Positions 1 to 64,000 of a DNA stretch of 64,000 bases are shown here, piece after piece. Origin of the DNA: Candidatus Absconditabacteria bacterium (GTDB taxonomy: Bacteria > Patescibacteriota > Gracilibacteria > Absconditabacterales > Absconditicoccaceae); the NCBI GenBank assembly GCA_028693445.1, contig JAQUVI010000005.1, forward strand, positions 1-64,000, in the 5' to 3' direction. Within the stretch, counting starts at the first letter, position 1; each line of letters opens with the position of its first letter. The notes under the pieces are model-generated. The model ran no database searches. It worked only from the letters and a program-made list of their open reading frames with translations, and was not told where the DNA came from. The position numbers were made by a program, and so were the translations under genes.

Positions 1-38
1 CGCTCAGAGAGACAAAGCTCTAGGGGCTCAGAGAGAAA

Positions 39-269
39 TTATTTATTTCTTAATATATCAAACTCATCTGTGCTTAAATTAACATCTCTAAGTATCTTTT
101 TCAATAGTCAGATTCAAATGTCTTCATTTCAGTGGACAGGAACAACTGTTGTTTTTCATTTGGAATCTGAAAAAAAGTGATGACTTCACTTTATTCTTAT
201 TTCATTGTATCATAAGCTAAGCAATATTTTTATCAATTTTTTTGAAGAAATAGGACTAAGCTTTGGCAT
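39..269 (-). CDS. hicA: HicA-family mRNA interferase toxin (second module)
   Basis: A 76-residue protein with the HicA fold signature: basic N-terminus, KGSHH with the catalytic histidine near residue 30, then TTVVPVHGNED. HicA toxins cleave mRNA through this histidine and are held by HicB. The ATG overlaps the end of the upstream hicB by 14 bp, which fixes the start and implies translational coupling. Together with 256-489 it forms the second of two tandem HicBA modules. It differs strongly from the first HicA (GSHH versus GSHC), so the duplication is old or the two were acquired separately. Confidence 0.85.
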
Positions 270-489
270 AATCAACTTTTAGTGAAAAATTAAACTTCTT
301 GCCAAAAAAGTTTTCCTTTTTATTTAGATCTTTGACTATCTCCAAACTTCATTCCGCCACTTCCATAAGTCTGTCCAACAATTCTGGAACAGTTTTGGCT
401 TGTGTATAACAAGCTGGAAGTCAGATAACCTCTCAAACAAACATATCGTTTTCATCTTTTTCTATAGAGATTTTATATTCTTTGGTCAT
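256..489 (-). CDS. hicB: HicB-family antitoxin (second module)
   Basis: A 77-residue protein with the HicB-like N-terminal antitoxin domain: an early beta strand, then VGEVIGLPACYTQAKTVPEL, matching the family pattern of a strand, a Gly/Pro turn and a Thr-containing helix start. No C-terminal DNA-binding extension is present, so autoregulation would need another factor. It lies 32 nt after the first hicA and overlaps the second hicA, which favours one four-gene transcript. Partner of 39-269. Confidence 0.8.
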
Positions 490-521
490 TTTTGTTGCTT
501 AAATTGTAAAATTTAGATAAG

Positions 522-740
522 TTATTTGTCGAAAACCAATGAACGATCTAGTCAGGCTTGGTTTATAATCGCCAAAGTTATTCAGATTCAAAGTTCTTTA
601 TTGTGAACTGGAACAACCGTATATTTTCAAGTTTTTGGATTTTTGAGCATGCAATGGCTTCATTTTCGATGGTGTTCCACAAATCAATGTTTTTTCAGTA
701 TTTTTATAAGATCCAATGGTTTTATTCTTCATTTAGGCAT
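522..740 (-). CDS. hicA: HicA-family mRNA interferase toxin (first module)
   Basis: A 72-residue HicA toxin: LIKILKKHGFVEHHRKGSHC gives the double-stranded-RNA-binding-like fold with the catalytic histidine in GSHC, followed by TVVPVHNKELGIGI. Its ATG overlaps the hicB end by 8 bp. Predicted to cleave mRNA in the cytoplasm when freed from HicB. Family assignment is firm from motifs; activity is inferred. Confidence 0.85.
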
Positions 741-948
741 ATTGTGTCCAATAATCAAATGAAACAGCCTTTTGCTCTACATCCTTTTTCATACCTTCTA
801 AATAGCATTCGATAGCTTCATTGATGTTGTTTTTGAGATTGTCTATTGTTTCTCATGTTGTAAAACATCAAGGCAACTCCAAAACCTCAGCATAAAAAGA
901 GCCGTCTTGTTCTTGAAATATCTTTATTGTAAACTTTGTTGTTCCCAT
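733..948 (-). CDS. hicB: HicB-family antitoxin (first module)
   Basis: A 71-residue HicB-like antitoxin (UPF0150 type): strands around FTIKIFQEQDGSFYAEVLELPGCFTTGETIDN, then a helix rich in Asn/Glu. It is the first gene of the hicB-hicA-hicB-hicA run, so its promoter upstream of 948 probably drives all four. It lacks a visible DNA-binding domain. The start is the only ATG before the conserved strand. Confidence 0.8.
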
Positions 949-1950
949 TTTTTATGGTGAATATAATAAATATATCGTAATTTTAACAATGTTTTTGGCA
1001 ATTTCAATAGAATATGATTGTTTACTGATATCGTTTGGATAGCATTTGTCTTGTCCAAATGAGTAAAACTGACGATGTGTGTGGCTAGAGTTGTCCTGTT
1101 GATAGAAGAAATTTTGAGGGATGGGAAAATAGAAGAGATATGATGAATGATGATGATCGTGAAAATATGTATATATAAGGTAGACAATTTCGCAAAAAAA
1201 TAAAATCTGATTTAATTATTGAAATTATAGCTGTGCTCAAGCTAGAAATAGCAGAGAAATTTTGGAGAAAAATAGATTTTTGGGTTTGGGGTTTGCAAAA
1301 AAACGATTATAATGACGATTTGAAAGAATTTTTGGCTAGTGGATAAGTGTTTTTGACGATTGTTTTTGTAAAACTATTTTTTGGGCGATTTTGAGTGATT
1401 TTGGTGGATTTTAAACAATATCGCTAGATAACAACTGACTAAAAATATTTTGAAACTGTCATGTTCTGTTTTTGTTTGTTTTTTGAAAACAAGAATTCTG
1501 ACTTTTTTTTGGTAGTTGATAAAAAATTTTTTGGCTGTCTAGATTGGATTTTGGATGGTTTGCTTTTTTTGTCATGTTTTGGCAAAATGGATTTTTTGGC
1601 TGTCCAAAAAAGATCGGCTTGGTTGAAGAAGCTTTTTGACAAAAAATTCTTGGGATTTTTCTGTAGATTTTTGGGTTTTGGGAGCTTGGAGGTTGGATTT
1701 TGAAATTTTTGGAGCTTTTCGTGATATCGATGTTTATCTATATACTTATGGTAAAATAGAAAAATAGAGAAATTGTAGAATAGAAACATAGATGAGGGTC
1801 TATTTGTTGAGCGATTTGATCTAAATTTGTTGGAAAATAGGTTTGGGGTTGTTGTGGTTTGGTTTTGGTAGGATTTATAGTGATTTGCAAAATTTTTGAT
1901 GATTTGGACAAAAATGGAAAGATTGTTGGAATTTTTTGTGAGGGAAAAAC
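949..1950. other. Long G/T-rich stretch with no convincing gene
   Basis: The plus strand is strongly enriched in G and T and poor in A and C, especially 1440-1960. Because table 25 has only TAA and TAG as stops, such G/T-rich DNA gives long open frames by chance on both strands, so the open frames here are not taken as genes. One decayed-looking frame at 1059-1346 is listed separately. Confidence 0.5.
1059..1346 (+). pseudogene. Possible decayed reading frame
   Basis: From ATG at 1059 a single frame runs 96 codons to TAA at 1344-1346, interrupted only by TAG and TAA at two internal places. The predicted residues look protein-like (charged first half with DRRNFEGWENRRD, amphipathic second half with LKLEIAEKFWRKIDFW). 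No family was recognised. It could be a remnant or chance in a G/T-rich region; confidence is low. Confidence 0.2.
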
Positions 1951-1978
1951 TTGCAATTGAGAAATTTTTTGTTATAAT
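1951..1978 (+). promoter_or_regulatory. Sigma70-like promoter of convergent RNA 1
   Basis: TTGCAA, exactly 16 nt, then TATAAT. It points at the 3' end of the PemK-like gene at 2042-2485 and would start a transcript near 1985. The two related loci have the same 16-nt spacer. Confidence 0.6.
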
Positions 1979-1984
1979 CTTTGT

Positions 1985-2057
1985 GTTGCCCTTCGTGGTG
2001 TCAAATTGTTTATTGCCCTAGTGGTGTAAGGAAGATCCTAGCTATCTTCCTTTTTTT
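1985..2057 (+). ncRNA. Predicted small RNA convergent to pemK-like gene 1
   Basis: Between a good promoter and an intrinsic terminator (AGGAAGAT / ATCTTCCT stem, then seven T) lies about 73 nt with no coding capacity. It contains two near-copies of TTGCCCT-GTGGTGT. Its terminator overlaps the last codons of the toxin gene on the other strand, so the RNA is antisense to the toxin mRNA 3' end. Function is inferred only from the arrangement, which recurs at 3382-3467 and 6370-6448. Confidence 0.5.
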
Positions 2058-2485
2058 GTAATTGCAGAAAACAATCATATTTGGATTAAATCAAAATCTT
2101 GCCTGGAAATAGCACCTACCTCTTTTAATAATCTTTTCTTTGATATAGCCCTAATTTGTGTGTAAATTACGTAGTTTTTGGGGAATTTGAAATATTTATA
2201 ACTATCCTGATAGAGACAAAAACCAAAAAATTCTTTTTGTTCTTTCTTTGTTATTGGTATAGCCAAAACAATATCGCTGTTTTTTCCATATGTAGATAAA
2301 ATCAAAACTAATCTATTAAATGTTTTGTTGAATATATCTCAATTTTGTTCATTTCAAATATTTAATCATATACGAGCCCATCGGATTTCTCATGGATGGC
2401 AAAATTTATTTTGAGATATTGAATTATTATTAATTTCTTTTTTGATGATATTCCATAGATCAAATAAATTAATATTTGTTGTCAT
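2042..2485 (-). CDS. PemK/MazF-family mRNA interferase-like toxin 1
   Basis: A 147-residue protein. Residues about 30-50 read HPGEIRWARIGLNIGNEQNG, the PemK/MazF N-terminal signature; a mid strand gives VLAIPITKKEQ and a later one YTQIRAISKKRLLKEVGAI, the usual Q-R-[TA]-[IL]-x-K-R core. Such proteins cut mRNA. No protein antitoxin was seen directly upstream; the nearest gene upstream, higA at 2899, is 413 bp away. Preceded by the shared promoter element at 2529-2560. Its 3' end overlaps a convergent small RNA. An N-terminal 28-residue extension precedes the domain. Confidence 0.75.
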
Positions 2486-2528
2486 TTTTATAATAAAATT
2501 TTAAATAATCTGATTATAAATTTAAAAT

Positions 2529-2560
2529 CAAAGAAAAAAACTGACAAAGTTAGGACAAAT
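2529..2560 (-). promoter_or_regulatory. Shared accessory promoter element, copy 1
   Basis: On the minus strand: TTTGTCCTAACTTTGTCAG, then T7C, then a TATAAT about 22 nt further down. This is one of six copies (others at 7799, 8783, 17549, 57767, 59785). Here it precedes the PemK-like toxin 1 by about 45 nt. Confidence 0.6.
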
Positions 2561-2573
2561 TAATTACCACATA

Positions 2574-2600
2574 GATTGCTTCGTTACACTCGCAATGACT
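2574..2600. repeat. Palindromic repeat, family A
   Basis: GATTGCTTCGTTACACTCGC followed by AATGAC; inverted repeat of ATTGC and GCAAT with a GA-rich loop. Other copies at 5542-5570, 16537-16565, 35264-35296 and 59665-59750. Confidence 0.6.
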
Positions 2601-2898
2601 GAAAGCAAAAAAAGCGACTATATTGTCTTTTGTGTTTTTTTATATATAGAAATATAGATATAACTCTATATCCTTGTTTGGAAGCAAACAAATATCAGCA
2701 AGCTAGAACTTTTAGTTGGACAAGCAAAAGCTTGTAAAGATATTTATGCAAATGTCTATATCTATATCGAAAACTAGCCAAAATGGCAACCATTTTTAAA
2801 AACCCAGTTATAAAGCCATTTTTTGTAAAAAACTATTTAGATGAATTTTTGAATGTTTTTTTGTGTTTGGTGGTGGTTGATAGCAGGTAGATGAAAAA

Positions 2899-3216
2899 TT
2901 AATCAGTTTTGGAATTGTATTTGGAAAAATTGGATTTTACCTCTTGTAAAACATCTGATAATCCAAGTTCTTCTTGGTAAATATCATAAATATTTTGCAG
3001 ATTCAACCAAACATGTGGAGATGTCTCAAAAACTGTTCCCAACAACAAAGCTCGTCTTGGTGAAATATTTCTTTTGCCAGAAATTAGCTCACTGACTTCA
3101 TTTTCGGACTTTTGCAAAAATTTCGCGAATATTTTTTGGGTTCGTTTTCTTGCGATTAATTCTTCTTTGAGATAAACTCAAGGATGAAAAACCTGTACTG
3201 GAACTGTTTGATTCAT
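2899..3216 (-). CDS. higA: HigA-family antitoxin (XRE/HTH), orphan
   Basis: A 105-residue VapI/HigA protein: FHPGVYLKEELIARKRTQKI at the start, a helix-turn-helix around FAKFLQKSENEVSELISGKR, then NISPRRALLLGTVFETSPHVWLNLQ, all typical. HigA normally binds HigB toxin and its own promoter. No HigB was found on either side. A 19-bp palindrome at 3276-3294 overlaps its likely -10 and is the probable operator. A second HigA with a related promoter lies at 18947-19255. Confidence 0.85.
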
Positions 3217-3275
3217 AATAATATAGGTAACAAGTAAATTATTGATAATGATTGGATAATTCAGTGATGTTTATT

Positions 3276-3310
3276 ATTTACTTATTTAGTAAATTAGTAT
3301 ATTTTTTCAA
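3276..3310 (-). promoter_or_regulatory. higA promoter with overlapping palindromic operator
   Basis: Minus strand: TTGAAA (3305-3310), 16-nt spacer, TAAATA. The palindrome ATTTACTTATTTAGTAAAT (3276-3294) covers the -10. The segment CAAGAGATTTTT just upstream is also found upstream of the second higA, so the two promoters are related. Confidence 0.55.
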
Positions 3311-3347
3311 GAGATTTTTTCTTTTAAATTATATTTGGAAAAATGAT

Positions 3348-3375
3348 TTGCAATTTAAAAAAACATTATTATAGA
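3348..3375 (+). promoter_or_regulatory. Sigma70-like promoter of convergent RNA 2
   Basis: TTGCAA, 16 nt, TATAGA, pointing toward the 3' end of the PemK-like gene at 3429-3845. Confidence 0.5.
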
Positions 3376-3381
3376 TAGACT

Positions 3382-3467
3382 ATCAATGTCCCTTTGTTGG
3401 GATCCCCCCTGCTTTGGCAGGGCTACAACTATAGATCTGAGAAATAATACTTGCTCAGATTTTTTTT
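3382..3467 (+). ncRNA. Predicted small RNA convergent to pemK-like gene 2
   Basis: About 86 nt from the promoter to an intrinsic terminator (ATCTGAG 3435-3441 / CTCAGAT 3454-3460, then eight T). Internal hairpin CCCTGC-TTTG-GCAGGG. The last 39 nt are antisense to the 3' end of the toxin gene. It resembles RNAs at 1985 and 6370 in layout, with a loosely shared CCYTT-GKKG stretch near the 5' end. Confidence 0.5.
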
Positions 3468-3845
3468 GATTATTTTAAATTCTTCTGCACTAATTTCTCA
3501 AATTTTTTTTATAAACCTTTTCTTATCTACTGTTCTTAACTGAGAAAGTATTAGCCAAGAAATTTTTCATTTAAAAGATTTTAATTTATAATGATAAATA
3601 TTGTTTTTCTCTTTTGTTGTCATTGGAATCACAAGAAAAATATTACCTATTTTTTTTATAACCAAAACAGCCCTTTTAAAATCTGTTTTTCAATTTTGTT
3701 CATATCAAACATTGATACCTAATTTAATATACCAGACATCTCTATAATTAATATAAAAATCCTTTATTTTCCCTGTTGATCAATATTTATTGATATGCTT
3801 CTTCTCTTGATTCCAACTATCAAATAAAGAATAATTATTTTTCAT
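3429..3845 (-). CDS. PemK/MazF-family mRNA interferase-like toxin 2
   Basis: A 138-residue protein. Residues about 34-55 read YRDVWYIKLGINVGYEQNGK, the family signature; then RAVLVIKKIGNIFLVIPMTT, and ILSQLRTVDKKRFIKKIGEI as the QxRT-xDxKR core. Predicted ribonuclease toxin. Upstream (3846-4130) no recognisable antitoxin is present; a 20-codon frame at 3835-3897 overlaps its start and might be a leader peptide. Its 3' end overlaps the convergent RNA at 3382-3467. Confidence 0.75.
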
Positions 3846-4130
3846 ATAAATCAGTAAAATATAAAGAGATTTTTTGTAATTGCATATAGATCGTCATCAA
3901 TATTTCTATATTATGACCTAAAGTTGGAACAGTTTGAAAGATATTGTAAGAATTGGAGAGATTGGAATGATTGAGTATATTTTCGTGAAAAATTAGCCTA
4001 TTGAAAAATTCTAATGATGTTTCTGTTGGAAATCAGAATTATTTATTTGAAAAGCCAAGATATAAGTAGTTGTTTATATATTGTTTTGGATGTATTTTGG
4101 GTAATTTTTTGAATATTTTGGTGTATTTTG
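3846..4130. other. Stretch without a convincing gene
   Basis: The minus strand has a 67-codon open frame running into the start of the toxin gene at 3845, but no start codon apart from an ATG at 3897. The plus strand also stays open here. Both could be chance in table 25. Confidence 0.4.
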
Positions 4131-5768
4131 CTATTTTTGGGAAACTTCGACAGGTAGGGTACCTAAAATATCGTCATAAGGAGTTGAGCTAGTTTTGTCC
4201 AAACCGTCTTTTTGTTTGTCTGATGTTGTCTTGTCTGCTTCGTGTTGTGTCAAAGTCCTAATAACCAGTATCATCATAATCACTGATGATGAAAACAACA
4301 AAAATTTGATCCATGGAGCATCGGCGATGATTGTTGGACCATATTGATCTATTTTGGCTGCTATGATGTAATTTCGCTCTACGAGAAAATCGACAATCGG
4401 TATATAATAAGTTTGTAGTCGAGAAGGTAAAAAAGCACCAATAAATCATCAAATCATTATAAAAGGGACAAGTGGAAGCACAAACATATTTCCTACTACT
4501 CAACCGATATTTATCTGTCCCATAAAGAAGATGATAACTGGGAAAATACCTAGTGTTGCTCATAGGCTGGGTTTGAGATAATTTGATCGAATTCGATGAA
4601 TTAGATTCCCGCACCAACTGACAAAGCGGGAATGACATAGTCTACGTATAATATTTTTTTTCAATTGGATTTGTCATTCCGACTTTGTTGCGAAGCTGGG
4701 GTCGGAATCTTGGGTTTTTACTTTTGGATCTTTTTTGAAAACATCGATAAAAATTATCCCCAAAACCGCTGAGAAACTGAGGAGATATCATACGTCATAA
4801 ACCAAAAAATAAGGGTTGTAGATTAGCATTCCGATATGGACTAATCCTAGCAATCTTCGCAGCGAAGTTCATCTTCCGACAAGTAACGCAAACAGAGAAA
4901 GTGAGCCCATAAGCACGGCGCGAAGCACGCTCGAATCCATTCAGCAGATGATTCCGTATGAGAGGACGGCGAGGAGGATGAGGGTTATTCTGGCGTAAAA
5001 CGGGACGAAAAAGAGGATCGCCGTCAAGAAAGCAACGAGCATAACTATATTTCCCCCACTTACGGCAACCAAATGTACAAGTCAGGAATCTATAAATAAT
5101 TGATATTCTGATTTTGTAAACTTTGATTTATCTCAGATTAGCATTCATAAAACTAGTCATGCAGTCCTGTCATTGGAGTAGGTTTGATGGAGTTTTTTTT
5201 GGAAATTGTGGCGAATTTTGGGAAATCCTTTGATAGTTCCTGTTTCTATAAGAATCGAGTTGGTTTCATATAAAATATTGGAATATCACTTCATTTTTGA
5301 TCGTTTTGGAGCGTTGAAACCACTGTAAAAAATATTTTCTCGTGAAATTTGAGTAAGAGGTGGCGGATTTGTTGACTGGACAGAATTGCGTGCGACTAAT
5401 CGAATTTGATTACCAGGGATATAGGATTTTGTTGTATAAAGCAGGTAGTCTTTGGTATCTACAGTGTAGAGATATTTTCCTGATCAGAGGGTTTCGGAAA
5501 TTGTTCCAGTTGATAGATGTCGAGATTTCGCATTGTTTTGTTGGATTGCTTCGTTTCCTCTCGCAATAACTAAACCATATCTTCGTTGATACGCTTGTCG
5601 ACTAAGCAAAACCAGAAAACAGGCTCAGGTTATGACAAAAAACACTTTGTGATAAGATTTTTTCACAAGAAGGAGTAAGCTTGGTCATCGCAACAAGAAA
5701 AGTATTATGGGCAACTCCGTAATAGTTATTGCACAGATAAATAACGAGAAAAAAATAAGAAAAAACAT
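4131..5768 (-). CDS. comEC: ComEC/Rec2-like DNA uptake channel
   Basis: A 545-residue membrane protein. N-terminal hydrophobic helices lead into a soluble DUF4131/OB-like part, then the ComEC core motif SGLVHLVAVSGGN near residues 225-238 and several helices (AFLTAILFFVPFYARITLIL, VLSYGIICGMDSSVLRAVLM). ComEC carries single-stranded DNA across the inner membrane in competence. The C-terminal metallo-beta-lactamase domain of long ComECs is absent. Three palindromic repeats sit in frame inside the gene (about 4604-4636, 4673-4711, 5542-5570), adding peptides such as TQDSDPSFATKSEG. It starts 29 nt after the CYTH gene, probably the same operon. PilT and a type IV pilin elsewhere in the window fit a DNA-uptake role. 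Confidence 0.85.
4604..4636. repeat. Palindromic repeat family B inside comEC
   Basis: GATTCCCGCACCAACTGACA then AAGCGGGAATGAC: stem TTCCCGC/GCGGGAA. In frame with comEC. It lies 37 bp from a second family B copy in the opposite orientation. Confidence 0.65.
4673..4711. repeat. Palindromic repeat family B inside comEC, inverted copy
   Basis: GTCATTCCGACTTTGTTGCG then AAGCTGGGGTCGGAATC: stem ATTCCGAC/GTCGGAAT. Read through by comEC in frame. Family B intergenic copies occur at 62772-62806 and 63550-63582. Confidence 0.65.
5542..5570. repeat. Palindromic repeat family A inside comEC
   Basis: GGATTGCTTCGTTTCCTCTC then GCAATAAC. Encodes LVIARGNEAIQ within the N-terminal soluble region of ComEC without breaking the frame. 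Confidence 0.55.
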
Positions 5769-5797
5769 GTTTTGTAGGTTAAAAAATTAATCAAATT

Positions 5798-6307
5798 TTA
5801 TAGTTCTCAATTGTATTGTCTAATCAATCAAATCAAAGAAGCATAACTTTTACCACAAAGCATTCATCATGCAAAAGCTGGATTTTGTGATACATCCGCC
5901 AAACAAAAATCTGGTATAGAAAACTTTTCCATGGTTTGTAAGTTTGGAAATTCTACATCCATAAGGATGAGGCCGTCTAGGTTATCTTGGAAAAGGTCTA
6001 TTTCCAGGACTAGTCATTCGTAAGGAACGTAATATCTCAGTTTGCGGATATATTTGTTGGGAAGGTCTGCAAGAGCGTCGTATTCCTGTTTGTTTAAGTC
6101 TATTGTTTGTTCTTTTTGGACGCAACAGTCTCATTCCTGGACCAAAGTTTTTTTTGTTATTTCGAAGAGGTTTCCGCGTTTGCGAAGCCTAAGTTTTGGA
6201 TGTTCTGATTCTACAGGTATATAATGATCAACCAATTCTTTGTGTGGATAATTTTGTAAATCAAATGGAATTGATTTTAGAAGAAAAGTTTTTTCAAATT
6301 CTAACAT
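5798..6307 (-). CDS. CYTH-domain protein
   Basis: 169 residues. It opens with LEFEKTFLLKSIPFDL, the EKxFLL form of the CYTH ExExK motif, and continues with KLRLRKRGNLFEITKK, a typical basic pair of strands, then YYVPYEGLVLEIDLF and LILMDVEFPNL. CYTH proteins bind triphosphate groups in a beta tunnel (class IV adenylate cyclases, thiamine triphosphatases, inorganic triphosphatases); the substrate cannot be told from sequence. An alternative ATG at 6334 would add nine residues. It is just upstream of comEC. Confidence 0.75.
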
Positions 6308-6334
6308 GGAAAGAAAATTAAAATATAAAAACAT

Positions 6335-6362
6335 TTGAAATCTGAATTTTTTTGTATATAAT
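6335..6362 (+). promoter_or_regulatory. Sigma70-like promoter of convergent RNA 3
   Basis: TTGAAA, 16 nt, TATAAT; points into the 3' end of the PemK-like gene at 6367-6816. Confidence 0.55.
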
Positions 6363-6366
6363 TACA

Positions 6367-6816
6367 TTAACATACCTTCGGGTCCTCCTCCAAATTACTG
6401 GAGGATAATGATACTTCTCAGAAATAAACGTGTATGAGAAGTTTTTTTATTGATTGAAATTCTTGTTGGGAAATCATTTTTCATGTGTAATGAATAAATC
6501 TTTTTGTATCTAAAACCCTTGTTTGTGTTATCATAACAAAAGAACCTGTTATATTTTTAAAATAAACTGATTTTAGTTCGTATTGAATTATTTTTTGTTT
6601 TCTTTTTGTTGTTAGCGGCACACAAAACAAAACCTTTCATAATCTCTTTAGAACTAATACTGGTTTTCTGTAAAAAGATTTTCAATCTGTTTCGTATCAA
6701 ACATTTATTCATAAAACAACGTATCGAATTTGTCTTTCTTTTGGGTATTTATTTTCTTTATAGGAATCAATTTTCTTTTTTTCATTATTCCAACCATCAA
6801 AATCTTTGTTTTTCAT
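6367..6816 (-). CDS. PemK/MazF-family mRNA interferase-like toxin 3
   Basis: 149 residues. Residues about 28-50 read RQIRYVVLGINVGYETDGKS, then KPVLVLKRLGKVLFCVPLTT and ITQTRVLDTKRFIHYTGKMI, paralleling toxins 1 and 2. It begins 10 nt after the radical SAM gene, so the two are one operon under the promoter element at 7799-7830. The convergent small RNA (6370-6448) lies wholly within the antisense of its last codons. Usual Gln in EQ-G is Thr here (ETDG), so activity could differ. Confidence 0.72.
6370..6448 (+). ncRNA. Predicted small RNA fully antisense to pemK-like gene 3
   Basis: About 79 nt from the promoter at 6335-6362 to a terminator (ACTTCTCA 6413-6420 / TGAGAAGT 6435-6442, seven T). 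Internal hairpin CCTCC / GGAGG. The complete transcript is complementary to the toxin C-terminal coding region. Confidence 0.5.
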
Positions 6817-6826
6817 AATATATTTT

Positions 6827-7732
6827 TTACGCTAAAACTTTTTGAGGGATTCTGGTTGGATCAATTTGATCTATAGCTTGCTGCAAAAGGCGAGAAACTT
6901 CTTGGCTATTTTGTTTTTTGATTGCGTCGTACAAAGAAATTTTGTTTTCACTAGAAGGATATGGAGAAACAAAACCATCAGGACTGACAAAAATATCGCT
7001 TTCTTCTGGTGCGATAACATGTTCTTCTTGACCTGTAGAGCCACAAGAAATTTTGGTCAAAACGACAATACGTTTTCCTCTTCCATAAACGATTTGTCTT
7101 GGTTTTTCTTGATATTTTTCAAATCCAAGTTCTTCCAAAATTGGTTTAATTGTTTCCAAAGGAATAAAATCTGGTTCTGTATTTGGGTATAGTTCTACAA
7201 ACTTGATAGATAGGCCATATTTATCAGCTAGATCAATCATGGCAGAAATATCTTCTTTGTTGTCATTGCGTCATTTTACTACTGTTGCATTTAATCTGAT
7301 CAAAAGATTTGGATATAGTTTTCTCATAAGTTCTATATTGTAAATTATGTGTTCTAATTTGGTTTTTGTCTGTGTTATGTCGCTATATTGTCATTGATTT
7401 AGGGTGTGTAGAGATATATTTATTCTATTTATTCGTCTTCCTACTTCATGATTGATATTGAGCAAGGATCAGTTGGTAACCAAAGTTATTTTGGCTCAGC
7501 GATCATGTAAAAGCTTACACAGACTTTCGATTTTTGGATACATTAATGGTTCTCATCAAGTAAGACTTACGTCTTGGATGTTTTGTTGTTGTCTTACTGT
7601 ATCGTATAAAAATAGATAATCATCGTTGTTTAGTGTTTGGAAAATTTCGTGAGCAACGCCTTCATGATGACAGAAAGTACAGCGATAATTACACTTTTCA
7701 GTTAGAATAAGTCTAAGATCTCTTTCGTTCAT
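6827..7732 (-). CDS. MoaA-like radical SAM protein
   Basis: 301 residues. CNYRCTFC near residues 13-20 is the CxxxCxxC iron-sulfur motif; SLTGGEPLMYP is the SAM-binding GGEP; later strands INISLHTLN and LIRLNATVVKGRND follow the MoaA-like barrel, and IKFVELYPN resembles the MoaA RFIELMP strand. The second MoaA cluster motif is not evident, so it is not called a molybdopterin enzyme. Start ATG at 7732 is directly preceded by CCCCC that can pair with GGGGG 41 nt upstream. First gene of a two-gene operon with a PemK-like toxin. Confidence 0.8.
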
Positions 7733-7780
7733 GGGGGATTTTTAAAAGATAAAACGATATCTTTTGATATCGCCCCCAAT
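7730..7780 (-). promoter_or_regulatory. Nested hairpin leader at the radical SAM start codon
   Basis: On the minus strand, GGGGG (7773-7777) pairs with CCCCC (7733-7737) immediately before ATG, and encloses a perfect CGATATC-AAAA-GATATCG hairpin. It would hide the start codon region. Whether it responds to a signal is unknown. Confidence 0.4.
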
Positions 7781-7798
7781 TGTAAAAATCCCGATATA

Positions 7799-7830
7799 AG
7801 AAAAAAACTGACAAATATAGGACAAAAGTT
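7799..7830 (-). promoter_or_regulatory. Shared accessory promoter element, copy 2
   Basis: TTTTGTCCTATATTTGTCAG, then T7C, then TACAAT. It precedes the radical SAM-PemK operon. Upstream it is also flanked by CTAGTCAAAC, as in copy 3. Confidence 0.6.
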
Positions 7831-7902
7831 TGACTAGGTAGTGACTGGTTTTTTTGAGGTTGTTTTTTTATTATTCATACTTTGTAATTTTTTATAAATA
7901 AA

Positions 7903-8733
7903 TTATTTACACTCTAATCAAATTTTATTACTCTGATTTTGGATCAATGATTTCATTTGACTTATTGCTGTTTGGTTTAGTATTTGAAGGCGTTTGGGTT
8001 GATCTATTCACATTTTGATAAATTCTGCATTTATACTTTCTAAATTTGCTAAGATTATAAGTTGTTCTATTGTCGCGAAATCCCTCATATTTCACTTCTT
8101 AGTTAAATTTTTATCTTTTCGTTGTTTTGCTGTTTGTCCAAATAATGCCTTATTTAGCACATCTGCTTCATCAGCATAAATGTAGTTTATTTCGTCCTGA
8201 GAAAGTTCTTTGGGGATCAGATTATCTTTGATGGCGTCTGTATGGATTTTGTAGTTCATTTTCGTCAGAAATCTTTTTAGATCTCGATCTAATGATTTGA
8301 CTTCTTGTTCTTTGAGTCTTTGGAATTCTTTGATTAGGTAGAGTTCGAATTCTACAGATACTCGATTTGCAAATTTGATAGCTATATCTTTATGAGCAAA
8401 TGTTCATCATCAATACTTTCATTTTCTTGTTGTAATTCATATCGCATTTGTTGCTTCTATTCGTCTTTTTGGAGATAGAGTGAATGAATTATTTCCAGAT
8501 TCATTTTTAAAGGGGTCGAATTCGACCCCTTTAAAATTTGGGTTATTTATAAACTCCCATAATCATAAAAATTCAATTGTATTTCTGGATCTTAACCAAT
8601 TCTTTACAACGTCTTTTGGTTCAATAGGATTCTTATATCTAGCTATATCAGTCAAACTAATATAACTTTCTTGGTTGGTTTCTACTATGCCAATAACTAT
8701 TCATTGGACATTGATCGCTGTTGTTTTTTTCAT
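7903..8733 (-). CDS. KilA-N domain protein 1
   Basis: 276 residues. KilA-N features: ISLTDIARYKNPIEPKDVVKNWLRSRNTIEF, then RRIEATNAIGITTRKGKYGG with the T-AIG--T--G-YGG motif, FAHKDIAIKFANRVSVEFEL and a basic coiled stretch LIKEFQRLKEQE. KilA-N proteins bind DNA and are common on phages and mobile elements. A perfect 32-bp palindrome (8505-8536) lies in frame within the variable loop. A close paralogue is at 16679-17500 and both share the same upstream promoter element. Confidence 0.85.
8505..8536. repeat. Perfect 32-bp palindrome inside KilA-N gene
   Basis: Centred between 8520 and 8521; each arm is TTTTAAAGGGGTCGAA or its complement. It encodes NFKGVEFDPFKN in the loop where KilA-N proteins vary. 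The paralogue at 16679 lacks it. Confidence 0.8.
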
Positions 8734-8782
8734 GTTTTCTAGATAGGAGATAAATACTCTGAATTGTAAAAATCCTATCACA

Positions 8783-8823
8783 GGAAAAAAACTGACAAAA
8801 GTAGGACAAATGTTTGACTAGTA
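8783..8823 (-). promoter_or_regulatory. Shared accessory promoter element, copy 3
   Basis: TTTGTCCTACTTTTGTCAG, T7CC, then TTTTACAATTC; located about 50 nt ahead of KilA-N gene 1. Flanked upstream by CTAGTCAAAC. Confidence 0.6.
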
Positions 8824-9010
8824 ATTGTGTGTGTTTCTTGTTTATTTTCCAAAAATTTTCTTTTATATAAATTTTTTTGAATTATTATAAATTATTATAT
8901 ACTCTTTTTAATAAAATGGCTTTGTTTTTTGATTAATCTGTTTTCTTTTGTTTGAAATTTTTCTTTTTGGAATATAATTGTCGAAATATTTATTTTTTAT
9001 TTATATTTCT
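8824..9010. other. A/T-rich gap before surface protein gene
   Basis: Divergent spacer between KilA-N 1 and the surface protein. It is almost all A and T and no specific site can be named. Confidence 0.4.
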
Positions 9011-11848
9011 ATGAAATTTCACAAAATAATACATCACCACATCAAAAAACACCATAAAAAATATTTGTTAGGACTTTCTTTGTCATGATTATGAATATTT
9101 ATTTTAAAATTCTTTGTTTTGGTAACTGGTTTTTTTGGTCTTCTTGCTCAAAAAGATTGAGTATTTGCTTTAGCTATTCCTAGTTTAATTACAGCTCTAC
9201 CTTATGTGGAACTAAACAGCCAAAACATCACCCAAGAACCTTTTTCTTGTGCTATAGATACAACAACCTGTAATTTATCCAATAAAAATATTGTTGGTAT
9301 AGCTTCTTGAACTTTTATTAATCACACCAATCTTGAAACAATTAATTTATCAAACAATATGATTACCTCAATAGAAGTTGGTGATTTCAATTGAGCAGTA
9401 AATTTAGAATCAATTGATTTATCAAAAAACCCTATCAATTTTATAATGACATGATCTTTTGATAATTTTACGTATTTAAATAATCTCTTTATCTCAGACT
9501 CTTGTAATATTAATCAAACACAAATAAATACTATAAATTATTATTGTAATAGTGATAGCGAATATACCAATCAAATTTCTTGCGAAAATGCATGATATTG
9601 TGCTAGTTATAACTGAACAGAGTTATCACAATTCACATGAAAAATCTTCTGTGAATCTCATTCATGTTATAACCCCAGCAATACTTTATTACAAGAATAT
9701 ACAGATCAAATGTCTTGTGAAAGTAGCTGACAATGTAGCGATCCTCTATATACTAATCAGATGTCTTGTGAAAGTGGCTGACAATGTAGCGATCCTCTAT
9801 ATACCAATCAAATTTCTTGCGAAAACGCAGGGGAATGTAGCGACCCTCAACATACAGATCAAATGTCTTGTGAAAGTAGCTGACAATGTAGCGATCCTCT
9901 ATATACCAATCAAATGTCTTGTGAAAACGCAGGGGAATGTTATGATTGATATCGATGAACCTATTTAAGCCAATATACCAATCAAGTTTCTTGTGAAAGT
10001 ATTAGTTGATGTTATGATAATAATTGAAATTTATTAATCGATATTTCTGATCAAAACTCTTGTGAATCTAATTATCTTTGTAGTGATGATCAATATACAG
10101 ATGAAACTTCTTGTCAAAATAACAGTAGCTGTTATCATGGATATCGATGAACCTATTTAAGCCAATATACCAATCAAGTTTCTTGTGAAAGTATTAGTTG
10201 ATGTTATGATAATAATTGAAATTTATTAACCGATATTTCTGATCAAAACTCTTGTCAAAACACTGGTAAATGTTATAATAACAATTGAAACATAATAACC
10301 GAATATAATTATCCAGCTTCTTGTAGAGAAAACTGATATTCTTGGTTCCTTAATAGTTGGTATTCTCATTATTGGTCTAGAAATAATCGGAACGTAAGTT
10401 ATTGGTATTCTCATTATTGGAACCCCTATGACAATTATTGGAATACCAACAATACTTGGAATTCTTATTTATACACTTGGAAACCTAATAATACTTGGAA
10501 TAGTAATACTTGGAAACCTAGCAAGTGGAATTCTTATTTATACACTTGGGATTATTACACAAACAACTCAATCAATACTGATGACAACTATTGTTCTATA
10601 ATAAACTCTTCAACCTCAGAATGATTTATTGTAAATTTAACGAATAACCAATATCAACTTACTTGAGGATATTATATAGGATATAAGCCTCTAAAATTTA
10701 CTGAATGAAAAAACCAAATCTTAGCTGATATTATAATGAAAAATAGAAGATATTCCAAGATTACCATTAATAGCTGAACAATAATTACAACAAACTGACA
10801 ACCCTACACATGACTACTACTTTGACCAACAGAATTAGAAACAGGAGGCGTTGCTGGTATTAAAAATATTGCTTCTTTAATTGAATTTTGAGATCCTATT
10901 AATCATATAGAATTTAGTAAACCCATTACTATAACAACATCTGTGATAGGAAAGACTATTGGAAGTCTTGTTAAAGTATTTTATAATGAAAATTTAGATA
11001 ATTCTTGGTTGTTTCACACAACAACCCCCGTTATAGATATCAATTGAGTTCCTTATATTGAATTTACTACTGATCATGCTACATACTTTGCTATCGGTGA
11101 AGAAATCTGATCTTTTGTTATTAACAATGATGACTCTACTACTGCCTCTCAAAATGTTACTTTAACTATTTCAGCATCAGGAAGTCAATATATGAGATTT
11201 TCTAATATCAGTGGTTCTAATCGATCTGACTGGGAATCTTATAGTGGTTCAAAATCTTGGTTATTATCAGAATGATATGGTGAAAAAACTGTTTATGCAG
11301 AGTTTGATATTGATGGAGACTATTCTGCTGACGCTTCTACTTTTGATGATATTGAATATACAAATCTTCTTCCTGGTCAAACTGAAGGAAATATCTACCT
11401 CAACATCACCTGATGAGTAACCGAATGTGTCTACTGAACTTCTCTAGATATGAATGCTCAAGATGTCAAAATTGGTATCCCTTATACGTTTTCAGGATCA
11501 TTTCCTTCTGCTTGGTATTGTCAAGATTATCAAGGTATTGATTGAGGTTGGACTCTTACTATCCAAACAACTGATCTAACCAATGAAAAATGAAATGTTA
11601 TCTCTGGTAGTAATCTTCTTATCTCTCATGATCCTGTTGTAGTCCAAGGGGACTTAGCTTGTACTTGAAACAATTGAACTCCTACACAATTTTATAGTGC
11701 TCCTTATGAAATATTTGAAAAAATTTCAGAAAGTAAAAAAATATGTAAAGTAAGCACTGATAATGTATCATTATTAGTTAATGTACCTGCCAATCAAGCA
11801 CCAGGTAGTTATAGTGGTACTCTTACTTTGACTATGAATGGGTTTTAA
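9011..11848 (+). CDS. Large Cys-rich repetitive surface protein
   Basis: 945 residues. N-terminus is basic (His/Lys-rich) then one hydrophobic segment ending near residue 60. Residues about 95-180 resemble leucine-rich repeats (LETINLSNNMITSIEVGDFN, LESIDLSKNPINFI). Then a run of about 17-residue units with paired cysteines (YTNQMSCESSGQCSDPL), longer variants containing CYDNNGN, and a Trp/Tyr/Asn-rich stretch (residues about 430-520). The rest is beta-rich. The end (VPANQAPGSYSGTLTLTMNG) resembles the C-terminus of WxL-like surface domains. Probably a cell-surface adhesin. Its stop overlaps the convergent csaB-like gene by 4 bp. Confidence 0.75.
9695..10290 (+). repeat. 51-bp coding tandem repeats
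   Basis: Five or so near-identical 51-bp units (TATACCAATCAAATGTCTTG, GAAAGTAGCTGACAATGTAG, CGATCCTC) up to about 9945, followed by two copies of a longer unit starting TATCGATGAACCTATTTAAG. Units encode two Cys each. High nucleotide identity implies recent expansion. Confidence 0.7.
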
Positions 11849-12783
11849 TCTATCATCTTATAAATTTTTTCTGCATATCTAATCGCAGAAAAATCCTTTT
11901 TGTATAATTTGAGCGGTAAAAGAAAATGAAGTCTAGCTCAGATTGCTGCTGTAGCAAACTTAAATAAACACAAAGAATCTTGGAGAGAATTTTTTGTCCA
12001 ATCATACATTTCTAGATCTGGGATGTCTTGTTGAAGATCATAAAAACAATAAATATCATCATTCATATCGCATGGGAAAAATATTTTTTTGTGTTGAGAA
12101 TGTGTCTGACAAAAATCAATAATATCTTGTTTTGCTTTGGTGTTTCGTGATTTGAGATTACAATTTATAAGTACATAAGAATCAGACTTTGTTTGTTTTT
12201 TGCAGTTAATATTTTCTATAATGTTTTGACTAAAATCTTGGTAAATAGTCACTAGTCGATTTCGTTTGAGGGCGGTTTTGTAGGAGGTTTGCTCTCTTGT
12301 GATTATTCCTTTTGCCCTAGGTAATAAAAGTTTATAAAGGATTTTTGTTCTTCTTTTTTTGGGACTTCCTATTCCTCCAAGAAGCATAAATCTTCATTTT
12401 CTAACTGTTGAAGAAAAAAGAAGTGGAATATTTCGTCAATCATGAGGAAAAATTCTTTCGTCGCTAAGTACTTCTCAACCTCCAAAAAATTTAAAATATG
12501 ATCTATATTTTCAAAAACCAAGAAAGCTAATTAAATGGGTTAATCGTCTCCAATGATGTTGTTTTATTTCTACAAAAGAAATTTTTTTGTAACTATCTTT
12601 GGATAAATATTCATTATGATTTTTTTTGACCCAATATTCCATCCGGACTTTATTTCCTACTTCTACTACAAGTTCTTTTATTTCTGGATAATTGGAAAAA
12701 ATTCGATCAACTACCCCAAAAAAGAGTAATTCATCTCAGAAATTTTTGTAACCATAATATCATTTGAGGTAGGCTTTTTTCAT
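11845..12783 (-). CDS. CsaB-like polysaccharide pyruvyl transferase
   Basis: 312 residues. GYYGYKNFGDELLFFGVV matches the N-terminal G--G--N-GDE motif of the family; FFGGGEVLSD is the GGG motif; MLLGGIGSP follows; ATAAIGARLHFLLPL carries the conserved GxRxH. CsaB adds ketal-pyruvate to cell-wall polysaccharide so that S-layer proteins can bind. It lies tail-to-tail with a large surface protein, which fits cell-wall anchoring, but no SLH domain was recognised in that neighbour. Confidence 0.75.
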
Positions 12784-12944
12784 TTTTATTAGAACTTAGC
12801 GCTTAAGTCTTAGAACTTAGTTTTGTAAGTTATAAACCTAGTCGTAGTAAAAAATTATTTCGCCAAGATTTTTGCTCTTGGAATTGCTTTCAAGATAGTC
12901 ATTGTGAGGCAGTTGTCAATTCAAATTGGCCTGAAAAATATATT
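12784..12944. other. Gap with short repeats and a hairpin
   Basis: Holds an AACTTAG-type repeat cluster (12787-12830) and a hairpin CCAAGA-TCTTGG near 12872-12891. No gene seen. Confidence 0.4.
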
Positions 12945-13220
12945 TTATTTAAATAAATCACTATGAGAACCTATTCTGATAAAATGGACTAATTCTTGTT
13001 CGTCATCTATTTCATAAATCAACAAGACATCTGGAAATATATGACATTCTCTTATTAATAAAAAATCGCCTTTTAATTCGTGATCTTTGTTTTTTGGTGG
13101 TAAATTGATCCTAAAGCAAATCATATTTATTATTTTTTCTAACTCTTCTAAGATTTTTTTGTTGTTTCTATATGATTTGATATCTTTTTTGAATCTAGAT
13201 CAAGCTACCTTTTTGTACAT
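12945..13220 (-). CDS. yafQ: YafQ-family RelE-superfamily toxin
   Basis: 91 residues. The C-terminal half HELKGDFLLIRECHIFPDVL then LIYEIDDEQELVHFIRIGSH and SDLFK matches YafQ, including the H-LKG, RECH--PD-LLIY and RIGSHSDLF motifs. YafQ is a ribosome-dependent mRNA endoribonuclease. Lies 8 nt after its DinJ-like antitoxin. Confidence 0.9.
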
Positions 13221-13228
13221 TTAGAAAT

Positions 13229-13495
13229 TTAACTATCTAAAAGATCTTGAATTGAATCAAAAGGTTTTCCATCGTTTCTTGTTTCACTTATTGCTGTTTT
13301 CATTTTAGTTTTTTTGATTGGTGTAAATCAATTTTCATCAAGTCAGATTTCTATTCTTTTTTCCAAAACAAATTTTCTAAGTAAAAGCGACATTACAGCT
13401 GACAAAGACAAACCCATTTGATTTGCTATTTCAAAAGCTTGTTGTTTAAGAACACTGTCTATTCTTAGATTTGCTATTACTTTTGTTGAAGACAT
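13229..13495 (-). CDS. dinJ: DinJ/RelB-family antitoxin
   Basis: 88 residues. STKVIANLRIDSVLKQQAFE starts a ribbon-helix-helix (strand, two helices: AFEIANQMGLSLSAVMSLLL). The C-terminal tail would wrap the YafQ toxin. The ATG at 13495 directly precedes the RHH strand; a longer upstream frame would run through the promoter. Probable operator at 13496-13540. Confidence 0.88.
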
Positions 13496-13540
13496 TTGTA
13501 TACAATTAATATATAAATTTAATACATATAGTATACAAAA
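13496..13540 (-). promoter_or_regulatory. dinJ-yafQ operator region
   Basis: Palindrome TTGTATACAA (13496-13505) next to the start codon and a second GTATAC site (13531-13536) 25 bp further up. Paired sites are typical for ribbon-helix-helix autoregulation. Confidence 0.5.
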
Positions 13541-13564
13541 ATAATACAATAAATCAAGTTTATT

Positions 13565-16500
13565 TTATAATCAAAGTCGTTTTAAAAATCTTTTTCGTAT
13601 GTTTTTGTCTTGAAAATTGAACTGTTCTGATTTAATATTGTTTGTCATTAACTGGATTTGACCTGAAAGATCGTAAGCGTTGAATTGCTGACCACTGATT
13701 GAGACGACGCGACCAAATTTGGAAACCTCAGATTTTGATTTCTTGAATGTATCGAAATATGTTTTGATATCTGTGTTGTAATAAAGCGTAGACCAATCTT
13801 TGATTAGATAATTTTGGAATAAACTGAAATAAGTTTTGTAGAGTTTGTTTTCGTTTTTGAGCTTAATGGAGGTTTTGGAAGCAGGTAAACTGCGACAACT
13901 AATAAATTGATTTTCATAACTAACGCAGATTTGCGAACCTGTGACAGTAAATCAGACTTTTTGTAAAATATTGAAATCTGACTTTTGTATTGTTTGTAAT
14001 ATATAATTTCATGTACCAAAGTACTCATCTTCTTTTGGATTGGGATAACAAAAACGATCGAGTTTGTGTTCTTTGTATCGAAGTTCGAAGCAGTGGGCTT
14101 TGTTTAGAAGACCGAGTGATCCTGTAAAAATAGTTTCTTCGTTGGGTTTAAGGGTGCCTGAAAGATATTTTTTGGTTGTATTGTGAAGGAGATAGAGGGA
14201 TTTATTTTCTAATGTTAAATTATCGGAATTAGATTTTACTGGAAAATTTAAATGACAGTTTTTATTCTCTTCGTTTCTCTCAGAGAGACAAAAAACTGAG
14301 CTGTCTTTTTGTTCCTCTCAATTATCTTTTTGTCCCTCTGAGCCTGTCGAAGAGGATATATAATTAAAGGTTCGAAAAAGTGAAACCATTTCAGCGTCGT
14401 CCTTGCCTTGAGGGTTGGGGAGGGCGGAAAGAATCTTGATGGAAGGGAGATATTCTGGGATTTCTGGACGCCCTCCCCTCGGGATAAACTCTCATTCTAG
14501 GGGATCTGGGTAGCAAAAAGTATCAAGAAGACTAGTCTTATATCGAAGTTCGATACATGCGGATTTGTTGACCAAACCAAGCGAACCAGTCAGAATTGTT
14601 GTTTGATTTGGAATAAGAGAGGTTGTAAGATATTTTTTGGTGGTGTTGATTTTGAGGTAGAGAGATTTGGATGAAGGGGTTAAAAAACAGTTTTTATTCT
14701 CTTCGTTTCTCTCAGAGAGACAAAAAACTGTTTCTGATCAGTTTCGGAGGAGGTGGAGTTCTTCTTTGTCGTCTTTGCCAACGGGATTGGGAAGAACTCA
14801 AAGAATTTGGATGTTGGGAATATCGTCTTCTAGTTCTGGTTCTTCTTCTGGTTTTGGTAGCGCTGAACCATAACACAACTCATCAATTTGGTCTGTTTTA
14901 TAAAAAAGTCATATACAGCTTCATTTATCCAAAAATCATCGGGTTTTGGAAATAGTCGTAGATTGTCCTGAACCAAGAATCCCTGTAAGATATTTTTTGG
15001 TAGTTTTTCGATTGCCTGTAAGTGTTTCTTTGGTTAATAAATATCGATCTTTTTTGGAAAGGTCTATGGAGAAAATTAAATTTGATTTGATACTGATAAA
15101 TTCTGGGTTGAGGTGACTGATGGCTGTGATGTGAAGATCTTTTGGATTAATTGTGATTCATGTGGATGTTGTTCAGGACAAATCTTGTCAGTTTTGGGTT
15201 GATCCAGTGGACAGCTCTCAGGAAGACGTTTGGCTAGAAAATCATCCACTTTGATTGTTTTCTCAGGAACTAACTTGGAAATCTATATTTGAATAGACCA
15301 GATATTTTTCATCAAATCATGGCGAAAAGTTGTCAATTTTGGAGAAGATGTCGATATATCAATTTGAGAAAAGTCAGTTGTAATTTGACTTATTTCACGA
15401 AGACGACAAAACCTGTATTGTGTCGAAAACCTGTCCACTTTGTCCAATTAGGTAAAGTAATCATCAAGATTTTAGTTCTAAACTAGGTTTTTCTATCTTT
15501 TTTTGGTCTGATAACCATAGGTTATCAATGTAGACAACAATAAGATATTCATTTTCTTCCAAAAAAACATCCAGTTCCAAAGCTGATTTCAACAAAGAAC
15601 CAGTTAAAAAGACCTTGCCAGTGAAATCTTGCTGAGCTTTGATCTCGATAAAAGAAGAAAATTGCGAGGTTCCATAAAAGATTTCCGTAATTGAGAGGGT
15701 TCCAGTTTGGGGGGAGGTAGGTGTCGGGGTGTCGACAATTCCTGACATTCCTCCTCCCCCCAAATCTGATCAACTGGTGGTCTGGGAATCCCCTGTTTGA
15801 ATATTTCAAGATGTTGATGGGGTTATATTTTCTCCTGTTCAATAAAAATCTCAAGTATTTGTTTGTAAAAAATCTCAACTTTCCCAAATTCCAGGACTAG
15901 CGATATAAGGATCTAAAACATTGATAGCAGAAGTTGATCCAGTTATAAACCAGATTTGATTGTTGTATTGTTTGATAAGTGATGTTTTCTTATCATTGTA
16001 TTTGGTAACTAAACCTGTCTCTACTTGGAAGGTATCTATAAGATGTCCGCTTCGAGATAATGTAGCAAAAATAGACTTGGTATCTGTGAAACTAAACGAT
16101 AATGGGAGCTGTTGTTGGAGAACTAAAGGAGATATTCGACTATATGTCTGAGAGGATTTTGTAAGAATAATCGATTGATTTGGCTGGAGAGAAACTGGAA
16201 AAAAAATTGACTGGGATACTCCTAATTCCACCTCTCCAGCAAAATCTGATCCGAGATTTGTAATTTCTATCCATTCCTCTGTTCCGTCATAATAAATTTC
16301 AGAGATAATTATCTGTGGAACTTGATTTATTTGGGTATTTTGTCAGGTAGTATCGTTGATAAAATTATTTCCAGAAAGATTTTCTGTAGTTTCTGGCACA
16401 TTGTTCGATCCTGAAAAAATTTCTTCATTTTGAATGTTTTGGCCAGTATCGTTGGTTGGATTTTCTTGTATTATTTCTCATAAGTTTTCTCAGATCAGTT

Positions 16501-16654
16501 CTAATCAAGAATCAACTCATGGTTTATTTTCTAGCTGGTTTGCTTCACTATCGCTGGCAATGACTGAATTGTTTTGCTCCTGAGATTGTACGGGAATAAT
16601 AATAAGAAAGTAGGTTAATGTGATTGCAAAGATAATTCGAAGACGTTTTGTCAT
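13565..16654 (-). CDS. Secreted lamin-tail-domain (LTD) repeat protein
   Basis: 1029 residues. A signal peptide (MTKRLRIIFAITLTYFLIII) precedes a Gln/Asn-rich linker. Residues about 150-215 (IIISEIYYDGTEEWIEITNL, LQPNQSIILTKSS) form a classic lamin tail domain; a second LTD starts at SITEIFYGTSQFSSFIEIKA. The C-terminal half has three repeats with LPNPxGKD and LLNKAHCFELRYK-like strands and paired Cys (SLYLLHNTTKKYL). LTDs occur in secreted nucleases and surface proteins; no catalytic domain was seen. Family C palindromes occur twice in frame, each encoding VFCLSERNEENKN, and a family A palindrome sits near the N-terminus. Confidence 0.75.
14265..14298. repeat. Palindromic repeat family C inside LTD gene
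   Basis: TTTTTATTCTCTTCGTTTCT then CTCAGAGAGACAAA. The flanking coding DNA also carries a related TTTGTCCCTCTGAGCCTGTC segment (14330-14350). In frame, identical in core to the copy at 14687-14730. Confidence 0.65.
14687..14730. repeat. Palindromic repeat family C inside LTD gene, second copy
   Basis: ACAGTTTTTATTCTCTTCG then TTTCTCTCAGAGAGAC and AAAAAACTGT; arms ACAGTTTTT/AAAAACTGT. In frame. Confidence 0.65.
16537..16565. repeat. Palindromic repeat family A inside LTD gene
   Basis: TGGTTTGCTTCACTATCGCT then GGCAATGAC. Encodes SVIASDSEANQ just after the signal peptide. Confidence 0.5.
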
Positions 16655-16678
16655 GAGAAAATTTTAGGATATAAAAAA

Positions 16679-17500
16679 TTAAGAACTTAGTTTTTTACTG
16701 GTTTCTAAATTCTGTTTTTGAATCAATGATTTCATTTGAAAGATAGCTGTTTTACTTAATTCTTGTATTCTTTTATATTGTGACAATCAGTTATTTATCA
16801 ATAATGCATTTATACTCTCCAAATTTGAAAGAACGATTAATTGTTCTATTGTTGCATAATCTCTTATATTTCCTTCTTTTGTGAGATTGTTTTTCTTTCG
16901 TTCGTTTGCTGTCTCTCAAAATAGAATTTTATTTAACAAATCTGCTTCTGAAGAATATATTCTATTAATTTCAGAAATTGAAAGTTGTTTTGGAATTAGA
17001 TTGTTTTTTATCGCATCTGTATGAATTCTATAATTTATCTTTGCTATTTCTCTACTAACGCTCCAGCCTAAAGATTTTTGTTCTTGCTCTTTAAGTCTTT
17101 GAAATTCTTTGATAAGATATATTTTGAACCTAGGACTAATCCGCATTCAAAATTCAAAAGCAATGTCTTTGTGAGCATATGTTCATCCATAACGTCATGT
17201 TTTTGCTATCAAACCAATGGCTTGTGTTTTCTCTATTCGATCTTTTGTACTCAATTTATAACTATTTAATCAGGCGTTACTTTTTATTGTGGCAAATTCG
17301 CCATAGTTAAATTTTGTATTATTTATTTCTTCCCATATTCAAAGAAATTCAATTGTGTTTCTGTTTCTAAGCCAATCTGAAACAAAAAAATCCCCATCCT
17401 TTGCTTTAATCATATCGGTTAAACAAATATATTCTGTTCAATTAATTTCTATTATTCCTATTTTCATTCATTGGACTTGTAAAATAATATTTTTTGTCAT
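16679..17500 (-). CDS. KilA-N domain protein 2
   Basis: 273 residues, paralogue of 7903-8733: YICLTDMIKAKDGDFFVSDW and LRNRNTIEFLG, then TQAIGLIAKTGRYGGTYAHKDIAFEF and YLIKEFQRLKEQE. The C-terminal regions also align (NYRIHTDAIKNNLIPKQLS). No palindrome in the variable loop. Preceded by promoter element copy 4, so both KilA-N genes are likely co-regulated. Confidence 0.85.
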
Positions 17501-17548
17501 AAGAAAACTTTAGGATATAAATCCTCCGAATTGTAAAATTACCAAAAA

Positions 17549-17590
17549 AGAAAAAAACTGACAAAAGTATGACAAAAGTTTTATTAGATT
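17549..17590 (-). promoter_or_regulatory. Shared accessory promoter element, copy 4
   Basis: CTAATAAAACTTTTGTCATA then CTTTTGTCAG and T7C; TTTTACAATTC follows. Nearly identical to copy 6 (59785), including CTAATAAAAC. Confidence 0.6.
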
Positions 17591-17608
17591 ATATCTGATT
17601 TTATACAC

Positions 17609-17646
17609 AAAAAAAATACCACAAAATATTGTGGTACTCTCTTTTT
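17609..17646 (-). terminator. Terminator after murG
   Basis: Stem TACCACAA/TTGTGGTA (17617-17636). On the minus strand it is followed by eight T; on the plus strand a C/T tract follows, so it may work both ways. Confidence 0.75.
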
Positions 17647-17655
17647 AAAAAATAA

Positions 17656-18792
17656 TTAATCAATAATATGTTCCCAAATTTGTTCTTTGGCCTTGGAAAT
17701 AGTAGCCAATCTATCTTGAGGAGTCAGAATTTTTTTGAATTCTTTGTGTCTTTTGATTTCTAAAATAAGTCTATTTAAAAATCATTCATCTTTTTGGTCT
17801 ATAAGAATATCTCCATAATTATCTTGATATCGATTTGCGTTGTCATATTGGTCGTGAGTCCAAGCAATAGGAACAATAAATAGCTTCATATCATATAATT
17901 TTTGTTCTGCTAGAGAAGTTGTCCCTGCACGAGTTATAGCTATATCACAGTAATAACAAAGCATTCCCATCTCTTTTTGAGTTACAAAATCAAAACAAAC
18001 AACATTTGGAAACCTTTCAAATTGAGGACGAAGATCTTTATTTAAAAGTCCAAGAACAACTAAAAAATGGACATCTGTTTGTAGTGTCTTATCTGATTCT
18101 AGCGCCTTAATAATTGATTGATATAGTCTTTGGGATCCTTGAGATCATCAAACAACCAAAATCCAAGATTTATTTTGGTCTAATTCTGGATATTGTTTGA
18201 TAAACATTTTTGCTTCTTTCTCGTCTATAATAATTTCTTCTGAAAGAATCTGGCCAACTGTTTTTGCTTTGGGTAATACATTGTCAAATCACGTAAATGT
18301 TGTCCAAGCAAATTTTGATGCTATTTTATTTACCAATCACGAATGAGTATCTGATTCATGAACAATTATTTTTTTGCGTAATAGCCATCCAGCTATAACC
18401 ACAGGCAAAGCTATATATCATCCTTTACAAAATATTACATCAATTTTGTAATAAATTAATCGAAACAACGACTGAGTAATTCATATTCCAAAAAGAAACA
18501 AATCTCTAAGGTTTTTTATTCTTGATTTGAGAAAAGTCTCTCTACGATATTTACCAGAGTAAATAGGAACAAAATCAAGAGTATATCATTTTTTTTCTGG
18601 GTTGTGTGATTGTTTTAATCACTTAAAAACAGTTTTTTCCAAAGATTTTTTATCTCAAAACCAATAAATAGATCATATATGATTAGAAAATTTCTTTTGT
18701 TGTTCTAAATATTCTAAAAGGCTTTTTATAGGAAAAACATGTCATCAAGTTCCTCATCAAGCCATAGCTATTTTTATTTTTTTTTGTTTCAT
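17656..18792 (-). CDS. murG: MurG UDP-GlcNAc transferase (lipid II synthesis)
   Basis: 378 residues. IAMAGGGTGGHVFP is the MurG N-terminal glycine-rich loop (four of the five glycines are TGA or GGA codons at conserved places), CKGGYIALP and HESDTHSGLVNK follow, and VVGGSQGSQRL plus ITRAGTTSLAEQ mark the UDP-GlcNAc-binding half. It transfers GlcNAc to lipid I at the inner membrane face. No other mur gene is adjacent. Confidence 0.95.
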
Positions 18793-18885
18793 GATTTTGT
18801 TAAAAAAATAAAGATTAGTTGGGTAGATTTAATATTCTATTTGTATCTCTGAGATAAAACCTAAGAACACAAGAGAACCTAGAAT

Positions 18886-18924
18886 TGTTTCTATTCTCTT
18901 CACTATGTTCAGAGAGACAAAGAA
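18886..18924. repeat. Palindromic repeat family C
   Basis: TTCTATTCTCTTCACTATGT then TCAGAGAGACAAAGAAAC, between murG and higA 2. Confidence 0.5.
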
Positions 18925-18946
18925 ACAAAATAATTCTATCTATAAA

Positions 18947-19255
18947 CTAAAACTTTGAAAATACATTATGTTTACTGAGTTGATGCTTTTTCTTTTTGAT
19001 GTCATCTATTTTTTTCTTATCTAGCTTCATTTTTGCAATAGCATAATCATATTCGTTTTGCATAGTAATCCAATTACCTTCTTCTTGATCAAAAGCAACA
19101 GAAAGAAAAATATCTCGCTGTATAGTTATATTTCTTTTTCCGTTGATAAGCTCATTTACTTCACTTACTTTTTTACCCAAAAGATCTGCAAATTGCTTTT
19201 GAGTTCGATTGTTTTCTTTGAGCTTATTTCATAAATGTCGTCCTGGATGAATCAT
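18947..19255 (-). CDS. higA: HigA-family antitoxin (XRE/HTH) 2
   Basis: 102 residues: MIHPGRHLGNKLKENNRTQK, helix-turn-helix around FADLLGKKVSEVNELINGKR, then NITIQRDIFLSVAFDQEEGN. No HigB neighbour. An array of related palindromes (19270-19615) lies upstream, far more sites than a simple autoregulated operon needs. Confidence 0.85.
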
Positions 19256-19269
19256 AATAACACTAAAAA

Positions 19270-19615
19270 ATAAATAGTTTCACTATTTCACTTATATAGT
19301 GAATATAATCTTTTAAATATAAAATTTCAAGAGATTTTTATCTTTAATATATTTATAAATATAATTTCACTATTTCACTTATATAGTAAAATAGATTTCA
19401 CTAAAATAGTTAATATACTTATAAGACACCTAAAACACAATTTCATTGTTTCATCGAACTAGTGAATTTATATAAAAAACTTCCGGCTTCGATAAAAAAG
19501 AACCAATTCTACTGTATTTTCACTATTTCACAGAAACAGGTATCGTATTATTTACTAATTTTATTATGTTATTATTTTTATTAATTCATTGTTTCATCGA
19601 ATTAGTGAATTTTAA
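19270..19615. promoter_or_regulatory. HigA operator array in divergent promoter region
   Basis: Repeated motif TTCACTATTTCACTTATATA with GTGAA in copies near 19277, 19368, 19443 (TTCATTGTTTCATCGAACTA), 19522 and 19586. The first copy contains TTCACTTATATAGTGAA, a palindrome that overlaps a TTGAAA-17-TATATT promoter reading toward higA 2. The others extend toward the divergent C39-like gene, which may thus be controlled by the same regulator. Confidence 0.6.
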
Positions 19616-19688
19616 AGTTTGTTTATTATTTTTTGCATTTTTAGAAAAAATTCATAAACTTTGTTTTTCATTAAAATATTAGTTTACT

Positions 19689-20123
19689 ATGATCTATTAT
19701 AAACAAAAAGAAGAGCGATCTTGTTGACCAGCTTGTATTAAAATGATTTTGGGAAAATTAGGAAAAAATGTTTCTGAAGATTTTTTGATAAAAAAATTAA
19801 AAACCAGCCACAAAATAGGAACTTCTACCAAAAATATTATAAAATTTTTAAAAAAAGAAAATATTGATTTTACTTATTGTATTAATTGAAGTATAAAAAA
19901 AATGAATAATTATTTAGAAAATCACATAATATTAATTAGATATCATCTCCCAAAAGAAAAAACAGATCATTATGCTCTTTATGTTTGACCTAAAAATTGA
20001 AGAGTACATCTTTGGGATCCTTGGTATGGTAAAAATCACACTTATTCTGTTGATTATTTTAATAAACATCGAAAATCAACACGAGAATGATACGAAAAAG
20101 GATTTATAGCTATAAAAAAATAA
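19689..20123 (+). CDS. C39-like papain-fold peptidase
   Basis: 144 residues. RSCGPACIKMIL supplies the catalytic cysteine in the C39 Q/R-xCGPAC context, and DHYALYVGPKNGRVHLWDPW gives the H-hydrophobic-V and D-P catalytic histidine/aspartate pair. C39 domains cleave after double glycine in peptide export. Here the domain stands alone, with no ABC transporter or membrane helix, so a soluble protease or peptide-binding role is open. Divergent from higA 2. Confidence 0.75.
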
Positions 20124-20139
20124 GTTTGGATAAAAATTT

Positions 20140-20325
20140 TTAATCTTCTTTTATTTCAACAGTTATTTTCGCTTTTTTAGGAAGTTTTGTTGTTTCTGGT
20201 AAATTATTTAATAATTTTTCAAATCATCAATCATAAGATCTAAATCATACATGTTCTACTTTTTCTTTTCCAATTTCAATTACCTCAAAATACATTTCTC
20301 CTTCGAAAGTATATGATTTTTCCAT
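20140..20325 (-). CDS. Small protein of unknown function
   Basis: 61 residues, MEKSYTFEGEMYFEVIEIGK then FRSYDGGFEKLLNNLPETTK. No family recognised. Convergent with the C39-like gene, 16 bp between stops; 24 nt downstream of the DUF134 gene on the same strand, so possibly in one operon. Confidence 0.5.
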
Positions 20326-20349
20326 TTATATATAATTTAAATATAAATC

Positions 20350-20628
20350 TTATTCTGTACAAATCTTTATAGCTTTTCATTCTACCAAAGCATCTGCAAT
20401 TTTATTGTGGGCTGATTGAAGAAGTCTATTGAATGTTGGAGCAGATATTCACATTTTTTCTGCTCATTGTTGCATAGAACAACTTTCTTTATCTGCTAAT
20501 CTAAATGCCTCATATTCATCAAGTCAAAGAACTATCATTTCAATTCACCTTTGAGGAATTCATGCTGGTTTAAAAACAGTACATATAGGATTTCACTCTA
20601 TGTTTCTAAATTTTCTTCTTCTTCACAT
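20350..20628 (-). CDS. DUF134-family HTH protein
   Basis: 92 residues. CTVFKPAGIPQRGIEMIVLG, LDEYEAFRLADKESCSMQQG, AEKMGISAPTFNRLLQSAHN and KIADALVEGKAIKI are the DUF134 blocks: a sigma-like helix-turn-helix with a cysteine near the N-terminus. DUF134 genes commonly sit next to DUF5320 genes and NifX/Mrp-type proteins in anaerobes; only the DUF5320 partner is here. Role unknown, probably metal or redox linked. Confidence 0.85.
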
Positions 20629-20652
20629 TACAAAAAAATTAATAATAAATTT

Positions 20653-20832
20653 TTAATCTGATATTTTTTTTCATCTATTTCATTGTCATTTTTTTTGTCA
20701 ACATCTTTGATTTCATTGTCATCTTCAAAATTCAATGTTTTTTCCTTTTTCTCAATTTTTTTCACAATTACCCATTTTTGCCCCTGTCATAGGCCCTTGA
20801 CCTTTTGGCCCTGTTCAATCTCTTCTTGGCAT
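20653..20832 (-). CDS. DUF5320-like Gly-rich small protein
   Basis: 59 residues starting MPRRDGTGPKGQGPMTGAKM, the hallmark of DUF5320, with Cys near residue 23 and a Gln/Gly/Arg-rich end. Eleven of its glycines are TGA. Upstream neighbour of the DUF134 gene, 24 nt apart. Confidence 0.8.
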
Positions 20833-20919
20833 GATTATGTAGTTAATATATAAAAGTAAAATTATTATAATGAAACATATTTCATAATCAAGAGAAAAGA
20901 TTGTTGTTGTAAATTGGTT

Positions 20920-21636
20920 TTATTTCATTCCGATCGATCGGAGATGGAGTGTATCTGAAATTGGTTGCTTTGGGCCATAAAGTTTATCTCCGAGGATCGG
21001 GGCTCATATACTTTTTAGATGAACCCTGATTTGGTGGCGTATTCATTTGTGAATCATAACCCTTAATAATGATATATTTTTTTCTTGATCGTAAGAAATC
21101 AATTCTATCGTAGTAGAAACCAGATGTGGCTCTCATCTTCATTGGTTTTTATCTTTTTCATGGTTTATAAATATCATTTTTTGGTTATCAAAACGATGAT
21201 GCATAATGGGGGTTTCTATTGTTATAAAACCCTCGTTTGACTTAAAAAATGGATTGCCGTGAACTTGTGTGATATACATTTTTTGTATGGCTAATTTTTG
21301 TTGTTGTTCCTTGTATAACTCGTAACTTTCTATGTTTTTGGCAAAATAAAGGAATCCACCAGTATCATTATCTAATCTATTTAGCAAACCATATTCTTGT
21401 TCTTTTGTAAACTCAGTTGTTTGATAGTGAAGAAAAATATCTATATCTTGTTTTACATACCCATCAAGATAACAATATGAACTATATTGATCAAAATCAG
21501 AATTATTATTTATAATTGATTGTAATTTTTGTAAGTCCTCAAAATAATCCAAAATTGATTGTTGACCTCAAAAAGTAGAGGCAATTCCATTTGGTTTTCG
21601 AAGAAGTATGTAGTTTTGGTTTGAGTATAGCATCAT
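20920..21636 (-). CDS. RluA-family RNA pseudouridine synthase
   Basis: 238 residues. NYILLRKPNGIASTFGGQ is the usual start strand; LLNRLDNDTGGFLYFAKN is the catalytic RLDxxTxG motif (Asp near residue 95); MYITQVHGNPFF, then MIHKGIRHQIRVHLKSIG and PILGDKLYG are the C-terminal signature. No S4 domain. Target RNA unknown. Two adjacent ATGs start it; the first is taken. Confidence 0.88.
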
Positions 21637-21712
21637 TTTAAGGTTAATAAATTTTTAAGTTTGTTTATTATTCAATTATTCAATTATTGAATTTATTAGA
21701 TTTTTGTTTCTT

Positions 21713-22567
21713 TTAATCAAATCTTAATCATAAATAGACAAAACCTATTAACATTAATATAAATCATATAATAGTAATTAACGAAAACCTTTTCTTTATT
21801 TTAATTTTTGGAAACATAAATACTAATATTGTTGATATTATTGTTCGAAATACCCAATTTAATAAAAACAATAGAAAACTTCATTCATTGGGAAAGTTTG
21901 ATCAACATCAACTACAATTTGGATAAATAAAAGCTTTTAATGGAAAACCTCACTTTTTTTGAAAAAAATCTCATAAAAATAAAGATAACCACAAAAATAT
22001 TTGCGAAAATGACCATATTTTTATTAAAAACTGATATTTTTTGTTTAGCATTAAAGATAAAATCAATAGAAAGAAACTAATTCATCAAAACAAAATATAC
22101 CAATATTGAAAATATCAACGCATATTTGATTCTATATATTTGAGGTAAGGGTGGTTTTCTATATATTTTCATTGGTTAATATATTGTTGGTAACGTTCTA
22201 CCATAGGATATTTTTTGCTTATCAACTTCAATGTTGTATAATCTTTTCATGTTGTTTTAAAAATTCGATTAGTATCCAATATATTTCAATTCATTATTAT
22301 TGCAACAATAATATCGTCGATTTTTGGTAAATCACTTGTTCAATAATATTTTTGGATCTTTGGTACAACAATTGGTTTTTGTAAAAAATCTCATTTTATA
22401 ACAAGATAAGGGTCTATTGTGTGCGTGTTTTCTGTTTCTTCAACAATTGTTCAAACAAAAAACAGTTTAACTTCTGGGTTGTTAAATAATGACTCTGGAA
22501 TATCTCAGGCAAATGATGATCAGATACAAAAACTTATCAATAAAGATACATAATAAATTAATTTCAT
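21713..22567 (-). CDS. Secretory membrane protein of unknown function
   Basis: 284 residues. Signal peptide (MKLIYYVSLLISFCIGSSFA), about 125 extracellular residues (KTTGKDYTTLKLISKKYPMV), then four membrane helices (WYILFGGISFFLLILSLML; FLIKIWSFSQIFLWLSLFL; FLLFLLNWVFRTIISTILVF; SLITIIGFILMLIGFVYLGL) with CSGC between helices two and three. The first half resembles TPM-domain proteins only loosely. No family is claimed. Confidence 0.65.
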
Positions 22568-22626
22568 TTTTATTTCTACAAAATAAATTTATGTCGTTAT
22601 AATATTTATTATTTTTAAAACAAGAA

Positions 22627-22657
22627 AAAAGACACACTTTCGTGCGTCTTTCCTTAT
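22627..22657 (-). terminator. Terminator after secF
   Basis: Minus strand: GACGCAC-GAAA-GTGTGTC with GT pairs, then six T. Confidence 0.75.
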
Positions 22658-22668
22658 TTTTGAAATTA

Positions 22669-23631
22669 TTATTCTTGTTCCATAGCTCTTCTTTCTTTTT
22701 TGTATTTACCCATAGTAAGATAAGCCATTGGAGCTGCTATAAATATTGATGAAAATGATCATGCTAATACTCATATACCAATAGTAAAAGCAAAATCTTT
22801 GATTGCTCATGTTCCAAATATATACATTGCAACTATAACCAATAATGTAGATAATGATGTACCAATAGATCTTCTCATTGTTTGCCATAAACTAGTATCA
22901 AATATTTTACCATATACAAGATTTTTTTCGTTCTTGTTTTGTATATTTTCTCTAATTCTATCAAAAACTATAATAGTATCGTTTATACTATAACCCATAT
23001 TTGTAAGAACAGCTATTATAAAAACAGTGTCTACTGTTACAGAGTTATTTATCATCATCAAAAAACCATAAGCTCATGCAGGAATTGATGCATCGAAAAT
23101 CATAGTAATAATTGTAACTATAGCCAATGTACTTGGTGGAATTGATTTTCTAATAGCAGAAAATGAAAACATCATATAAATTGCCATCAAAGCCAATCAT
23201 ATAAGTAATGCATTTTTTGCTGTTTTTTGCATATAATTTCATACACTAGGTCATGTAATTGACTGAGATATAATTTCATCTGTATCAGAAATATATGATC
23301 AGGCCAAAAGTTGTTCTTCTATTTGATTTGAAAGTTCGTTTACTTTTTCATCATTTTCAACCTTTGTTTTTACTGAAATTTCTGTTGTTTCTCATTCTAC
23401 TTGAATAAGAACATTTGGGTTCTGATATTTTTGTTGTGTCAGATATGTTGTAAGATCTGATTGTAATTTTTGGTTATCTACTATATTTGTAATAGTAATT
23501 TTTACTCAACCAGTAAATTCTTCGGAAAGCCTTACATTCATAAAAAACAATGTCCATGCTCATATAAGAATCATTCATCCTACTATTAACCATAAGTAGG
23601 TTCTTTTGATAATAGAAAACTTCTTAATCAT
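22669..23631 (-). CDS. secF: SecF protein translocase subunit
   Basis: 320 residues. Helix 1 (RTYLWLIVGGMILIGAWTLF), the periplasmic P1 domain (EEFTGGVKITITN), then five helices with the SecF signature TMGYSINDTIIVFDRIREN (as TNMGYSINDTIIV) and WQTMRRSIGTSLSTLLVIV. With SecD it uses the proton gradient to help preprotein export. SecD is not adjacent here. A likely terminator follows. Confidence 0.95.
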
Positions 23632-23664
23632 TTTTAACTATAAAAAATAAAACGTCAGTATCTT

Positions 23665-24411
23665 TTATGGATTTGTAATATGTTTTCAAGGGGGAGTAGT
23701 AATATAATAATTTTTTGCTGCTTCTTCTTGTGCCTTCTTTTTGTTTGTACCAAATCATTGTGCGAGTTTTTGAGTTTCAATATATATTTCTGATAAATAC
23801 ATTTCAACATTTCATTTTTCGTCTACTTTGTGCTCAATATCTTTGTATATTGGAAGTTGTTTATATTCTTTTTGAATATATTCTTGAAGCATTGTCTTAT
23901 AACTTTTTACTGGATCTTTGCTAATTTGAGTAATTTTACTAAAAATATATGTGTCTATAAAGTTTTCTGCTATATCATTTCAAAGATCTAAATAAACAAA
24001 ACCTAATAAGGACTCTAAACAATCTGATAATATAGCGTTTTTATTTCTTCATTGCATTCTTTCTTCTCATTTACTTACAAAAATATATTTATCTAGTCAT
24101 ATTTCTTTTGCTACATCTGCAAGCGTCTCTTCTCTAACTAGAGCTATTTTATATAAAGTAAGATCTGATTCTGAATAATTTGGATATTTTATAAACAAAA
24201 GTTTGTTTGTTATTGCTGACAGGATTCCATCTCCCAAAAATTCTAATCTTTCATTGTGATCCAATATATGTTTATAATCAGCTGCAAAAGATTTGTGAAC
24301 AAAAGATTGAATCATCAAATTATCGTCCTTTATTTTTTCTACAGGAATATTTAAATTTTTTAGAAAATCTTTGATTTGGGGTTTTTGATCTAGCACTTCT
24401 TGTGGAAGCAT
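23665..24411 (-). CDS. rnc: Ribonuclease III
   Basis: 248 residues. HNERLEFLGDGILSAITNKL is the RNase III signature with the catalytic Glu/Asp; KNAILSDCLESLLGFVYLD holds the second acidic pair. The C-terminal double-stranded RNA-binding domain (YKTMLQEYIQKEYKQLPIYK to AQGFGTNKKKAQEEAAKNYY) is complete. A 7-residue tail (GKHITNP) follows a TGA that table 11 would call stop. Confidence 0.95.
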
Positions 24412-24425
24412 TTGGTAATTTTATG

Positions 24426-24515
24426 GGGTAAAATTAGGTAGATTAGAGATGTTAGATAGATTAGTTAGATTAGAAACTTAATCATGTCTAATCTATTTAA
24501 AAAACCTAATCTGTC
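24426..24515. repeat. GATTAGA-type short repeat cluster
   Basis: Several ATTAGA/TTAGAT units (AGGTAGATTAGAGATGTTAG and ATAGATTAGTTAGATTAGAA, then the complement CTAATCTATT and CCTAATCTGTC), able to form a hairpin. Similar units occur near 29890-29920, 59645 and 63930. Confidence 0.4.
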
Positions 24516-26030
24516 TTATTTATAATAATCAAATCTTTTTCATTTTACTCTATCTATATAACTATTTCAAAGTATAAGTAAAAGCTCAGTTCAACTTAAT
24601 TGTTCTTGAATAACCTCTTCTGGTCAAATAAAAGTATCTTCTAGTGTTTTTTCGTTGATATCGATAATTTTATCAATAGCTAAAAAAGATTTTATCATAT
24701 GAATTGTATTATCGTATTCTCATGTTCATAAAATATAAAGCTCTGTTTGAAGATATGGACTTGGTGCGTTTTTGGTTGAAGGTACATTGAAAGCATATTT
24801 TTTTAATTTTACTGCAACCTGATTTGCGTGTCAATCAGTTTTTACTTTTTGTTGTCTTGCATATTGTTTATCTATACCATTTCGAATTGTTATTTGAGGA
24901 TTTTCTATAAGATATTCTTGGTTGTGCATAACATAAAATGTAAAATTATTTATATAACTATAATTTGATGGGTTTGTTTTATCTGATCAAACTGGCAACA
25001 TAACAGCTGCTCATCAAAACTGTGCAGCATCTGGAGCATATAAAAAACACCCAGGATAAGAATATCTATGCGCTATGTTACTACAATCTGTTGTTAATCA
25101 ATAAGAAAATATGTTTTTTAAATTATCTATATATTGGACCAAACCTATCATTTCATCTACAGAAACATTTGTTTTTACCATTTTTGTATAATCTTGGTAT
25201 AGTTGTTTAATTTTATTTGGTTTAAGTCATTGTTCTATAAATTTTGTAATTATTGCTTTAACGATTTGTTGTTGTCTAATAGATCTATCAAAATCTGAGG
25301 TTGTATGTCTTGATCTAGCATACATCAAAGCTGTTTCTCAATTTATTGTTTGAAGTCATGTTCATATTTCAAAAGTTTTATATCATAAATTTTCATCTGG
25401 ATATGTTGTATCACGAATTGCCTTTGGAACATCTATTTCTATACCACCCAAAGTATCTATAACATTTTTAAATCATGCAAAATCTATAACAGCATAATAA
25501 GGAATTGTAATATCCATTATACTTTCCAATTGACCAATCATAGCTTTTGCTCATGTATCAAATTCACGATTTCTTCATAATCATCTAGAAAAAACCTCAT
25601 TTATTCTACCAAAAACTCTAGTTTCTTTATTGACAACATAAAAATCTCTAGGAACAGAAACCATTGTAACTGCTCATATTTTTTTATTCCAAGAGGCTAC
25701 CATTATAGAATCTGCCAAAAATCATCAATGATGAACTTCTCATCAATATCATAACAACATAATATTTACATTTCAATATTGATCTTCTATCATATCTTTT
25801 CAAATTCTCTTACTAACAACATTTATTGTTGTTTTTCATATAGTATGAGCTATTGATTGACCTGCTTGAATAATAAATTTACTAAAATATCATATACAAA
25901 GAATACAAAAAATAACTACAAAAATATTAATCAGACTTTTTTTTTGAGAATTTCAACTCACCAAATCTCAGTAAGTATTGTATTTTTTAACATCTCAAAT
26001 TCTTTTATTAACAAATTTATTTCTACTCAT
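24516..26030 (-). CDS. LytR-CpsA-Psr family cell-wall glycopolymer ligase
   Basis: 504 residues. Cytoplasmic N-terminus, one membrane helix (SLINIFVVIFCILCIGYFSK), then the LCP domain: LADSIMVASWNKKIGAVTMV, SVPRDFYV (phosphate-binding Arg), FAGFKNVIDTLGGIEIDV, and TALMYARSRHTTSDFDRSIR, the RxR---sDfxR motif. A LytR_C-like domain (VMLPVGSDKTNPSNYSYINN onward) ends it. Such enzymes attach wall polymers to peptidoglycan. Start set by the Lys-rich N-terminus ahead of the helix. Confidence 0.9.
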
Positions 26031-26223
26031 TTTTTACAACAAATACAATAAAAATTAAACGGACTGAATTATATGATAATTGACTTTAACATCAAGAGAA
26101 AAATAAGATAAAAAAAGTATTGAAAAATTTGCATTTTTTTTGTTTTCTGACTATAATTAATTAGAACGTTTTATTTTGGGACGTTTGATTATAATTTAAA
26201 TTTTATTTTTAATTAATAATATT

Positions 26224-27291
26224 ATGGCAGCAAGTTTTGATATCGAGCAGATTCTTACTCTTATCGAAAAAAATGTTAATATCTCAGATCTTCATCTTTC
26301 TGGTGGAGAAAGTATTGCTTATAGACTTAATGGTGAAGTAATAAGAGAAGAACAAGCATGAAAATTAAGTAATGAGAGTATGGAACTTATTGTTAGACAA
26401 CTTTTTGCTTGAAATCCTCAAAGATTTGATAAATTTTTGGGTGATAAAGAAGCTGATTTTGCTTATATTTCAAAATCAGGAATTCCTTATAGAGTAAATG
26501 CTTTCTTTAAAACAGGAAGGCTTGGTGTTGTAATGAGAAAAATCAACTGAACAGCTAAAAAACTAGAAGACTTGATGTTTGTAGATATAGCTGAAAGTGT
26601 TAAAAAAAACGTATTGAACCAAAAAAAATGATTATATCTTGTTACTGGTCCTACTGGATCTGGTAAATCTACATCACTTGTAGCTATGCTTGAAGAAATC
26701 AACAAAACTAGATCAGAAAATATGATTACTATTGAAGATCCTATTGAATTCGTTTTTAAACCACAAAAATGTATTATTTCTCAAAGAGAAATTGGTCATG
26801 ATACTTGGTCTTTTCCTAATGCGCTTAGAGCAGCAATGCGTGAAGATCCTGATATTATATTTGTGGGTGAGATTCGTGATAGAGAAACTGCTGAATCAGC
26901 TTTGAGTTTGGCAGAAACTGGTCACTTGGTATTTAGTACATTACATACAAATTCAGCTGCTAATACTGTAAATAGACTTATTTCATTTTTCCCTCCAGAA
27001 ATACAAGAAAGTGTTTGTGATAGATTAGCTACTTCATTGATTGGAGTACAATCACAAATGCTTGTAAAAAGTAAAATGGGAAGTAGGGTTTGAATTTATG
27101 AACTTATGCTTAATACAACATCTATAAGAAACAATATTAAAAAAAGAGAGATTGAACAACTTGATAATATTATAGAAACATCTTCTTTAATTGGTATGAT
27201 CAATCTTAAAAAATATTCACAAAGACTTATTGATAAACAAATTGTGGATCCAAAAGAACTGGATTGGTTGATTAAAGGTTCGTCGCTTTAG
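26224..27291 (+). CDS. pilT: PilT-like type IV pilus retraction ATPase
   Basis: 355 residues. N-terminal domain (NISDLHLSGGESIAYRLNGE) then Walker A GPTGSGKST near residue 140, the Asp box (IEDPIEFVFKP), Walker B (EDPDIIFVGEIRDRETAESA) and the His box ETGHLVFSTLHTNSAANTVN. PilT retracts type IV pili, driving twitching and DNA uptake; ComEC and a pilin are also in this window. Confidence 0.93.
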
Positions 27292-27344
27292 TATAAATTA
27301 GATATAATTATTTTATTAATCCATTTAAAAATTAACATTATGAA

Positions 27345-27530
27345 ATGACTGATACTATATTTGGTTATAAATGATGATGAAAACCAAAACCTCTTACAAA
27401 AAAAGAAATTGAACAAATGAAAAAAATTATGAAAAAAGTCCCAGTTATAAAAGCTAGAAATGATATATATCATGAATATGAAGAAAAAAATGCTGATAAA
27501 GAATTTGAAAACAAATTAAATAATTTATAG
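27345..27530 (+). CDS. Small charged protein, unknown
   Basis: 61 residues: MTDTIFGYKGGGKPKPLTKK then a Lys/Glu-rich helix. Three consecutive TGA codons make GGG. No family recognised. Between pilT and a coiled-coil gene on the same strand. Confidence 0.55.
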
Positions 27531-27542
27531 ATACACTAAAAC

Positions 27543-27586
27543 AAACTTCTCTTATGCTCTTCGATAAACTCAGGGCGACAAAGATA
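27543..27586. repeat. Family C type repeat
   Basis: AAACTTCTCTTATGCTCTTC then GATAAACTCAGGGCGACAAA; related to the TTGTCNCTCTGA / AAGAGCATAAGAG elements at 48848 and 62570. Confidence 0.4.
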
Positions 27587-27644
27587 ATATGTAATCTAAC
27601 TAATATTTATAACATTATATTTAATATTTAACATTATATTTAAA

Positions 27645-28055
27645 ATGGTTAATATTGAGCTTATCCAACAAAAATTACCTCAAGAATTACGAGAAATAGC
27701 CAAAAACTATACTATTTCTGATAATTTTTTGGAAACAATGTCGGATATTATTATATTAGTTTTACAATCAAAATCTTTGGATACTCAACAAGAAAAACAA
27801 TCTTGGTTTGATCTTTTACCATTAATGAATCAAGAACAAGTTGATAAATTACGTGATATTTTGACTAGAGAAAAACAAAAATTGGAAGAAATTGAAAAGA
27901 AATATGAACAAAAGAAAGAAGATGTTGTTAATAAATATGTACAAAAATATGATGAAAGTTCTTATCAAAACAAAATCGTACAATTAAAAGAAAATGAAGA
28001 AGCTCATAAAGAAAAAGAACATGAAGAAGCTGACGCTCTTTTAAATAATTTATAA
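27645..28055 (+). CDS. Coiled-coil protein, unknown
   Basis: 136 residues. A helical N-terminal part (ELIQQKLPQELREIAKNYTI, QEKQSWFDLLPLMNQEQVDK) followed by a long Lys/Glu-rich coiled coil (residues about 75-130). No glycines, so code use is uninformative. Cytoplasmic; it precedes two secretory membrane proteins on the same strand. Function unknown. Confidence 0.65.
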   Translation: MVNIELIQQKLPQELREIAKNYTISDNFLETMSDIIILVLQSKSLDTQQEKQSWFDLLPLMNQEQVDKLRDILTREKQKLEEIEKKYEQKKEDVVNKYVQKYDESSYQNKIVQLKENEEAHKEKEHEEADALLNNL

Positions 28056-28075
28056 TTTATAATTAATAATTTATA

Positions 28076-28714
28076 ATGTATAATTATGTTAAGAAAATTA
28101 TAGTCTGATTATTTACTTTTGTTTTATTATGAATTAATATAAGCAATACTTTTGCTGTTAGAGATGTTATGGATATTATGTTTCAACCAGCTAAATGATA
28201 TGAAAAAGTTATTGATCTTGGTAGTACAAAAAATGCTGTAGGTAATGAAGTTTTTAAAGAATCTACTAATGTTTGATTTAATGATAATTTTGGTAATTGA
28301 TGTTTTGTGAATAATCAACATATAGAACAATCTATTATTGAATCTCAAATGGATCAGGTTTGATTTCAATGAACAGAAAGAGAATTTTGTGAAAATGTTT
28401 TAGGTGGTGATTATGATATTAATACTCTTTGAGGTGAAACACAAGCTCCTTTGATTGTAAGAATAACTAAATTTTTACTTAGACTTACTATAGTTTTATC
28501 TATTACTATGGTTTTGTATAACGGTATACTTTGGGTAATAGAATCTGCTAAATGAGGTGATGTAAAAGATGCTAAAAACAATATTCTTTATATTGTTGGT
28601 GGGATTTTACTTGCTTTATCTAGTGTTGTAATTATAAATATTATTAGTTCTATAACATTAAGTAGTCTTAATATTAATGATATGCCAAATCAAAATATAA
28701 ATAACAATCAATAA
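28076..28714 (+). CDS. Secretory two-helix membrane protein, pilin-like
   Basis: 212 residues. Signal sequence (YVKKIIVGLFTFVLLGINIS), a soluble part with two Cys (GNGCFVNNQ, EFCENVLGGDYD), then two C-terminal membrane helices (LTIVLSITMVLYNGILWVIE; NILYIVGGILLALSSVVIII-like). The two-helix layout with a short basic loop (SAKGGDVKDAKNN) matches the next gene and TrbC/VirB2-type pilins with an added ectodomain. Chosen start ATG 28076 gives a four-residue lead to the signal. Confidence 0.6.
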
Positions 28715-28738
28715 TATATTTATCTTTTATAGAAAATA

Positions 28739-29116
28739 ATGATTAAAAAAATTATATTATGAATATTTGGTTTGTTTATGATAGGATCTTTTTTTCAACA
28801 ATCTTTTGCTATTACTGTTGAATTACCACGTGCTCAATGAAATCCTGATATAGCTGTGATTTGACCCGAACAAATTTCTGGTGATGAAACAACTTTTTTT
28901 AATACTATTCAATTAGTTAATAAATATTTATGGTTTTGACTTGGTGTTGTTTGTATGGTAGTATTGGTTTGGGGATGAATTCAATTAATTACAGCAAATG
29001 GTAATGATGAAAAAATGAAAAAAACAAATAAACTTTTAATGTGAGCTTTGATAGGTATTTTGATATCAATATTATCATATTCTGTAGTAAGATTAGTTGT
29101 AAATCTTTTTCAATAA
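28739..29116 (+). CDS. TrbC/VirB2-like small pilin candidate
   Basis: 125 residues. Signal peptide (KKIILGIFGLFMIGSFFQQS, cut near FAIT), short linker, helix 1 (YLWFGLGVVCMVVLVWGGIQ), basic loop NGNDEKMKKTNK, helix 2 (LLMGALIGILISILSYSVVR). This is the VirB2/TrbC topology, used as the pilin of type IV secretion, though no VirB4 or other T4SS gene is in the window. It follows a larger protein with the same two-helix end by 24 nt. Confidence 0.6.
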
Positions 29117-29163
29117 AAATTCTACATTTTGTTTTGTTAGTTTACAAGCTTGTTTTATATAAT

Positions 29164-29195
29164 AAACACAGATAATACCTGTGTTTTTATTTTTA
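29164..29195 (+). terminator. Terminator after pilin-like genes
   Basis: AACACAG-ATAATAC-CTGTGTT followed by a T-rich tail. Confidence 0.65.
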
Positions 29196-29474
29196 TATCT
29201 ATTATATATTATTTTTTATTTTATGTTTTATTTTTCAACTTTTTAACATTTTTTATTTTATAGAATAATTTTTATTTATAAGTTTTGAATACTATAAAAA
29301 CAATAATAAACATTTTGTTGATATTTTTGTTTTATTATTATTTTTAATTTATTTAATTATTTAATATATTATATTTAAAATAGATTTGTTGAAAAATTAA
29401 AATAAAAATATAAGCACTTGAAAATAATAAATAAATTCCTATTTATACATAGATTTATTTTTTTCTTATATAAT
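29196..29474. other. A/T-only gap
   Basis: Almost pure A and T; no gene or specific site seen. Confidence 0.5.
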
Positions 29475-29885
29475 ATGAAAGATTTATTAAAAAGAATTTC
29501 TATATGAATTGTATCATGAAGTTTTATGTGATATATTACATATTTATTTTTTACATGAAAAACTATTGTTTATCAATGATTTTCTGAATTTAATATATTA
29601 TATTTTATTATATTAGCTATTATTGCTTTATATTTATTTATTTTGTTTGCTATACATCCAATATATATGAAAATCAATAAAATTACTTTATTTGTAATGT
29701 GAATAGGTTTGGTTTTAATGGGAGATACTGTTTTTATAAATAATTCTGAATTATATATTTATATTTCTGATATTACAAAAATACTTTGATCTTTTTTGGT
29801 AGTTTTGGCTTGGACAAACTTTTTTGTGAGTTCAAAATCTAAAAAACAAAAAGAAAATAGTAAAATGGAAATTATAGAAGTATAA
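29475..29885 (+). CDS. Four-helix membrane protein, unknown
   Basis: 136 residues. Helices near 8-27, 40-60 (ILYFIILAIIALYLFILFAI), 69-86 (ITLFVMGIGLVLMGDTVFIN) and 98-115 (LGSFLVVLAWTNFFV), with a Lys-rich tail. No family recognised. Lies just before the tRNA-Gly locus. Confidence 0.6.
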
Positions 29886-29927
29886 ATTAGAAGGGTTAGA
29901 TAGATTAGACAGGGTTAGTTTATTTAA

Positions 29928-29949
29928 GCAGGCATAGCTCAATTGGCTA
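29928..29949 (+). repeat. Detached 5' end of tRNA-Gly gene
   Basis: 22 nt identical to the first 22 nt of the tRNA-Gly at 30024 (GCAGGCATAGCTCAATTGGC then TA), 96 bp upstream of it, followed by unrelated DNA with a CCCTCT-AA-AGAGGG hairpin. Likely a remnant of insertion or duplication at the tRNA. Confidence 0.7.
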
Positions 29950-30023
29950 CCCTCTAAAGAGGGCAAGGAGCGCTTGATTAGATTGTTTGATAAAAAACCT
30001 AAAGATTATTAGATATTTACCAT

Positions 30024-30100
30024 GCAGGCATAGCTCAATTGGCTAGAGCGCGTCCTTGCCAAGGACGAGGTTGCGGGTTCAAATCCCGTTGCTTGCTCCA
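30024..30100 (+). tRNA. tRNA-Gly(GCC)
   Basis: Full cloverleaf: acceptor GCAGGCA/TGCTTGC, anticodon loop CTTGCCAA with GCC, T-arm CGGGTTCAAATCCCG, U73 and encoded CCA. Reads GGC/GGU; UGA needs the separate tRNA at 40122. Confidence 0.93.
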
Positions 30101-30108
30101 CTAAAAAT

Positions 30109-30130
30109 AAGCTTTTGATAAGCTTTTTTT
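30109..30130 (+). terminator. Terminator after tRNA-Gly
   Basis: AAGCTT-TTGAT-AAGCTT followed by T7. Confidence 0.75.
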
Positions 30131-30158
30131 GTTTTATATAAAAAATATAAAAAAAGAC

Positions 30159-30186
30159 TTGACATTTTATAGTAAAAAGATAAAAG
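30159..30186 (+). promoter_or_regulatory. Promoter of secreted protein gene
   Basis: TTGACA, 16 nt, TAAAAG, about 40 nt before ATG at 30224. Confidence 0.55.
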
Positions 30187-30223
30187 AATAAAAAATAATG
30201 TTTATATTATTAAAAAAAATATT

Positions 30224-31315
30224 ATGAAAAATGTATCTAAATTTTTATTGGTTGTTTTATTGGCTGGAGCTAGTTATTTTTTTGGTATGGTTGTTTATGG
30301 TGCTTGTACTACAGTTCCAGGTATTGGTATTATTTGTGGTAATGGTGATGTTTGTAATGATGCTGGTTGTTTATGTAACTGAAGTACTATTTCTTTATGA
30401 GAAACTTGTACAAATATAATAGCCCCATCTACAGATGGTGTATTATGAACAACTAGTTATTGAGAAACTTGTTCTGATGGTGATTGATGTAATTGTAGTA
30501 GTCCTTCTTGAAATACAACTATTTCTTATTGAGATCAATGTACTTGGGATATTAGTTTACCAGTATTATCTGCTTGATCAGTTAATGTTGTAAATAGAAC
30601 AGCTACTTTTATTTTTAATTCTTCAAAAGCTTGAACAGTAAGTTATCAATGATCTTGTGGTAATTGATCTTTATCTACAGCTGTTGCTTGAGATAATACA
30701 ACTAATTTTATTAATTTAAGTAATAGTACTTATAGTAATTGTCAACTTAGAGTAACAGATAATTTAAATAATTCTAGTACATGGTTAAATATACCTTCAT
30801 TTACAGTAAATTATACTTGATGATGAACTAGTTGAGGTTGAAGTGTTTGATGATGATCAAGTTCAACAATAACAGAACCAACTTTTTTAAGTATTCTTAG
30901 TCAAATTTGAGTTACAGAAACATGATTTATTAATTTATTGGAAATTGTTAAAGAAGAAAAAAGTGTTGTTTATGAATATACACCACAATGAGTAAAAATC
31001 AGAATTTTTGTGCCAAAATATAGACAATATTTAATTAGAAAAACAATATTGAGTTTAAATAATAGTTTAACTAAAGCTATTAATAAAAAACTTTTGAGAG
31101 TAACAGATCCAAGTTATATGATAGAAAATTTTGAAAATTTAAACAATGATAGTAAAATTCTTGTTTATAAAGAAATATGAGCTATTACACATTTATATAA
31201 TGAATTTTTGTGAGTATTATATATAGTACTTGATATGAAACAAAAAGATTATTTACCTTTGGCAAAATATTATTTGGAAAATTATTTTAAAGAATTTATA
31301 AATTTTCAAAAATAG
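30224..31315 (+). CDS. Secreted Cys-rich protein, unknown
   Basis: 363 residues. Signal segment (VSKFLLVVLLAGASYFFGMV), then a Cys-rich N-half (CGNGDVCNDAGCLCNGSTIS, LGETC repeats at GETCTN, YGETCSDGDGCNCSS), an Ig-like stretch (SGSVNVVNRTATFIFNSS), a Gly-rich linker nearly all TGA (SGGSVGGGSSST region, about residues 190-215) and a helical C-terminus. The Cys motifs resemble those of the surface protein at 9011. Promoter and double terminator suggest a single-gene unit. Confidence 0.65.
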
Positions 31316-31321
31316 TTTTTA

Positions 31322-31398
31322 TTCCCTCTTATTGTAAGGGGGATTTTTTTATTAAAAATATTTTAAAATCTGACTATTTATGTCAGGTTTTTTTGTTA
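31322..31398 (+). terminator. Two consecutive terminators
   Basis: CCCTCTTATTGTAAGGGGG then T7 (to 31350), and CTGACATTTATGTCAG-like stem (CTGAC/GTCAG, 31372-31390) then T7. Confidence 0.65.
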
Positions 31399-31539
31399 AC
31401 TTTTTTGGATTTTCTCTTGACTTTTATATTTAAATTGTTATAACAGCAGTATGAAAATGGGGTAGTTATAATTTATTATAAAAAACCTTTTTCATAATGA
31501 AGAAGTTAATTAACATTTAAACTAATAAACTAATTAAAT

Positions 31540-32448
31540 ATGAAAACAATGAAAACTGTTTTAATTTTTGTTTTGAGTTTTTTTACTATTTTTATAGTAA
31601 ATGCTCAAATGCCTTCAGCACAATTGTTGTTGAATGGTTCAGATGTTGGCCCTGAATATACAACATGTCGGGGTTCTATTATTTTGAGCACTGGTATAGG
31701 TGATGCAACAAGCACCTATTACTGGCAAAAAACTAACCAAACTGGTGTAACAACCGATTTGGGAACAACACCAACTATTTCTTTAACACCAGTTGAGGAT
31801 TTTGTAAAGTATGGTGTTTATGTAAACGATGGTGGAACTGTTTATTATGATACATTGTTACTTACGGTAAATAATTTACCAGAGGTGATTGTGTTAAATA
31901 ATACTACATCGGTTTGTTCTAGTTCGGATGTGATTATTAATGCAACCGAAAGTCCTCTTCCCAGTCATACCTATCAATGGTATGTTGATGGAGCGCTTTT
32001 AAGTAATGGTGGTTTTTATAGTGGTGTTACTACTTATCAATTAACTGTTACTGGAGATGTTTCATTAAGTGGAAAAAGGTATGAGTGTAGAGTAACCGCT
32101 TCTTACGGTTGTTCTGCTTATGCTAGAACTGCTGGTGGACAAGGGACTTTGTTGGTTGTTAATCCACTTCCATTGAACCAAACACCAACAGTAAATGTTC
32201 CAATTGTAAGTGGTACAGCAACAGTATGTGGTTTAACAACGGAAATTGTTATTGGTTTACAAGCAACTCAATCTAATTACATATATGAGTTGTATGATGC
32301 TGATACAGATGTTGTTATAAACACTGTTGTTAGTCCTGCGTCACCAGTTGACGGTGCTATACAATTTGCACCACAATTTGTGGATAGAAATTTTAGAATA
32401 CGGGTTTGGGATTCTACCCATACGTGTTCAACAATAATTAATCAATAA
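31540..32448 (+). CDS. Bacteroidota-like secreted Ig-type repeat protein
   Basis: 302 residues. Signal peptide (MKTVLIFVLSFFTIFIVNAQ), then Ig-like repeats (TCRGSIILSTGIGDATSTYY, ICSSS-like VCSSSDVIINATESPLPSHT, YQWYVDG). Style and composition match Bacteroidota T9SS/PKD-type proteins. By hand count about 24 Gly, all GGN, none TGA, unlike native genes. Its last 95 residues are a near copy of the C-terminus of the next gene. Ends in TAA. Confidence 0.8.
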   Translation: MKTMKTVLIFVLSFFTIFIVNAQMPSAQLLLNGSDVGPEYTTCRGSIILSTGIGDATSTYYWQKTNQTGVTTDLGTTPTISLTPVEDFVKYGVYVNDGGTVYYDTLLLTVNNLPEVIVLNNTTSVCSSSDVIINATESPLPSHTYQWYVDGALLSNGGFYSGVTTYQLTVTGDVSLSGKRYECRVTASYGCSAYARTAGGQGTLLVVNPLPLNQTPTVNVPIVSGTATVCGLTTEIVIGLQATQSNYIYELYDADTDVVINTVVSPASPVDGAIQFAPQFVDRNFRIRVWDSTHTCSTIINQ

Positions 32449-32474
32449 ATAAAAAAAATTAAAACTATACGAAC

Positions 32475-33839
32475 ATGAAAAAGATTATCTTAAGTTTAAG
32501 TTTTTTGTTTATGTCCTTCGTTGTTTTTTCTCAGACACCTTGGACATTAACAACTGTACATCGAAGTTTACCAGTTGCAGATGCTGGTAGTGATCAAACT
32601 ATAGCTATAGGTGGTTCTATACAAATTGGAACCCCTGCAGTTGGTGGAAATACTTATGGTTGGACAAGCGATCCTGTTGGTTTTACATCTACCGATGCGC
32701 AACCAATAGTTAACCCTGTTGCCTCTACTTATTATTATTTAGTGGTTGATAATGGAACTTGTTTTGCCTACGATACAGTTCGAGTTAATGTTACTGGAAC
32801 ACCACTTGCTTTTACAAGCAATGCTGTTAATCCAGGAACCGTTTGTTCAGGAACTGAATCAATATTAAGTGTTGTTCCAGAAGGTGGAACTGGTGTGTAT
32901 ACGTTTAGTTGGAATATTGTTGGTGATCCAACAGTTCTTTCAATTAATGATACATTAATAGTTGCTCCTACATCATTGGTAGTTAATACCTTTAGGTATA
33001 ATATTACCTTGAGTGATGGTGTTACTACTATTAATGATACACTTGATCTTGTTGTTAATCCTTTACCAGTTGCAGATGCTGGTAGTGATCAAACTATAGC
33101 TATAGGTGGTTCTATACAAATTGGAACCCCTGCAGTTGGTGGAAATACTTATGGTTGGACAAGCGATCCTGTTGGTTTTACATCTACCGATGCGCAACCA
33201 ATAGTTAACCCTGTTGCCTCTACTTATTATTATTTAGTGGTTGATAATGGAACTTGTTTTGCCTACGATACAGTTCGAGTTAATGTTACTGGAACACCAC
33301 TTGCTTTTACAAGCAATGCTGTTAATCCAGGAACCGTTTGTTCAGGAACTGAATCAATATTAAGTGTTGTTCCAGAAGGTGGAACTGGTGTGTATACGTT
33401 TAGTTGGAATATTGTTGGTGATCCAACAGTTCTTTCAATTAATGATACATTAATAGTTGCTCCTACATCATTGGTAGTTAATACCTTTAGGTATAATATT
33501 ACCTTGAGTGATGGTGTTACTACTATTAATGATACACTTGATCTTATTGTTAATCCTTTACCATTGAATCAAATACCGACTGTAAATGTTCCTGTTGTTG
33601 CTGATACAGCAACAGTATGTGGTTTAACAACGGAAATTGTTATTGGTTTACAAGCAACTCAATCTAATTATATATATGAGTTGTACGATGCCGATACTGA
33701 TGAAATTGTTGACACAGTTACTAGTCCAGCATTACCAGTTGATGGTGCTATACAATTTGCACCACAGTTTGTGGATAGGACTTTTGGAATACGGGTTTGG
33801 GATTCTACTCGTACGTGTTTTTTGATAGTTCACAATTAA
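32475..33839 (+). CDS. Bacteroidota-like secreted repeat protein with duplicated module
   Basis: 454 residues. Signal peptide (KKIILSLSFLFMSFVVFSQT), then two consecutive 165-residue modules starting VADAGSDQTIAIGGSIQIGT (PKD/Ig-like, with CSGTESILSVVPEGGTG), then the C-terminal domain shared with the upstream gene (NPLPLNQIPTVNVPVVADTA). About 38 Gly by hand count, none TGA. No in-frame TGA at all, so it translates the same in either code. Confidence 0.8.
   Translation: MKKIILSLSFLFMSFVVFSQTPWTLTTVHRSLPVADAGSDQTIAIGGSIQIGTPAVGGNTYGWTSDPVGFTSTDAQPIVNPVASTYYYLVVDNGTCFAYDTVRVNVTGTPLAFTSNAVNPGTVCSGTESILSVVPEGGTGVYTFSWNIVGDPTVLSINDTLIVAPTSLVVNTFRYNITLSDGVTTINDTLDLVVNPLPVADAGSDQTIAIGGSIQIGTPAVGGNTYGWTSDPVGFTSTDAQPIVNPVASTYYYLVVDNGTCFAYDTVRVNVTGTPLAFTSNAVNPGTVCSGTESILSVVPEGGTGVYTFSWNIVGDPTVLSINDTLIVAPTSLVVNTFRYNITLSDGVTTINDTLDLIVNPLPLNQIPTVNVPVVADTATVCGLTTEIVIGLQATQSNYIYELYDADTDEIVDTVTSPALPVDGAIQFAPQFVDRTFGIRVWDSTRTCFLIVHN
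32571..33560 (+). repeat. 495-bp tandem duplication
   Basis: Unit 32571-33065 repeats at 33066-33560 with almost no differences seen (one G/A change near the end, CTTGTTGTT versus CTTATTGTT). The period is 165 codons. Very recent duplication, or a place where assembly should be checked. Confidence 0.85.
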
Positions 33840-33849
33840 AACAATAATT

Positions 33850-35196
33850 ATGTGGAAAAGAATAGTATTATTTCTTGGTTTGTTCTTTTTGTTTGTAATA
33901 AACCCAGTTATGATTTATTCACAAGATCCACCAAATTATTGGAGACTTGTGACTAATCATATTGAAAATCCAGTAGTTAGTGCTGGACCGGATTTAATCC
34001 TTGCATCTGGGCAAACTCAGGTGCAACCTCAAGCCACGATTAACGATGCGACAGCATCTATATTGTGGAATGGGCCAGAGAATTTTTCATCTAATGTTTT
34101 ACGACCATGGGTTTCTGATCTTGGGACGTATGAGATTACCGCCACAAACTCTTTTGGTTGCTCGTCGAGTGATCAAATGGAATTGCGGGAGGCTCAATTA
34201 GGTGATACGTTGACTTATCAACTTCCAGCTTTTTGTCTTGGAGAAGATCCAGTTTGGTTGGATGAATATATTTCATATTCTACCGAAGGAAGTTTTTTCG
34301 GACAAGATGTGGTTGGAAGGTATTTCTACCCAAATACAGCGGGAATTCATAATATATATTGGGTAATGGAAGGAGATACAATTCCTTTTCAACCTGTGTA
34401 TGTTTTAGAATCACCCACAGTAAACATACCTAACGATTCTATATTTAGGTGTGAGGGGCAAAATGGAATACTTTATGCTCAAGGTAATGCAACTAATTGG
34501 ATATGGTCAACTTTGACAAGTCCTGATGATGTGTTATCTACAGATCAAGTTTATTCTGTTTCAGTTAATCAACCAATGTATTATCTTTTGACAGGTGCTT
34601 TGGTTTATGAAACAGAACAAAAAACTTGTTCAGCAAAGGATTCTGTATTTGTATCTCCTATCTCTGCTAAATTTACTTATGAGCAGATGGTTATAGATAC
34701 AACTTATGGAACAATCTATGGTTCTTATGTTAAGTTTATACCTGATTACAAAGATGGAAATTCTTATTTTTGGAATTTGGGTATATCTGGAGTTACTTCA
34801 ACTGAAGTTTATCCTGATTATAATTATGGTGCTCCAGTTGGTACAGTTATTGTTACATTAAGTATGAGTTCTATGTGTGGGAATCATTCTCACACAGAAA
34901 ACATTTACATTAATTATGTAACAGGTATCGATAATTTAATAAAGGATGATGATGTTAAGTTGTATCCTAATCCTGTTTCAGGAGATGTTGTCAACCTTGA
35001 TTTTGGAGACAAACGCGTCTCTAGAGTTGAGGTATGGGATATGATTGGTCGACAGTTACATGTCGATCAGTATCATCATACTGAATTTATCTTCCAAACC
35101 CAGATTGACGTTTCGTCATATAGACCTGGGTTTTACATAGTAAGGGTGTTTGGTAAAGAGGGAGGTATAATCCCTATTAAATTTATCAAACAATAA
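33850..35196 (+). CDS. Bacteroidota-like protein with T9SS type A sorting domain
   Basis: 448 residues. Signal peptide (KRIVLFLGLFFLFVINPVMI), Ig/PKD-like strands (ILASGQTQVQPQATINDATA), then a C-terminal type IX secretion signal: VKLYPNPVSGDVVNLDFGDK, VEVWDMIGRQLHVDQ, IDVSSYRPGFYIVRVFGKEG. This domain directs export in Bacteroidota; no T9SS gene is in the window and the phylum assumed here is not known for it. About 33 Gly, none TGA. The terminator at 35216 follows. Confidence 0.85.
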   Translation: MWKRIVLFLGLFFLFVINPVMIYSQDPPNYWRLVTNHIENPVVSAGPDLILASGQTQVQPQATINDATASILWNGPENFSSNVLRPWVSDLGTYEITATNSFGCSSSDQMELREAQLGDTLTYQLPAFCLGEDPVWLDEYISYSTEGSFFGQDVVGRYFYPNTAGIHNIYWVMEGDTIPFQPVYVLESPTVNIPNDSIFRCEGQNGILYAQGNATNWIWSTLTSPDDVLSTDQVYSVSVNQPMYYLLTGALVYETEQKTCSAKDSVFVSPISAKFTYEQMVIDTTYGTIYGSYVKFIPDYKDGNSYFWNLGISGVTSTEVYPDYNYGAPVGTVIVTLSMSSMCGNHSHTENIYINYVTGIDNLIKDDDVKLYPNPVSGDVVNLDFGDKRVSRVEVWDMIGRQLHVDQYHHTEFIFQTQIDVSSYRPGFYIVRVFGKEGGIIPIKFIKQ

Positions 35197-35215
35197 TCTT
35201 GCTTAATTGTATTTA

Positions 35216-35250
35216 TAAAAAGCCCTTCGGTTTACCGGGGGCTTTTTTTG
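35216..35250 (+). terminator. Strong terminator
   Basis: AAAAAGCCC / GGGGGCTTTTTTT stem with loop TTCGGTTTACC. Confidence 0.85.
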
Positions 35251-35263
35251 TAAATTATAAAAA

Positions 35264-35296
35264 TTGGATTGCCACACTATCGCTCGCAATGACATT
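35264..35296. repeat. Palindromic repeat family A
   Basis: GGATTGCCACACTATCGCTC then GCAATGAC. It marks native genome sequence right after the Bacteroidota-like block. Confidence 0.55.
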
Positions 35297-35325
35297 TGGA
35301 TTAATATAGATTCGTTCGTAATGAA

Positions 35326-36015
35326 TTATTTTTCGAAATTAGTAAGGACACTACAAAGTTCTACTTTTCATACTCAATTTCATATATATTCTACTATTGA
35401 ACAAAAGCGAAATTCTTTGGCGGAGGGGGTAGAACAGTTAGAATCTCAACCTGTAGGACAGTTAATTAATTCTCCGCCAATCTGAGTCGATTCTTTTTTG
35501 AAAACTCACAATCATTTTATTTGTCTAAAAAAGTTTCATTCATTGCTTTGTGGTAATTCTCCTGGGCAAGCTTTCCAAACTCATCAGGTTTCACAAAGAG
35601 AATATTGCAAATTTCCAGAATTATTTATTCATAGATCAGTATTTAAGTCTTCATTAATACCGCTTGCATAAAAGTATTGTTGTCCACTGATAGTAGTAGT
35701 CAGAATTATATAATTTCCTGATCCAAACCAAAAATCATTATTTAATCAGTCTCATCATTCATCAATTGATGGGTTTAATTTTAATCGTGTTGTTTCTTTG
35801 TCTCAAGCTCGTTTTTGTCGATTTGTGTTTCTTATATTTATAACTTGTTCCAATCATTCTCTAGCTAAATTGATAGCGATAATTTTTTGTCTGGTTTTTT
35901 GTAAATAAGTGTTGCTATTTCAAAGTGCTTGTATTACAGTTATAAGTCAAAGTCATACCAATACAACAATAACAATGACTTCCATAATAGTAAATCATTT
36001 TTTAATATTTTTCAT
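35326..36015 (-). CDS. Type IV pilin-like protein
   Basis: 229 residues. MKNIKKGFTIMEVIVIVVLV is a prepilin signal: basic leader, cleavage after Gly7, Phe+1... Glu+5 in the FTIMEV form, then the hydrophobic N-helix and AINLAREGLEQVINIRN. A C-terminal globular part holds two Cys pairs (SLCETGGVWKACPG, CPTGGDSNCST). The key cleavage-site glycine is a TGA. Minor pseudopilin or major pilin cannot be told; fits with PilT and ComEC. Confidence 0.85.
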
Positions 36016-36106
36016 ATTATGTATTTTCTGTTTGAAAATAAAAAACACAATAGTATAGTAGTGATTGGTTTTGAACTTGCAATACTTTTAAATCTTGTTG
36101 TCAAAA

Positions 36107-36688
36107 ATGACAGATACAGTGGTTTCTTATATTTTCTTTTTGTTGTTGGCTATTTTGGTAATATTAGCATTTGTTATAGGTAATGAGAAAATGATTAAAG
36201 TTCTTTTGGGAAACTATATTTTGGCTACACTTTGTTTGGCAGCAAATCAATCTTTGGATGTTCTTGTACAATTTTTGATGACAACTCCAAATTTAGAAAT
36301 TTTGAATATTTCTTATGAAAATATTGCTAATTTTGTTATAGCAGGTAAAACAAGTATTGTTTTAATTTTATATCTCCTTTTGTTGTTTTTGATGTATCAA
36401 AAATCTAGAATTCGTATAACATTACCTGGTGATGAAATTTTACAAAAAACATTTTCTTTGTTTCTTGTTCCTTTGACAGTTATTAGTCTGATTTTGACTT
36501 TGGAAATTGTCATTTTGGGTATGAATAGTTTGAGTCCATCTTCTTTGGAAACTATGGCTCGTAGTTTTACGAATAATTATTATATTATTAATTTTATTGT
36601 GCTTACTCCAGTTTGGATTTTATTACATGGATTGGCGACAGTGTTGATTACGACGGAAATTAAAATGAGTATTAAGACTGATATTTAG
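36107..36688 (+). CDS. Membrane protein, unknown
   Basis: 193 residues with about five hydrophobic helices (YIFFLLLAILVILAFVIG; TSIVLILYLLLLFLMY; LVPLTVISLILTLEIVIL; FIVLTPVWILLHGLATVLIT). The start at ATG 36107 is preferred over an upstream TTG. All six or so glycines are GGN. No family recognised. Confidence 0.6.
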   Translation: MTDTVVSYIFFLLLAILVILAFVIGNEKMIKVLLGNYILATLCLAANQSLDVLVQFLMTTPNLEILNISYENIANFVIAGKTSIVLILYLLLLFLMYQKSRIRITLPGDEILQKTFSLFLVPLTVISLILTLEIVILGMNSLSPSSLETMARSFTNNYYIINFIVLTPVWILLHGLATVLITTEIKMSIKTDI

Positions 36689-36918
36689 TTTATAGAACTT
36701 AGTACTTAGAACTTAGATTTTAGATTTTAGTTCTTAGAACTTAAAATTTAGTTATTCTATTTGTTGTTATAAGTAAAACCTTATTCTCTTTGACTACGCT
36801 CATAGAGACAAAATTCTAAAGATTCAGAGTGAAAATTTAATTTATAGGTATTAGAACTTAGAGATTATAGATTTTAAATTATTTAGCATTTAAAATTTAA
36901 AACCTAACATTATAAAAA
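36689..36918. repeat. AACTTAG repeats and a family C palindrome
   Basis: 36690-36750 holds GAACTTAGTACTTAGAACTT-type units; 36779-36812 holds TTCTCTTTGACTACGCTCAT then AGAGACAAA (family C); further AACTTAGAGATTATAG follows. No gene. Confidence 0.5.
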
Positions 36919-38820
36919 TTACATTCTTTCCAAAAAACTCATACCGATTAGTTCCATTACGGTTTTCATTCTTTCTAGGGTTTTTTGAAGGAGAGAAATT
37001 CTAGCAGATTTTAGAAGTTCATCGGATTTGAGAATTTTGATATTTGCATAATAACTATTTACGAGTTTTGATATATCCAATAAATATCTACATAAAAAAT
37101 GAGGGGCTAACTCTTCTTGGCTTTTTACAATTATTTCGTTTCGTTCTGCTATTTTTTTGATAAGCTCAAATTCTATTTCTTCGGTAAGTAGTTTTGAAAT
37201 ATTTTCTGGTGATAAAACTTTTATAGGATCTGGATTGTTATCTATCAAACTTTGAATTCTGGCTCATGTATATAAGATATATGCTCAACTTTCACCTTGC
37301 ATATCCAAAGCTTCTTCTACATCAAAAACAATATCTTTGGAAATATCACTTTTTATCAAAAAGAATCTCAAAGATCAGATTGCAATTTTTTCTGAAACAT
37401 CATCTAACCGTTCTGCATCTTTTTCTGGATTACGTTCTTTGGTTTCTCGATATGCTTTTTCGTGAATTATATGTAGCATTTCATCTATAGTAACTGTCCA
37501 ACCTTTTCTACTTGCAAAAGGAAGTCTTTTTTCTAGTTTTTCTTCTTCTGTGAGTTTATATCCAAAACTTAATAATGTTTTTGGTGTAAGATAAACTACA
37601 CCATATCACAAAGGAATGTATTCTTTATTTTTGTTTAGATATCAAAGTAGTTTTAGAGAAGATTTAACTATTTCTTGAGGATGAAGTTGTCTATTGTCAA
37701 TAACTGTTATTGCAGTATTGTAATTTCAGAATTTTTCTTTTATTTCTCATGTTGATTCACCAGTTGTTGTGTAAATAATATTTCAATTTGGTTCATGAGT
37801 AAATGTTTTATATAAAAAATCTTTGGTAAGGTATCAAAGTTTCCACAAAGCAAAAGCAATATCTTTGGCTGTATATGTGGCTACACCATCAGATTTAATT
37901 AATATTTGATATTGTTTTTCTTCTTTTGCGTACTCAGGTAAACTAGAGAGATCTATTATTCGACAACCCATAGCTTCTCATTCATCAACATATTTTACAT
38001 ATCATTTTTCTTTTAGTAATTCTATTGCTTCAGCAAAAAATTTCATATGGAGAATATCTGTTTCCCAATTAATAATATCAAAAGATGCGTTCATTCTTCG
38101 ACAAGTTTTTATTTGTTCTAATGTGCATTTTTTTGTATATTCTTGGTGAATTTTATAAACGTCAGGATCTTTTCCTTCTTCTATTTTACGCAAAGTTTCT
38201 GATAATAATTTTTTGAATTCTGGGTCTTCGTCTTTTTCTCTCATTTGAGTATAAATTTCTCCACAATAATGATCAAACTTTTTTTCAGTTTCTATAGATA
38301 GTCAATAATGCATATGTCCAACAATATTATAACCAACATTTACTCAACTGTCGTCACCATAATTTGAAGCATGTGTTTGATAACCTAAATAATTAAATAC
38401 TTTTTTAATACTATCACCTATACAAATATTTCTAGCTTGTCCAATATGAAGTGGTTTGTTTGGGTTTGCACTCATATATTCTACAAGAATCTTTGTATCT
38501 TGATTATCTCGATCTGCTGGTGTAGGATCTGGAGTTGTGCATACATCATTTATAAATAATTCTTTTTTTATGTATGCATTTATATATGGTCAAACAGATG
38601 TTATTTTTTCAAAAAATTTAGAATTAATTTCTTTAGAAAATTCATTAGCTATTATATTTGGAGCTTTTTTGAGTTTTTTTGATAATTGGAAACAAGGAAA
38701 AGCAAAATCACCTCAAATATTTTCAGGAGGTATTTCTATAAGATCCATAATTTCATCAAAAGAAATGTTTGTTTTCTGCCTTATAATTTCTGCAAAAAGA
38801 TTTTTATATTTTTCCAACAT
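36919..38820 (-). CDS. argS: Arginyl-tRNA synthetase
   Basis: 633 residues. Class I enzyme: N-terminal Arg-tRNA domain, then VEYMSANPNKPLHIGQARNI (HIGH-type motif HIGQ near residue 133) and GYQTHASNYGDDSGVNVGYN, and a C-terminal DALR-type helical domain ending in TVMELIGMSFLERM. Charges tRNA-Arg; a tRNA-Arg(TCT) is at 40661. Confidence 0.93.
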
Positions 38821-38934
38821 TTTTAAAAACTACATATTAATGATAAAACTTTAATTTGAGTGTTTATTTTAATAACTTACTTTTTTTTATCAAGTTATAT
38901 TTTTGTTGTCTAATATTGTCTATATGTTTTGATT

Positions 38935-39876
38935 CTACTTGAAATGGCGAGTTTCTTGGCGTCATTTTTGGATTAATTCAAGCATTAGATTTCGCCAATT
39001 TTCTTCTTTGTTGTAGTTAGTTTCAATGTTTTTTCGTCCAAAAAAGTCTTTGTAAAGCTCGTAATTTTCCAAATTTTCTTTGTATATGTTTGGTCGTATA
39101 ATATAAGCTATATCTAGAATTTTTTTTGAAAACTTTTGATAAATGGGTTGTGTGATTATTATTCATCAAGCTTGGTCAATAATATATTGTATTTTTGAGT
39201 TTTCATATTCGTTAATTAAATAATTTAAACTAAAATCAGATTTGTTTTTTTGTTCTTGTATGTTTGTATTGTCTATATAAACACTTGTATCATCATTTGG
39301 TTTGTAATATTCGTTTTTTCAATAAATTTTTGTTATAATAAAATTGTTACCATTTTTTTCTATTGTGATTTTGGATCAAGGGTATGCTATATATATCGTG
39401 TTTTTTGGTAATTTTATTACAAACATATTATTTTCTTTTACATTATTTATTTTTTCATTTAAAATTATTGATCTTAAAGGGCTTTCTATAAAAAATAGTT
39501 TTTGATTATCATTGTTTGGTATAATTTTTTGTTCTCAATATTGTGATTGTTCTGTGATTTCTATGTTTTTTGGATTTCATAAAAATATGTATTCTATTTG
39601 TTGTGTTAGATAAAAAGACGATCAATCAGGTTTTTGTTGATATAATGGTAAAAAACCCAACAAAATAAAAAAACTTATAGATAATATTCCGGGTATGCTT
39701 AAAACCTTTAAAAATTTATTTTTAAAGAAAAGTATATTTATGCTAAATATCCGTAAAAACAAAAATATTAGAACCTGTTCTTCATTAAGATTGCTTTTTT
39801 GCCGAAAAACATATCAAACAAATATTCACAATAAATTAGCTAATATAATTTGAAATCCCTTACTATAAAAAAACAT
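38935..39876 (-). CDS. Membrane-anchored protein, unknown
   Basis: 313 residues. Two N-terminal membrane helices (FQIILANLLGIFVGYVF; LSIPGILSISFFILLGFLPL), then a large Asn/Lys/Ile-rich extracellular beta domain (KLFFIESPLRSIILNEKINN; MFVIKLPKNTIYIAYPGSKI) and a helical C-terminus. No family recognised. Starts at ATG 39876; a 115-bp gap separates it from argS. Confidence 0.6.
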
Positions 39877-40121
39877 TTTTTTTGAATTGATAAAAAAATT
39901 TCTTTGTATATAAACAAAAAAAATCCTTTTTCAAATCACTTTTTATTGATAATTTTTTAAATATTTTTTGTGCTTTTGGTTGTTTTTTTGTTGGAATTGG
40001 CTTTTTACCTGTTTTTTGAAACAACCATTTTTTTTAAAAAATTGCTTGATTTTATATATTTTTTTGCTATACATTGGTCTCAGCGTGTTTTTTGTGCTGG
40101 AAAATTTTTGCTTATTGATAC
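39877..40121. other. T-rich gap before tRNA cluster
   Basis: T-rich plus strand, no gene recognised. It must contain the promoter for the UCA tRNA; no clear -35/-10 pair could be fixed. Confidence 0.4.
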
Positions 40122-40195
40122 GCGGATATGATGTAATTGGTGTAGCATAGCAGACTTCAGCTCTGTTCGTACGGGTTCGAGTCCCGTTATCCGCT
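40122..40195 (+). tRNA. tRNA-Gly(UCA), decoder of UGA as glycine
   Basis: 74 nt: acceptor GCGGATA/TATCCGC, anticodon stem GCAGA/TCTGT with loop CTTCAGC, so anticodon UCA at 40157-40159; T-arm ACGGG-TTCGAGT-CCCGT. Anticodon UCA pairs with UGA. G1-C72, C2-G71 and U73 are bacterial tRNA-Gly identity features shared with tRNA-Gly(GCC) here; a tRNA-Trp would have G73 and anticodon CCA. This is the expected partner of the table 25 code. No CCA is encoded. Confidence 0.93.
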
Positions 40196-40225
40196 AATTA
40201 TTATATTTATTATTCTTTGTATGTA

Positions 40226-40468
40226 ATGCTAAAACAAATCTTTGTTGGATTGTTTGTCGCTCTTTTGGGTGGTGTGTTGATTTATTTTTCACAAGCAGTT
40301 ACAGATTTGTTTTGAAGAATTGAATGGTTTGAACACAACATTGGTTCTACAAGAAATTGATATGTTATTTCATGATTTCTTATTGTTGTTGGTGGTTTCC
40401 TTATTATGTTTGGTGTCTTTCCAATAGGACAACCAATTACAGAACAAACTCCTACTTTGGGATCTTAA
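40226..40468 (+). CDS. Two-helix membrane protein, unknown
   Basis: 80 residues: helix 1 (IFVGLFVALLGGVLIYFSQA), a short loop GRIEWFEHNIGSTRNG, helix 2 (YVISGFLIVVGGFLIMFGVF). Four TGA codons in the loop and second helix. It sits between tRNA genes. Function unknown. Confidence 0.65.
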
Positions 40469-40475
40469 TTTATAT

Positions 40476-40558
40476 GGGGAGATGGCAGAGCGGTCAATTG
40501 CATCAGACTGTAAATCTGACGCCTCACGGCTACGTAGGTTCAAATCCTACTCTCCCCA
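40476..40558 (+). tRNA. tRNA-Tyr(GTA)
   Basis: Class II tRNA with long variable arm: acceptor GGGGAGA/TCTCCCC, anticodon loop CTGTAAA (GTA). Confidence 0.93.
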
Positions 40559-40573
40559 AACTTAACTTTGTAT

Positions 40574-40650
40574 GGGCCCTTAGCTCATTTGGCTAGAGCG
40601 CCTGCTTTGCACGCAGGAGGTGATCGGTTCGACTCCGATAGGGTCCACCA
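40574..40650 (+). tRNA. tRNA-Ala(TGC)
   Basis: Acceptor GGGCCCT/AGGGTCC with the G3-U70 alanine identity pair, anticodon loop CTTTGCACG (TGC), encoded CCA. Confidence 0.93.
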
Positions 40651-40660
40651 TTTGAATAAT

Positions 40661-40732
40661 GCTCCCGTAGTTCAATGGATAGAACAACAGCCTTCTAAGC
40701 TGTGGATCTAAGTTCGATTCTTAGCGGGGGTA
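40661..40732 (+). tRNA. tRNA-Arg(TCT)
   Basis: Anticodon stem ACAGC/GCTGT, loop CTTCTAA (TCT); acceptor GCTCCCG/CGGGGGT with GU pairs; T-arm CTAAG/CTTAG. Confidence 0.9.
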
Positions 40733-40847
40733 AACTTAAATTAATAATTAAAAATTGATAATTTATAATAAAAATTGTTCCTTAATTATTAATTCTTAGT
40801 TATTAGTTGATTCTTCTTGGTGGAAGAACATTCGCGTATCCTTAGAT
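40733..40847. other. Spacer within tRNA cluster
   Basis: A/T-rich with an imperfect repeat TTAATAATTAAAAATTGATA / TTATTAATTCTTAGTTATTA; no gene seen. Confidence 0.35.
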
Positions 40848-40921
40848 GCTCTCGTAGTCTAGTGGTCTAGGACGTCACCCTCTCACGGTGAAGATCGCGG
40901 GTTCAAATCCCGCCGGGAGTG
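40848..40921 (+). tRNA. tRNA-Glu(CTC)
   Basis: Anticodon stem TCACC/GGTGA, loop CTCTCAC (CTC); acceptor GCTCTCG/CGGGAGT; T-arm GCGGG/CCCGC. Confidence 0.9.
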
Positions 40922-40986
40922 ATTAAATAACTTATTGTAATGAATAATTACTTATATATAATTACTCATTTATTCTTCATGTATTA

Positions 40987-41637
40987 ATGCCTCAACAAAA
41001 AAATTCTTATCAACAAAAAAAACCTTTTACCCCGAGACCGGTTGGTGCAAAGCCAGCTTTTGTTTCGAGACCAGCACAAAAACCTGTGGATAGGTCTCAT
41101 TCTTCTGGGTTTCAAGATCGTAGAGCTCCTATGGTTTTTGTTAATGAGAATATAAAAGCTCCTACTATTATAATAATAGATGAAGAAGGTAATAATGTTT
41201 GAACATATCCTAGAAGAAGGGCCCTTGAAATAGCTGAAGAAGCTTGAAAAGATCTTGTTCAAATGAGATATGATCAGGAAAATATGACATCAACTGTTAA
41301 ATTATTGGATTATGGTAAATATATGTACCAAAAACAGAAAGATGAGAAAGAAAAAAAGAAAACACAAAAGAATACAGGATTAAAAGAACTTAAAATTAAT
41401 TATGCGATATGAGAAAACGATCTTCAGCTTAAAATTAAAAAAGCAAGAGAAATGTTAAAAGATTGATATAATGTTAAAGTTCTTATTAAACTTAAATGAA
41501 GAGAAAAAATATATGCGAGTAAAGCTGTAGAAAAAATACTTTTTGTAAAAGATGCTTTAGTAGATGTTTGAAGATCTCAATTTGATCAACCAAAGCAAGA
41601 AATTCATTGATATAGTATAATTTTATTTAGTAAATAG
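40987..41637 (+). CDS. infC: Translation initiation factor IF-3
   Basis: 216 residues. A 45-residue Gln/Lys/Pro-rich extension precedes the IF3-N domain (VNENIKAPTIIIIDEEGNNV, GTYPRRRALEIAEEAGKDLV), the linker DYGKYMYQKQKDEKEKKK and IF3-C (LKELKINYAIGENDLQLKIK, VKVLIKLKGREKIYASKAVE). First gene of the infC-rpmI-rplT block and of the superoperon. Confidence 0.95.
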
Positions 41638-41646
41638 TTGTTTATA

Positions 41647-41844
41647 ATGGCTCATGCATTGAAAACACATAAGGGGGCTCAAAAGAGATTTAAGCTTACC
41701 AAAAAAAAGAAAATAATGTTCAAAAAGGCTTGAAACAATCATTTGTTAACAAATAAATGAAAAAACAATAAGTCTTATGTTTCTGGAAAAGAACTACATG
41801 TTTCTTTTGCAAAAAAAATTAAAAATTTATTTCCTTATAATTAG
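41647..41844 (+). CDS. rpmI: Ribosomal protein bL35
   Basis: 65 residues: MAHALKTHKGAQKRFKLTKK then KAGNNHLLTNKGKNNKSYVS. TGA at three Gly positions. Between infC and rplT as in most bacteria; 9 nt after infC. Confidence 0.95.
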
Positions 41845-41849
41845 TTCCG

Positions 41850-42197
41850 ATGGTTAGAGTAAAAAATGGAATTCAAAGACATAAAAGACATAAAAAATTT
41901 ATATCTTTGGCAAAGGGTTTTAGACTAGGAAGAAAAAATGTTTATAAACAAGTTAGACTTGCTTTAGTAAAACAAGGAGAACATGCTTATAAAAACAGAA
42001 AAGAAAAAAAGAGAGATTTCAGAAAGCTTTGGATAGAAAGATTGTCAGCTGTTATTAGAGAAAAAGGAAATACATATTCTTCTTTTATTGGTACTATGAC
42101 ATCAAAAAATATTCAACTTGATAGAAAGGTTTTATCAAATATTGCGGTAGCATTTCCGGCTGTGTTTGATAAAATGTACGAAGAAATAGTAAAATAG
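41850..42197 (+). CDS. rplT: Ribosomal protein bL20
   Basis: 115 residues: MVRVKNGIQRHKRHKKFISL, AKGFRLGRKNVYKQVRLALV, DFRKLWIERLSAVIREKG and the SNIAVAFPAVFDKMYEEI end. 23S rRNA binding and assembly protein. It starts 5 nt after rpmI. Confidence 0.96.
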   Translation: MVRVKNGIQRHKRHKKFISLAKGFRLGRKNVYKQVRLALVKQGEHAYKNRKEKKRDFRKLWIERLSAVIREKGNTYSSFIGTMTSKNIQLDRKVLSNIAVAFPAVFDKMYEEIVK

Positions 42198-42256
42198 TAG
42201 AACGTTAGATTTTAGAACGTTGCTTATTAGAATATAGTCTACTCTTATGTCCTCAT

Positions 42257-42340
42257 GCCGGGATGGCGGAATTGGTAGACGCACAGGACTTAAAATCCTG
42301 CGACAGAAATGTCGTACCGGTTCGATTCCGGTTCCCGGCA
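42257..42340 (+). tRNA. tRNA-Leu(TAA)
   Basis: Class II: acceptor GCCGGGA/TCCCGGC, anticodon stem CAGGA/TCCTG with loop CTTAAAA (TAA), variable arm CGACAGAAATGTCG. Embedded in the ribosomal operon between rplT and the bS21-like gene. Confidence 0.93.
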
Positions 42341-42371
42341 AATTAAATTTTACCTTTTAAGATCATATGTA

Positions 42372-42635
42372 ATGTGATTTATAGTTCGAAGAGCAGGTGA
42401 TTTAAATACTAATGAAAGAGTTATATCTTTCTATAAAAAGGAATTATGGGCTTCTCATATTTTGGATAAAGCTAAAAAACAAAAACATTATGGTACCAAG
42501 TGGTATAGAAAAAATGTTTCTCAAGATTTTCCTAGTGCTAGAAGATATAAAAGAATAAAAGCTATTGTATCGTCATCATATAGAAAAACGAAAAAGAAAT
42601 ATAATACTTTGGCACAACTTGGAAAAATAGTTTAA
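42372..42635 (+). CDS. bS21-like ribosomal protein candidate
   Basis: 87 residues, very basic: MGFIVRRAGDLNTNERVISF, YKKELWASHILDKAKKQKHY, ARRYKRIKAIVSSSYRKTKK. The N-terminal strand followed by a long basic helix, and the setting in a ribosomal operon, suggest a diverged bS21; the match is not strong. Second codon is TGA. Confidence 0.5.
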
Positions 42636-42728
42636 TTTAGATCTTAGAACTTAGGTCTTAGAACTTAGATCTTAGAATACTGTTGTTTGTATATAAAAAT
42701 CAGATTTTAAATTATAAATTTGTTTGTA
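42636..42728. repeat. AACTTAG/ATCTTAG repeat cluster
   Basis: TTTAGATCTTAGAACTTAGG then TCTTAGAACTTAGATCTTAG, 42636-42682, inside the ribosomal operon. Confidence 0.55.
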
Positions 42729-43046
42729 ATGTATGCTGTTATTGGTCTTAATTGACATCAATATATTGTTACTGAAGGAGATTCTATTGTAATAGATTCT
42801 TTGGATGTTGAAGAAGGAAAAAAAATAGAAGTTAAAGAGGTTTTATCTGTTTTTGATGAAAAAGCAGAAAAGGTTCTTGTTTGAAATCCTTATCTTGAAA
42901 AAATATCTGTTACTTGTGAGGTAAGTGCTCATCAAAAATGAGATAAAATGAGGGTTACAAAATTTAAAAGAAAAAATAGATACCAAAGAACTATTGGTTT
43001 TAGACCAAAACAAACTGTTTTAAACATTAAAAAAATAAACGCTTAA
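42729..43046 (+). CDS. rplU: Ribosomal protein bL21
   Basis: 105 residues: MYAVIGLNGHQYIVTEGDSI (TGA for the Gly before HQY), VLVGNPYLEKISVTCEVSAH, and the FKRKNRYQRTIGFRPKQTVL end that binds 23S rRNA. Its TAA overlaps the infA ATG by one base. Confidence 0.95.
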
Positions 43047-43294
43047 TGGTAAAAGAAGGTGTTTTAGAACGAGATGGAGAAGTGTTGGAGGCATTGCCTG
43101 CTGGTTTTTTTAAGGTGAGGTTAAAAGATGTAGAAACACTTATCCGTTGTAAAAAATCATGAAAAATGAATCAATCTCATATTTCAATAATTCCTTGAGA
43201 TTGGGTAAAGGTTGAGGTTAATCAATATGATATGTCTCAATGACGTATTGTATACAGATATAACGATTATAAAAGCCAACAAGGCACTATTTAA
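43046..43294 (+). CDS. infA: Translation initiation factor IF-1
   Basis: 82 residues, an OB fold: EGVLERDGEVLEALPAGFFK, VRLKDVETLIRCKKSGKMNQ, SIIPGDWVKVEVNQYDMSQG, RIVYRY. Binds the ribosomal A site in initiation. TGA at KSGKM, IPGDW and SQGRI. Confidence 0.95.
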
Positions 43295-43335
43295 TTGATG
43301 GGTTGAATTATTTACTTATATAAAGTGTTTCCTAA

Positions 43336-43452
43336 ATGAAGGTAAAATCATCATTAAAGAAAAGATGTATAGATTGTAAAATCATCAAAAGGCATGGAAG
43401 ACTATATGTTACCTGCAAAAAAAATCCTAGGCATAAAGCTAGACAAGGATAA
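43336..43452 (+). CDS. rpmJ: Ribosomal protein bL36
   Basis: 38 residues: [20 protein letters not shown] and [18 protein letters not shown]. Zinc ribbon with C-x2-C and C...H ligands retained. Usual infA-rpmJ-rpsM order. Confidence 0.96.
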
Positions 43453-43478
43453 TTTTATATTATTGAAAAATCACAATT

Positions 43479-43853
43479 ATGTTTAGATTAATGTGACATG
43501 TTTTGGAAGAAAATAAGTCTATCTGGATAGCATTGACTGCAATTTATGGTATTGGAAGAAGTAGATCCAAGAAAATTTTGGAATTACTAGAAATTAATCC
43601 AATGAAAAAAGTAAAAGATGTCGATGAAGACGAACAAAAGAAATTAAGTGATCAACTTAAAAGTCTTGTTTTGGAGAGTGATCTAAAAAGAGAAATTGCT
43701 CATGCAATAAAAAGACTTAAAGAAATTAAATGTTATAAGGGTATGAGACATAATGTTTGATTACCAGTTAGATGACAATGTACAAGAAAAAATGCTAGAA
43801 CTGCAAAGAAACTTTTGTGAAGAGCAAAAGTTAGACCAGTTTTGAAGAAATAA
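43479..43853 (+). CDS. rpsM: Ribosomal protein uS13
   Basis: 124 residues: IWIALTAIYGIGRSRSKKIL, KRLKEIKCYKGMRHNVGLPV and RGQCTRKNARTAKKLLGRAK. Three of the late glycines (NVGLP, RGQCT, LLGRA) are TGA, so it would be truncated in the standard code. Confidence 0.96.
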
Positions 43854-43880
43854 TTTTATTTGTTTAGATAATTTTTTATT

Positions 43881-44276
43881 ATGGCAGTAAAAGATAAAGC
43901 TTCTCCAAAGAAGAAAAGAGATATTAAAATTACTTTTGGTATCTTGAAGGTTACTACTACAGAAAACAACACTCTTATCATCTTAGTAGATGAAAATTGA
44001 AATAAAGTTGTTGGAGGTGGTACATGACTTGTGGGATATAAATGAGCAAAACAAAACACTCCTTATGCGGCTGAAGTGTTAACTAAACACTTGTTAAAGG
44101 AAGCGCAAGGTTTTGGTCTTAAAGAGATTGGAATTATTTTTAAGGGTGTTGGACTTGCTAGAGAGTGAGTTTTTAAAGCAATAAATGAAATTGGTTTAAT
44201 AGATATTCAATATATTAAAGAAGCAACTCCTTTACAATTTGGTGGTGTAAAAGGTGTGAGACCAAAGAAAAATTAA
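43881..44276 (+). CDS. rpsK: Ribosomal protein uS11
   Basis: 131 residues: DIKITFGILKVTTTENNTLI, VVGGGTGLVGYKGAKQNTPY, AAEVLTKHLLKEAQGFGLKE and GVKGVRPKKN. Platform protein of the small subunit, binding 16S rRNA near the mRNA exit. Follows rpsM by 27 nt. Confidence 0.96.
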
Positions 44277-44300
44277 TTTTATTTTTAACATTTTGTATAC

Positions 44301-44918
44301 ATGAGATATACAGGGCCTAAGTTTAAATTATGCAGAAGAGAACAAGTTGATTTGTTTTGATCAAAGAAATATGATGTAAAAAGAAATAGAAATCTTCCAT
44401 GACAACATGGAGCAAGTATGCAGAGATCTTCTGAATACTGAAAACTTTTGAGAAATAAACAATTACTCAAGAGAACATATTGATTATCAGAAAAACAATT
44501 TGTTAGAATTGTGAAAGAACTTTCATCTCAATATTCAAAAAATAAACAAATAACTCATGATTTTGCGTTGTTTCAGTTTTTGGAAAAAAGAATGGATTCT
44601 ATTGTTTATAGAGCTGGTTTTGCTAAAACAATTATGCAAGCAAGACAGATGGTAGTTCATGGTCATTTTTTATTAAATGATAAAAAACATAATATTCCAT
44701 CTACATTTATACAACCAGGTGATAAAATAACTTTGAAAAAAGCTTTACAAAACTCACCTTTGTATTCTCAATCAGCTGATAATAGAAATAAAGTTCCTTC
44801 TTGGATAAAACTAGATAAAAATTCTTATACAATAGAAGTTTTGAATCTTCCTCAAATTGGTGAAATACATGTTAATTCAGATTTGCTGAAGGTAATTGAA
44901 TTCTATGCTAGAGCTTAA
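44301..44918 (+). CDS. rpsD: Ribosomal protein uS4
   Basis: 205 residues: RYTGPKFKLCRREQVDLFGS start, then the S4 RNA-binding domain (KRMDSIVYRAGFAKTIMQAR, QMVVHGHFLLNDKKHNIPST) and LPQIGEIHVNSDLLKVIEFY. Primary 16S binder. N-terminal Cys for zinc is present only once, so it is probably a zinc-free form. Confidence 0.96.
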
Positions 44919-44947
44919 TGCTTCTTTATATATTTTAACAAAAAAAT

Positions 44948-45940
44948 ATGCTAGATATCCAAAAACTTATTTGATCTCCAAAAATTGTTGTTTCAGAGTT
45001 AGATGATAGAGTTACAAAACTTGAGGTAAAATATTTACCAAGATGATTTGGACATTCTTTATGAAATGCTTTGAGAAGAATTATTCTTTGATATAGTATT
45101 GGTGCTGCTGTTACATGAATCAAAATTAAAGGAGTTTCTCATGAGTATCATGTTGTTGATGGTGTTCTTGAAAATGTAATTGGTATTATGTTAAATTTCA
45201 AAACATTACGTTTCAATTTTGATGAAAATATTGATTCTATACAATGGATTTCTCAAAGATTCTCTGGTGTTTGAGTTTATACAGCAAAAGATATAAAACT
45301 TCCTGCTGGTGTTGAATTATTAAATCCAGAAGTTCATTTGTTTGAAATTACTGATCCATCAGTTGAATTAAATATGGATATTAGAATAGAAAAATGATAT
45401 TGATATTATAGTATTGATTTTTTGAGAAGTCGTGATAAAAAAGAAGATAGTGATGTAAATATTTTATTGATAGACAATGAATTTAAATTGGTTGATTCTA
45501 TAAAATATGAAGTAGAAGAGGTAATAGAAGATTTCACTGGTTCTACAAAAGATTTGTTGGTATTGGAAATAAAAACATGATATAGTGGCGTTTCTGCAAA
45601 AGAAATTGTTATGTTTGCTGGTGAAATATTGGCATCATACGCAAAATTATTTGTATTTGATAATGTATATATAGATAGATCTGTTATGGTAGATATGGAT
45701 GATCTTGTTCAAGAAACAGCTAGAACAGAACATGAAATCGGTGTTAAAACAATGCCAATTGATGCTCTTCCTTTGAGTGAAAGAACAAGAAATGCTTTGA
45801 TAAAAAATAACATATTGTACGTTGAAGATCTTGAAAAGAAAAAGAAATGAGAATTATTATTGATGAAATGAGTTTGAAGAAAAGCTATTGATGAAATTGT
45901 TAGTTCGTTAGCTAATATTAATAAATCTTTGATCGGATAA
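44948..45940 (+). CDS. rpoA: RNA polymerase alpha subunit
   Basis: 330 residues. Alpha-NTD: ARFGHSLGNALRRIILGYSI-like motif (PRGFGHSLGNALRRII), DGVLENVIGIMLNF and AGEILASYAKLFVF; alpha-CTD: IDALPLSERTRNALIKNNIL and ELLLMKGVGRKAIDEIVSSL. TGA supplies most conserved glycines of the NTD. Lies between rpsD and rplQ as usual. Confidence 0.96.
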
Positions 45941-46045
45941 AGATTTAGATACCAATTTTGTTTGGTGCTCTTCCTTCATATAAAAGCAATTTATTACAGA
46001 TTATTTTAGTGTTAGAAGAGGTTTTATAATTTATGTTTATAGTCA

Positions 46046-46432
46046 ATGAGACATCAGAAAAAAAGATTATTGAAAATAGATTCTGGAGCAAAGAAAAAAT
46101 CAGTATACTTGAGAGTCTTACTTACTAATCTTATAAAAAATGGTAAACTTAGTACTACTCAAAAAAGAGCAAAAGTAGTAAAAGCAGATGCTGATCATTT
46201 TTTTTCTAAGCTTTTGGAAATCACAGCTAGATTTAAAGATGAAAAAGATGCAAGAAGAGAATGTATAAGATATATAACTTCTATTGTCTATGGTGATGAA
46301 GGAAAAAAAGTTATAGATGTACTTCTTCCAAAATATATTCAAGAAGGTAGAAAAACAGGTTTTGTTGCTTCTTATAATCTTGGATTTAGAGTTGGAGATG
46401 CTGCTCCAAAGGTATTGCTTAAATTGTTATAG
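46046..46432 (+). CDS. rplQ: Ribosomal protein bL17
   Basis: 128 residues: MRHQKKRLLKIDSGAKKKSV, YLRVLLTNLIKNGKLSTTQK and RAKVVKADADHFFSKLLEIT. Follows rpoA as in most bacteria, though with 105 bp between them. Confidence 0.95.
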   Translation: MRHQKKRLLKIDSGAKKKSVYLRVLLTNLIKNGKLSTTQKRAKVVKADADHFFSKLLEITARFKDEKDARRECIRYITSIVYGDEGKKVIDVLLPKYIQEGRKTGFVASYNLGFRVGDAAPKVLLKLL

Positions 46433-46463
46433 AATAATCTTTAATTGATAGATATTATAAAAA

Positions 46464-46922
46464 ATGGAATTTACTAAAAAAGATCTCAACAAAACTCTCT
46501 GGGTTAAGCCAGCTGAAATGGATGGTCAAAGAGTTTGGTGGAAAGTTGATGCAACATGAAAAACACTTTGAAGATTAGCAACAGATATTGCTAAAAAACT
46601 TCTTGGAAAACACAAACCTTATTATTGTGATTTTTGGGATTGTGGTGATTATGTTGTTGTAGAAAATATTGAGAATGTTTCTGTTTCAGGATGAAAAGAA
46701 CTCAAAAAAATGTATTATGATTATAGTGGTTATAAAGGAAATCTTAAAACTACAAAATATATAGATATTATGAAAAAAAATCCTGAAAGAATTTTGAAAG
46801 AAGCGGTAAGATGAATGCTTTCAAAAAACAAACTTAGAGATAAAAGAATGAAAAGATTGAAATTAGTTGTAGGTACAACTACTCAATATGATAATTTTAA
46901 ACCTCTTAACCTTTATAAATAA
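46464..46922 (+). CDS. rplM: Ribosomal protein uL13
   Basis: 152 residues: [60 protein letters not shown] and [20 protein letters not shown], with TGA at VRGML. Overlaps the rpsI ATG by one base (TAATG). Confidence 0.95.
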
Positions 46923-47344
46923 TGGCAAACAAAGAATATCATTATGCAATCGGAAGAAGAAAAGAAACTAGTGCTGTTGTAAAACTTTTTAGTAATGGCT
47001 CTGGTAATTTTGTTGTAAAAACATCAAAATGATTAGAAAAATCATTACAGCAATATTTTGGTGGTAATGACTATCTTTATCAAAAAGCAATTTCTCCGTT
47101 TATAACACTTGGTGCTGATACTATCAAAAAATTTGATGCACAAATAAAAGTTGTTGGAGGTGGAATTTCATGACAAGCAGATGCTATTAAATTAGGATTT
47201 GCTAGAGCATTGATTGATCGAGATCCAGAACTTAGACCAACATTAAAACCTTATGGTCATCTCAAAAGAGATCCAAGAGTAAAAGAAAGAAAAAAACCAG
47301 GTTTGAAAAAAGCGAGAAAATCTCCTACTTGGTCAAAAAGATAA
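46922..47344 (+). CDS. rpsI: Ribosomal protein uS9
   Basis: 140 residues: [60 protein letters not shown] then the basic tail [17 protein letters not shown] that reaches the P site. Last gene of the operon; terminator follows. Confidence 0.96.
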
Positions 47345-47352
47345 TTATATAC

Positions 47353-47386
47353 GAAAATCCCGTGCAAGCGGGATTTTTGCTTTTTT
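47353..47386 (+). terminator. Terminator of the ribosomal superoperon
   Basis: AAAATCCCG-TGCAAG-CGGGATTTTT followed by GCTTTTTT. Confidence 0.85.
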
Positions 47387-47502
47387 GGAAAAAATCACTA
47401 TATTTGATTTGTTTGTTGTATTGATCTAATTATTTAGTAGTAAAAACGATAGATAAAACATTGCCGTTTGCAATTTGATTTCAACAATAAACAATATATA
47501 AC

Positions 47503-47590
47503 CGTTCACTGTTACATTTTCTTAACGGCAAAAAACACAAACAAATTCTTAGCTCTGTGTTTTTTATGCCTAAAAATGTAAGCGTTCACT
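47503..47590. mobile_element. MITE-like inverted-repeat element
   Basis: CGTTCACT occurs at both ends (47503-47510 and 47583-47590) as an apparent 8-bp target duplication. Inside lie terminal inverted repeats TTACATTTT (47512-47520) and AAAATGTAA (47573-47581), and a further inner pair GGCAAAAAACACA / TGTGTTTTTTATGCC. Too short to encode anything. It could instead be a regulatory hairpin; a second copy would decide. Confidence 0.5.
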
Positions 47591-47652
47591 TGTTATATAT
47601 TTGATTATTGTTCTTATATTTATACATATTTTATAACTATATTTATATACCT

Positions 47653-48237
47653 ATGAAAAAAGATATTATCTTGTTTTGAATACAATGATCGTGAAAAGGA
47701 ACTCAGGCTGATTTGTTGATGAAAAAGCTTGAATGATACTTGTATTTTGAGCCAGGTCAGATTTTTAGAGCGTTGAAATCAAATGACAATATTTTGTGAG
47801 AACATATTAGAGATCGTATGGATAAGTGACAAATGGTAGATGACGCTATTACATTTGGTGTTTTTGATGTATATCAACATCTTTTGAAACCATGAAATTA
47901 TATGCTTATTGATTGATTTTTGAGAACTTTGGAGCAAATGTACTATTTTCTTACACAGGAACATAAACACAAAAGAGATTTTGTATGAATTCATTATAAT
48001 TTGGATAAAGAAGAAGCAATTAAAAGATTATACAATAGAGCAAAGTTAGAATGACGTAAAGATGATACAGAAAAGTCAATTAGTACCAGGCTTGATATTT
48101 ATGAGAAAGAGACAAAACCAGTAATTGAGTATTTGGATGGTTTGGGTAAAATTATACATATAAATGCTCATCAATCTATCGAAGATATCTACAAAGAAAC
48201 TGTTGAGTCTTTAAAATCGCATTGATTATTACAATAA
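47653..48237 (+). CDS. adk: Adenylate kinase-type nucleoside monophosphate kinase
   Basis: 194 residues. P-loop GIQGSGKGTQADLLMKKL with three of its four glycines coded by TGA; FEPGQIFRALKSN (NMP-binding), RDRMDKGQMVDDAITFGVF and MLIDGFLRTLEQMYYF, then LYNRAKLEGRKDDTEKSIST for the LID, without a long zinc LID. Balances AMP/ADP/ATP. By hand count 11 of 16 Gly codons are TGA. Confidence 0.9.
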
Positions 48238-48280
48238 TATCTATATTTTCTTGTTTATTATTTAGTTTTTATTGATTTTT

Positions 48281-48844
48281 ATGAGTTTTCTCTCTTATCT
48301 TGGTTTAATTTTTGCGTTGGTTATTTTTGTTTTAAATGTTTGGCTTATTAGTTTATTTTTTATTTGATTATTGAAAAAAAATAAAGCAGCTCCTTATGTT
48401 GGTACTTTTGACAAAGAAATTCGTTTGATGAGAGAAAATTTACATTTGATAAAATGAAAGAAATTGGCTGATTTGGGATGTGGAGATGGTAAAGCGCTTA
48501 GGTTTTTTGTAAAAAATTTTGGGATAAAATGAATCTGATATGATATCAATATTTTTGCTATTTTGTTGGGTAGAATTGTAAATTATTTTCTTGGTTTTGG
48601 GAAAAATATAAAATTAATTAAATCTGATTTTATGAAGATAGATCTGTCTACATTTGACTATGTTTATGTCTATTTATTACCTGTACAGCTTGCTTTTATA
48701 GAAGATTGGCTTTGGAAAAATATTGATAAAAATTCTATAATAATTTCTAATTCTTTTCAATTCAAAAATCATACACCGTTTGAGGTAATCAAAGACAAAA
48801 AGGGTAAATGATGTATTTTTTTGTATAAGAAAGAAAAAAATTAG
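48281..48844 (+). CDS. Membrane-anchored SAM-dependent methyltransferase
   Basis: 187 residues. One N-terminal membrane helix (LIFALVIFVLNVWLISLFFI), then a Rossmann methyltransferase: KKLADLGCGDGKALRFFVKN (motif I D-GCGDG), IKGIGYDINIFAILLGRIVN, IDLSTFDYVYVYLLPVQLAF and SIIISNSF. This is the short class of membrane-linked class I methyltransferases. Substrate unknown. It lies 43 nt after adk. Confidence 0.8.
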
Positions 48845-48847
48845 ACC

Positions 48848-48925
48848 TTCTCTTTGTCGCTCTGAATTTATTGAAGAGCATAAGATATTTTTATTATCTT
48901 CGTTTTTCTCAGAGAGACAAAAAAT
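48848..48925. repeat. Two family C repeats
   Basis: CTCTTTGTCGCTCTGAATTT then ATTGAAGAGCATAAG, followed by TCTTCGTTTTTCTCAGAGAG then ACAAAAAATA. They form the 3' boundary between convergent genes. Confidence 0.5.
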
Positions 48926-48930
48926 AATAT

Positions 48931-49377
48931 CTAAATTTGAAATGCAATTCTGCGAGTGGTAAAAGATGAAATTTCTACGTTACCAGTGAGATTGTATTTT
49001 TGTTTTAAAAGCCCTAGAGCTCATTTGATATCAGTAATTCCTTGGGTATCAGGAAGAACTACGCCACTTATATTGGTTTGTCTATTAATCATAAAAATTC
49101 CATAATCTTTGGGTGAAAGCGTGAGAAGTTTTTGGATGTCTGGTTGAAGTTGGATGTCTTTGACTATGTCTATTGCGATTACTTTTGTGCTTTTTTCTAC
49201 TTTTTCGAGTAATGCGTGGTATAGGATTTCAACCAGCTCTGGCAATGGTTTGTCTGTAGTAAGGACTCCGTTGGAAAGGAGGAGATTGTTGTTGGCATCA
49301 AATAATGAGAAAAAAAGTCAGAGTTTGTCTGTTTTGTTGTAGAAAGAAAGAAGTTTTGTTTTTATAATATCGAGCAT
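48931..49377 (-). CDS. AMMECR1-like protein candidate
   Basis: 148 residues: LGLFFSLFDANNNLLLSNGV, LTTDKPLPELVEILYHALLE, LQPDIQKLLTLSPKDYGIFM and SGVVLPDTQGITDIKGALGL, LKQKYNL. The SGVVLP and late helix resemble the AMMECR1 domain, but no diagnostic LRGCIG motif is present, so this is tentative. Confidence 0.4.
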
Positions 49378-49457
49378 TAATTGCTATTAAGAAGTAAGAA
49401 TGAAGAGTTTATAATTAGTTGGTGAGAGATTGCAAGAAATTTCTAGTTTTGAAAAAA

Positions 49458-49745
49458 TTATTGTTTGGTTCTCATATATGTTTCAAATAATTCCATGAGA
49501 TCACCTACACCCAATGTTCACCAGAGAATAACCAAAGCTAAGAGTGCTTTTAGGATAAAAGGGATCGAAAAATTAAATAATTTTCTGGCTATCTTTTGGA
49601 TTGGGGGAAAATAAATTAGCGAAAATAGGGCATAAAGAACTCCTGGTACTCGGTGGATTAAAATAGCATTTAATATGGCTATTGTTAAGAAAAGTATTCC
49701 GAAAAATCGGCTGATAGTATTTTTTATTATGTTTTTATTTTTCAT
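49458..49745 (-). CDS. Small membrane protein, unknown
   Basis: 95 residues with three hydrophobic segments (FFGILFLTIAILNAILIH; VLYALFSLIYFPPIQKIA; FILKALLALVILWGTLGVGD). TGA codes for Gly in WGTLG. No family recognised. 45 nt downstream of the NUDIX gene on the same strand. Confidence 0.65.
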
Positions 49746-49790
49746 GAAATGTTGGTTAGTGGGTAAGATTTATAATAATTACAATTATTT

Positions 49791-50390
49791 TTATGATTTT
49801 TTGTTAGATAAAAGATATTTTAATAAAACTCATACACTTCTATCTTCTTTTATAGATCAATTTAAACATAGATCCTTTGCTTCTTCTAAGGTCTTCCATT
49901 CTGTTGTTATATTTTCTCATTCTTCTAATTCTTGTCCTTTTTCATTCTTCTCAAAATCATTCACTAAAAAATAATGGAGATCTCGTTCTACAGTCGCTCC
50001 TGCTTTGCTTATTGTTAGAGGTTGTATGGATTTCACAATTAAACCTGTTTCTTGTTTACATTCGTTTTTTGCGGCGGTTTCAGCATAAGAGTTGATGTTT
50101 TCATTATTTTCAAGTTTCTTATTAAATTCTTCTAGTGTATCAAATACTTTTCCTCCAGGTAATCTGTAATCATATGTATTATGTTCATGTCTATATTCTT
50201 TGGTGAGAAGAATTTTCTCTCAATCTCTGATAATGAGTCTAACTCCTGGAGACCTTCTTGCAATCTCAAACTTACGACCTCCAATATTTTTTTCTATAAC
50301 TTCAATTATTTTCCCTTTAAATAAAGTCGTTATTTTTTCTTTTGGTTGATTTTGAGAAGAATCTCCCAAGTTTAGATTATTTAATCACAT
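49791..50390 (-). CDS. NUDIX hydrolase
   Basis: 199 residues. RSPGVRLIIRDGEKILLTKE, YRHEHNTYDYRLPGGKVFDT then AAKNECKQETGLIVKSI: the Nudix box is present as G-K(insert)-E-QETGL with an insertion of about 20 residues (LEEFNKKLENNENINSY) between GGK and the glutamates. Hydrolyses nucleoside diphosphate derivatives; substrate unknown. A structured element (50432-50514) lies 41 nt upstream of its start. Confidence 0.75.
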
Positions 50391-50431
50391 GTGATTATTA
50401 AAAGGTTAAATGTTTTATTTATATCATATAA

Positions 50432-50514
50432 CGTTCGCAACTAGGTGGCTATCTCAATAATCCGTTGAATGAGTAAATTGAGATCAATGCTAGCTGCTTT
50501 TAGGAGATCGAACG
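50432..50514. ncRNA. Covarying structured element, copy 1
   Basis: Plus strand: outer stem CGTTCG/CGAACG, second stem with CAACTAG / CTAGCTG, inner stem ATCTCAAT/ATTGAGAT around AATCCGTTGAATGAGTAA. Copy 2 (56821-56902) keeps the fold and the conserved AGGTGG, TTGAATGAG and TAGGAG segments, while the inner stem has changed on both sides (GTCC-TAAC with GTTGGAATGGAC). On the minus strand it would be in the leader of the NUDIX gene. No known class recognised. Confidence 0.55.
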
Positions 50515-50637
50515 TTTTTAGTGAGGCGAGAATCGTAGCTATGAAGCGTATCCCCAATTTGGGCTTTTTCTGTTTTTAAAGATGAAGAAGCCCCCTAAAT
50601 TAAAAAAAGATAAATTAAAAGTAATCATTAATTTATT
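50515..50637. other. Gap with a hairpin
   Basis: GGGCTTTTTC (50556-50565) can pair with GAAGAAGCCCC (50583-50593); CCCCAATTTGGG overlaps. Possibly a terminator after the kinase gene on the minus strand. Confidence 0.4.
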
Positions 50638-51198
50638 TTATATCAGATTAAAGTGTTTTATTATTTTGTTTACAGTATTTTCTATGCTTATTTTTTGATT
50701 ATTTATGAATAAATGTTGTTTGTTTCAGAAGTCGTATTTGTTACTAGAATTCATTATAAACTGTTTTTCAAAATCATTTATTTTTCTTTCTGATATATTT
50801 ATATTCTGTTTAGTGAGTTTTTCAGATATTCTTGGTTCTGTCTTATTTCTTTTTAATCTTGTTTTTATGTCTGAAAATAATTCTATATAGAACACATCTT
50901 TTTCTTCAAATAGTCTATTTATATCTTTTATTAGTTTGTTGTCTTTTTTGTCGTTAAAAGCCCAGCATATAGTGAAAATTAATCAGTTTAGTCATTGGGA
51001 TATTGCTTTTTTTATAATTATTAATCTTATTTTATTGTTTAAGTTTTGATCAGATATGTTTTTATCTCAAAATATAGGTAATAACATGTTATTTATTGCA
51101 TGATTATGAAAAAAAGGATATCAAATCTTTTCTCAAAGCTTTTTTCATACTGTATATTTTCAAACAGCAGGAGGTCAAAATATTATTATTATTTTCAT
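50638..51198 (-). CDS. P-loop kinase-like protein
   Basis: 186 residues. IIIIFGPPAVGKYTVGKKLG is a Walker A loop of the shikimate/AAA_33 kinase kind, followed by FFHNHAINNML, a strand LIFTICWAFNDKK, and IELFSDIKTRLKRNKTEPRI, a likely LID with Arg residues. Probably phosphorylates a small molecule; substrate unknown. Last gene of the ProRS/symporter run, 19 nt after the archaeal-type ProRS. Confidence 0.7.
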
Positions 51199-51217
51199 TT
51201 TTTTAACTTTTTATATA

Positions 51218-52606
51218 TTAAACCCTTCTAGCATAAAATGCTATATATCATGTTGTTTTTCCACAATTTATGCAACTATGTTTTAGTTTACTCTCTTTTT
51301 CTTCAAATCCTATTATTTCTCATATTTTAACTGTCTCTTGTGTTTTTTCAACGCAATTTTTATTGTAACATAAATGTATTTTAGCTATTTTTCCTATTTT
51401 AATTACTTTAGCTATTTCATTTATATCTTTAATGATAATTATTTTTTCTTTTAAAGAATTATTGTTTTGTTTATATGAATAAGTTTCAATTTTTTTAAGC
51501 ATTAAACTGACTCAATTTATTGTATCTTTATAATTATATAAATGTGTTTCTTTATTGTCATGTCTAACTATCTTTATACTAGAGTTTAATAGTTCTTTTT
51601 CTCCTATTTCTATTCTCAATGGGATTCATTTATTTTCATGTTTTGAGAAACGTTTATATAAGTTTTTTCATTCTTGATCTATTTTTACTCTAAATTTGTT
51701 TTTAATAAGCTTATCAAATATTTTTTTTGTATAGTTTGATATTTTTTTGTTGTCTAGGTTTATTTGAATGATAACTATTTGAATAGGTGCGTGGTTTGGT
51801 AGAAGAAAAACATTATTTTTTTTGGATAATAATCGAATTGATGTTAAAATTGCTCTTTGCGAAAAACCGAATTCTGTTTGATATGTATAATCTTTAGTTT
51901 TATCTTTTTTAGAAAATAGAATAGAAAATGCTTTTGAAAATATTTGCATTTGTAAATATGTTACGTTTAATAATGCTGTTTCTCATGTTGGAAGTAGAGC
52001 ATCAAATGCGTATTCTTTTTCTGCGACTGGTTTGTTTGTTCGAGGTGGTCTTATTGTTTTAAGTGTAGGTATTCATAATCGTTTAAAATATTCTTCTACG
52101 AGTGAATTTATTTTTTTAATTTCATTCTCAGCATCGTTTTTAGATTCAAAAGCAGAATGTGCTTCAATAAAAACGTCGTTTTCATTTGGTCTTAAAAATC
52201 ATCTAGAAGTTCAGTTACGAAACATAATTCATATTTGAAAAACTCTTATAGGTAAATCTGTATAAGATTTTACTCGTCTTCTAAGCATTGGATATATTGC
52301 ACTTTCTCCAGATGGTCTTAAAATTAAAGAATTATTTACTTTATATATGTTTTTTTCAAAATTGTTTATTTTTTTGTTTATATTATCAAATTCTTTAGAA
52401 GAAACTAGAAATGGAAATATGTACTTTTCGTAACCATATTTATCAAACAATTTATTTAAAAAATTCATATTAAGGTCTACTATCTTACATCAATATGGCA
52501 ACCATACAAATGTTCATGTTGGATAGTTAAGATCTATTATTTTTTCTCTTTCTAATATATTATTAAACTCTTTTAATAAAAGAATTTCATTATTTCAATC
52601 ATTCAT
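51218..52606 (-). CDS. Archaeal-type prolyl-tRNA synthetase-like protein
   Basis: 462 residues. Class II core: LNYPTGTFVWLPYGCKIVDL (motif 1 region), LILRPSGESAIYPMLRRRVK, DLPIRVFQIGIMFRNGTSRG and FIEAHSAFES (motif 2), FGFSQRAILTSIRLL and LPNHAPIQIVII (motif 3). The anticodon-binding domain follows and ends with the zinc domain of archaeal/eukaryotic-type ProRS (CYNKNC ... CINCG ... FYARR). The usual REVT--EGHTAH stretch is altered to NENDVFIEAHSAF. Overlaps the symporter gene by 17 bp. Could be a true ProRS or a paralogue with another amino acid or acceptor. Confidence 0.8.
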
Positions 52607-54029
52607 TATTTGATAATATGTTATAATTAAATGATTTTTTATTTGTTATTCATGATATAATAGAAAATATAGAAGAAATTGTAATTGGTATTAAGCTTCA
52701 TAAAGATGAAATTAACATGTTTTTTGTAATCGATCCATAAATAAATAAGGGTACTCACACTATTATTCCTAAAACAATTCCCCAAAGAGTAATTTTAGAT
52801 GAAATTTTGTTCCAATAAAGGCTAAGTATTGTTGGTATCATTAAAGCTGAACGAAATACTCAAATTATCAAAACTAAATAAAGTAGTTGTATGTTAGGAA
52901 TTAATGCTATGCCTATAGATAAAATAGTTACTAAAATCATTATTATTCTAGAAAAATTTATTGATCTTTTTTCGGATATGTTTTTTTTAAACATTGGCAA
53001 TAAATCAATTGTTCATATAGAACCTGCTGCAGATAATGCCGCAACTCAGGCTGCAACTAATCATGCTAATACCATGAAACTAAACAAGTATATTCAAATA
53101 CTTGGTAGATAGTTTCATATTAAAGATATTCATATTAATTGAGTTTCTGATGAATTGACCGACATGTTTAGTCATTTAGCTACAAATCATAAAATTCAGA
53201 GAAATATTGGTATTAGCAAAAAAATAAAAGATGCAAATAAAAAAGATTTTTTTACTGCGTTTTTTTTAATAGCAAATGCTCTTTGTCGTTGTTGTTGGTC
53301 TATAACAACTCAAGATAATAGGGATATGCTTATAGGAATTCAAAATGTTAGTATTAATTTTGTATCAAAAATATTAAGAATACTTAATCATTGATTTATT
53401 CAATTAATTAAATTTAACGTACCTCATGTTTCAGAAATAACTCGTGGTATTATAAATAGACATATTAAAAATATAAACATTGCTTTAATGATATCTATAG
53501 CAAGTGATGAGCGAAATCCTTTAATTATTGCTAAAGATAATATTATTAATCATAAAATTATAGTTAATAATGATTTCTCTATTCATGTAATATAATTTAA
53601 CAACAATATAGCGGCTGTTATTTGTAATATTACAGAATATATTTGAATAATAAAGATAACTATCATATATGTTTTTTGCATTTTGTCTCAGAACCTTAAT
53701 TTTATATATTCTGGTAATGTATATCAATGACTGAATATGTTTTTCATTCTATATGCCAAAAATCAGAATAGTAACAATGCTAATGCGTTTGGTAATGTAA
53801 ATCGGAATAGTCATGGTATTCATTGTTCAAAAGCTTTTTGAGATGCTACAAATAATGCAGGAGCTCGAACCCATGCTACTGCTATAGAAATTGATCCTAA
53901 AAATAATCATATATTGCGATTTGAAAGCAAAAATGATTCTTTTGAGATAGACTCTTTTCTTTTAAAGATAAAAATACTTAGTAAAGCTAAAACTAAAAAA
54001 CCGATAAATAATATTAATCCTGTTTCCAT
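52590..54029 (-). CDS. Sodium:solute symporter (SSS/PutP-like)
   Basis: 479 residues with about 13 hydrophobic helices. NIGLFLGSISIAVAWVRAPA fits SSS helix 1; SHGYTLPEYIKLRFGDKMQK, IKGFRSSLAIDIIKAMFIFL and VVIDQQQRQRAFAIKKNAVK match the SSS family loops; LAGLVAAGVAALSAAGSIGT matches the later Na-site helix. SSS members take up proline, pantothenate, urea or sugars; the ProRS neighbours make proline or a proline analogue a reasonable guess. Confidence 0.75.
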
Positions 54030-54077
54030 TTTTGATACATATATAATATAAAATAATTTATATAATATAGTGCGAGT

Positions 54078-55316
54078 CTATATGGTTTTTAATAAAATAT
54101 CAAAATTTTCATCTGTAATTATTTTTTTATCTCATGTGCTTCTTTCTTCATATTCATATCATCATGCTGCAATACTTTTTTCTGATACTATTATTTTTGA
54201 TGGAATACCTAAAAGATCAGAATCTTTGAATTTAATTCATGGGCTTATTGATCTATCGTCATAAATAACAGAAAGACCTTTATTTTCTAAAATACTTATT
54301 AATTTTTCTGCTTCTTGATTAATTTTTTCATCTCCAATAGCTATTACATATACATCATATGGAGCTATATTTTTTGGTCGAACTAATCCTTTCTCGTCTT
54401 GTAGTTTTTCTGCTACTATTCACATACATCTGCTTACTCAAATACCATAACATCACATATATATTTGTTGAGATACTCAGTTGTTGTCTATAAATTTCAT
54501 TTCAAATGGATCGCTAAACTTTGTTCCTAATTGAAAAATATTTCCTATTTCACTTGCGTTTTCTTCTATAAACGAATAATTACTAAATTCAGATTTTACA
54601 TCTGAATCATTTATAATTTCTTTATTTAATGCTATTTTTTTTTCTTTGTCTACGTGTATAGTATCTTCTCCTATTGGTGTTAGTGTTTGAAATTCATGTG
54701 AATATTTTGAAAAGGTTCATCAAGAAGCATATGTTAGATATGTATCATTACCAATACCAAGATCCTTAAATATATCATGATATGCCTGAATAGCTTTTTG
54801 ATAATATTTCTCTAGATCTTCAAGTGACGTATGAAAAGAGTACATGTCTTTCATAAGGAATTCTCTTCATCTTAGAATTCCAGATTTAGCTCTTTTCTCA
54901 TTACGAAATTTACTCTGTATTTGAAATACAGATAAAGGCAAATCTTTATATGATTTTATAAACTCTTTTATTAATGGAGTTACTATCTCTTCATGTGTTG
55001 GGTTAAGAAAATTATATTTTCCATCAGAAAAAGGTACTTTAAATAATATTTCCATCTGATCTCTACCTGTTTTTTCCCAATGATCTCTTGATCCAAGGGC
55101 TGTCATTTGAATTTCTAAAGATCATATTTTCTCTAGATGTTCTCTTATGGTTTTTTTTATTTTTTCTATTACTTTAAACCCTAAAGGTAAATAATTATAT
55201 GCTCAAGCTAATTCTTGACGAATATATCATGCTCTGACTAAAATATTATTAGATTCTCAATCTTCTCAACTAGTGTTTCTTAGTGTATGAAAAGGATATT
55301 CAGATAACTTTAACAT
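54078..55316 (-). CDS. proS: Bacterial-type prolyl-tRNA synthetase, copy 1
   Basis: 412 residues. [94 protein letters not shown] (motif 2), MGCYGIGVSRCMGIVAEK (motif 3) and the anticodon domain [20 protein letters not shown]. It lacks the large editing insertion found between motifs 2 and 3 in many bacterial ProRS. Closest relative here is 55416-56654. Confidence 0.85.
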
Positions 55317-55415
55317 AAAAATATATTATAAGATAAAAATTGATTTATATATAAATATAATATCTATAAAATCAATATAATATCTATAAAATAGCTAATT
55401 AAAGCCTTTAAAAAC

Positions 55416-56654
55416 TTACTTGATATTATTTATATTATCTATTGATAATATTTCATAAATATCATTATTTCTTGATTTATATTCAATTCCACCTTGAGCT
55501 AATGTTTTTTCTGATATAATAATTCTTTTCGGTATTCCCAATAAATCTGCATCTTTTGCCTTTTGTCAGAATCCTATATTTCTATCATCATAAATAACAG
55601 TTTTTCCTATATTTTCTAGTTTTTCAATTACTTTCTTTGCTTCTTCGTCTATTCTTTCATCTCATATTCTAATAACATAATAATCATATGGCGCTATATT
55701 TTCTGGCCAAATGAGTCATTTTTCATCTAAAAATTTTTCTGCAACAATCCCCATAGTTCTACTTACTCAGATACCATAACATCACATATAAACACGTCTT
55801 TTTTTTCAATTTTTATCTACATAATTTACATCACAGGCATCTGTGAATTTAGTTCATAATTTAAAAATATTTCATACCTCACTTCATTTTTCTTCAACAA
55901 ATTGATTTTCTTTGAATTCTTCTTTAACGCTTGGATCTTCTATAATTTCATTATTTAATGCAATTTTATTATCTTTATCTACATGAATAATGTCTTCCCC
56001 TAATGATGTCAATGTCTGGAATTCATGAGAATATTTTGAAAACGCACCACCCGACGCATAAGTTAAATATGTATCATTACCAATACCAAGATCTCTAAAA
56101 ATATTTTTATATACCTCTATTACTTTGCTATACATTTCGTCTAAACTTTCTTGATCTGTATGAAAAGAATACATATCATTCATCAGAAATTCTCTTCATC
56201 TTAGTATTCCAGATTTAGCTCTTTTCTCATTACGAAATTTTGTTTGTGTTTGAAAAACGGCCATAGGTAAATCTTTGTATGACTTTATGAATTCTGACAT
56301 TAATGGAGTAACAATTTCTTCATGAGTTGGATTAAGAAAATTATAATTATTATTTGACTCTGAAGTAGGCACTTTAAAAAGAATATCTATACCAGATCTA
56401 CCTGTTTTTTCCCATTTTTCTTTAGCCCCTAAAGAAGACATTAAAATTTCTTGAGCTCATAATGTTTCAAGATGTTTAGTTATTATTGATTTTATATTAT
56501 TAAGAACCTTTAGTCCTAAAGGTAAATAATTAAATACTCATGCAAGTTCTTGGCGGATATATCATCCTTGTAAAAGATATTTTGTTGATAGGTTATCTGC
56601 AGAACTAACTTGTGTTTTGGTTGTTTTAAATGCATTTTGTGACATTTTAAGCAT
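55416..56654 (-). CDS. proS: Bacterial-type prolyl-tRNA synthetase, copy 2
   Basis: 412 residues, the same length as copy 1. [89 protein letters not shown] and DYYVIRIGDERIDEEAKKVI. All class II motifs are intact; no editing insertion. First gene of the minus-strand run. Structured element copy 2 lies 167 nt upstream. An internal ATG at 56645 is a possible alternative start. Confidence 0.85.
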
Positions 56655-56820
56655 GATATATATTTAATATATAAATGATATGTATTATATATATAATTTA
56701 TATTAAATGTCAACACATTTTTGTATATTAATTGTTTTTGTTTTTTCTAAAAAAAATTAATCTAAAATAAAAAAGCACTTCCTTAATATCTTAAAATTTA
56801 ATTGAAAATATGTCATCTAA
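56655..56820. other. A/T-rich leader of the ProRS run
   Basis: ATATATAAATGATATGTATT then ATATATATAA near the gene; a promoter is likely but no unique -35/-10 pair is clear. Confidence 0.35.
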
Positions 56821-56902
56821 CGTTCGCAGCTAGGTGGACGTCCTAACCATCCTTTGAATGAGAAAGTTGGAATGGACATTAGTTGCTGTTGTAGGAGCGA
56901 AC
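56821..56902. ncRNA. Covarying structured element, copy 2
   Basis: CGTTCGCAGCTAGGTGGACG then TCCTAACCATCCTTTGAATG, AGAAAGTTGGAATGGAC, ATTAGTTGCTGTTGTAGGAG and CGAAC. Outer stem CGTTCG/CGAAC, second stem GCAGCTA/TAGTTGC, inner stem GTCC/GGAC. See copy 1 for covariation. Confidence 0.55.
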
Positions 56903-56931
56903 ATAGTGATGTTTAAGTTAATCATAACCTA

Positions 56932-57606
56932 TTACATCTTTCAATCAATTTCATTTTCTAGTCTTTCGAAAAAATCTTTATAAAATTTTATTCTCTCTTT
57001 TGCAATTTCTTTCGCCTTATCAGTATGTAGATAATCTAAAATGTATTTGTCTTTTGTTTCCCAATTTATTTGAGGACTATGTTTTGTTTTATCTTGAATT
57101 CTTCAATTAATTTTTCCTCATAAATTTTCTTTGGCATATTCATCTATATTAACTTTTCTAAAAATATGAGCATTATTCCTTCAAACCCAAACAAAAGCTC
57201 TTGCAATTCAAATTGCTCCAACAGTTTCTAATTTATCTGCATCAAATACAATTTTAGCTTCTAATGTTTCTGGTTTATTGTCTGTTCTATATCTATGCGA
57301 AATTATACAATTTTGAATATGTTTGATTTGGTCTTTAGTATAATTTAACTCTTCTAAAATTGGCTCAGCCATTTTTGCGCTTTCAATAGCATGGTCTGTC
57401 TTTCATGTAGGATCGTCTACTTCTTTTTTTCCTCAAATATCGTGTAATAGAGCAGCGGCTTTGATTACATCCAAATCCACATCTTCATCTTTAGCGAGTA
57501 ATAATGCTAAGTTATAAACTCTTGTAACATGATCAAAATTGTGTGCAGAACAAAATTGCAATTCTTTTTTTACGAGTTCTTTTATTTTTTCGATTCTTTC
57601 ATTCAT
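56932..57606 (-). CDS. HD-domain phosphohydrolase
   Basis: 224 residues. HNFDHVTRVYNLALLLAKDE, AAALLHDIGGKKEVDDPTGK and TDHAIESAKMAEPI give the H...HD...D metal motif (HD near residue 55; His of TDHA); CIISHRYRTDNKPETLEAKI and VFDADKLETVGAIGIARAF follow, as in the uncharacterised YedJ-like family. Metal-dependent phosphohydrolase, substrate unknown. Confidence 0.88.
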
Positions 57607-57766
57607 TATTTATAATTAGTGGAATAAATAGATTATGATTAATTTCATCTAACTAGGTTTTGTGCGACATGAGAGTGGCGCGCAAGTAGTCAATTTGGTT
57701 GTGTTGTATGACGTTGTATGGCGTGAAATATGTGTAAAATGGGCGGTTTTGTGATAGTGTGATAAT
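57607..57766. other. G-rich gap, no gene seen
   Basis: A more G-rich stretch (GAGAGTGGCGCGCAAGTAG) between the HD gene and promoter element copy 5; nothing recognised. Confidence 0.35.
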
Positions 57767-57795
57767 TTGTCCTACTTTTGTCAGTTTTTTTCTTT
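57767..57795 (+). promoter_or_regulatory. Shared accessory promoter element, copy 5
   Basis: TTTGTCCTACTTTTGTCAG then T7C, with TAAAAT about 20 nt on. What follows (AAAATTTCAGCGAATATGAG) is homologous to the sequence after copy 6. Confidence 0.6.
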
Positions 57796-57852
57796 TTTGA
57801 GATCGATAAAATTTCAGCGAATATGAGGGAGAGAAGGTTTTAGTTTTTTAAT

Positions 57853-57996
57853 ATGAGTATTTTTCTCTTCTTTTGCTTTTTATATGTATTATTTACGGTA
57901 ATTCAAGAATTTTGTTTGAATAATGAAATATTTGGTTGAAAATTTGAACTAATAAAAAAACTTCTGAGAGTTTGGTATTTTCCAGAAGTTTTGTAA
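57853..57996 (+). CDS. Possible 47-residue hydrophobic peptide
   Basis: MSIFLFFCFLYVLFTVIQEF then CLNNEIFGGKFELIKKLLRV. The first residues match a 19-residue frame at 59874-59933 (MGIFLFLGLFSTLIICC), in the same position after the same promoter element. The downstream half overlaps the terminator of a minus-strand RNA. Small membrane peptide or leader; weak evidence. Confidence 0.3.
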
Positions 57997-58160
57997 GATT
58001 TTTCCTTCGCTATATAGCGAAGGAGGAACCCCTATTTGGGTAGAGTTTTTCTTAACTTTAACGTAGTTTACCCTATCGGTCTGTTGATAGTGCGGAGTCT
58101 GCACGAAGTAGGCATAGTATTCTCTCCGCAGTATTGCGGAGCAATCCTTTCGGACATGGT
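57954..58160 (-). ncRNA. Predicted structured RNA A
   Basis: A minus-strand promoter (TTGATT 58190-58195, 17 nt, TATAAT 58167-58172) and a strong terminator (AACTTCTG/CAGAAGTT then T7, 57954-57990) bound about 207 nt rich in hairpins: CTCCGC-AATACT-GCGGAG, CCTTCGC-TATATA-GCGAAGG and GGGTA/TACCC. It is far more G+C-rich than its surroundings, typical of a stable RNA. It contains TCC-GAAA-GGA but does not match the SRP, RNase P or tmRNA cores I know. Class unknown. Confidence 0.6.
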
Positions 58161-58166
58161 GTGGGT

Positions 58167-58195
58167 ATTATAATTAAATTATATTTTAAAATCAA
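58167..58195 (-). promoter_or_regulatory. Promoter of RNA A
   Basis: TTGATT-17-TATAAT on the minus strand. The same TTGATTTTAAA...TATAAT layout drives RNA B. Confidence 0.6.
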
Positions 58196-58219
58196 GTTTT
58201 AAATTGTAATATTTGTTTT

Positions 58220-58699
58220 ATGAAAATAGCTTATATTGATGTACAAAATATTCATAGGAAAACAGTTGATTTTAATTGGATAATTGATTGGAATAAGTTC
58301 TTGATTTATCTTAAACAGAATTGTAAAATTGATGTTGTTTATTATGCAGTATGATATTTGTCAAAGTATGATAAATTTTATAATTATCTTTCTTCTTTGT
58401 GATATTCTTTACTTTTTAAAAAAGTAACAATTCTCCCTAATTGAAGCATAAAATGAAATGTTGATATAGATATTGCAATTAGGTCTATTTTTGATTTCTT
58501 TGAAGAATGATTAGAAAAAGCTATTATTGTTAGTAATGATGGTGATTATAATACATTGGTTGATGTTTTAAGGCAAAAATGAGTTTTTGATCGTTTGATG
58601 ATTGTTGATTATACAAGTGCCTCTAAACAACTAAGAAAATCGGCTTGACCATATATTCAAGATATACAAAGAATTAAACATTTAATAGAAAAAACCTAA
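58220..58699 (+). CDS. NYN-domain ribonuclease (LabA/DUF88-like)
   Basis: 159 residues. MKIAYIDVQNIHRKTVDFNW holds the first Asp and Asn of the PIN-like NYN site; GNVDIDIAIRSIFDFFEEG the second acidic pair; AIIVSNDGDYNTLVDVLRQK the SNDGD(Y/F) motif. NYN proteins are metal-dependent ribonucleases that process or degrade RNA. It is bracketed by two predicted RNAs on the opposite strand: RNA A starts 60 nt upstream, and the RNA B terminator covers its stop codon. Confidence 0.85.
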
Positions 58700-58775
58700 G
58701 TTATATAACCTAGGTCTTCTCTGAAATAGACAGTGGCAGCATAGAAACTGACAGTAACTATTTCGCGGCTAACTG
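58688..58775 (-). ncRNA. Predicted small RNA B
   Basis: About 88 nt from a promoter (TTGATT 58803-58808, 16 nt, TATAAT 58781-58786) to a near-perfect terminator palindrome ACCTAGGTTATATAACTTAG-GT then six T. Main hairpin GAAATAG/CTATTTC with ACTGTC direct repeats in the arms. Convergent with the NYN gene and divergent from the recombinase. Confidence 0.6.
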
Positions 58776-58832
58776 TAGTGATTATAATAAATATTTCTTT
58801 AAAATCAAGTTTTTATTTTTTTAAATATTATC

Positions 58833-59645
58833 ATGCAAGATTATGTAAACCAGCTTTCTAGAGAGCTTCAACAGAGGAATTATAGTCCGAGGACAGTAGA
58901 GATTTATAGTAATTGTTTGAGATCTTTTTTGAAGTGGTTGGAGTATGATGTATCCAAAATTAATCGTGAGAAAGTTATTGATTTTATTCTTTATTTGGAA
59001 TCTCAAGGTAGAGCTCCGAAGACAATCAATTTGTACAAAGAAGTGATTAAATTCTTTTGTAGTCAGATTTTGAAATTGTATGTCCATTTAGATATTAAAC
59101 TTTCTAAACAGCCACGTAAATTGCCTGTGATTTTGTCTCGTCAAGAGATTCAAAAAATTCTGGATAGTGTGGTCAATATAAAGCATAAAACTTTGTTGGC
59201 ATTGGCATATGGTGCAGGGTTGAGGGTGTCTGAAGTTGTCCGTTTGGCGGTGTGAGATGTGAATGTCGACAAAAAGATTCTTCATATTAAATCAGCCAAA
59301 TAACAGAAAGATAGGATAACGATTTTGCCAGAGAAAATTTTGGGAGAGATAAAAATGTTGATGGAAGGTAAAAAATATGAGGATCCATTATTTCATTCTG
59401 AGCAAGGCGGGGCTTTGCATTTGAGAACTGCACAGCATATTTTTCAGAATGCCTTGATCAGGTCGGGTGTGCAGAAAAAGGCGACGTTTCATTCTTTGCG
59501 TCATAGTTTTGCGACGCATTTGTTGGAGAATGGAACGGATATTCGTTATATCCAAAAATTACTTGGACATTCGTCGATAAAGACGACACAGATTTATACG
59601 CAGGTGGCGACACATAATTTACAGAGTATTCAGAGTCCATTGTAG
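58833..59645 (+). pseudogene. XerC/D-type tyrosine recombinase with in-frame TAA
   Basis: 271 codons in one frame. N-terminal SAM-like domain (LSRELQQRNYSPRTVEIYSN), catalytic Arg in YGAGLRVSEVVRLAV, then [15 protein letters not shown] (HxxR), [15 protein letters not shown] (His and the nucleophilic Tyr). All catalytic residues are intact. One TAA at 59301-59303 (KSAK-stop-QKDR) splits it; TAA remains a stop in table 25. Flanking frame is clean, so this is a single point change, a sequencing error, or recoding. It lies near the structured elements and the truncated integrase at 60418. Confidence 0.8.
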
Positions 59646-59664
59646 GTTAGATAGATTAGAATTG

Positions 59665-59750
59665 TTATTGCAAATGAAATGAAGCAATCCAGCAGTGATT
59701 AGGTTTTTGGTTGATCAATCTGGATTGCCACGCTTCGCTCGCAATGACTG
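59665..59750. repeat. Inverted pair of family A palindromes
   Basis: TTATTGCAAATGAAATGAAG then CAATCC in one orientation, and GGATTGCCACGCTTCGCTCG then CAATGAC in the other, 22 bp apart; a BIME-like pair. Confidence 0.6.
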
Positions 59751-59784
59751 ATAGAAAAAAAGGCTAGTTATAACCTAATAAAAC

Positions 59785-59812
59785 TTTTGTCCTACTTTTG
59801 TCAGTTTTTTTC
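59785..59812 (+). promoter_or_regulatory. Shared accessory promoter element, copy 6
   Basis: CTAATAAAACTTTTGTCCTA then CTTTTGTCAG, T7C, and TAAAAT. Upstream of the 19-residue frame and the gene at 59926. Confidence 0.6.
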
Positions 59813-59873
59813 TTTGATGGGATTTGTAAAATTTCGGCGAACATGAGGAGGAGAATGTATCGGCCCTTTTAAT

Positions 59874-59933
59874 ATGGGAATCTTTCTCTTCCTTGGTTTG
59901 TTTAGTACATTAATTATTTGTTGTTATGTATAA
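59874..59933 (+). CDS. Possible 19-residue hydrophobic leader peptide
   Basis: MGIFLFLGLFSTLIICCYV. Its last codons overlap the ATG of the next gene (59926), which would couple translation. Its start resembles the frame at 57853. Evidence is positional and weak. Confidence 0.3.
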   Translation: MGIFLFLGLFSTLIICCYV

Positions 59934-60291
59934 CGATTATTCTAAATTAGTTGTTTTTAAAAATAAAGCATTGGATATTATTTATTCTTTTCCAGTTTCG
60001 TCTAATTGACATCATTTTTTGAAATTAAAAAGTGGTAAAAAGGTGTTTTTCTCTATTTTTATAAAAAAATACTGATTAGACCGATCTTATTCTAAGTATT
60101 CTTGATTGGATATTATGAGAAGGATTAGAGTTATTGAATTTTTTGATTATATGTTAAGAAATAATGATATAAAAAAAATAGAAAGAGGTAATTTGATTAT
60201 AGAAAGTAAATTTCATAGAATGGTTATTGCTGTTGTTTGAAAACCAGGAAAACAAAAATTAGAAATGATTAGTTTTTATCATTATTTATAA
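59926..60291 (+). CDS. Protein of unknown function under the shared promoter
   Basis: 121 residues: YNDYSKLVVFKNKALDIIYS, GHHFLKLKSGKKVFFSIFIK, MRRIRVIEFFDYMLRNNDIK and RMVIAVVGKPGKQKLELISF. The small, basic, beta-plus-helix form with a late IAVVGKP strand is reminiscent of small toxins or phage proteins, but no family was recognised. Being under element copy 6 links it to the PemK and KilA-N genes. Confidence 0.6.
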
Positions 60292-60293
60292 AA

Positions 60294-60342
60294 AAATATC
60301 CCTGTGCTATATCTTTCAATAGTAGTGAGCGGGATATTTATA
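60294..60342 (+). terminator. Hairpin after 59926 gene
   Basis: AATATCCC / GGGATATTT stem with a 30-nt loop; no long T-run, so a weak terminator. Confidence 0.4.
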
Positions 60343-60417
60343 AGGTCATTTGACATTGTTAATTATAACTAACTTTTTTGAAAAATCAAATGATTTTTAT
60401 CTCCTATATTTGTTTTT

Positions 60418-60681
60418 ATGGCTAAACTTATGATGCAATTCAAACAAGAATTGTTGCTTAGGGGCTATAGTAAGAAAAAAGTTGAGAGATATTGTATTTA
60501 TCTTTGATTGTTTTTTCTTTGGTGTCATGGTTCTTTGGAAATGTTTAATGAAGAAATGTTTCGTGAATTTATAATAAATATGAAAAATAAAGGTAGATCG
60601 TTGTATAAAATTAGACAGTATAGACAAATATTCAGATTCTTTTGTTTATGGGTGTTGAAAAAATAAGTGTTTTTGTTCGTA
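60418..60681 (+). CDS. Lone integrase N-terminal (SAM-like) domain
   Basis: 87 residues: MMQFKQELLLRGYSKKKVER, YCIYLGLFFLWCHGSLEMFN and YKIRQYRQIFRFFCLWVLKN. This matches the core-binding domain of XerC/D-type recombinases (compare LSRELQQRNYSPRTVEIYSN in 58833-59645) and stops where the catalytic domain should begin. A truncated recombinase or a stand-alone DNA-binding decoy. Confidence 0.65.
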
Positions 60682-60786
60682 AATTTTTGCAAAAAAATAG
60701 TTCTTGAGTATAATTATAATAGCACTTAATACTTAGGGCTTAGCTCTTAGGTTTGGGCTAATTTATAATTACTTGATCTATATTCT

Positions 60787-62460
60787 ATGACTCGAGAACA
60801 AATCTGATTATTGGTAGGGTGACTTGGAATGTTTTTATTTGGAACAATGGCTTTTGAAGAAGCTATTGGGTTTTTGGTGACCAAAAATTTTAGAAATCTT
60901 TTGAAAACTGCTACAAGAAATCTGATTTCTTCTATTTCTACTGGTTTTTTTGCTACGTCTATTTTGCAAAGTAGCGCGGTAGTTTCTTTGATTGCGGTTT
61001 CTTTTGTAGGAGCAGGAATTATATGACTGGAAAATGCAATTGGAATAATTTTGGGAACTAATATAGGGGCTCCGCTTATGGATATTGTGTTGTGAAATTT
61101 GGGGCTTAAATTTTCGTTGTCGAGCATTGCTTTACCTATGATAGGGATTGCTGGATTTGCGTTTCTTATTTTTGCTAGATATGGGAAAATTAAAAATATT
61201 TCTAGAGCTATTGTTTGACTTTGACTTATTTTTCTGGGGCTTTGATTTATGAAAGATAGTATGATGGTTTTGTCTGCTTCGGTTGATTTTAGTCAATATG
61301 TGTCGTTGTCGAGTATTGCTTATTTTGGGATAGGTTTTTTGGTGACGGTTTTGATGCAATCAAGTTCTGCTACTAATATTTTGGTGTTGACAGCAGCAAG
61401 TTCTGGCATTGTCGATTATCGTATGGGAATTCCTATGATTATGGGAGCATTTTTGGGGACAACGTTGACGGTAGTTTTGGGGTCTTTTGGTCCTAATGTG
61501 TTGAAGAAACAAGTCGCTTTTAGTCATGTGTTTTTTAATTTATTTTCGGTAATTTTGGGGTTAGTTTTTCTTCATTTGATAGTAATGCTGTTTGAAAATT
61601 CTTTTGTGGATGTTGTTTTGGGTTTGTCTGTTTTCGCTATATGATTTAAAATTGTTTGAGTAGTTTTGATAAGTCCATTTATTTGATATTTTGCTCGTTT
61701 CTTACAAAAATTATTTCCTGTGAAAGAAACAAAAATATGATTGTCATTGGAACAAGTAGATCCAAAAATTTCTGATGCTGCTTTGGTTGCTATGAAAAAT
61801 GACACAGTTTTGTTGCTAAAAAAAACTTTTGCTTATATTTTGCATGTTTGGTCTGTAGATGAAAAAATATTATTGAGAAATCGTTTGACCCTAGATAAAG
61901 TTCTTTCTGTCCAGAAAAATGTCGATGAGAATTTTTTACAGCAAGAATATTCTTTGATAAAAATGATGGAAGAATCTTTGGTTGCTTTTGGAGCTCAAAT
62001 TAAAAGACATTCTATGAAAGTTGAAGAAGTAAATGTTGTTGATGAGTTATACTCGGTAATAACATCATCGGCTTTGGCTGCCAAATATATGAAAGATATC
62101 TCTCATAATGTATTGGTTTTTGAAGAACAATCAACCTGATGGTTGGCCAAACAATATGATATTTTTAGATCAATGTTGGTTAATTTGTATATTATAATTT
62201 CTGAAGTTATTGATGGTAAAGAATCTGATGAAATGCTTAGTAAAATGTTGTCTTTGGTCCAGGATATTAAAACTGTTGACCAGGAATTTATGATTTCTTT
62301 GACAAAAGAATTTAGTAAAGATAAAGTTAGAAAATTTGATTTGTCTGATATACTACATGTCAATCGTTATGTCTATTCGTCATCATTATCGTTTGTCGAT
62401 GCTATTAAACATCTTTATCTTCAGTCTGTGGAAAAAAAGGTTTTTGATGAGTTGAAGTAG
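60787..62460 (+). CDS. Na/Pi cotransporter family protein (NptA/YjbB-like)
   Basis: 557 residues. LLVGGLGMFLFGTMAFEEAI starts the first half; SILQSSAVVSLIAVSFVGAG is the first QSSA signature; LGTNIGAP follows; the second half repeats it (VTVLMQSSSATNILVLTAAS, MIMGAFLGTTLTVVLG). The C-terminal 200 residues form a PhoU-like helical domain (LVAMKNDTVLLLKKTFAYIL; AKYMKDISHNVLVF). Moves phosphate with sodium; direction unknown. The AACTTAG array follows. Confidence 0.88.
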
Positions 62461-62660
62461 TTTTTTTAGAATTTAGAGCTTAGATCTTAGAACTTAGAGC
62501 TTAGAGCTTAGAACTTAGAGCTTAGAGCTTAGAACTTAGAGCTTAGATCTTAGTTGTTCTCTTTGTTACTCTGAGTAAAAGCTTATTCTCTTTGTCACTC
62601 TGAGTAAAAGCTTATTCTCTTTGTCACTCTGAATGGAATGAAGAGCATAAGAGAACTTAT
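62461..62660. repeat. 9-bp tandem repeats and triplicated family C element
   Basis: 62466-62552: about ten units of AGAACTTAG/AGAGCTTAG/AGATCTTAG. 62560-62660: TTATTCTCTTTGTCACTCTG then AGTAAAAGC two to three times. No gene. Confidence 0.7.
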
Positions 62661-62771
62661 AGCTTAGACTTCATGACTTTCGACTAGAATTTGTCTTGAT
62701 GATGAATTTTATTTGTTTTTTATTGCATTAATTATCTTTTTATTTAGAGTGTTGATGAGCTAGATTATAGT

Positions 62772-62806
62772 TAGATTCCGACCCCAACCGACGAAGTCGG
62801 AATGAC
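62772..62806. repeat. Palindromic repeat family B
   Basis: AGATTCCGACCCCAACCGAC then GAAGTCGGAATGAC; stem ATTCCGAC/GTCGGAAT. Matches the copies inside comEC. Confidence 0.65.
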
Positions 62807-62830
62807 TTACTATTTATTATTCTTTTAATA

Positions 62831-63538
62831 ATGCTAACAGAACTTATCTCTAGTTATTCATTTGAAGAAATTGTTGCTATCGAGAAATCTGATAGGCAAT
62901 TTTTAGCGTTGAAATCGGCTTGGGAATTGATTAAAAATCGTAATTTTGGTGGTGTGGATGATAAGGTGGTGAAAGAAGTGTTTTTGAGAGCAGTTATATA
63001 TAATTCGTTGATAAGTTATCAAATAGCGTGAAGTGGTGAGTTGCGATGGGAAGAATTTGCAGATAGATTGAAGTCTGATTTTGATGTATTGTTACTTGAT
63101 TTTATACAATGAAAAACTAGTTTTGATCGGTGGTATAATTTGATGATCACGTCCAAAAACAATAAAAGACTATATAATATCAAAGTAGCTAGATTAAAAA
63201 AACTATCTCAATTTTCTTTGAAATCTATGGATTGATATTATGATAATATGATAGATTTGTGGCAAGATTTATGAAAAGCTATGTGAGTTCCTATTTGGTC
63301 AAAAACCATTTGTTTTGCGGTAAAAATGTTTGGTTATGCAGCAAGGGTAGTTTTTGAAAAATTTATTCCCTATCCTTTGGAAGTAGCTATACCTGTGGAT
63401 TCTAGAATTAGAAAGTTATTTTTGACTAGTTATGGACCTGTTTCTGACAAAGAAATTATAGAAAAAACATATGAATTATCAAAAATTTCTAGTGTTCCGT
63501 CACTACATTTGGATAGTTTGTTTTGGGTGAAGAGATAG
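62831..63538 (+). CDS. AGOG-type 8-oxoguanine DNA glycosylase/lyase
   Basis: 235 residues. LISYQIAGSGELRWEEFADR and IWSKTICFAVKMFGYAARVV with the catalytic Lys in SKT (about residue 155), and LEVAIPVDSRIRKLFLTSYG with the catalytic Asp: the helix-hairpin-helix GPD-like layout of archaeal GO glycosylase. Removes 8-oxoguanine from DNA. Archaeal-type enzymes like this occur sporadically in bacteria, so transfer is possible, but it uses TGA for Gly and is adapted here. Confidence 0.75.
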
Positions 63539-63549
63539 ACGTTTTTTAT

Positions 63550-63582
63550 AGATTCCGACTCCAATAGACAAAGTCGGAATGA
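63550..63582. repeat. Palindromic repeat family B
   Basis: AGATTCCGACTCCAATAGAC then AAAGTCGGAATGA. Confidence 0.6.
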
Positions 63583-63665
63583 TAAAACGATTAAAAAATA
63601 AAATTTCTTTTGCAATAGAAGTATGAAAAGTTATACAAATCATACTTTATTTTTTTGTTATTATT

Positions 63666-63905
63666 ATGCAGATAGATTCAAAATATCCAGAATGTTCAAA
63701 TATTCAAATCTTTTGAAATGTTGTTGTTGGTGCAAAAGGTCAAATAGTGATTCCTAGTGAAGTTAGAAAAATGATAGATCTTAATCCTGGTGATAGTATG
63801 ATAGTCACTGTAAAACATGGGAAAGCTATTTGATTGGTTAAATCTTCAGATTTGGAGTCTTTTGTGGAAATGATGCAAGAAGAATTGAAGAGAATTAAGG
63901 AATAA
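63666..63905 (+). CDS. AbrB/MazE-like SpoVT family DNA-binding protein
   Basis: 79 residues. FGNVVVGAKGQIVIPSEVRK then MIDLNPGDSMIVTVKHGKAI is the swapped-hairpin AbrB fold (V--KGQI-IP---R-). The C-terminal helix FVEMMQEELKRI is short. Such proteins are transcription regulators or the DNA-binding half of antitoxins; no toxin neighbour is seen within the window. Confidence 0.85.
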
Positions 63906-63974
63906 GAAAGTTCGTAAGGTTCTTAATGTTATAAAGCTTTAATCTATCTAATCTCTCTAAGTTTTAAGATTTAT

Positions 63975-64000
63975 TTAGTTTTGTCCCTCTGAGCCTGCCG
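63975..64000. repeat. Family C repeat at the window edge
   Basis: TTTAGTTTTGTCCCTCTGAG then CCTGCCG, matching 14326-14350; the first 40 bases of the window are also family C (CAGAGAGACAAAGC). Confidence 0.4.

Follow-up and report, generated by a model that had tools for sequence, protein, structure and literature searches.

A block of three genes for exported proteins of Bacteroidota type, carried by a Candidatus Absconditabacteria bacterium, contains no in-frame TGA in a genome that uses this codon for glycine, and comparison with congeners shows that the block genes already occupied their loci when the genus began to diversify. Surprisingly, they remain TGA-free despite their old age, and we are highly confident both that these genes are old and that TGA has been kept out of them. 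Less firmly, we think it likely on balance that selection keeps a small class of chromosomal genes of this SR1 epibiont legible to its host, a diderm with the standard code. The window is the whole stretch of 64,000 nucleotides that was analysed (contig JAQUVI010000005.1).

The three-gene block and its products

The features are listed in Table 1. The first-pass annotation had described three TGA-free genes with TAA stops between TGA-rich neighbours and had noted that such Bacteroidota-like cargo reads identically in both codes. This description stands, as the three open reading frames are open in both codes, end in TAA and have 95 Gly codons, none of which is TGA. TGA has a share of 0.447 of Gly codons across 491 called genes of this genome (G000), and at this share the chance of finding zero TGA is 7e-7 for gene 1, 2e-10 for gene 2 and 3e-9 for gene 3. 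Genes here are simple ORF calls and genome-wide counts come from sampled stretches.

Table 1 Features of the block and its surroundings in the window.
Feature	Position	Strand	Description
Gene 1	31540..32448	+	Exported Ig-like protein, 302 aa; 0/24 Gly codons TGA
Gene 2	32475..33839	+	Exported Ig_7/SprB-like protein, 454 aa; 0/38 Gly codons TGA
Gene 3	33850..35196	+	T9SS type A cargo, 448 aa; 0/33 Gly codons TGA
T9SS type A C-terminal sorting domain of gene 3	34960..35193	+	Residues 371-448; above PF18962 and TIGR04183 cut-offs
Exact tandem duplication within gene 2	32567..33361	+	Two copies, 495 nt spacing, 100% across 300 nt compared
Block promoter candidate TTGACT-N16-TATAAC	31417..31444	+	Kept in G044, within ~200 bp of conserved upstream DNA
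Gene 1 A-rich leader	31505..31539	+	Bacteroidota-like translation initiation region, no Shine-Dalgarno
Block terminator	35218..35248	+	Kept in G044 and G045
Native flanking gene	30224..31315	+	TGA 25/37 of Gly; ortholog at same place in G044
Native flanking prepilin-like gene	35326..36048	-	TGA 19/28 of Gly; G044 and G045 orthologs at same place
tRNA, anticodon TCA	40122..40195	+	Listed as tRNA-SeC by bacterial model; presumably the code-25 tRNA-Gly(UCA), judging from the code

The type A T9SS sorting domain that had been read in the last gene was recovered by profile search, gene 3 scoring 37.2 bits against TIGR04183 (cut-off 23) and 36.5 against PF18962 (cut-off 27). No sorting domain was found by this search in genes 1 and 2. 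Gene 2 reached 34.4 against Ig_7/PF19081 (cut-off 27.3) and gene 1 merely approached the Ig models. Sec signal peptides, called from sequence and a simple hydrophobicity heuristic, end in NA in gene 1, FS in gene 2 and YS in gene 3, and Gln is the next residue in all three. The predicted structure of gene 3 has a mean pLDDT of 41.6, with the sorting domain alone near 70. The promoter candidate of Table 1 was missing from a generic scan because its -10 ends in C.

Age of the block and persistence of the TGA-free state

The first-pass annotation had proposed either a chimeric assembly with a Bacteroidota genome or a recent transfer, and neither survives comparison with other genomes. The assembly is a draft of 11 contigs with 6.15% estimated contamination, which would favour a chimera. 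However, two congeners, the closed SR1 genome RAAC1_SR1_1 (CP006913.1; G044) and UBA5124 (G045), have the block in the same position with orthologous neighbours, although the contig of the latter ends inside the block. Promoters are conserved across the supposed junction, and further TGA-free T9SS genes of type A lie on contigs C11 and C7 of G000, one on each, singly between native genes. Moreover, the sorting domain occurs in 48 of 353 genomes of the class, including most of this family, with 1-6 per genome. A chimera is therefore scarcely credible.

About 200 bp of upstream DNA is conserved between G000 and G044, including TTGACT-N16-TATAAC and GTTAATTAACA, and in the congener comparison the 3' end of gene 3 is similar in DNA through the stop and into the terminator. 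Gene 3 has 39% and 33% identity with its two orthologs. For genes 1 and 2 the identity with the G044 counterparts falls to 24-27%, a point against selection for host legibility. All three copies of gene 3 are TGA-free; the TGA-bearing homologues in other code-25 genomes that were to be looked for are thus absent among the syntenic orthologs.

A one-time, recent acquisition from a host of the Bacteroidota, unadapted to code 25, would account for the missing TGA and for an overall GC of 0.35-0.36 in the block compared to about 0.28 in its surroundings. Against it stand the syntenic TGA-free orthologs in three species, their native-like synonymous divergence and the approximately 31 TGA codons expected in the block since the split (see below). 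Codon usage outside Gly is also native-like, since GC3 there is 0.14-0.21 in the block and 0.14-0.25 in the TGA-free genes of this genus, compared to 0.174 +/- 0.059 in native genes and 0.364 in the Bacteroidota sample. Short of a later replacement of the copies, such a transfer is ruled out by these findings, and we regard it as very improbable. CGA/CGG arginine codons were rejected as a foreign marker, being present in native genes too.

The persistence of the TGA-free state was evaluated on reciprocal-best orthologs of G000 and G044 from sampled stretches of both genomes. The 125 pairs have 2457 shared Gly sites, and at 49% of these TGA is used in at least one species. Among the 60 pairs with at least 14 shared Gly sites, zero TGA was found in four, which are a SprB-repeat/CHU_C protein (53 sites), PorP/SprF (29), gene 3 (22) and PD40 (14); the next lowest TGA fraction among the 60 is 0.11 and the median 0.47. 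All TGA-free pairs of this size are Bacteroidota-type exported proteins. The SprB/CHU_C, PorP/SprF and PD40 genes form one operon outside the block coordinates (L153 7665-12479 in one genome; L206/L150), within a collinear segment. A two-state model fitted to the native pairs, which gives only a crude neutral expectation, predicts that a gene without TGA at the split would come to have 0.163 TGA per Gly on each branch. Under this simple neutral model approximately 72 TGA codons are expected in the two operons since the split and 0 are seen as sense codon (P about 7e-35), and for the block alone about 31 are expected and none is seen (P about 1e-15). The orthologs of both operons, free of sense TGA, have thus been readable in the host code over evolutionary time. 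In other genera, the pairs G037/G043 (44 shared sites) and G008/G009 (15) replicate this among syntenic neighbours that carry TGA; two further pairs with 30 and 22 sites were not shown to be syntenic.

The main rival to selection for host legibility is recurrent re-acquisition, in which host Bacteroidota DNA would replace or recombine with resident copies at fixed expression sites and so reset TGA to zero. It would fit the patchy and diverse repertoire across the class, the Bacteroidota-type start regions and stops, the raised GC3 of several TGA-free exported-type genes in other genera, which may be recent, and the presence of comEC in members of the family (PMC13059738). Loci L005 and L037, which have promoter and place in common but differ in the protein, look like a replacement and favour it as well. 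However, SprF (77-78% identical) and SprB (65%) have their orthologs in collinear order, and the four-fold divergence of these genes resembles that of natives. In a tree with long branches the SprF proteins of G000 and G044 are sisters outside the sampled Bacteroidota, the best member of which is 33% identical, and the sample yielded no close source of SprF and no full-length relative of gene 3. The codon usage is native-like, and leaders and promoters are conserved along with the genes. We consider re-acquisition unlikely and less probable than selection for host legibility, with a better claim than any other rival.

High expression was also considered, under which TGA would be avoided since the tRNA reading UGA is slow or scarce. 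EF-Tu has no TGA in G044 and G045, therefore expression can also lower TGA; the ribosomal proteins and EF-Tu of G000 together have 29/123, under the genome mean of 0.45, and a strong-looking promoter is common before TGA-free operons. However, EF-Tu uses TGA at 7 of 37 Gly codons in G000 and 18 of 38 in G047, while the exported genes of G000 have zero sense TGA. EF-Tu and the ribosomal proteins led us to reject high expression as the whole cause in G000. The other codons of the TGA-free genes of this genus are native-like and unlike the high-expression set, and start regions, TGA stops and sorting signals would be left unexplained. Overall this explanation is improbable.

Across the class, T9SS type A frames are nearly all TGA-free, and the loci around 40 places agree. 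Counting against selection for host legibility, some sorting-domain genes have sense TGA, as in G002 (3/30) and, with many TGA codons, in G037, G020 and G008.

Signals for initiation, transcription, export and termination

The TGA-free genes have a host-type initiation region. A at positions -14 to -11 has a frequency of 0.79 in TGA-free genes of this genus and 0.71 in those elsewhere, compared to 0.38 in native genes, and A at -6 has 0.78 and 0.83, respectively, compared to 0.34; native leaders are U-rich. The A-rich pattern is the one measured in Flavobacterium johnsoniae (PMC6847099). A start-region model trained on other genera finds the zero-TGA genes of G000 and G044 far above expectation. 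Its picks include small proteins, both with and without signal peptides. The Shine-Dalgarno sequence was rejected as a marker in this genus, where native and TGA-free genes alike leave it unused.

By the strict pattern, a promoter of TTGACW-TATAAT type precedes 6 of 12 TGA-free operons compared to 15 of 269 in the native set. It also precedes TGA-free genes of G003, whose genome is closed and belongs to this family, and some native genes; taken alone it was rejected as a class marker, as it is not significant under a strict TGA cut. The Bacteroidota promoter (-7) element TAnnTTTG, present in 1 of 12 TGA-free operons, is unsupported.

Gln follows the signal peptide in 29 of 39 TGA-free proteins compared to 30 of 128 native signal-peptide-like proteins (heuristic signal-peptide test), which corresponds to the Q-rule of Bacteroidetes (PMC5837995). 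At curated cut-offs we found sorting types A (TIGR04183) and B (TIGR04131), the latter with PorP/SprF (TIGR03519). Two TGA-free lipoproteins, L157 with C-E-K-E-E-I and L148 with C-Q-K-E-D-V, fit the export signal C-X-K-(D/E)2-X (PMC5080379). In sorting domains, PorP/SprF partner and Gln after the signal peptide these genes are like the T9SS cargo of Bacteroidota. They are unlike it in that the encoding cell has no detected SprA or BamA and its genome reads TGA as Gly. SprA_N was not found in G000, G044, G045 and four relatives, while 9 of 9 Bacteroidota controls were positive, and Omp85/BamA was not found in SR1 cells and was found in the controls. Gene 3 therefore has no detected T9SS translocon in its own cell, and it is not evident where the envelope of these cells would accommodate a partner barrel of the T9SS.

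In several relatives TGA acts as the stop at natural C-termini. Where a T9SS gene of the family has a lone TGA, this often falls precisely where the sorting domain ends (contigs C15 and C8 of G014, C8 of G007; G025 for type B). In G000 the end of SprF overlaps the following gene by ATGA, and the first TGA of SprF in G009 is its natural end. Read in code 25, such TGA-ended proteins obtain odd tails. A search of SR1 genomes for RF2 (prfB) gave below-cut-off matches only, as expected for code 25.

Translation by the host as a proposed explanation

We infer host translation to be the step that best explains the avoidance of TGA, and from sequence comparisons it is probably the reason for it. In the proposed course of events, the epibiont would transcribe the genes using promoters of its own kind, and the message would reach the Bacteroidota host at the contact site. 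Native-looking transcription together with foreign-looking translation would point to delivery of a message, DNA being the less likely carrier. Host ribosomes would then translate the message, and the host's Sec, signal peptidase, T9SS and lipoprotein export would bring the products to the host surface. There they might serve to attach the epibiont, to signal that the host is already taken or to keep rivals out; both the carrier and this surface function are guesses.

A tentative wider form of this reading, which we find plausible rather than probable, is that Absconditabacteria transcribe a set of chromosomal genes whose messages, in the genetic code of the host and with its ribosome start and surface-export signals, are delivered at the contact site and translated by the host, that the host thus coats itself with proteins of the parasite, and that start signals switch with host type, A-rich for Bacteroidota and Shine-Dalgarno for a host using it. 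The genome G003 bears on the last part. It has no T9SS domains, and TGA makes up 69% of its Gly codons; its TGA-free genes encode a c-type cytochrome, a lipoprotein and prepilin-like proteins. Shine-Dalgarno sites (AGGAGG, AGGAG, GGAG) stand at the natural starts of these genes, compared to 1 of 210 native genes. They could be recent transfers. The hosts of described members of this family are gammaproteobacteria (PMC13059738), and G003 may be one of these members.

If host translation is true, a cellular genome would be bilingual, with most genes in code 25 and a few written in another phylum's code and with its start signals, and nucleic acid would pass from epibiont to host and be translated there. 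We know of no such transfer and translation described so far, and in the literature searched no paper connects T9SS with Absconditabacteria or Gracilibacteria. Host translation would also allow the host of an uncultured Patescibacterium to be named from sequence alone, a long-standing question, and the genes used inside that host to be listed. Even under recurrent re-acquisition, TGA-free genes would record the host phylum.

Agrobacterium T-DNA is carried by one organism and written with the expression signals of another. The TGA-free genes are similar in being written with another organism's expression signals. They differ in that the passage would be from bacterium to bacterium, no transfer borders are seen and the promoters resemble those native to the epibiont. 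Some phages of Gracilibacteria and Absconditabacteria are compatible with code 11, and the authors of that study suggested a wider host range for them (PMC10746230). Like these phages, the block has no in-frame TGA in a code-25 cell and is readable in both codes; unlike them, it consists of chromosomal, syntenic cell genes for exported proteins.

The T4SS of Patescibacteria, most clusters of which have no relaxase (PMC12102498), is a candidate conduit, its link to the TGA-free genes being hypothetical. G000, G044, G045 and G003 each have a VirB4-like ATPase. A T4SS pilin gene lies approximately 2.4 kb from the block with PilT also nearby, and homologs of this pilin/PilT cluster adjoin a T9SS gene in G024.

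Repeats and inserts in and around the block

The TGA-free block appears to have grown internally and recently: gene 2 carries an exact tandem duplication (window 32567-33061, then 33062 onward; spacing 495 nt), and gene 1 has a 3' part that is 84% identical to one in gene 2 (32156-32455 versus 33547-33846). Short, GC-richer intergenic inserts are found at window 35266-35294 and at about 7470-7600 of stretch L005. They are of two types, GGATTGCCACACTATCGCTCGCAATGACA and one of CGGGAATGACA type, resemble dispersed repeats, and are both missing from the corresponding places of the closed congener RAAC1_SR1_1.

Loci and neighbouring genes

Two species have a common locus with a conserved promoter (L005 7420-9935 versus L037 8067-10010), and the T9SS proteins downstream of it have no detectable homology between these two stretches. 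In another genus (L044), a T9SS gene is flanked by homologs of the PilT-like ATPase/pilin cluster listed in the table.

Features upstream of the block and TGA-free genes without export signals
Feature	Location	Remark
PilT-like ATPase and T4SS pilin (PF18895)	window 26224-29116	a short way upstream of block
PyrE-like phosphoribosyltransferase and deoxyhypusine-synthase-like gene	L163 15408-16070; L148 7553-8686	TGA-free, without export signals

Native genes and TGA use

Shine-Dalgarno sites are almost absent from native SR1 genes (12/443 and 1/210; the window's genome, the congener and closed same-family genome G003), and U-rich leaders characterize native genes of the first two. The TGA share in EF-Tu (L183-L187) is 0/37 in the congener, 7/37 in the window's genome and 18/38 in another SR1 species, G047; this use differs sharply between SR1 species.

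A few TGA-rich proteins, perhaps domesticated, contain sorting-domain-like modules (L065, L068 and L055 10493-11122; genomes G020, G037 and G008).

Other TGA-free genes

The PyrE-like and deoxyhypusine-synthase-like genes may be either recent transfers or additional class members. The class may also include numerous small genes in stretches L131-L170 of the window's genome and the congener; they are TGA-free, have A-rich start regions and in some cases lack a signal peptide. Stretch L061 (genome G012, contig C55) has nearly no TGA along its whole length and repeated endonuclease-like genes, and may be either a standard-code phage or a contaminant contig.

Follow-up and report, generated by a model that had tools for sequence, protein, structure and literature searches.

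A tRNA-Gly(UCA) as the very probable decoder of UGA in an Absconditabacteria genome

Our analysis of the window, i.e. the whole 64,000-nucleotide stretch of DNA studied here, indicates that the tRNA at 40122-40195 (+) almost certainly decodes UGA by inserting glycine, in an Absconditabacteria (SR1) genome that belongs to the genus of RAAC1_SR1_1. In the mechanism we propose, RF2 would have been lost and translation would end at UAA and UAG by way of RF1; GlyRS would charge the tRNA by recognising C35 and the glycine acceptor bases; the UCA anticodon would then decode UGA, which makes up about half of the glycine codons; and CGA and CGG would be decoded as tryptophan in the same genome. The tRNA itself would most likely derive from a tRNA-Gly(UCC).

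The window tRNA and glycine at UGA

ARAGORN places the tRNA, 74 nt long and without encoded CCA, at precisely 40122-40195 (+) with anticodon tca, and Rfam RF00005 matches it at 60.8 bits (E 1e-10 for the window and 4.4e-13 for the genome). The acceptor stem pairs GCGGATA (40122-40128, +; G1, C2, G3) with TATCCGC, followed by the discriminator U73 (40188-40195, +); the cloverleaf thus shows G1-C72, C2-G71, G3-C70 and U73, the same bases that the accessible passages of PMC8629427 give for glycine acceptors. The anticodon stem has 5 bp including G27-U43 and carries the loop CUUCAGC (40155-40161, +), in which C32 and U33 precede the anticodon U34-C35-A36 (40157-40159) and G37 (40160) and C38 (40161) follow it. 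A sequence-only reading of this DNA had described a complete tRNA with UCA, G1-C72, C2-G71 and U73 at this locus, and ARAGORN, Rfam and the cloverleaf bear it out. The folding energy of the tRNA is not unusual relative to shuffled sequences (z -1.18). BLAST finds one full-length copy in the genome, and its second match covers just 24 bases of a different tRNA. In all, 36 tRNA matches were recorded in the genome, among them tRNA-Gly(GCC) and tRNA-Gly(UCC) besides tRNA-Gly(UCA). The contamination rating of the genome is 6.15%, and the window contig itself has coding evidence.

Several genes place UGA at glycine positions. In adk (47653-48237, +), counted from the ATG at ORF residue 33, glycine is written with 11 UGA and 5 GGN codons, exactly the 11 of 16 counted earlier by hand, and Pfam ADK scores 82.6 bits when UGA is read as Gly, as against 65.1 for Ala, 64.8 for Ser and 57.4 for Trp. 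Every Pfam RpoA domain scores best with glycine at the 12 UGA codons of rpoA (44948-45940, +; insert domain, 66.8 bits vs. 50.7 with Trp; CTD, 43.2 vs. 33.3), as does Pfam S11 with the 4 UGA codons of rpsK (43881-44276, +; 63.6 vs. 50.9); glycine therefore outscored Trp in all comparisons, as had been expected of this check, and outscored Ala and Ser where these were tried. A further 15 UGA codons, along with 2 CGA codons, lie in murG (17656-18792, -), which matches the NCBIfam murG model under its curated cut-off. Across the selected window ORFs outside a foreign island described below, UGA accounts for 530 of 1042 glycine codons. An alignment of 49 window genes with eight relatives, in which UGA, CGA and CGG were masked in the window genes and the relatives alike, showed Gly opposite UGA in 402 of 556 plain residues and Ser in 26. 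In the genome's RpoB, which lies outside the window, scoring of 49 UGA columns against 39 standard-code sequences gave glycine a log-likelihood of +62.8, with the next residue at -48.6.

These results also decide between glycine and tryptophan. Mycoplasma Trp tRNAs that decode UGA have the anticodon UCA, as passages of PMC8629427 state, and on this ground the window tRNA could be a tRNA-Trp(UCA) in a code of the code 4 type; the same source gives G73 and A/G1-U72 as Trp features, whereas the window tRNA has U73 and G1-C72. Trp stands opposite UGA in only 2 of the 556 residues, and Pfam scores fall with Trp in all comparisons; with the RpoB column scores and the masked comparison excluding it, we regard this identity as having practically no chance of being correct. 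Selenocysteine, whose one support is the tRNA-SeC label that ARAGORN prints because of the anticodon alone, is just as implausible and was rejected: the cloverleaf is ordinary, its 7-bp acceptor stem, 5-bp T stem and 4-nt variable region lack the long acceptor branch and long variable arm of tRNA-Sec, and 530 UGA codons located mainly at glycine positions cannot be selenocysteine.

The release factors point in the same direction. A search of the genome with the RF2 model returned a single match, confirmed as RF1 at 452 bits, and no RF2; a GlyRS gene is present above cut-off. The earlier claim that UGA falls at glycine positions with the window tRNA as its decoder is therefore supported by every test run (Pfam, RpoB columns, masked comparison and RF2). 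RF2 is above cut-off in 201 of 353 genomes of the class, and among the 127 genomes of families f1, f12, f14, f18 and f19 it occurs, by E-values, in one only; of the 127, 13 lack any release-factor match at the threshold used. The one exception, G128, belongs to the recoded family f14; its RF2 match has an E-value of 1.1e-152, and the assembly, 2.7 Mb in 500 contigs, probably represents mixed bins. We infer glycine charging of the window tRNA from its acceptor bases together with the aminoacylation published for the SR1 tRNA (Campbell et al. 2013, as cited in the accessible text of PMC13293708).

The anticodon loop may contribute to decoding. Next to A36, an A37 is as a rule hypermodified by MiaA, an enzyme that requires A36-A37-A38. 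G37 and C38 are found in 22 of the 22 distinct sequences of the window tRNA family, in which UUCAGCUCUG at the anticodon loop is unchanged, whereas a second UCA tRNA type (in f14, f18 and f19) and the tRNA(UCA) of genome G045 have A37 and C38. U34 could in principle decode the Trp codon UGG as well as UGA, and the most likely reason for G37 and C38 in place of the usual A37 would be that they tune U34 such that UGA is decoded and UGG is not; a weaker loop may help a U34 tRNA that needs UGA but not UGG. We offer this role of G37-C38 as a conjecture.

Tryptophan at CGA and CGG, and a UGA-free island

The code of this genome departs from the standard one at more than UGA. Outside the foreign island, the plain residues opposite CGA include 25 Trp and no Arg among 47, and those opposite CGG 4 Trp and no Arg among 8 (pooled, Trp 29 and Arg 0 of 55); own UGG codons lie opposite CGA 33 times, and own CGU, CGC, AGA and AGG codons do so in 1 of 1248 aligned residues. 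The argS gene (36919-38820, -; NCBIfam and relatives) contains 15 UGA, 5 CGA and 1 CGG codons, and the relative G001 has UGG (Trp) at 3 of these 6 CGA/CGG positions. A comEC-like gene (4131-5768, -; Pfam Competence, codon counts and relatives) has 12 CGA codons, 2 of which are UGG in a relative. Arginine at CGA had been considered from CGA codons of the window argS that lie opposite Arg or mixed residues in solved structures; comparison with relatives overturned it. Outside the island, CGA occurs 55 times and UGG 76 times per 10,000 codons, and the reassignment of CGA to Trp therefore looks advanced.

Two tRNAs outside the window match these codons: by cloverleaf reading, tRNA(CCG) (L006) has A1-U72 and G73 and tRNA(UCG) (L027) has G1-C72 and G73, both without A20, and together they form the CCG and UCG pair, with G73 and no A20, that marks the Absconditabacteria code. 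As tRNA(UCG) has G1-C72, its Trp identity rests on G73, the missing A20 and the codon evidence. A code identical to NCBI table 25, in which CGA and CGG remain Arg, yields good Pfam matches, and Arg does appear in two CGA/CGG comparisons, both confined to genes of the foreign island; against it stand the absence of Arg and the 29 Trp among the 55 residues outside the island and the A1-U72 and G73 of tRNA(CCG), and we judge it very improbable. UGA is not the sole departure from table 11, as table 25 would have it, because CGA and CGG also mean Trp. The window had been taken as a self-contained proof of table 25: UGA as glycine and its decoder stand, but the full code does not follow from the window, as CGA and CGG mean Trp and the UCG and CCG tRNAs lie outside it. 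The NCBI code list presumably includes a table 37; no paper using a code-37 name was found in the openly available literature. With table 25, annotation of this group gets about one residue in 160 wrong; in the selected window ORFs, CGA and CGG account for 109 of 17,468 codons.

The foreign island consists of three genes at 31540-35196 (+) whose 95 glycine codons include no UGA and whose G+C content is higher. They encode, as in Bacteroidota, Ig-like CHU_C-associated domains together with a C-terminal sorting domain for type IX secretion. The island was probably acquired by horizontal transfer from a donor with the standard code. Its third gene has a homologue close to the same neighbours in G002 (39% identical) and G001 (33%), also without UGA, and the neighbours in these genomes are 56-88% identical and use UGA. 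An assembly chimera is an unlikely source of the UGA-free island, because the third-gene homologue and the neighbour orthologues (including argS) share a stretch in these two other species of the genus; such genes may have entered this one site more than once. The second island gene (32475-33839, +) contains, by eye in its translation, two near-identical repeats of well over 100 residues each.

Two UCA tRNA types and the origins of UGA as glycine

Among 84 tRNAs compared, taken from G046, the window's genome, two loci and part of G037 rather than from full f14/f19 sets, the tRNA-Gly(UCC) of G037, a standard-code neighbour, has the body most like that of the window tRNA (mean score 32.7; next 26.5). 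tRNA-Gly(UCC) differs from the window tRNA in anticodon, loop positions 37-38 and D arm, the G037 copy having the nearest body.

Families f14, f18 and f19 have another UCA tRNA with glycine acceptor bases. It shares UCA, G1-C72, C2-G71, G3-C70, U73 and C38 with the window tRNA and differs in its dissimilar body, its A37, a D loop that by our own reading lacks G18-G19, and its encoded CCA. Seven loci of this second type, six of them distinct, score on average 27.2 against the window type over the full length and 19.1 over the body, compared with 24.8 (mean) and 22.5 (body median) for tRNAs of different amino acids and 40.0 (mean) for same-anticodon tRNAs across lineages. As these scores lie at the level of unrelated tRNAs, the two types are, by sequence comparison, not recognisably the same gene, though the RpoB+RpoC tree makes f1 the sister of f14/f18/f19 (support 99). 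CGA tests as Arg in RpoB of f18 and f19, and f14/f18/f19 are probably Gracilibacteria/BD1-5. A pattern search of 353 genomes, which misses A3-U70 variants such as that of G008 (found by BLAST), gave matches in 40 of 49 genomes of f1, 2 of 2 of f18, 44 of 48 of f14 and 20 of 27 of f19 (including G081 and G085, whose matches do not look like tRNAs), and in 9 of 227 genomes of the other families including f12, of which only that of G045 is tRNA-like.

Two further loci resemble the second type in the anticodon arm. At the extreme end of a 66-kb contig (L148:321-394), genome G012 of f1 carries an additional and distinct tRNA(UCA) that has glycine acceptor bases and an anticodon arm like that of the f14/f19 type; and an IMG/VR viral contig (L316) contains the anticodon-arm motif of the f14/f19 type near 13718-13736.

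A recoded genome outside these families, G046 of f12, bears on how often the reassignment arose. Its RpoB frame has 77 UGA vs. 2 GGN codons and its RpoC 100 vs. 4, and in 75 UGA columns Gly scores +133.3 vs. -81.2. In an RpoB+RpoC tree of 30 rows, G046 joins G056 of f17, a genome that matches RF2 at 2.6e-118, within standard-code families (support 99); this tree excludes G312 (RpoC too short), G073, G091, G036 and G043 (unsampled), as well as G051 and G041, for which RpoC was not found in the fetched stretches. Neither a UCA tRNA (by pattern search and tRNA typing) nor a release factor of either kind was found in G046, a single draft genome, and an assembly gap may account for both. Loci L249 and L135 of this genome write glycine almost exclusively as UGA, in a genome that RpoB+RpoC places outside the known recoded clade. 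A second tRNA with a CCA anticodon lies at L160:1589-1664; its C1-G72 and A73 set it apart from the ordinary tRNA-Trp of L188.

G045 of f11, placed in the f11/f12/f15/f17 subclade, keeps RF2, and no UGA was found in its RpoB, its RpoC or the two longest ORFs of the contig that carries its tRNA. Its chromosomal tRNA(UCA) (L140:486-562; also L273) has G1-C72, C2-G71, G3-C70, U73 and encoded CCA, and scores 41.0 to the window tRNA, above its score to any other tRNA compared.

We lean slightly towards at least two reassignments of UGA to glycine in the class: one before the split of f1 from f14/f18/f19, whose unlike decoders would reflect a second recruitment or a replacement, and a separate one in f12, with G045 as a living intermediate that holds a candidate suppressor tRNA before loss of RF2. 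The competing account, to which we give appreciably less credence, is a single event, in an ancestor shared by every recoded family (f12 among them), after which the tRNAs simply diverged. It agrees with the sister relationship of f1 and f14/f18/f19 (support 99) and with the one-ancestor view in the accessible text of PMC13293708, and a single recoded clade is not rejected when RpoB is tested by itself (p 0.25); RpoB+RpoC, however, rejects a single clade of all recoded rows including f12 (AU p 0.006), and the bodies of the two tRNA types score no higher than unrelated tRNAs. If UGA came to mean glycine more than once, and if an RF2-bearing relative has a suppressor tRNA, the order of steps from stop to sense is testable in living lineages.

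Comparison with known systems

The multiple-origin leads matter more than the window tRNA itself, which confirms published biology. As passages of PMC13293708 have it, UGA-to-glycine reassignment is confined to the JAEDAM01 lineage and dates from its last common ancestor; if the placement of G046 holds, this single-ancestor view needs revising. In the titles, abstracts and passages of the openly available literature, we found no paper that describes two tRNA types or proposes a second origin.

The window tRNA is 100% identical in 7 genomes including its own, four of which belong to other genera. Its core motif occurs in RAAC1_SR1_1 (CP006913.1, candidate division SR1), and in 38 named-genome stretches in all: 12 from SR1, Absconditabacteria or Absconditabacterales, 5 from Gracilibacteria, 5 from Patescibacteria, 1 from Peribacteria and 15 others; IMG/VR has no match to the motif. 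The 22 distinct sequences of the family vary little and have 'TGATGTA.TTGGTGTAGCAT..CAGA.TTCAGCTCTG' in common. As G002, a member of the same genus that matches RAAC1_SR1_1, has an identical tRNA, the window tRNA is already known Absconditabacteria biology.

The SR1 tRNA-Gly(UCA), whose aminoacylation was published by Campbell et al. 2013 (cited here through the accessible text of PMC13293708), resembles the window tRNA in its UCA anticodon, its glycine acceptor bases and the UGA codons at conserved glycines. The likeness extends to the code: Shulgina and Eddy 2021 (PMC8629427, in the passages available) give UGA as Gly and CGA/CGG as Trp for Absconditabacteria, and all three altered codons (UGA, CGA and CGG) are seen in the window's genome, where CGA reaches 55 per 10,000 codons outside the island, compared with fewer than 37 per 10,000 in aligned Pfam domains, a different measure, in the same passages.
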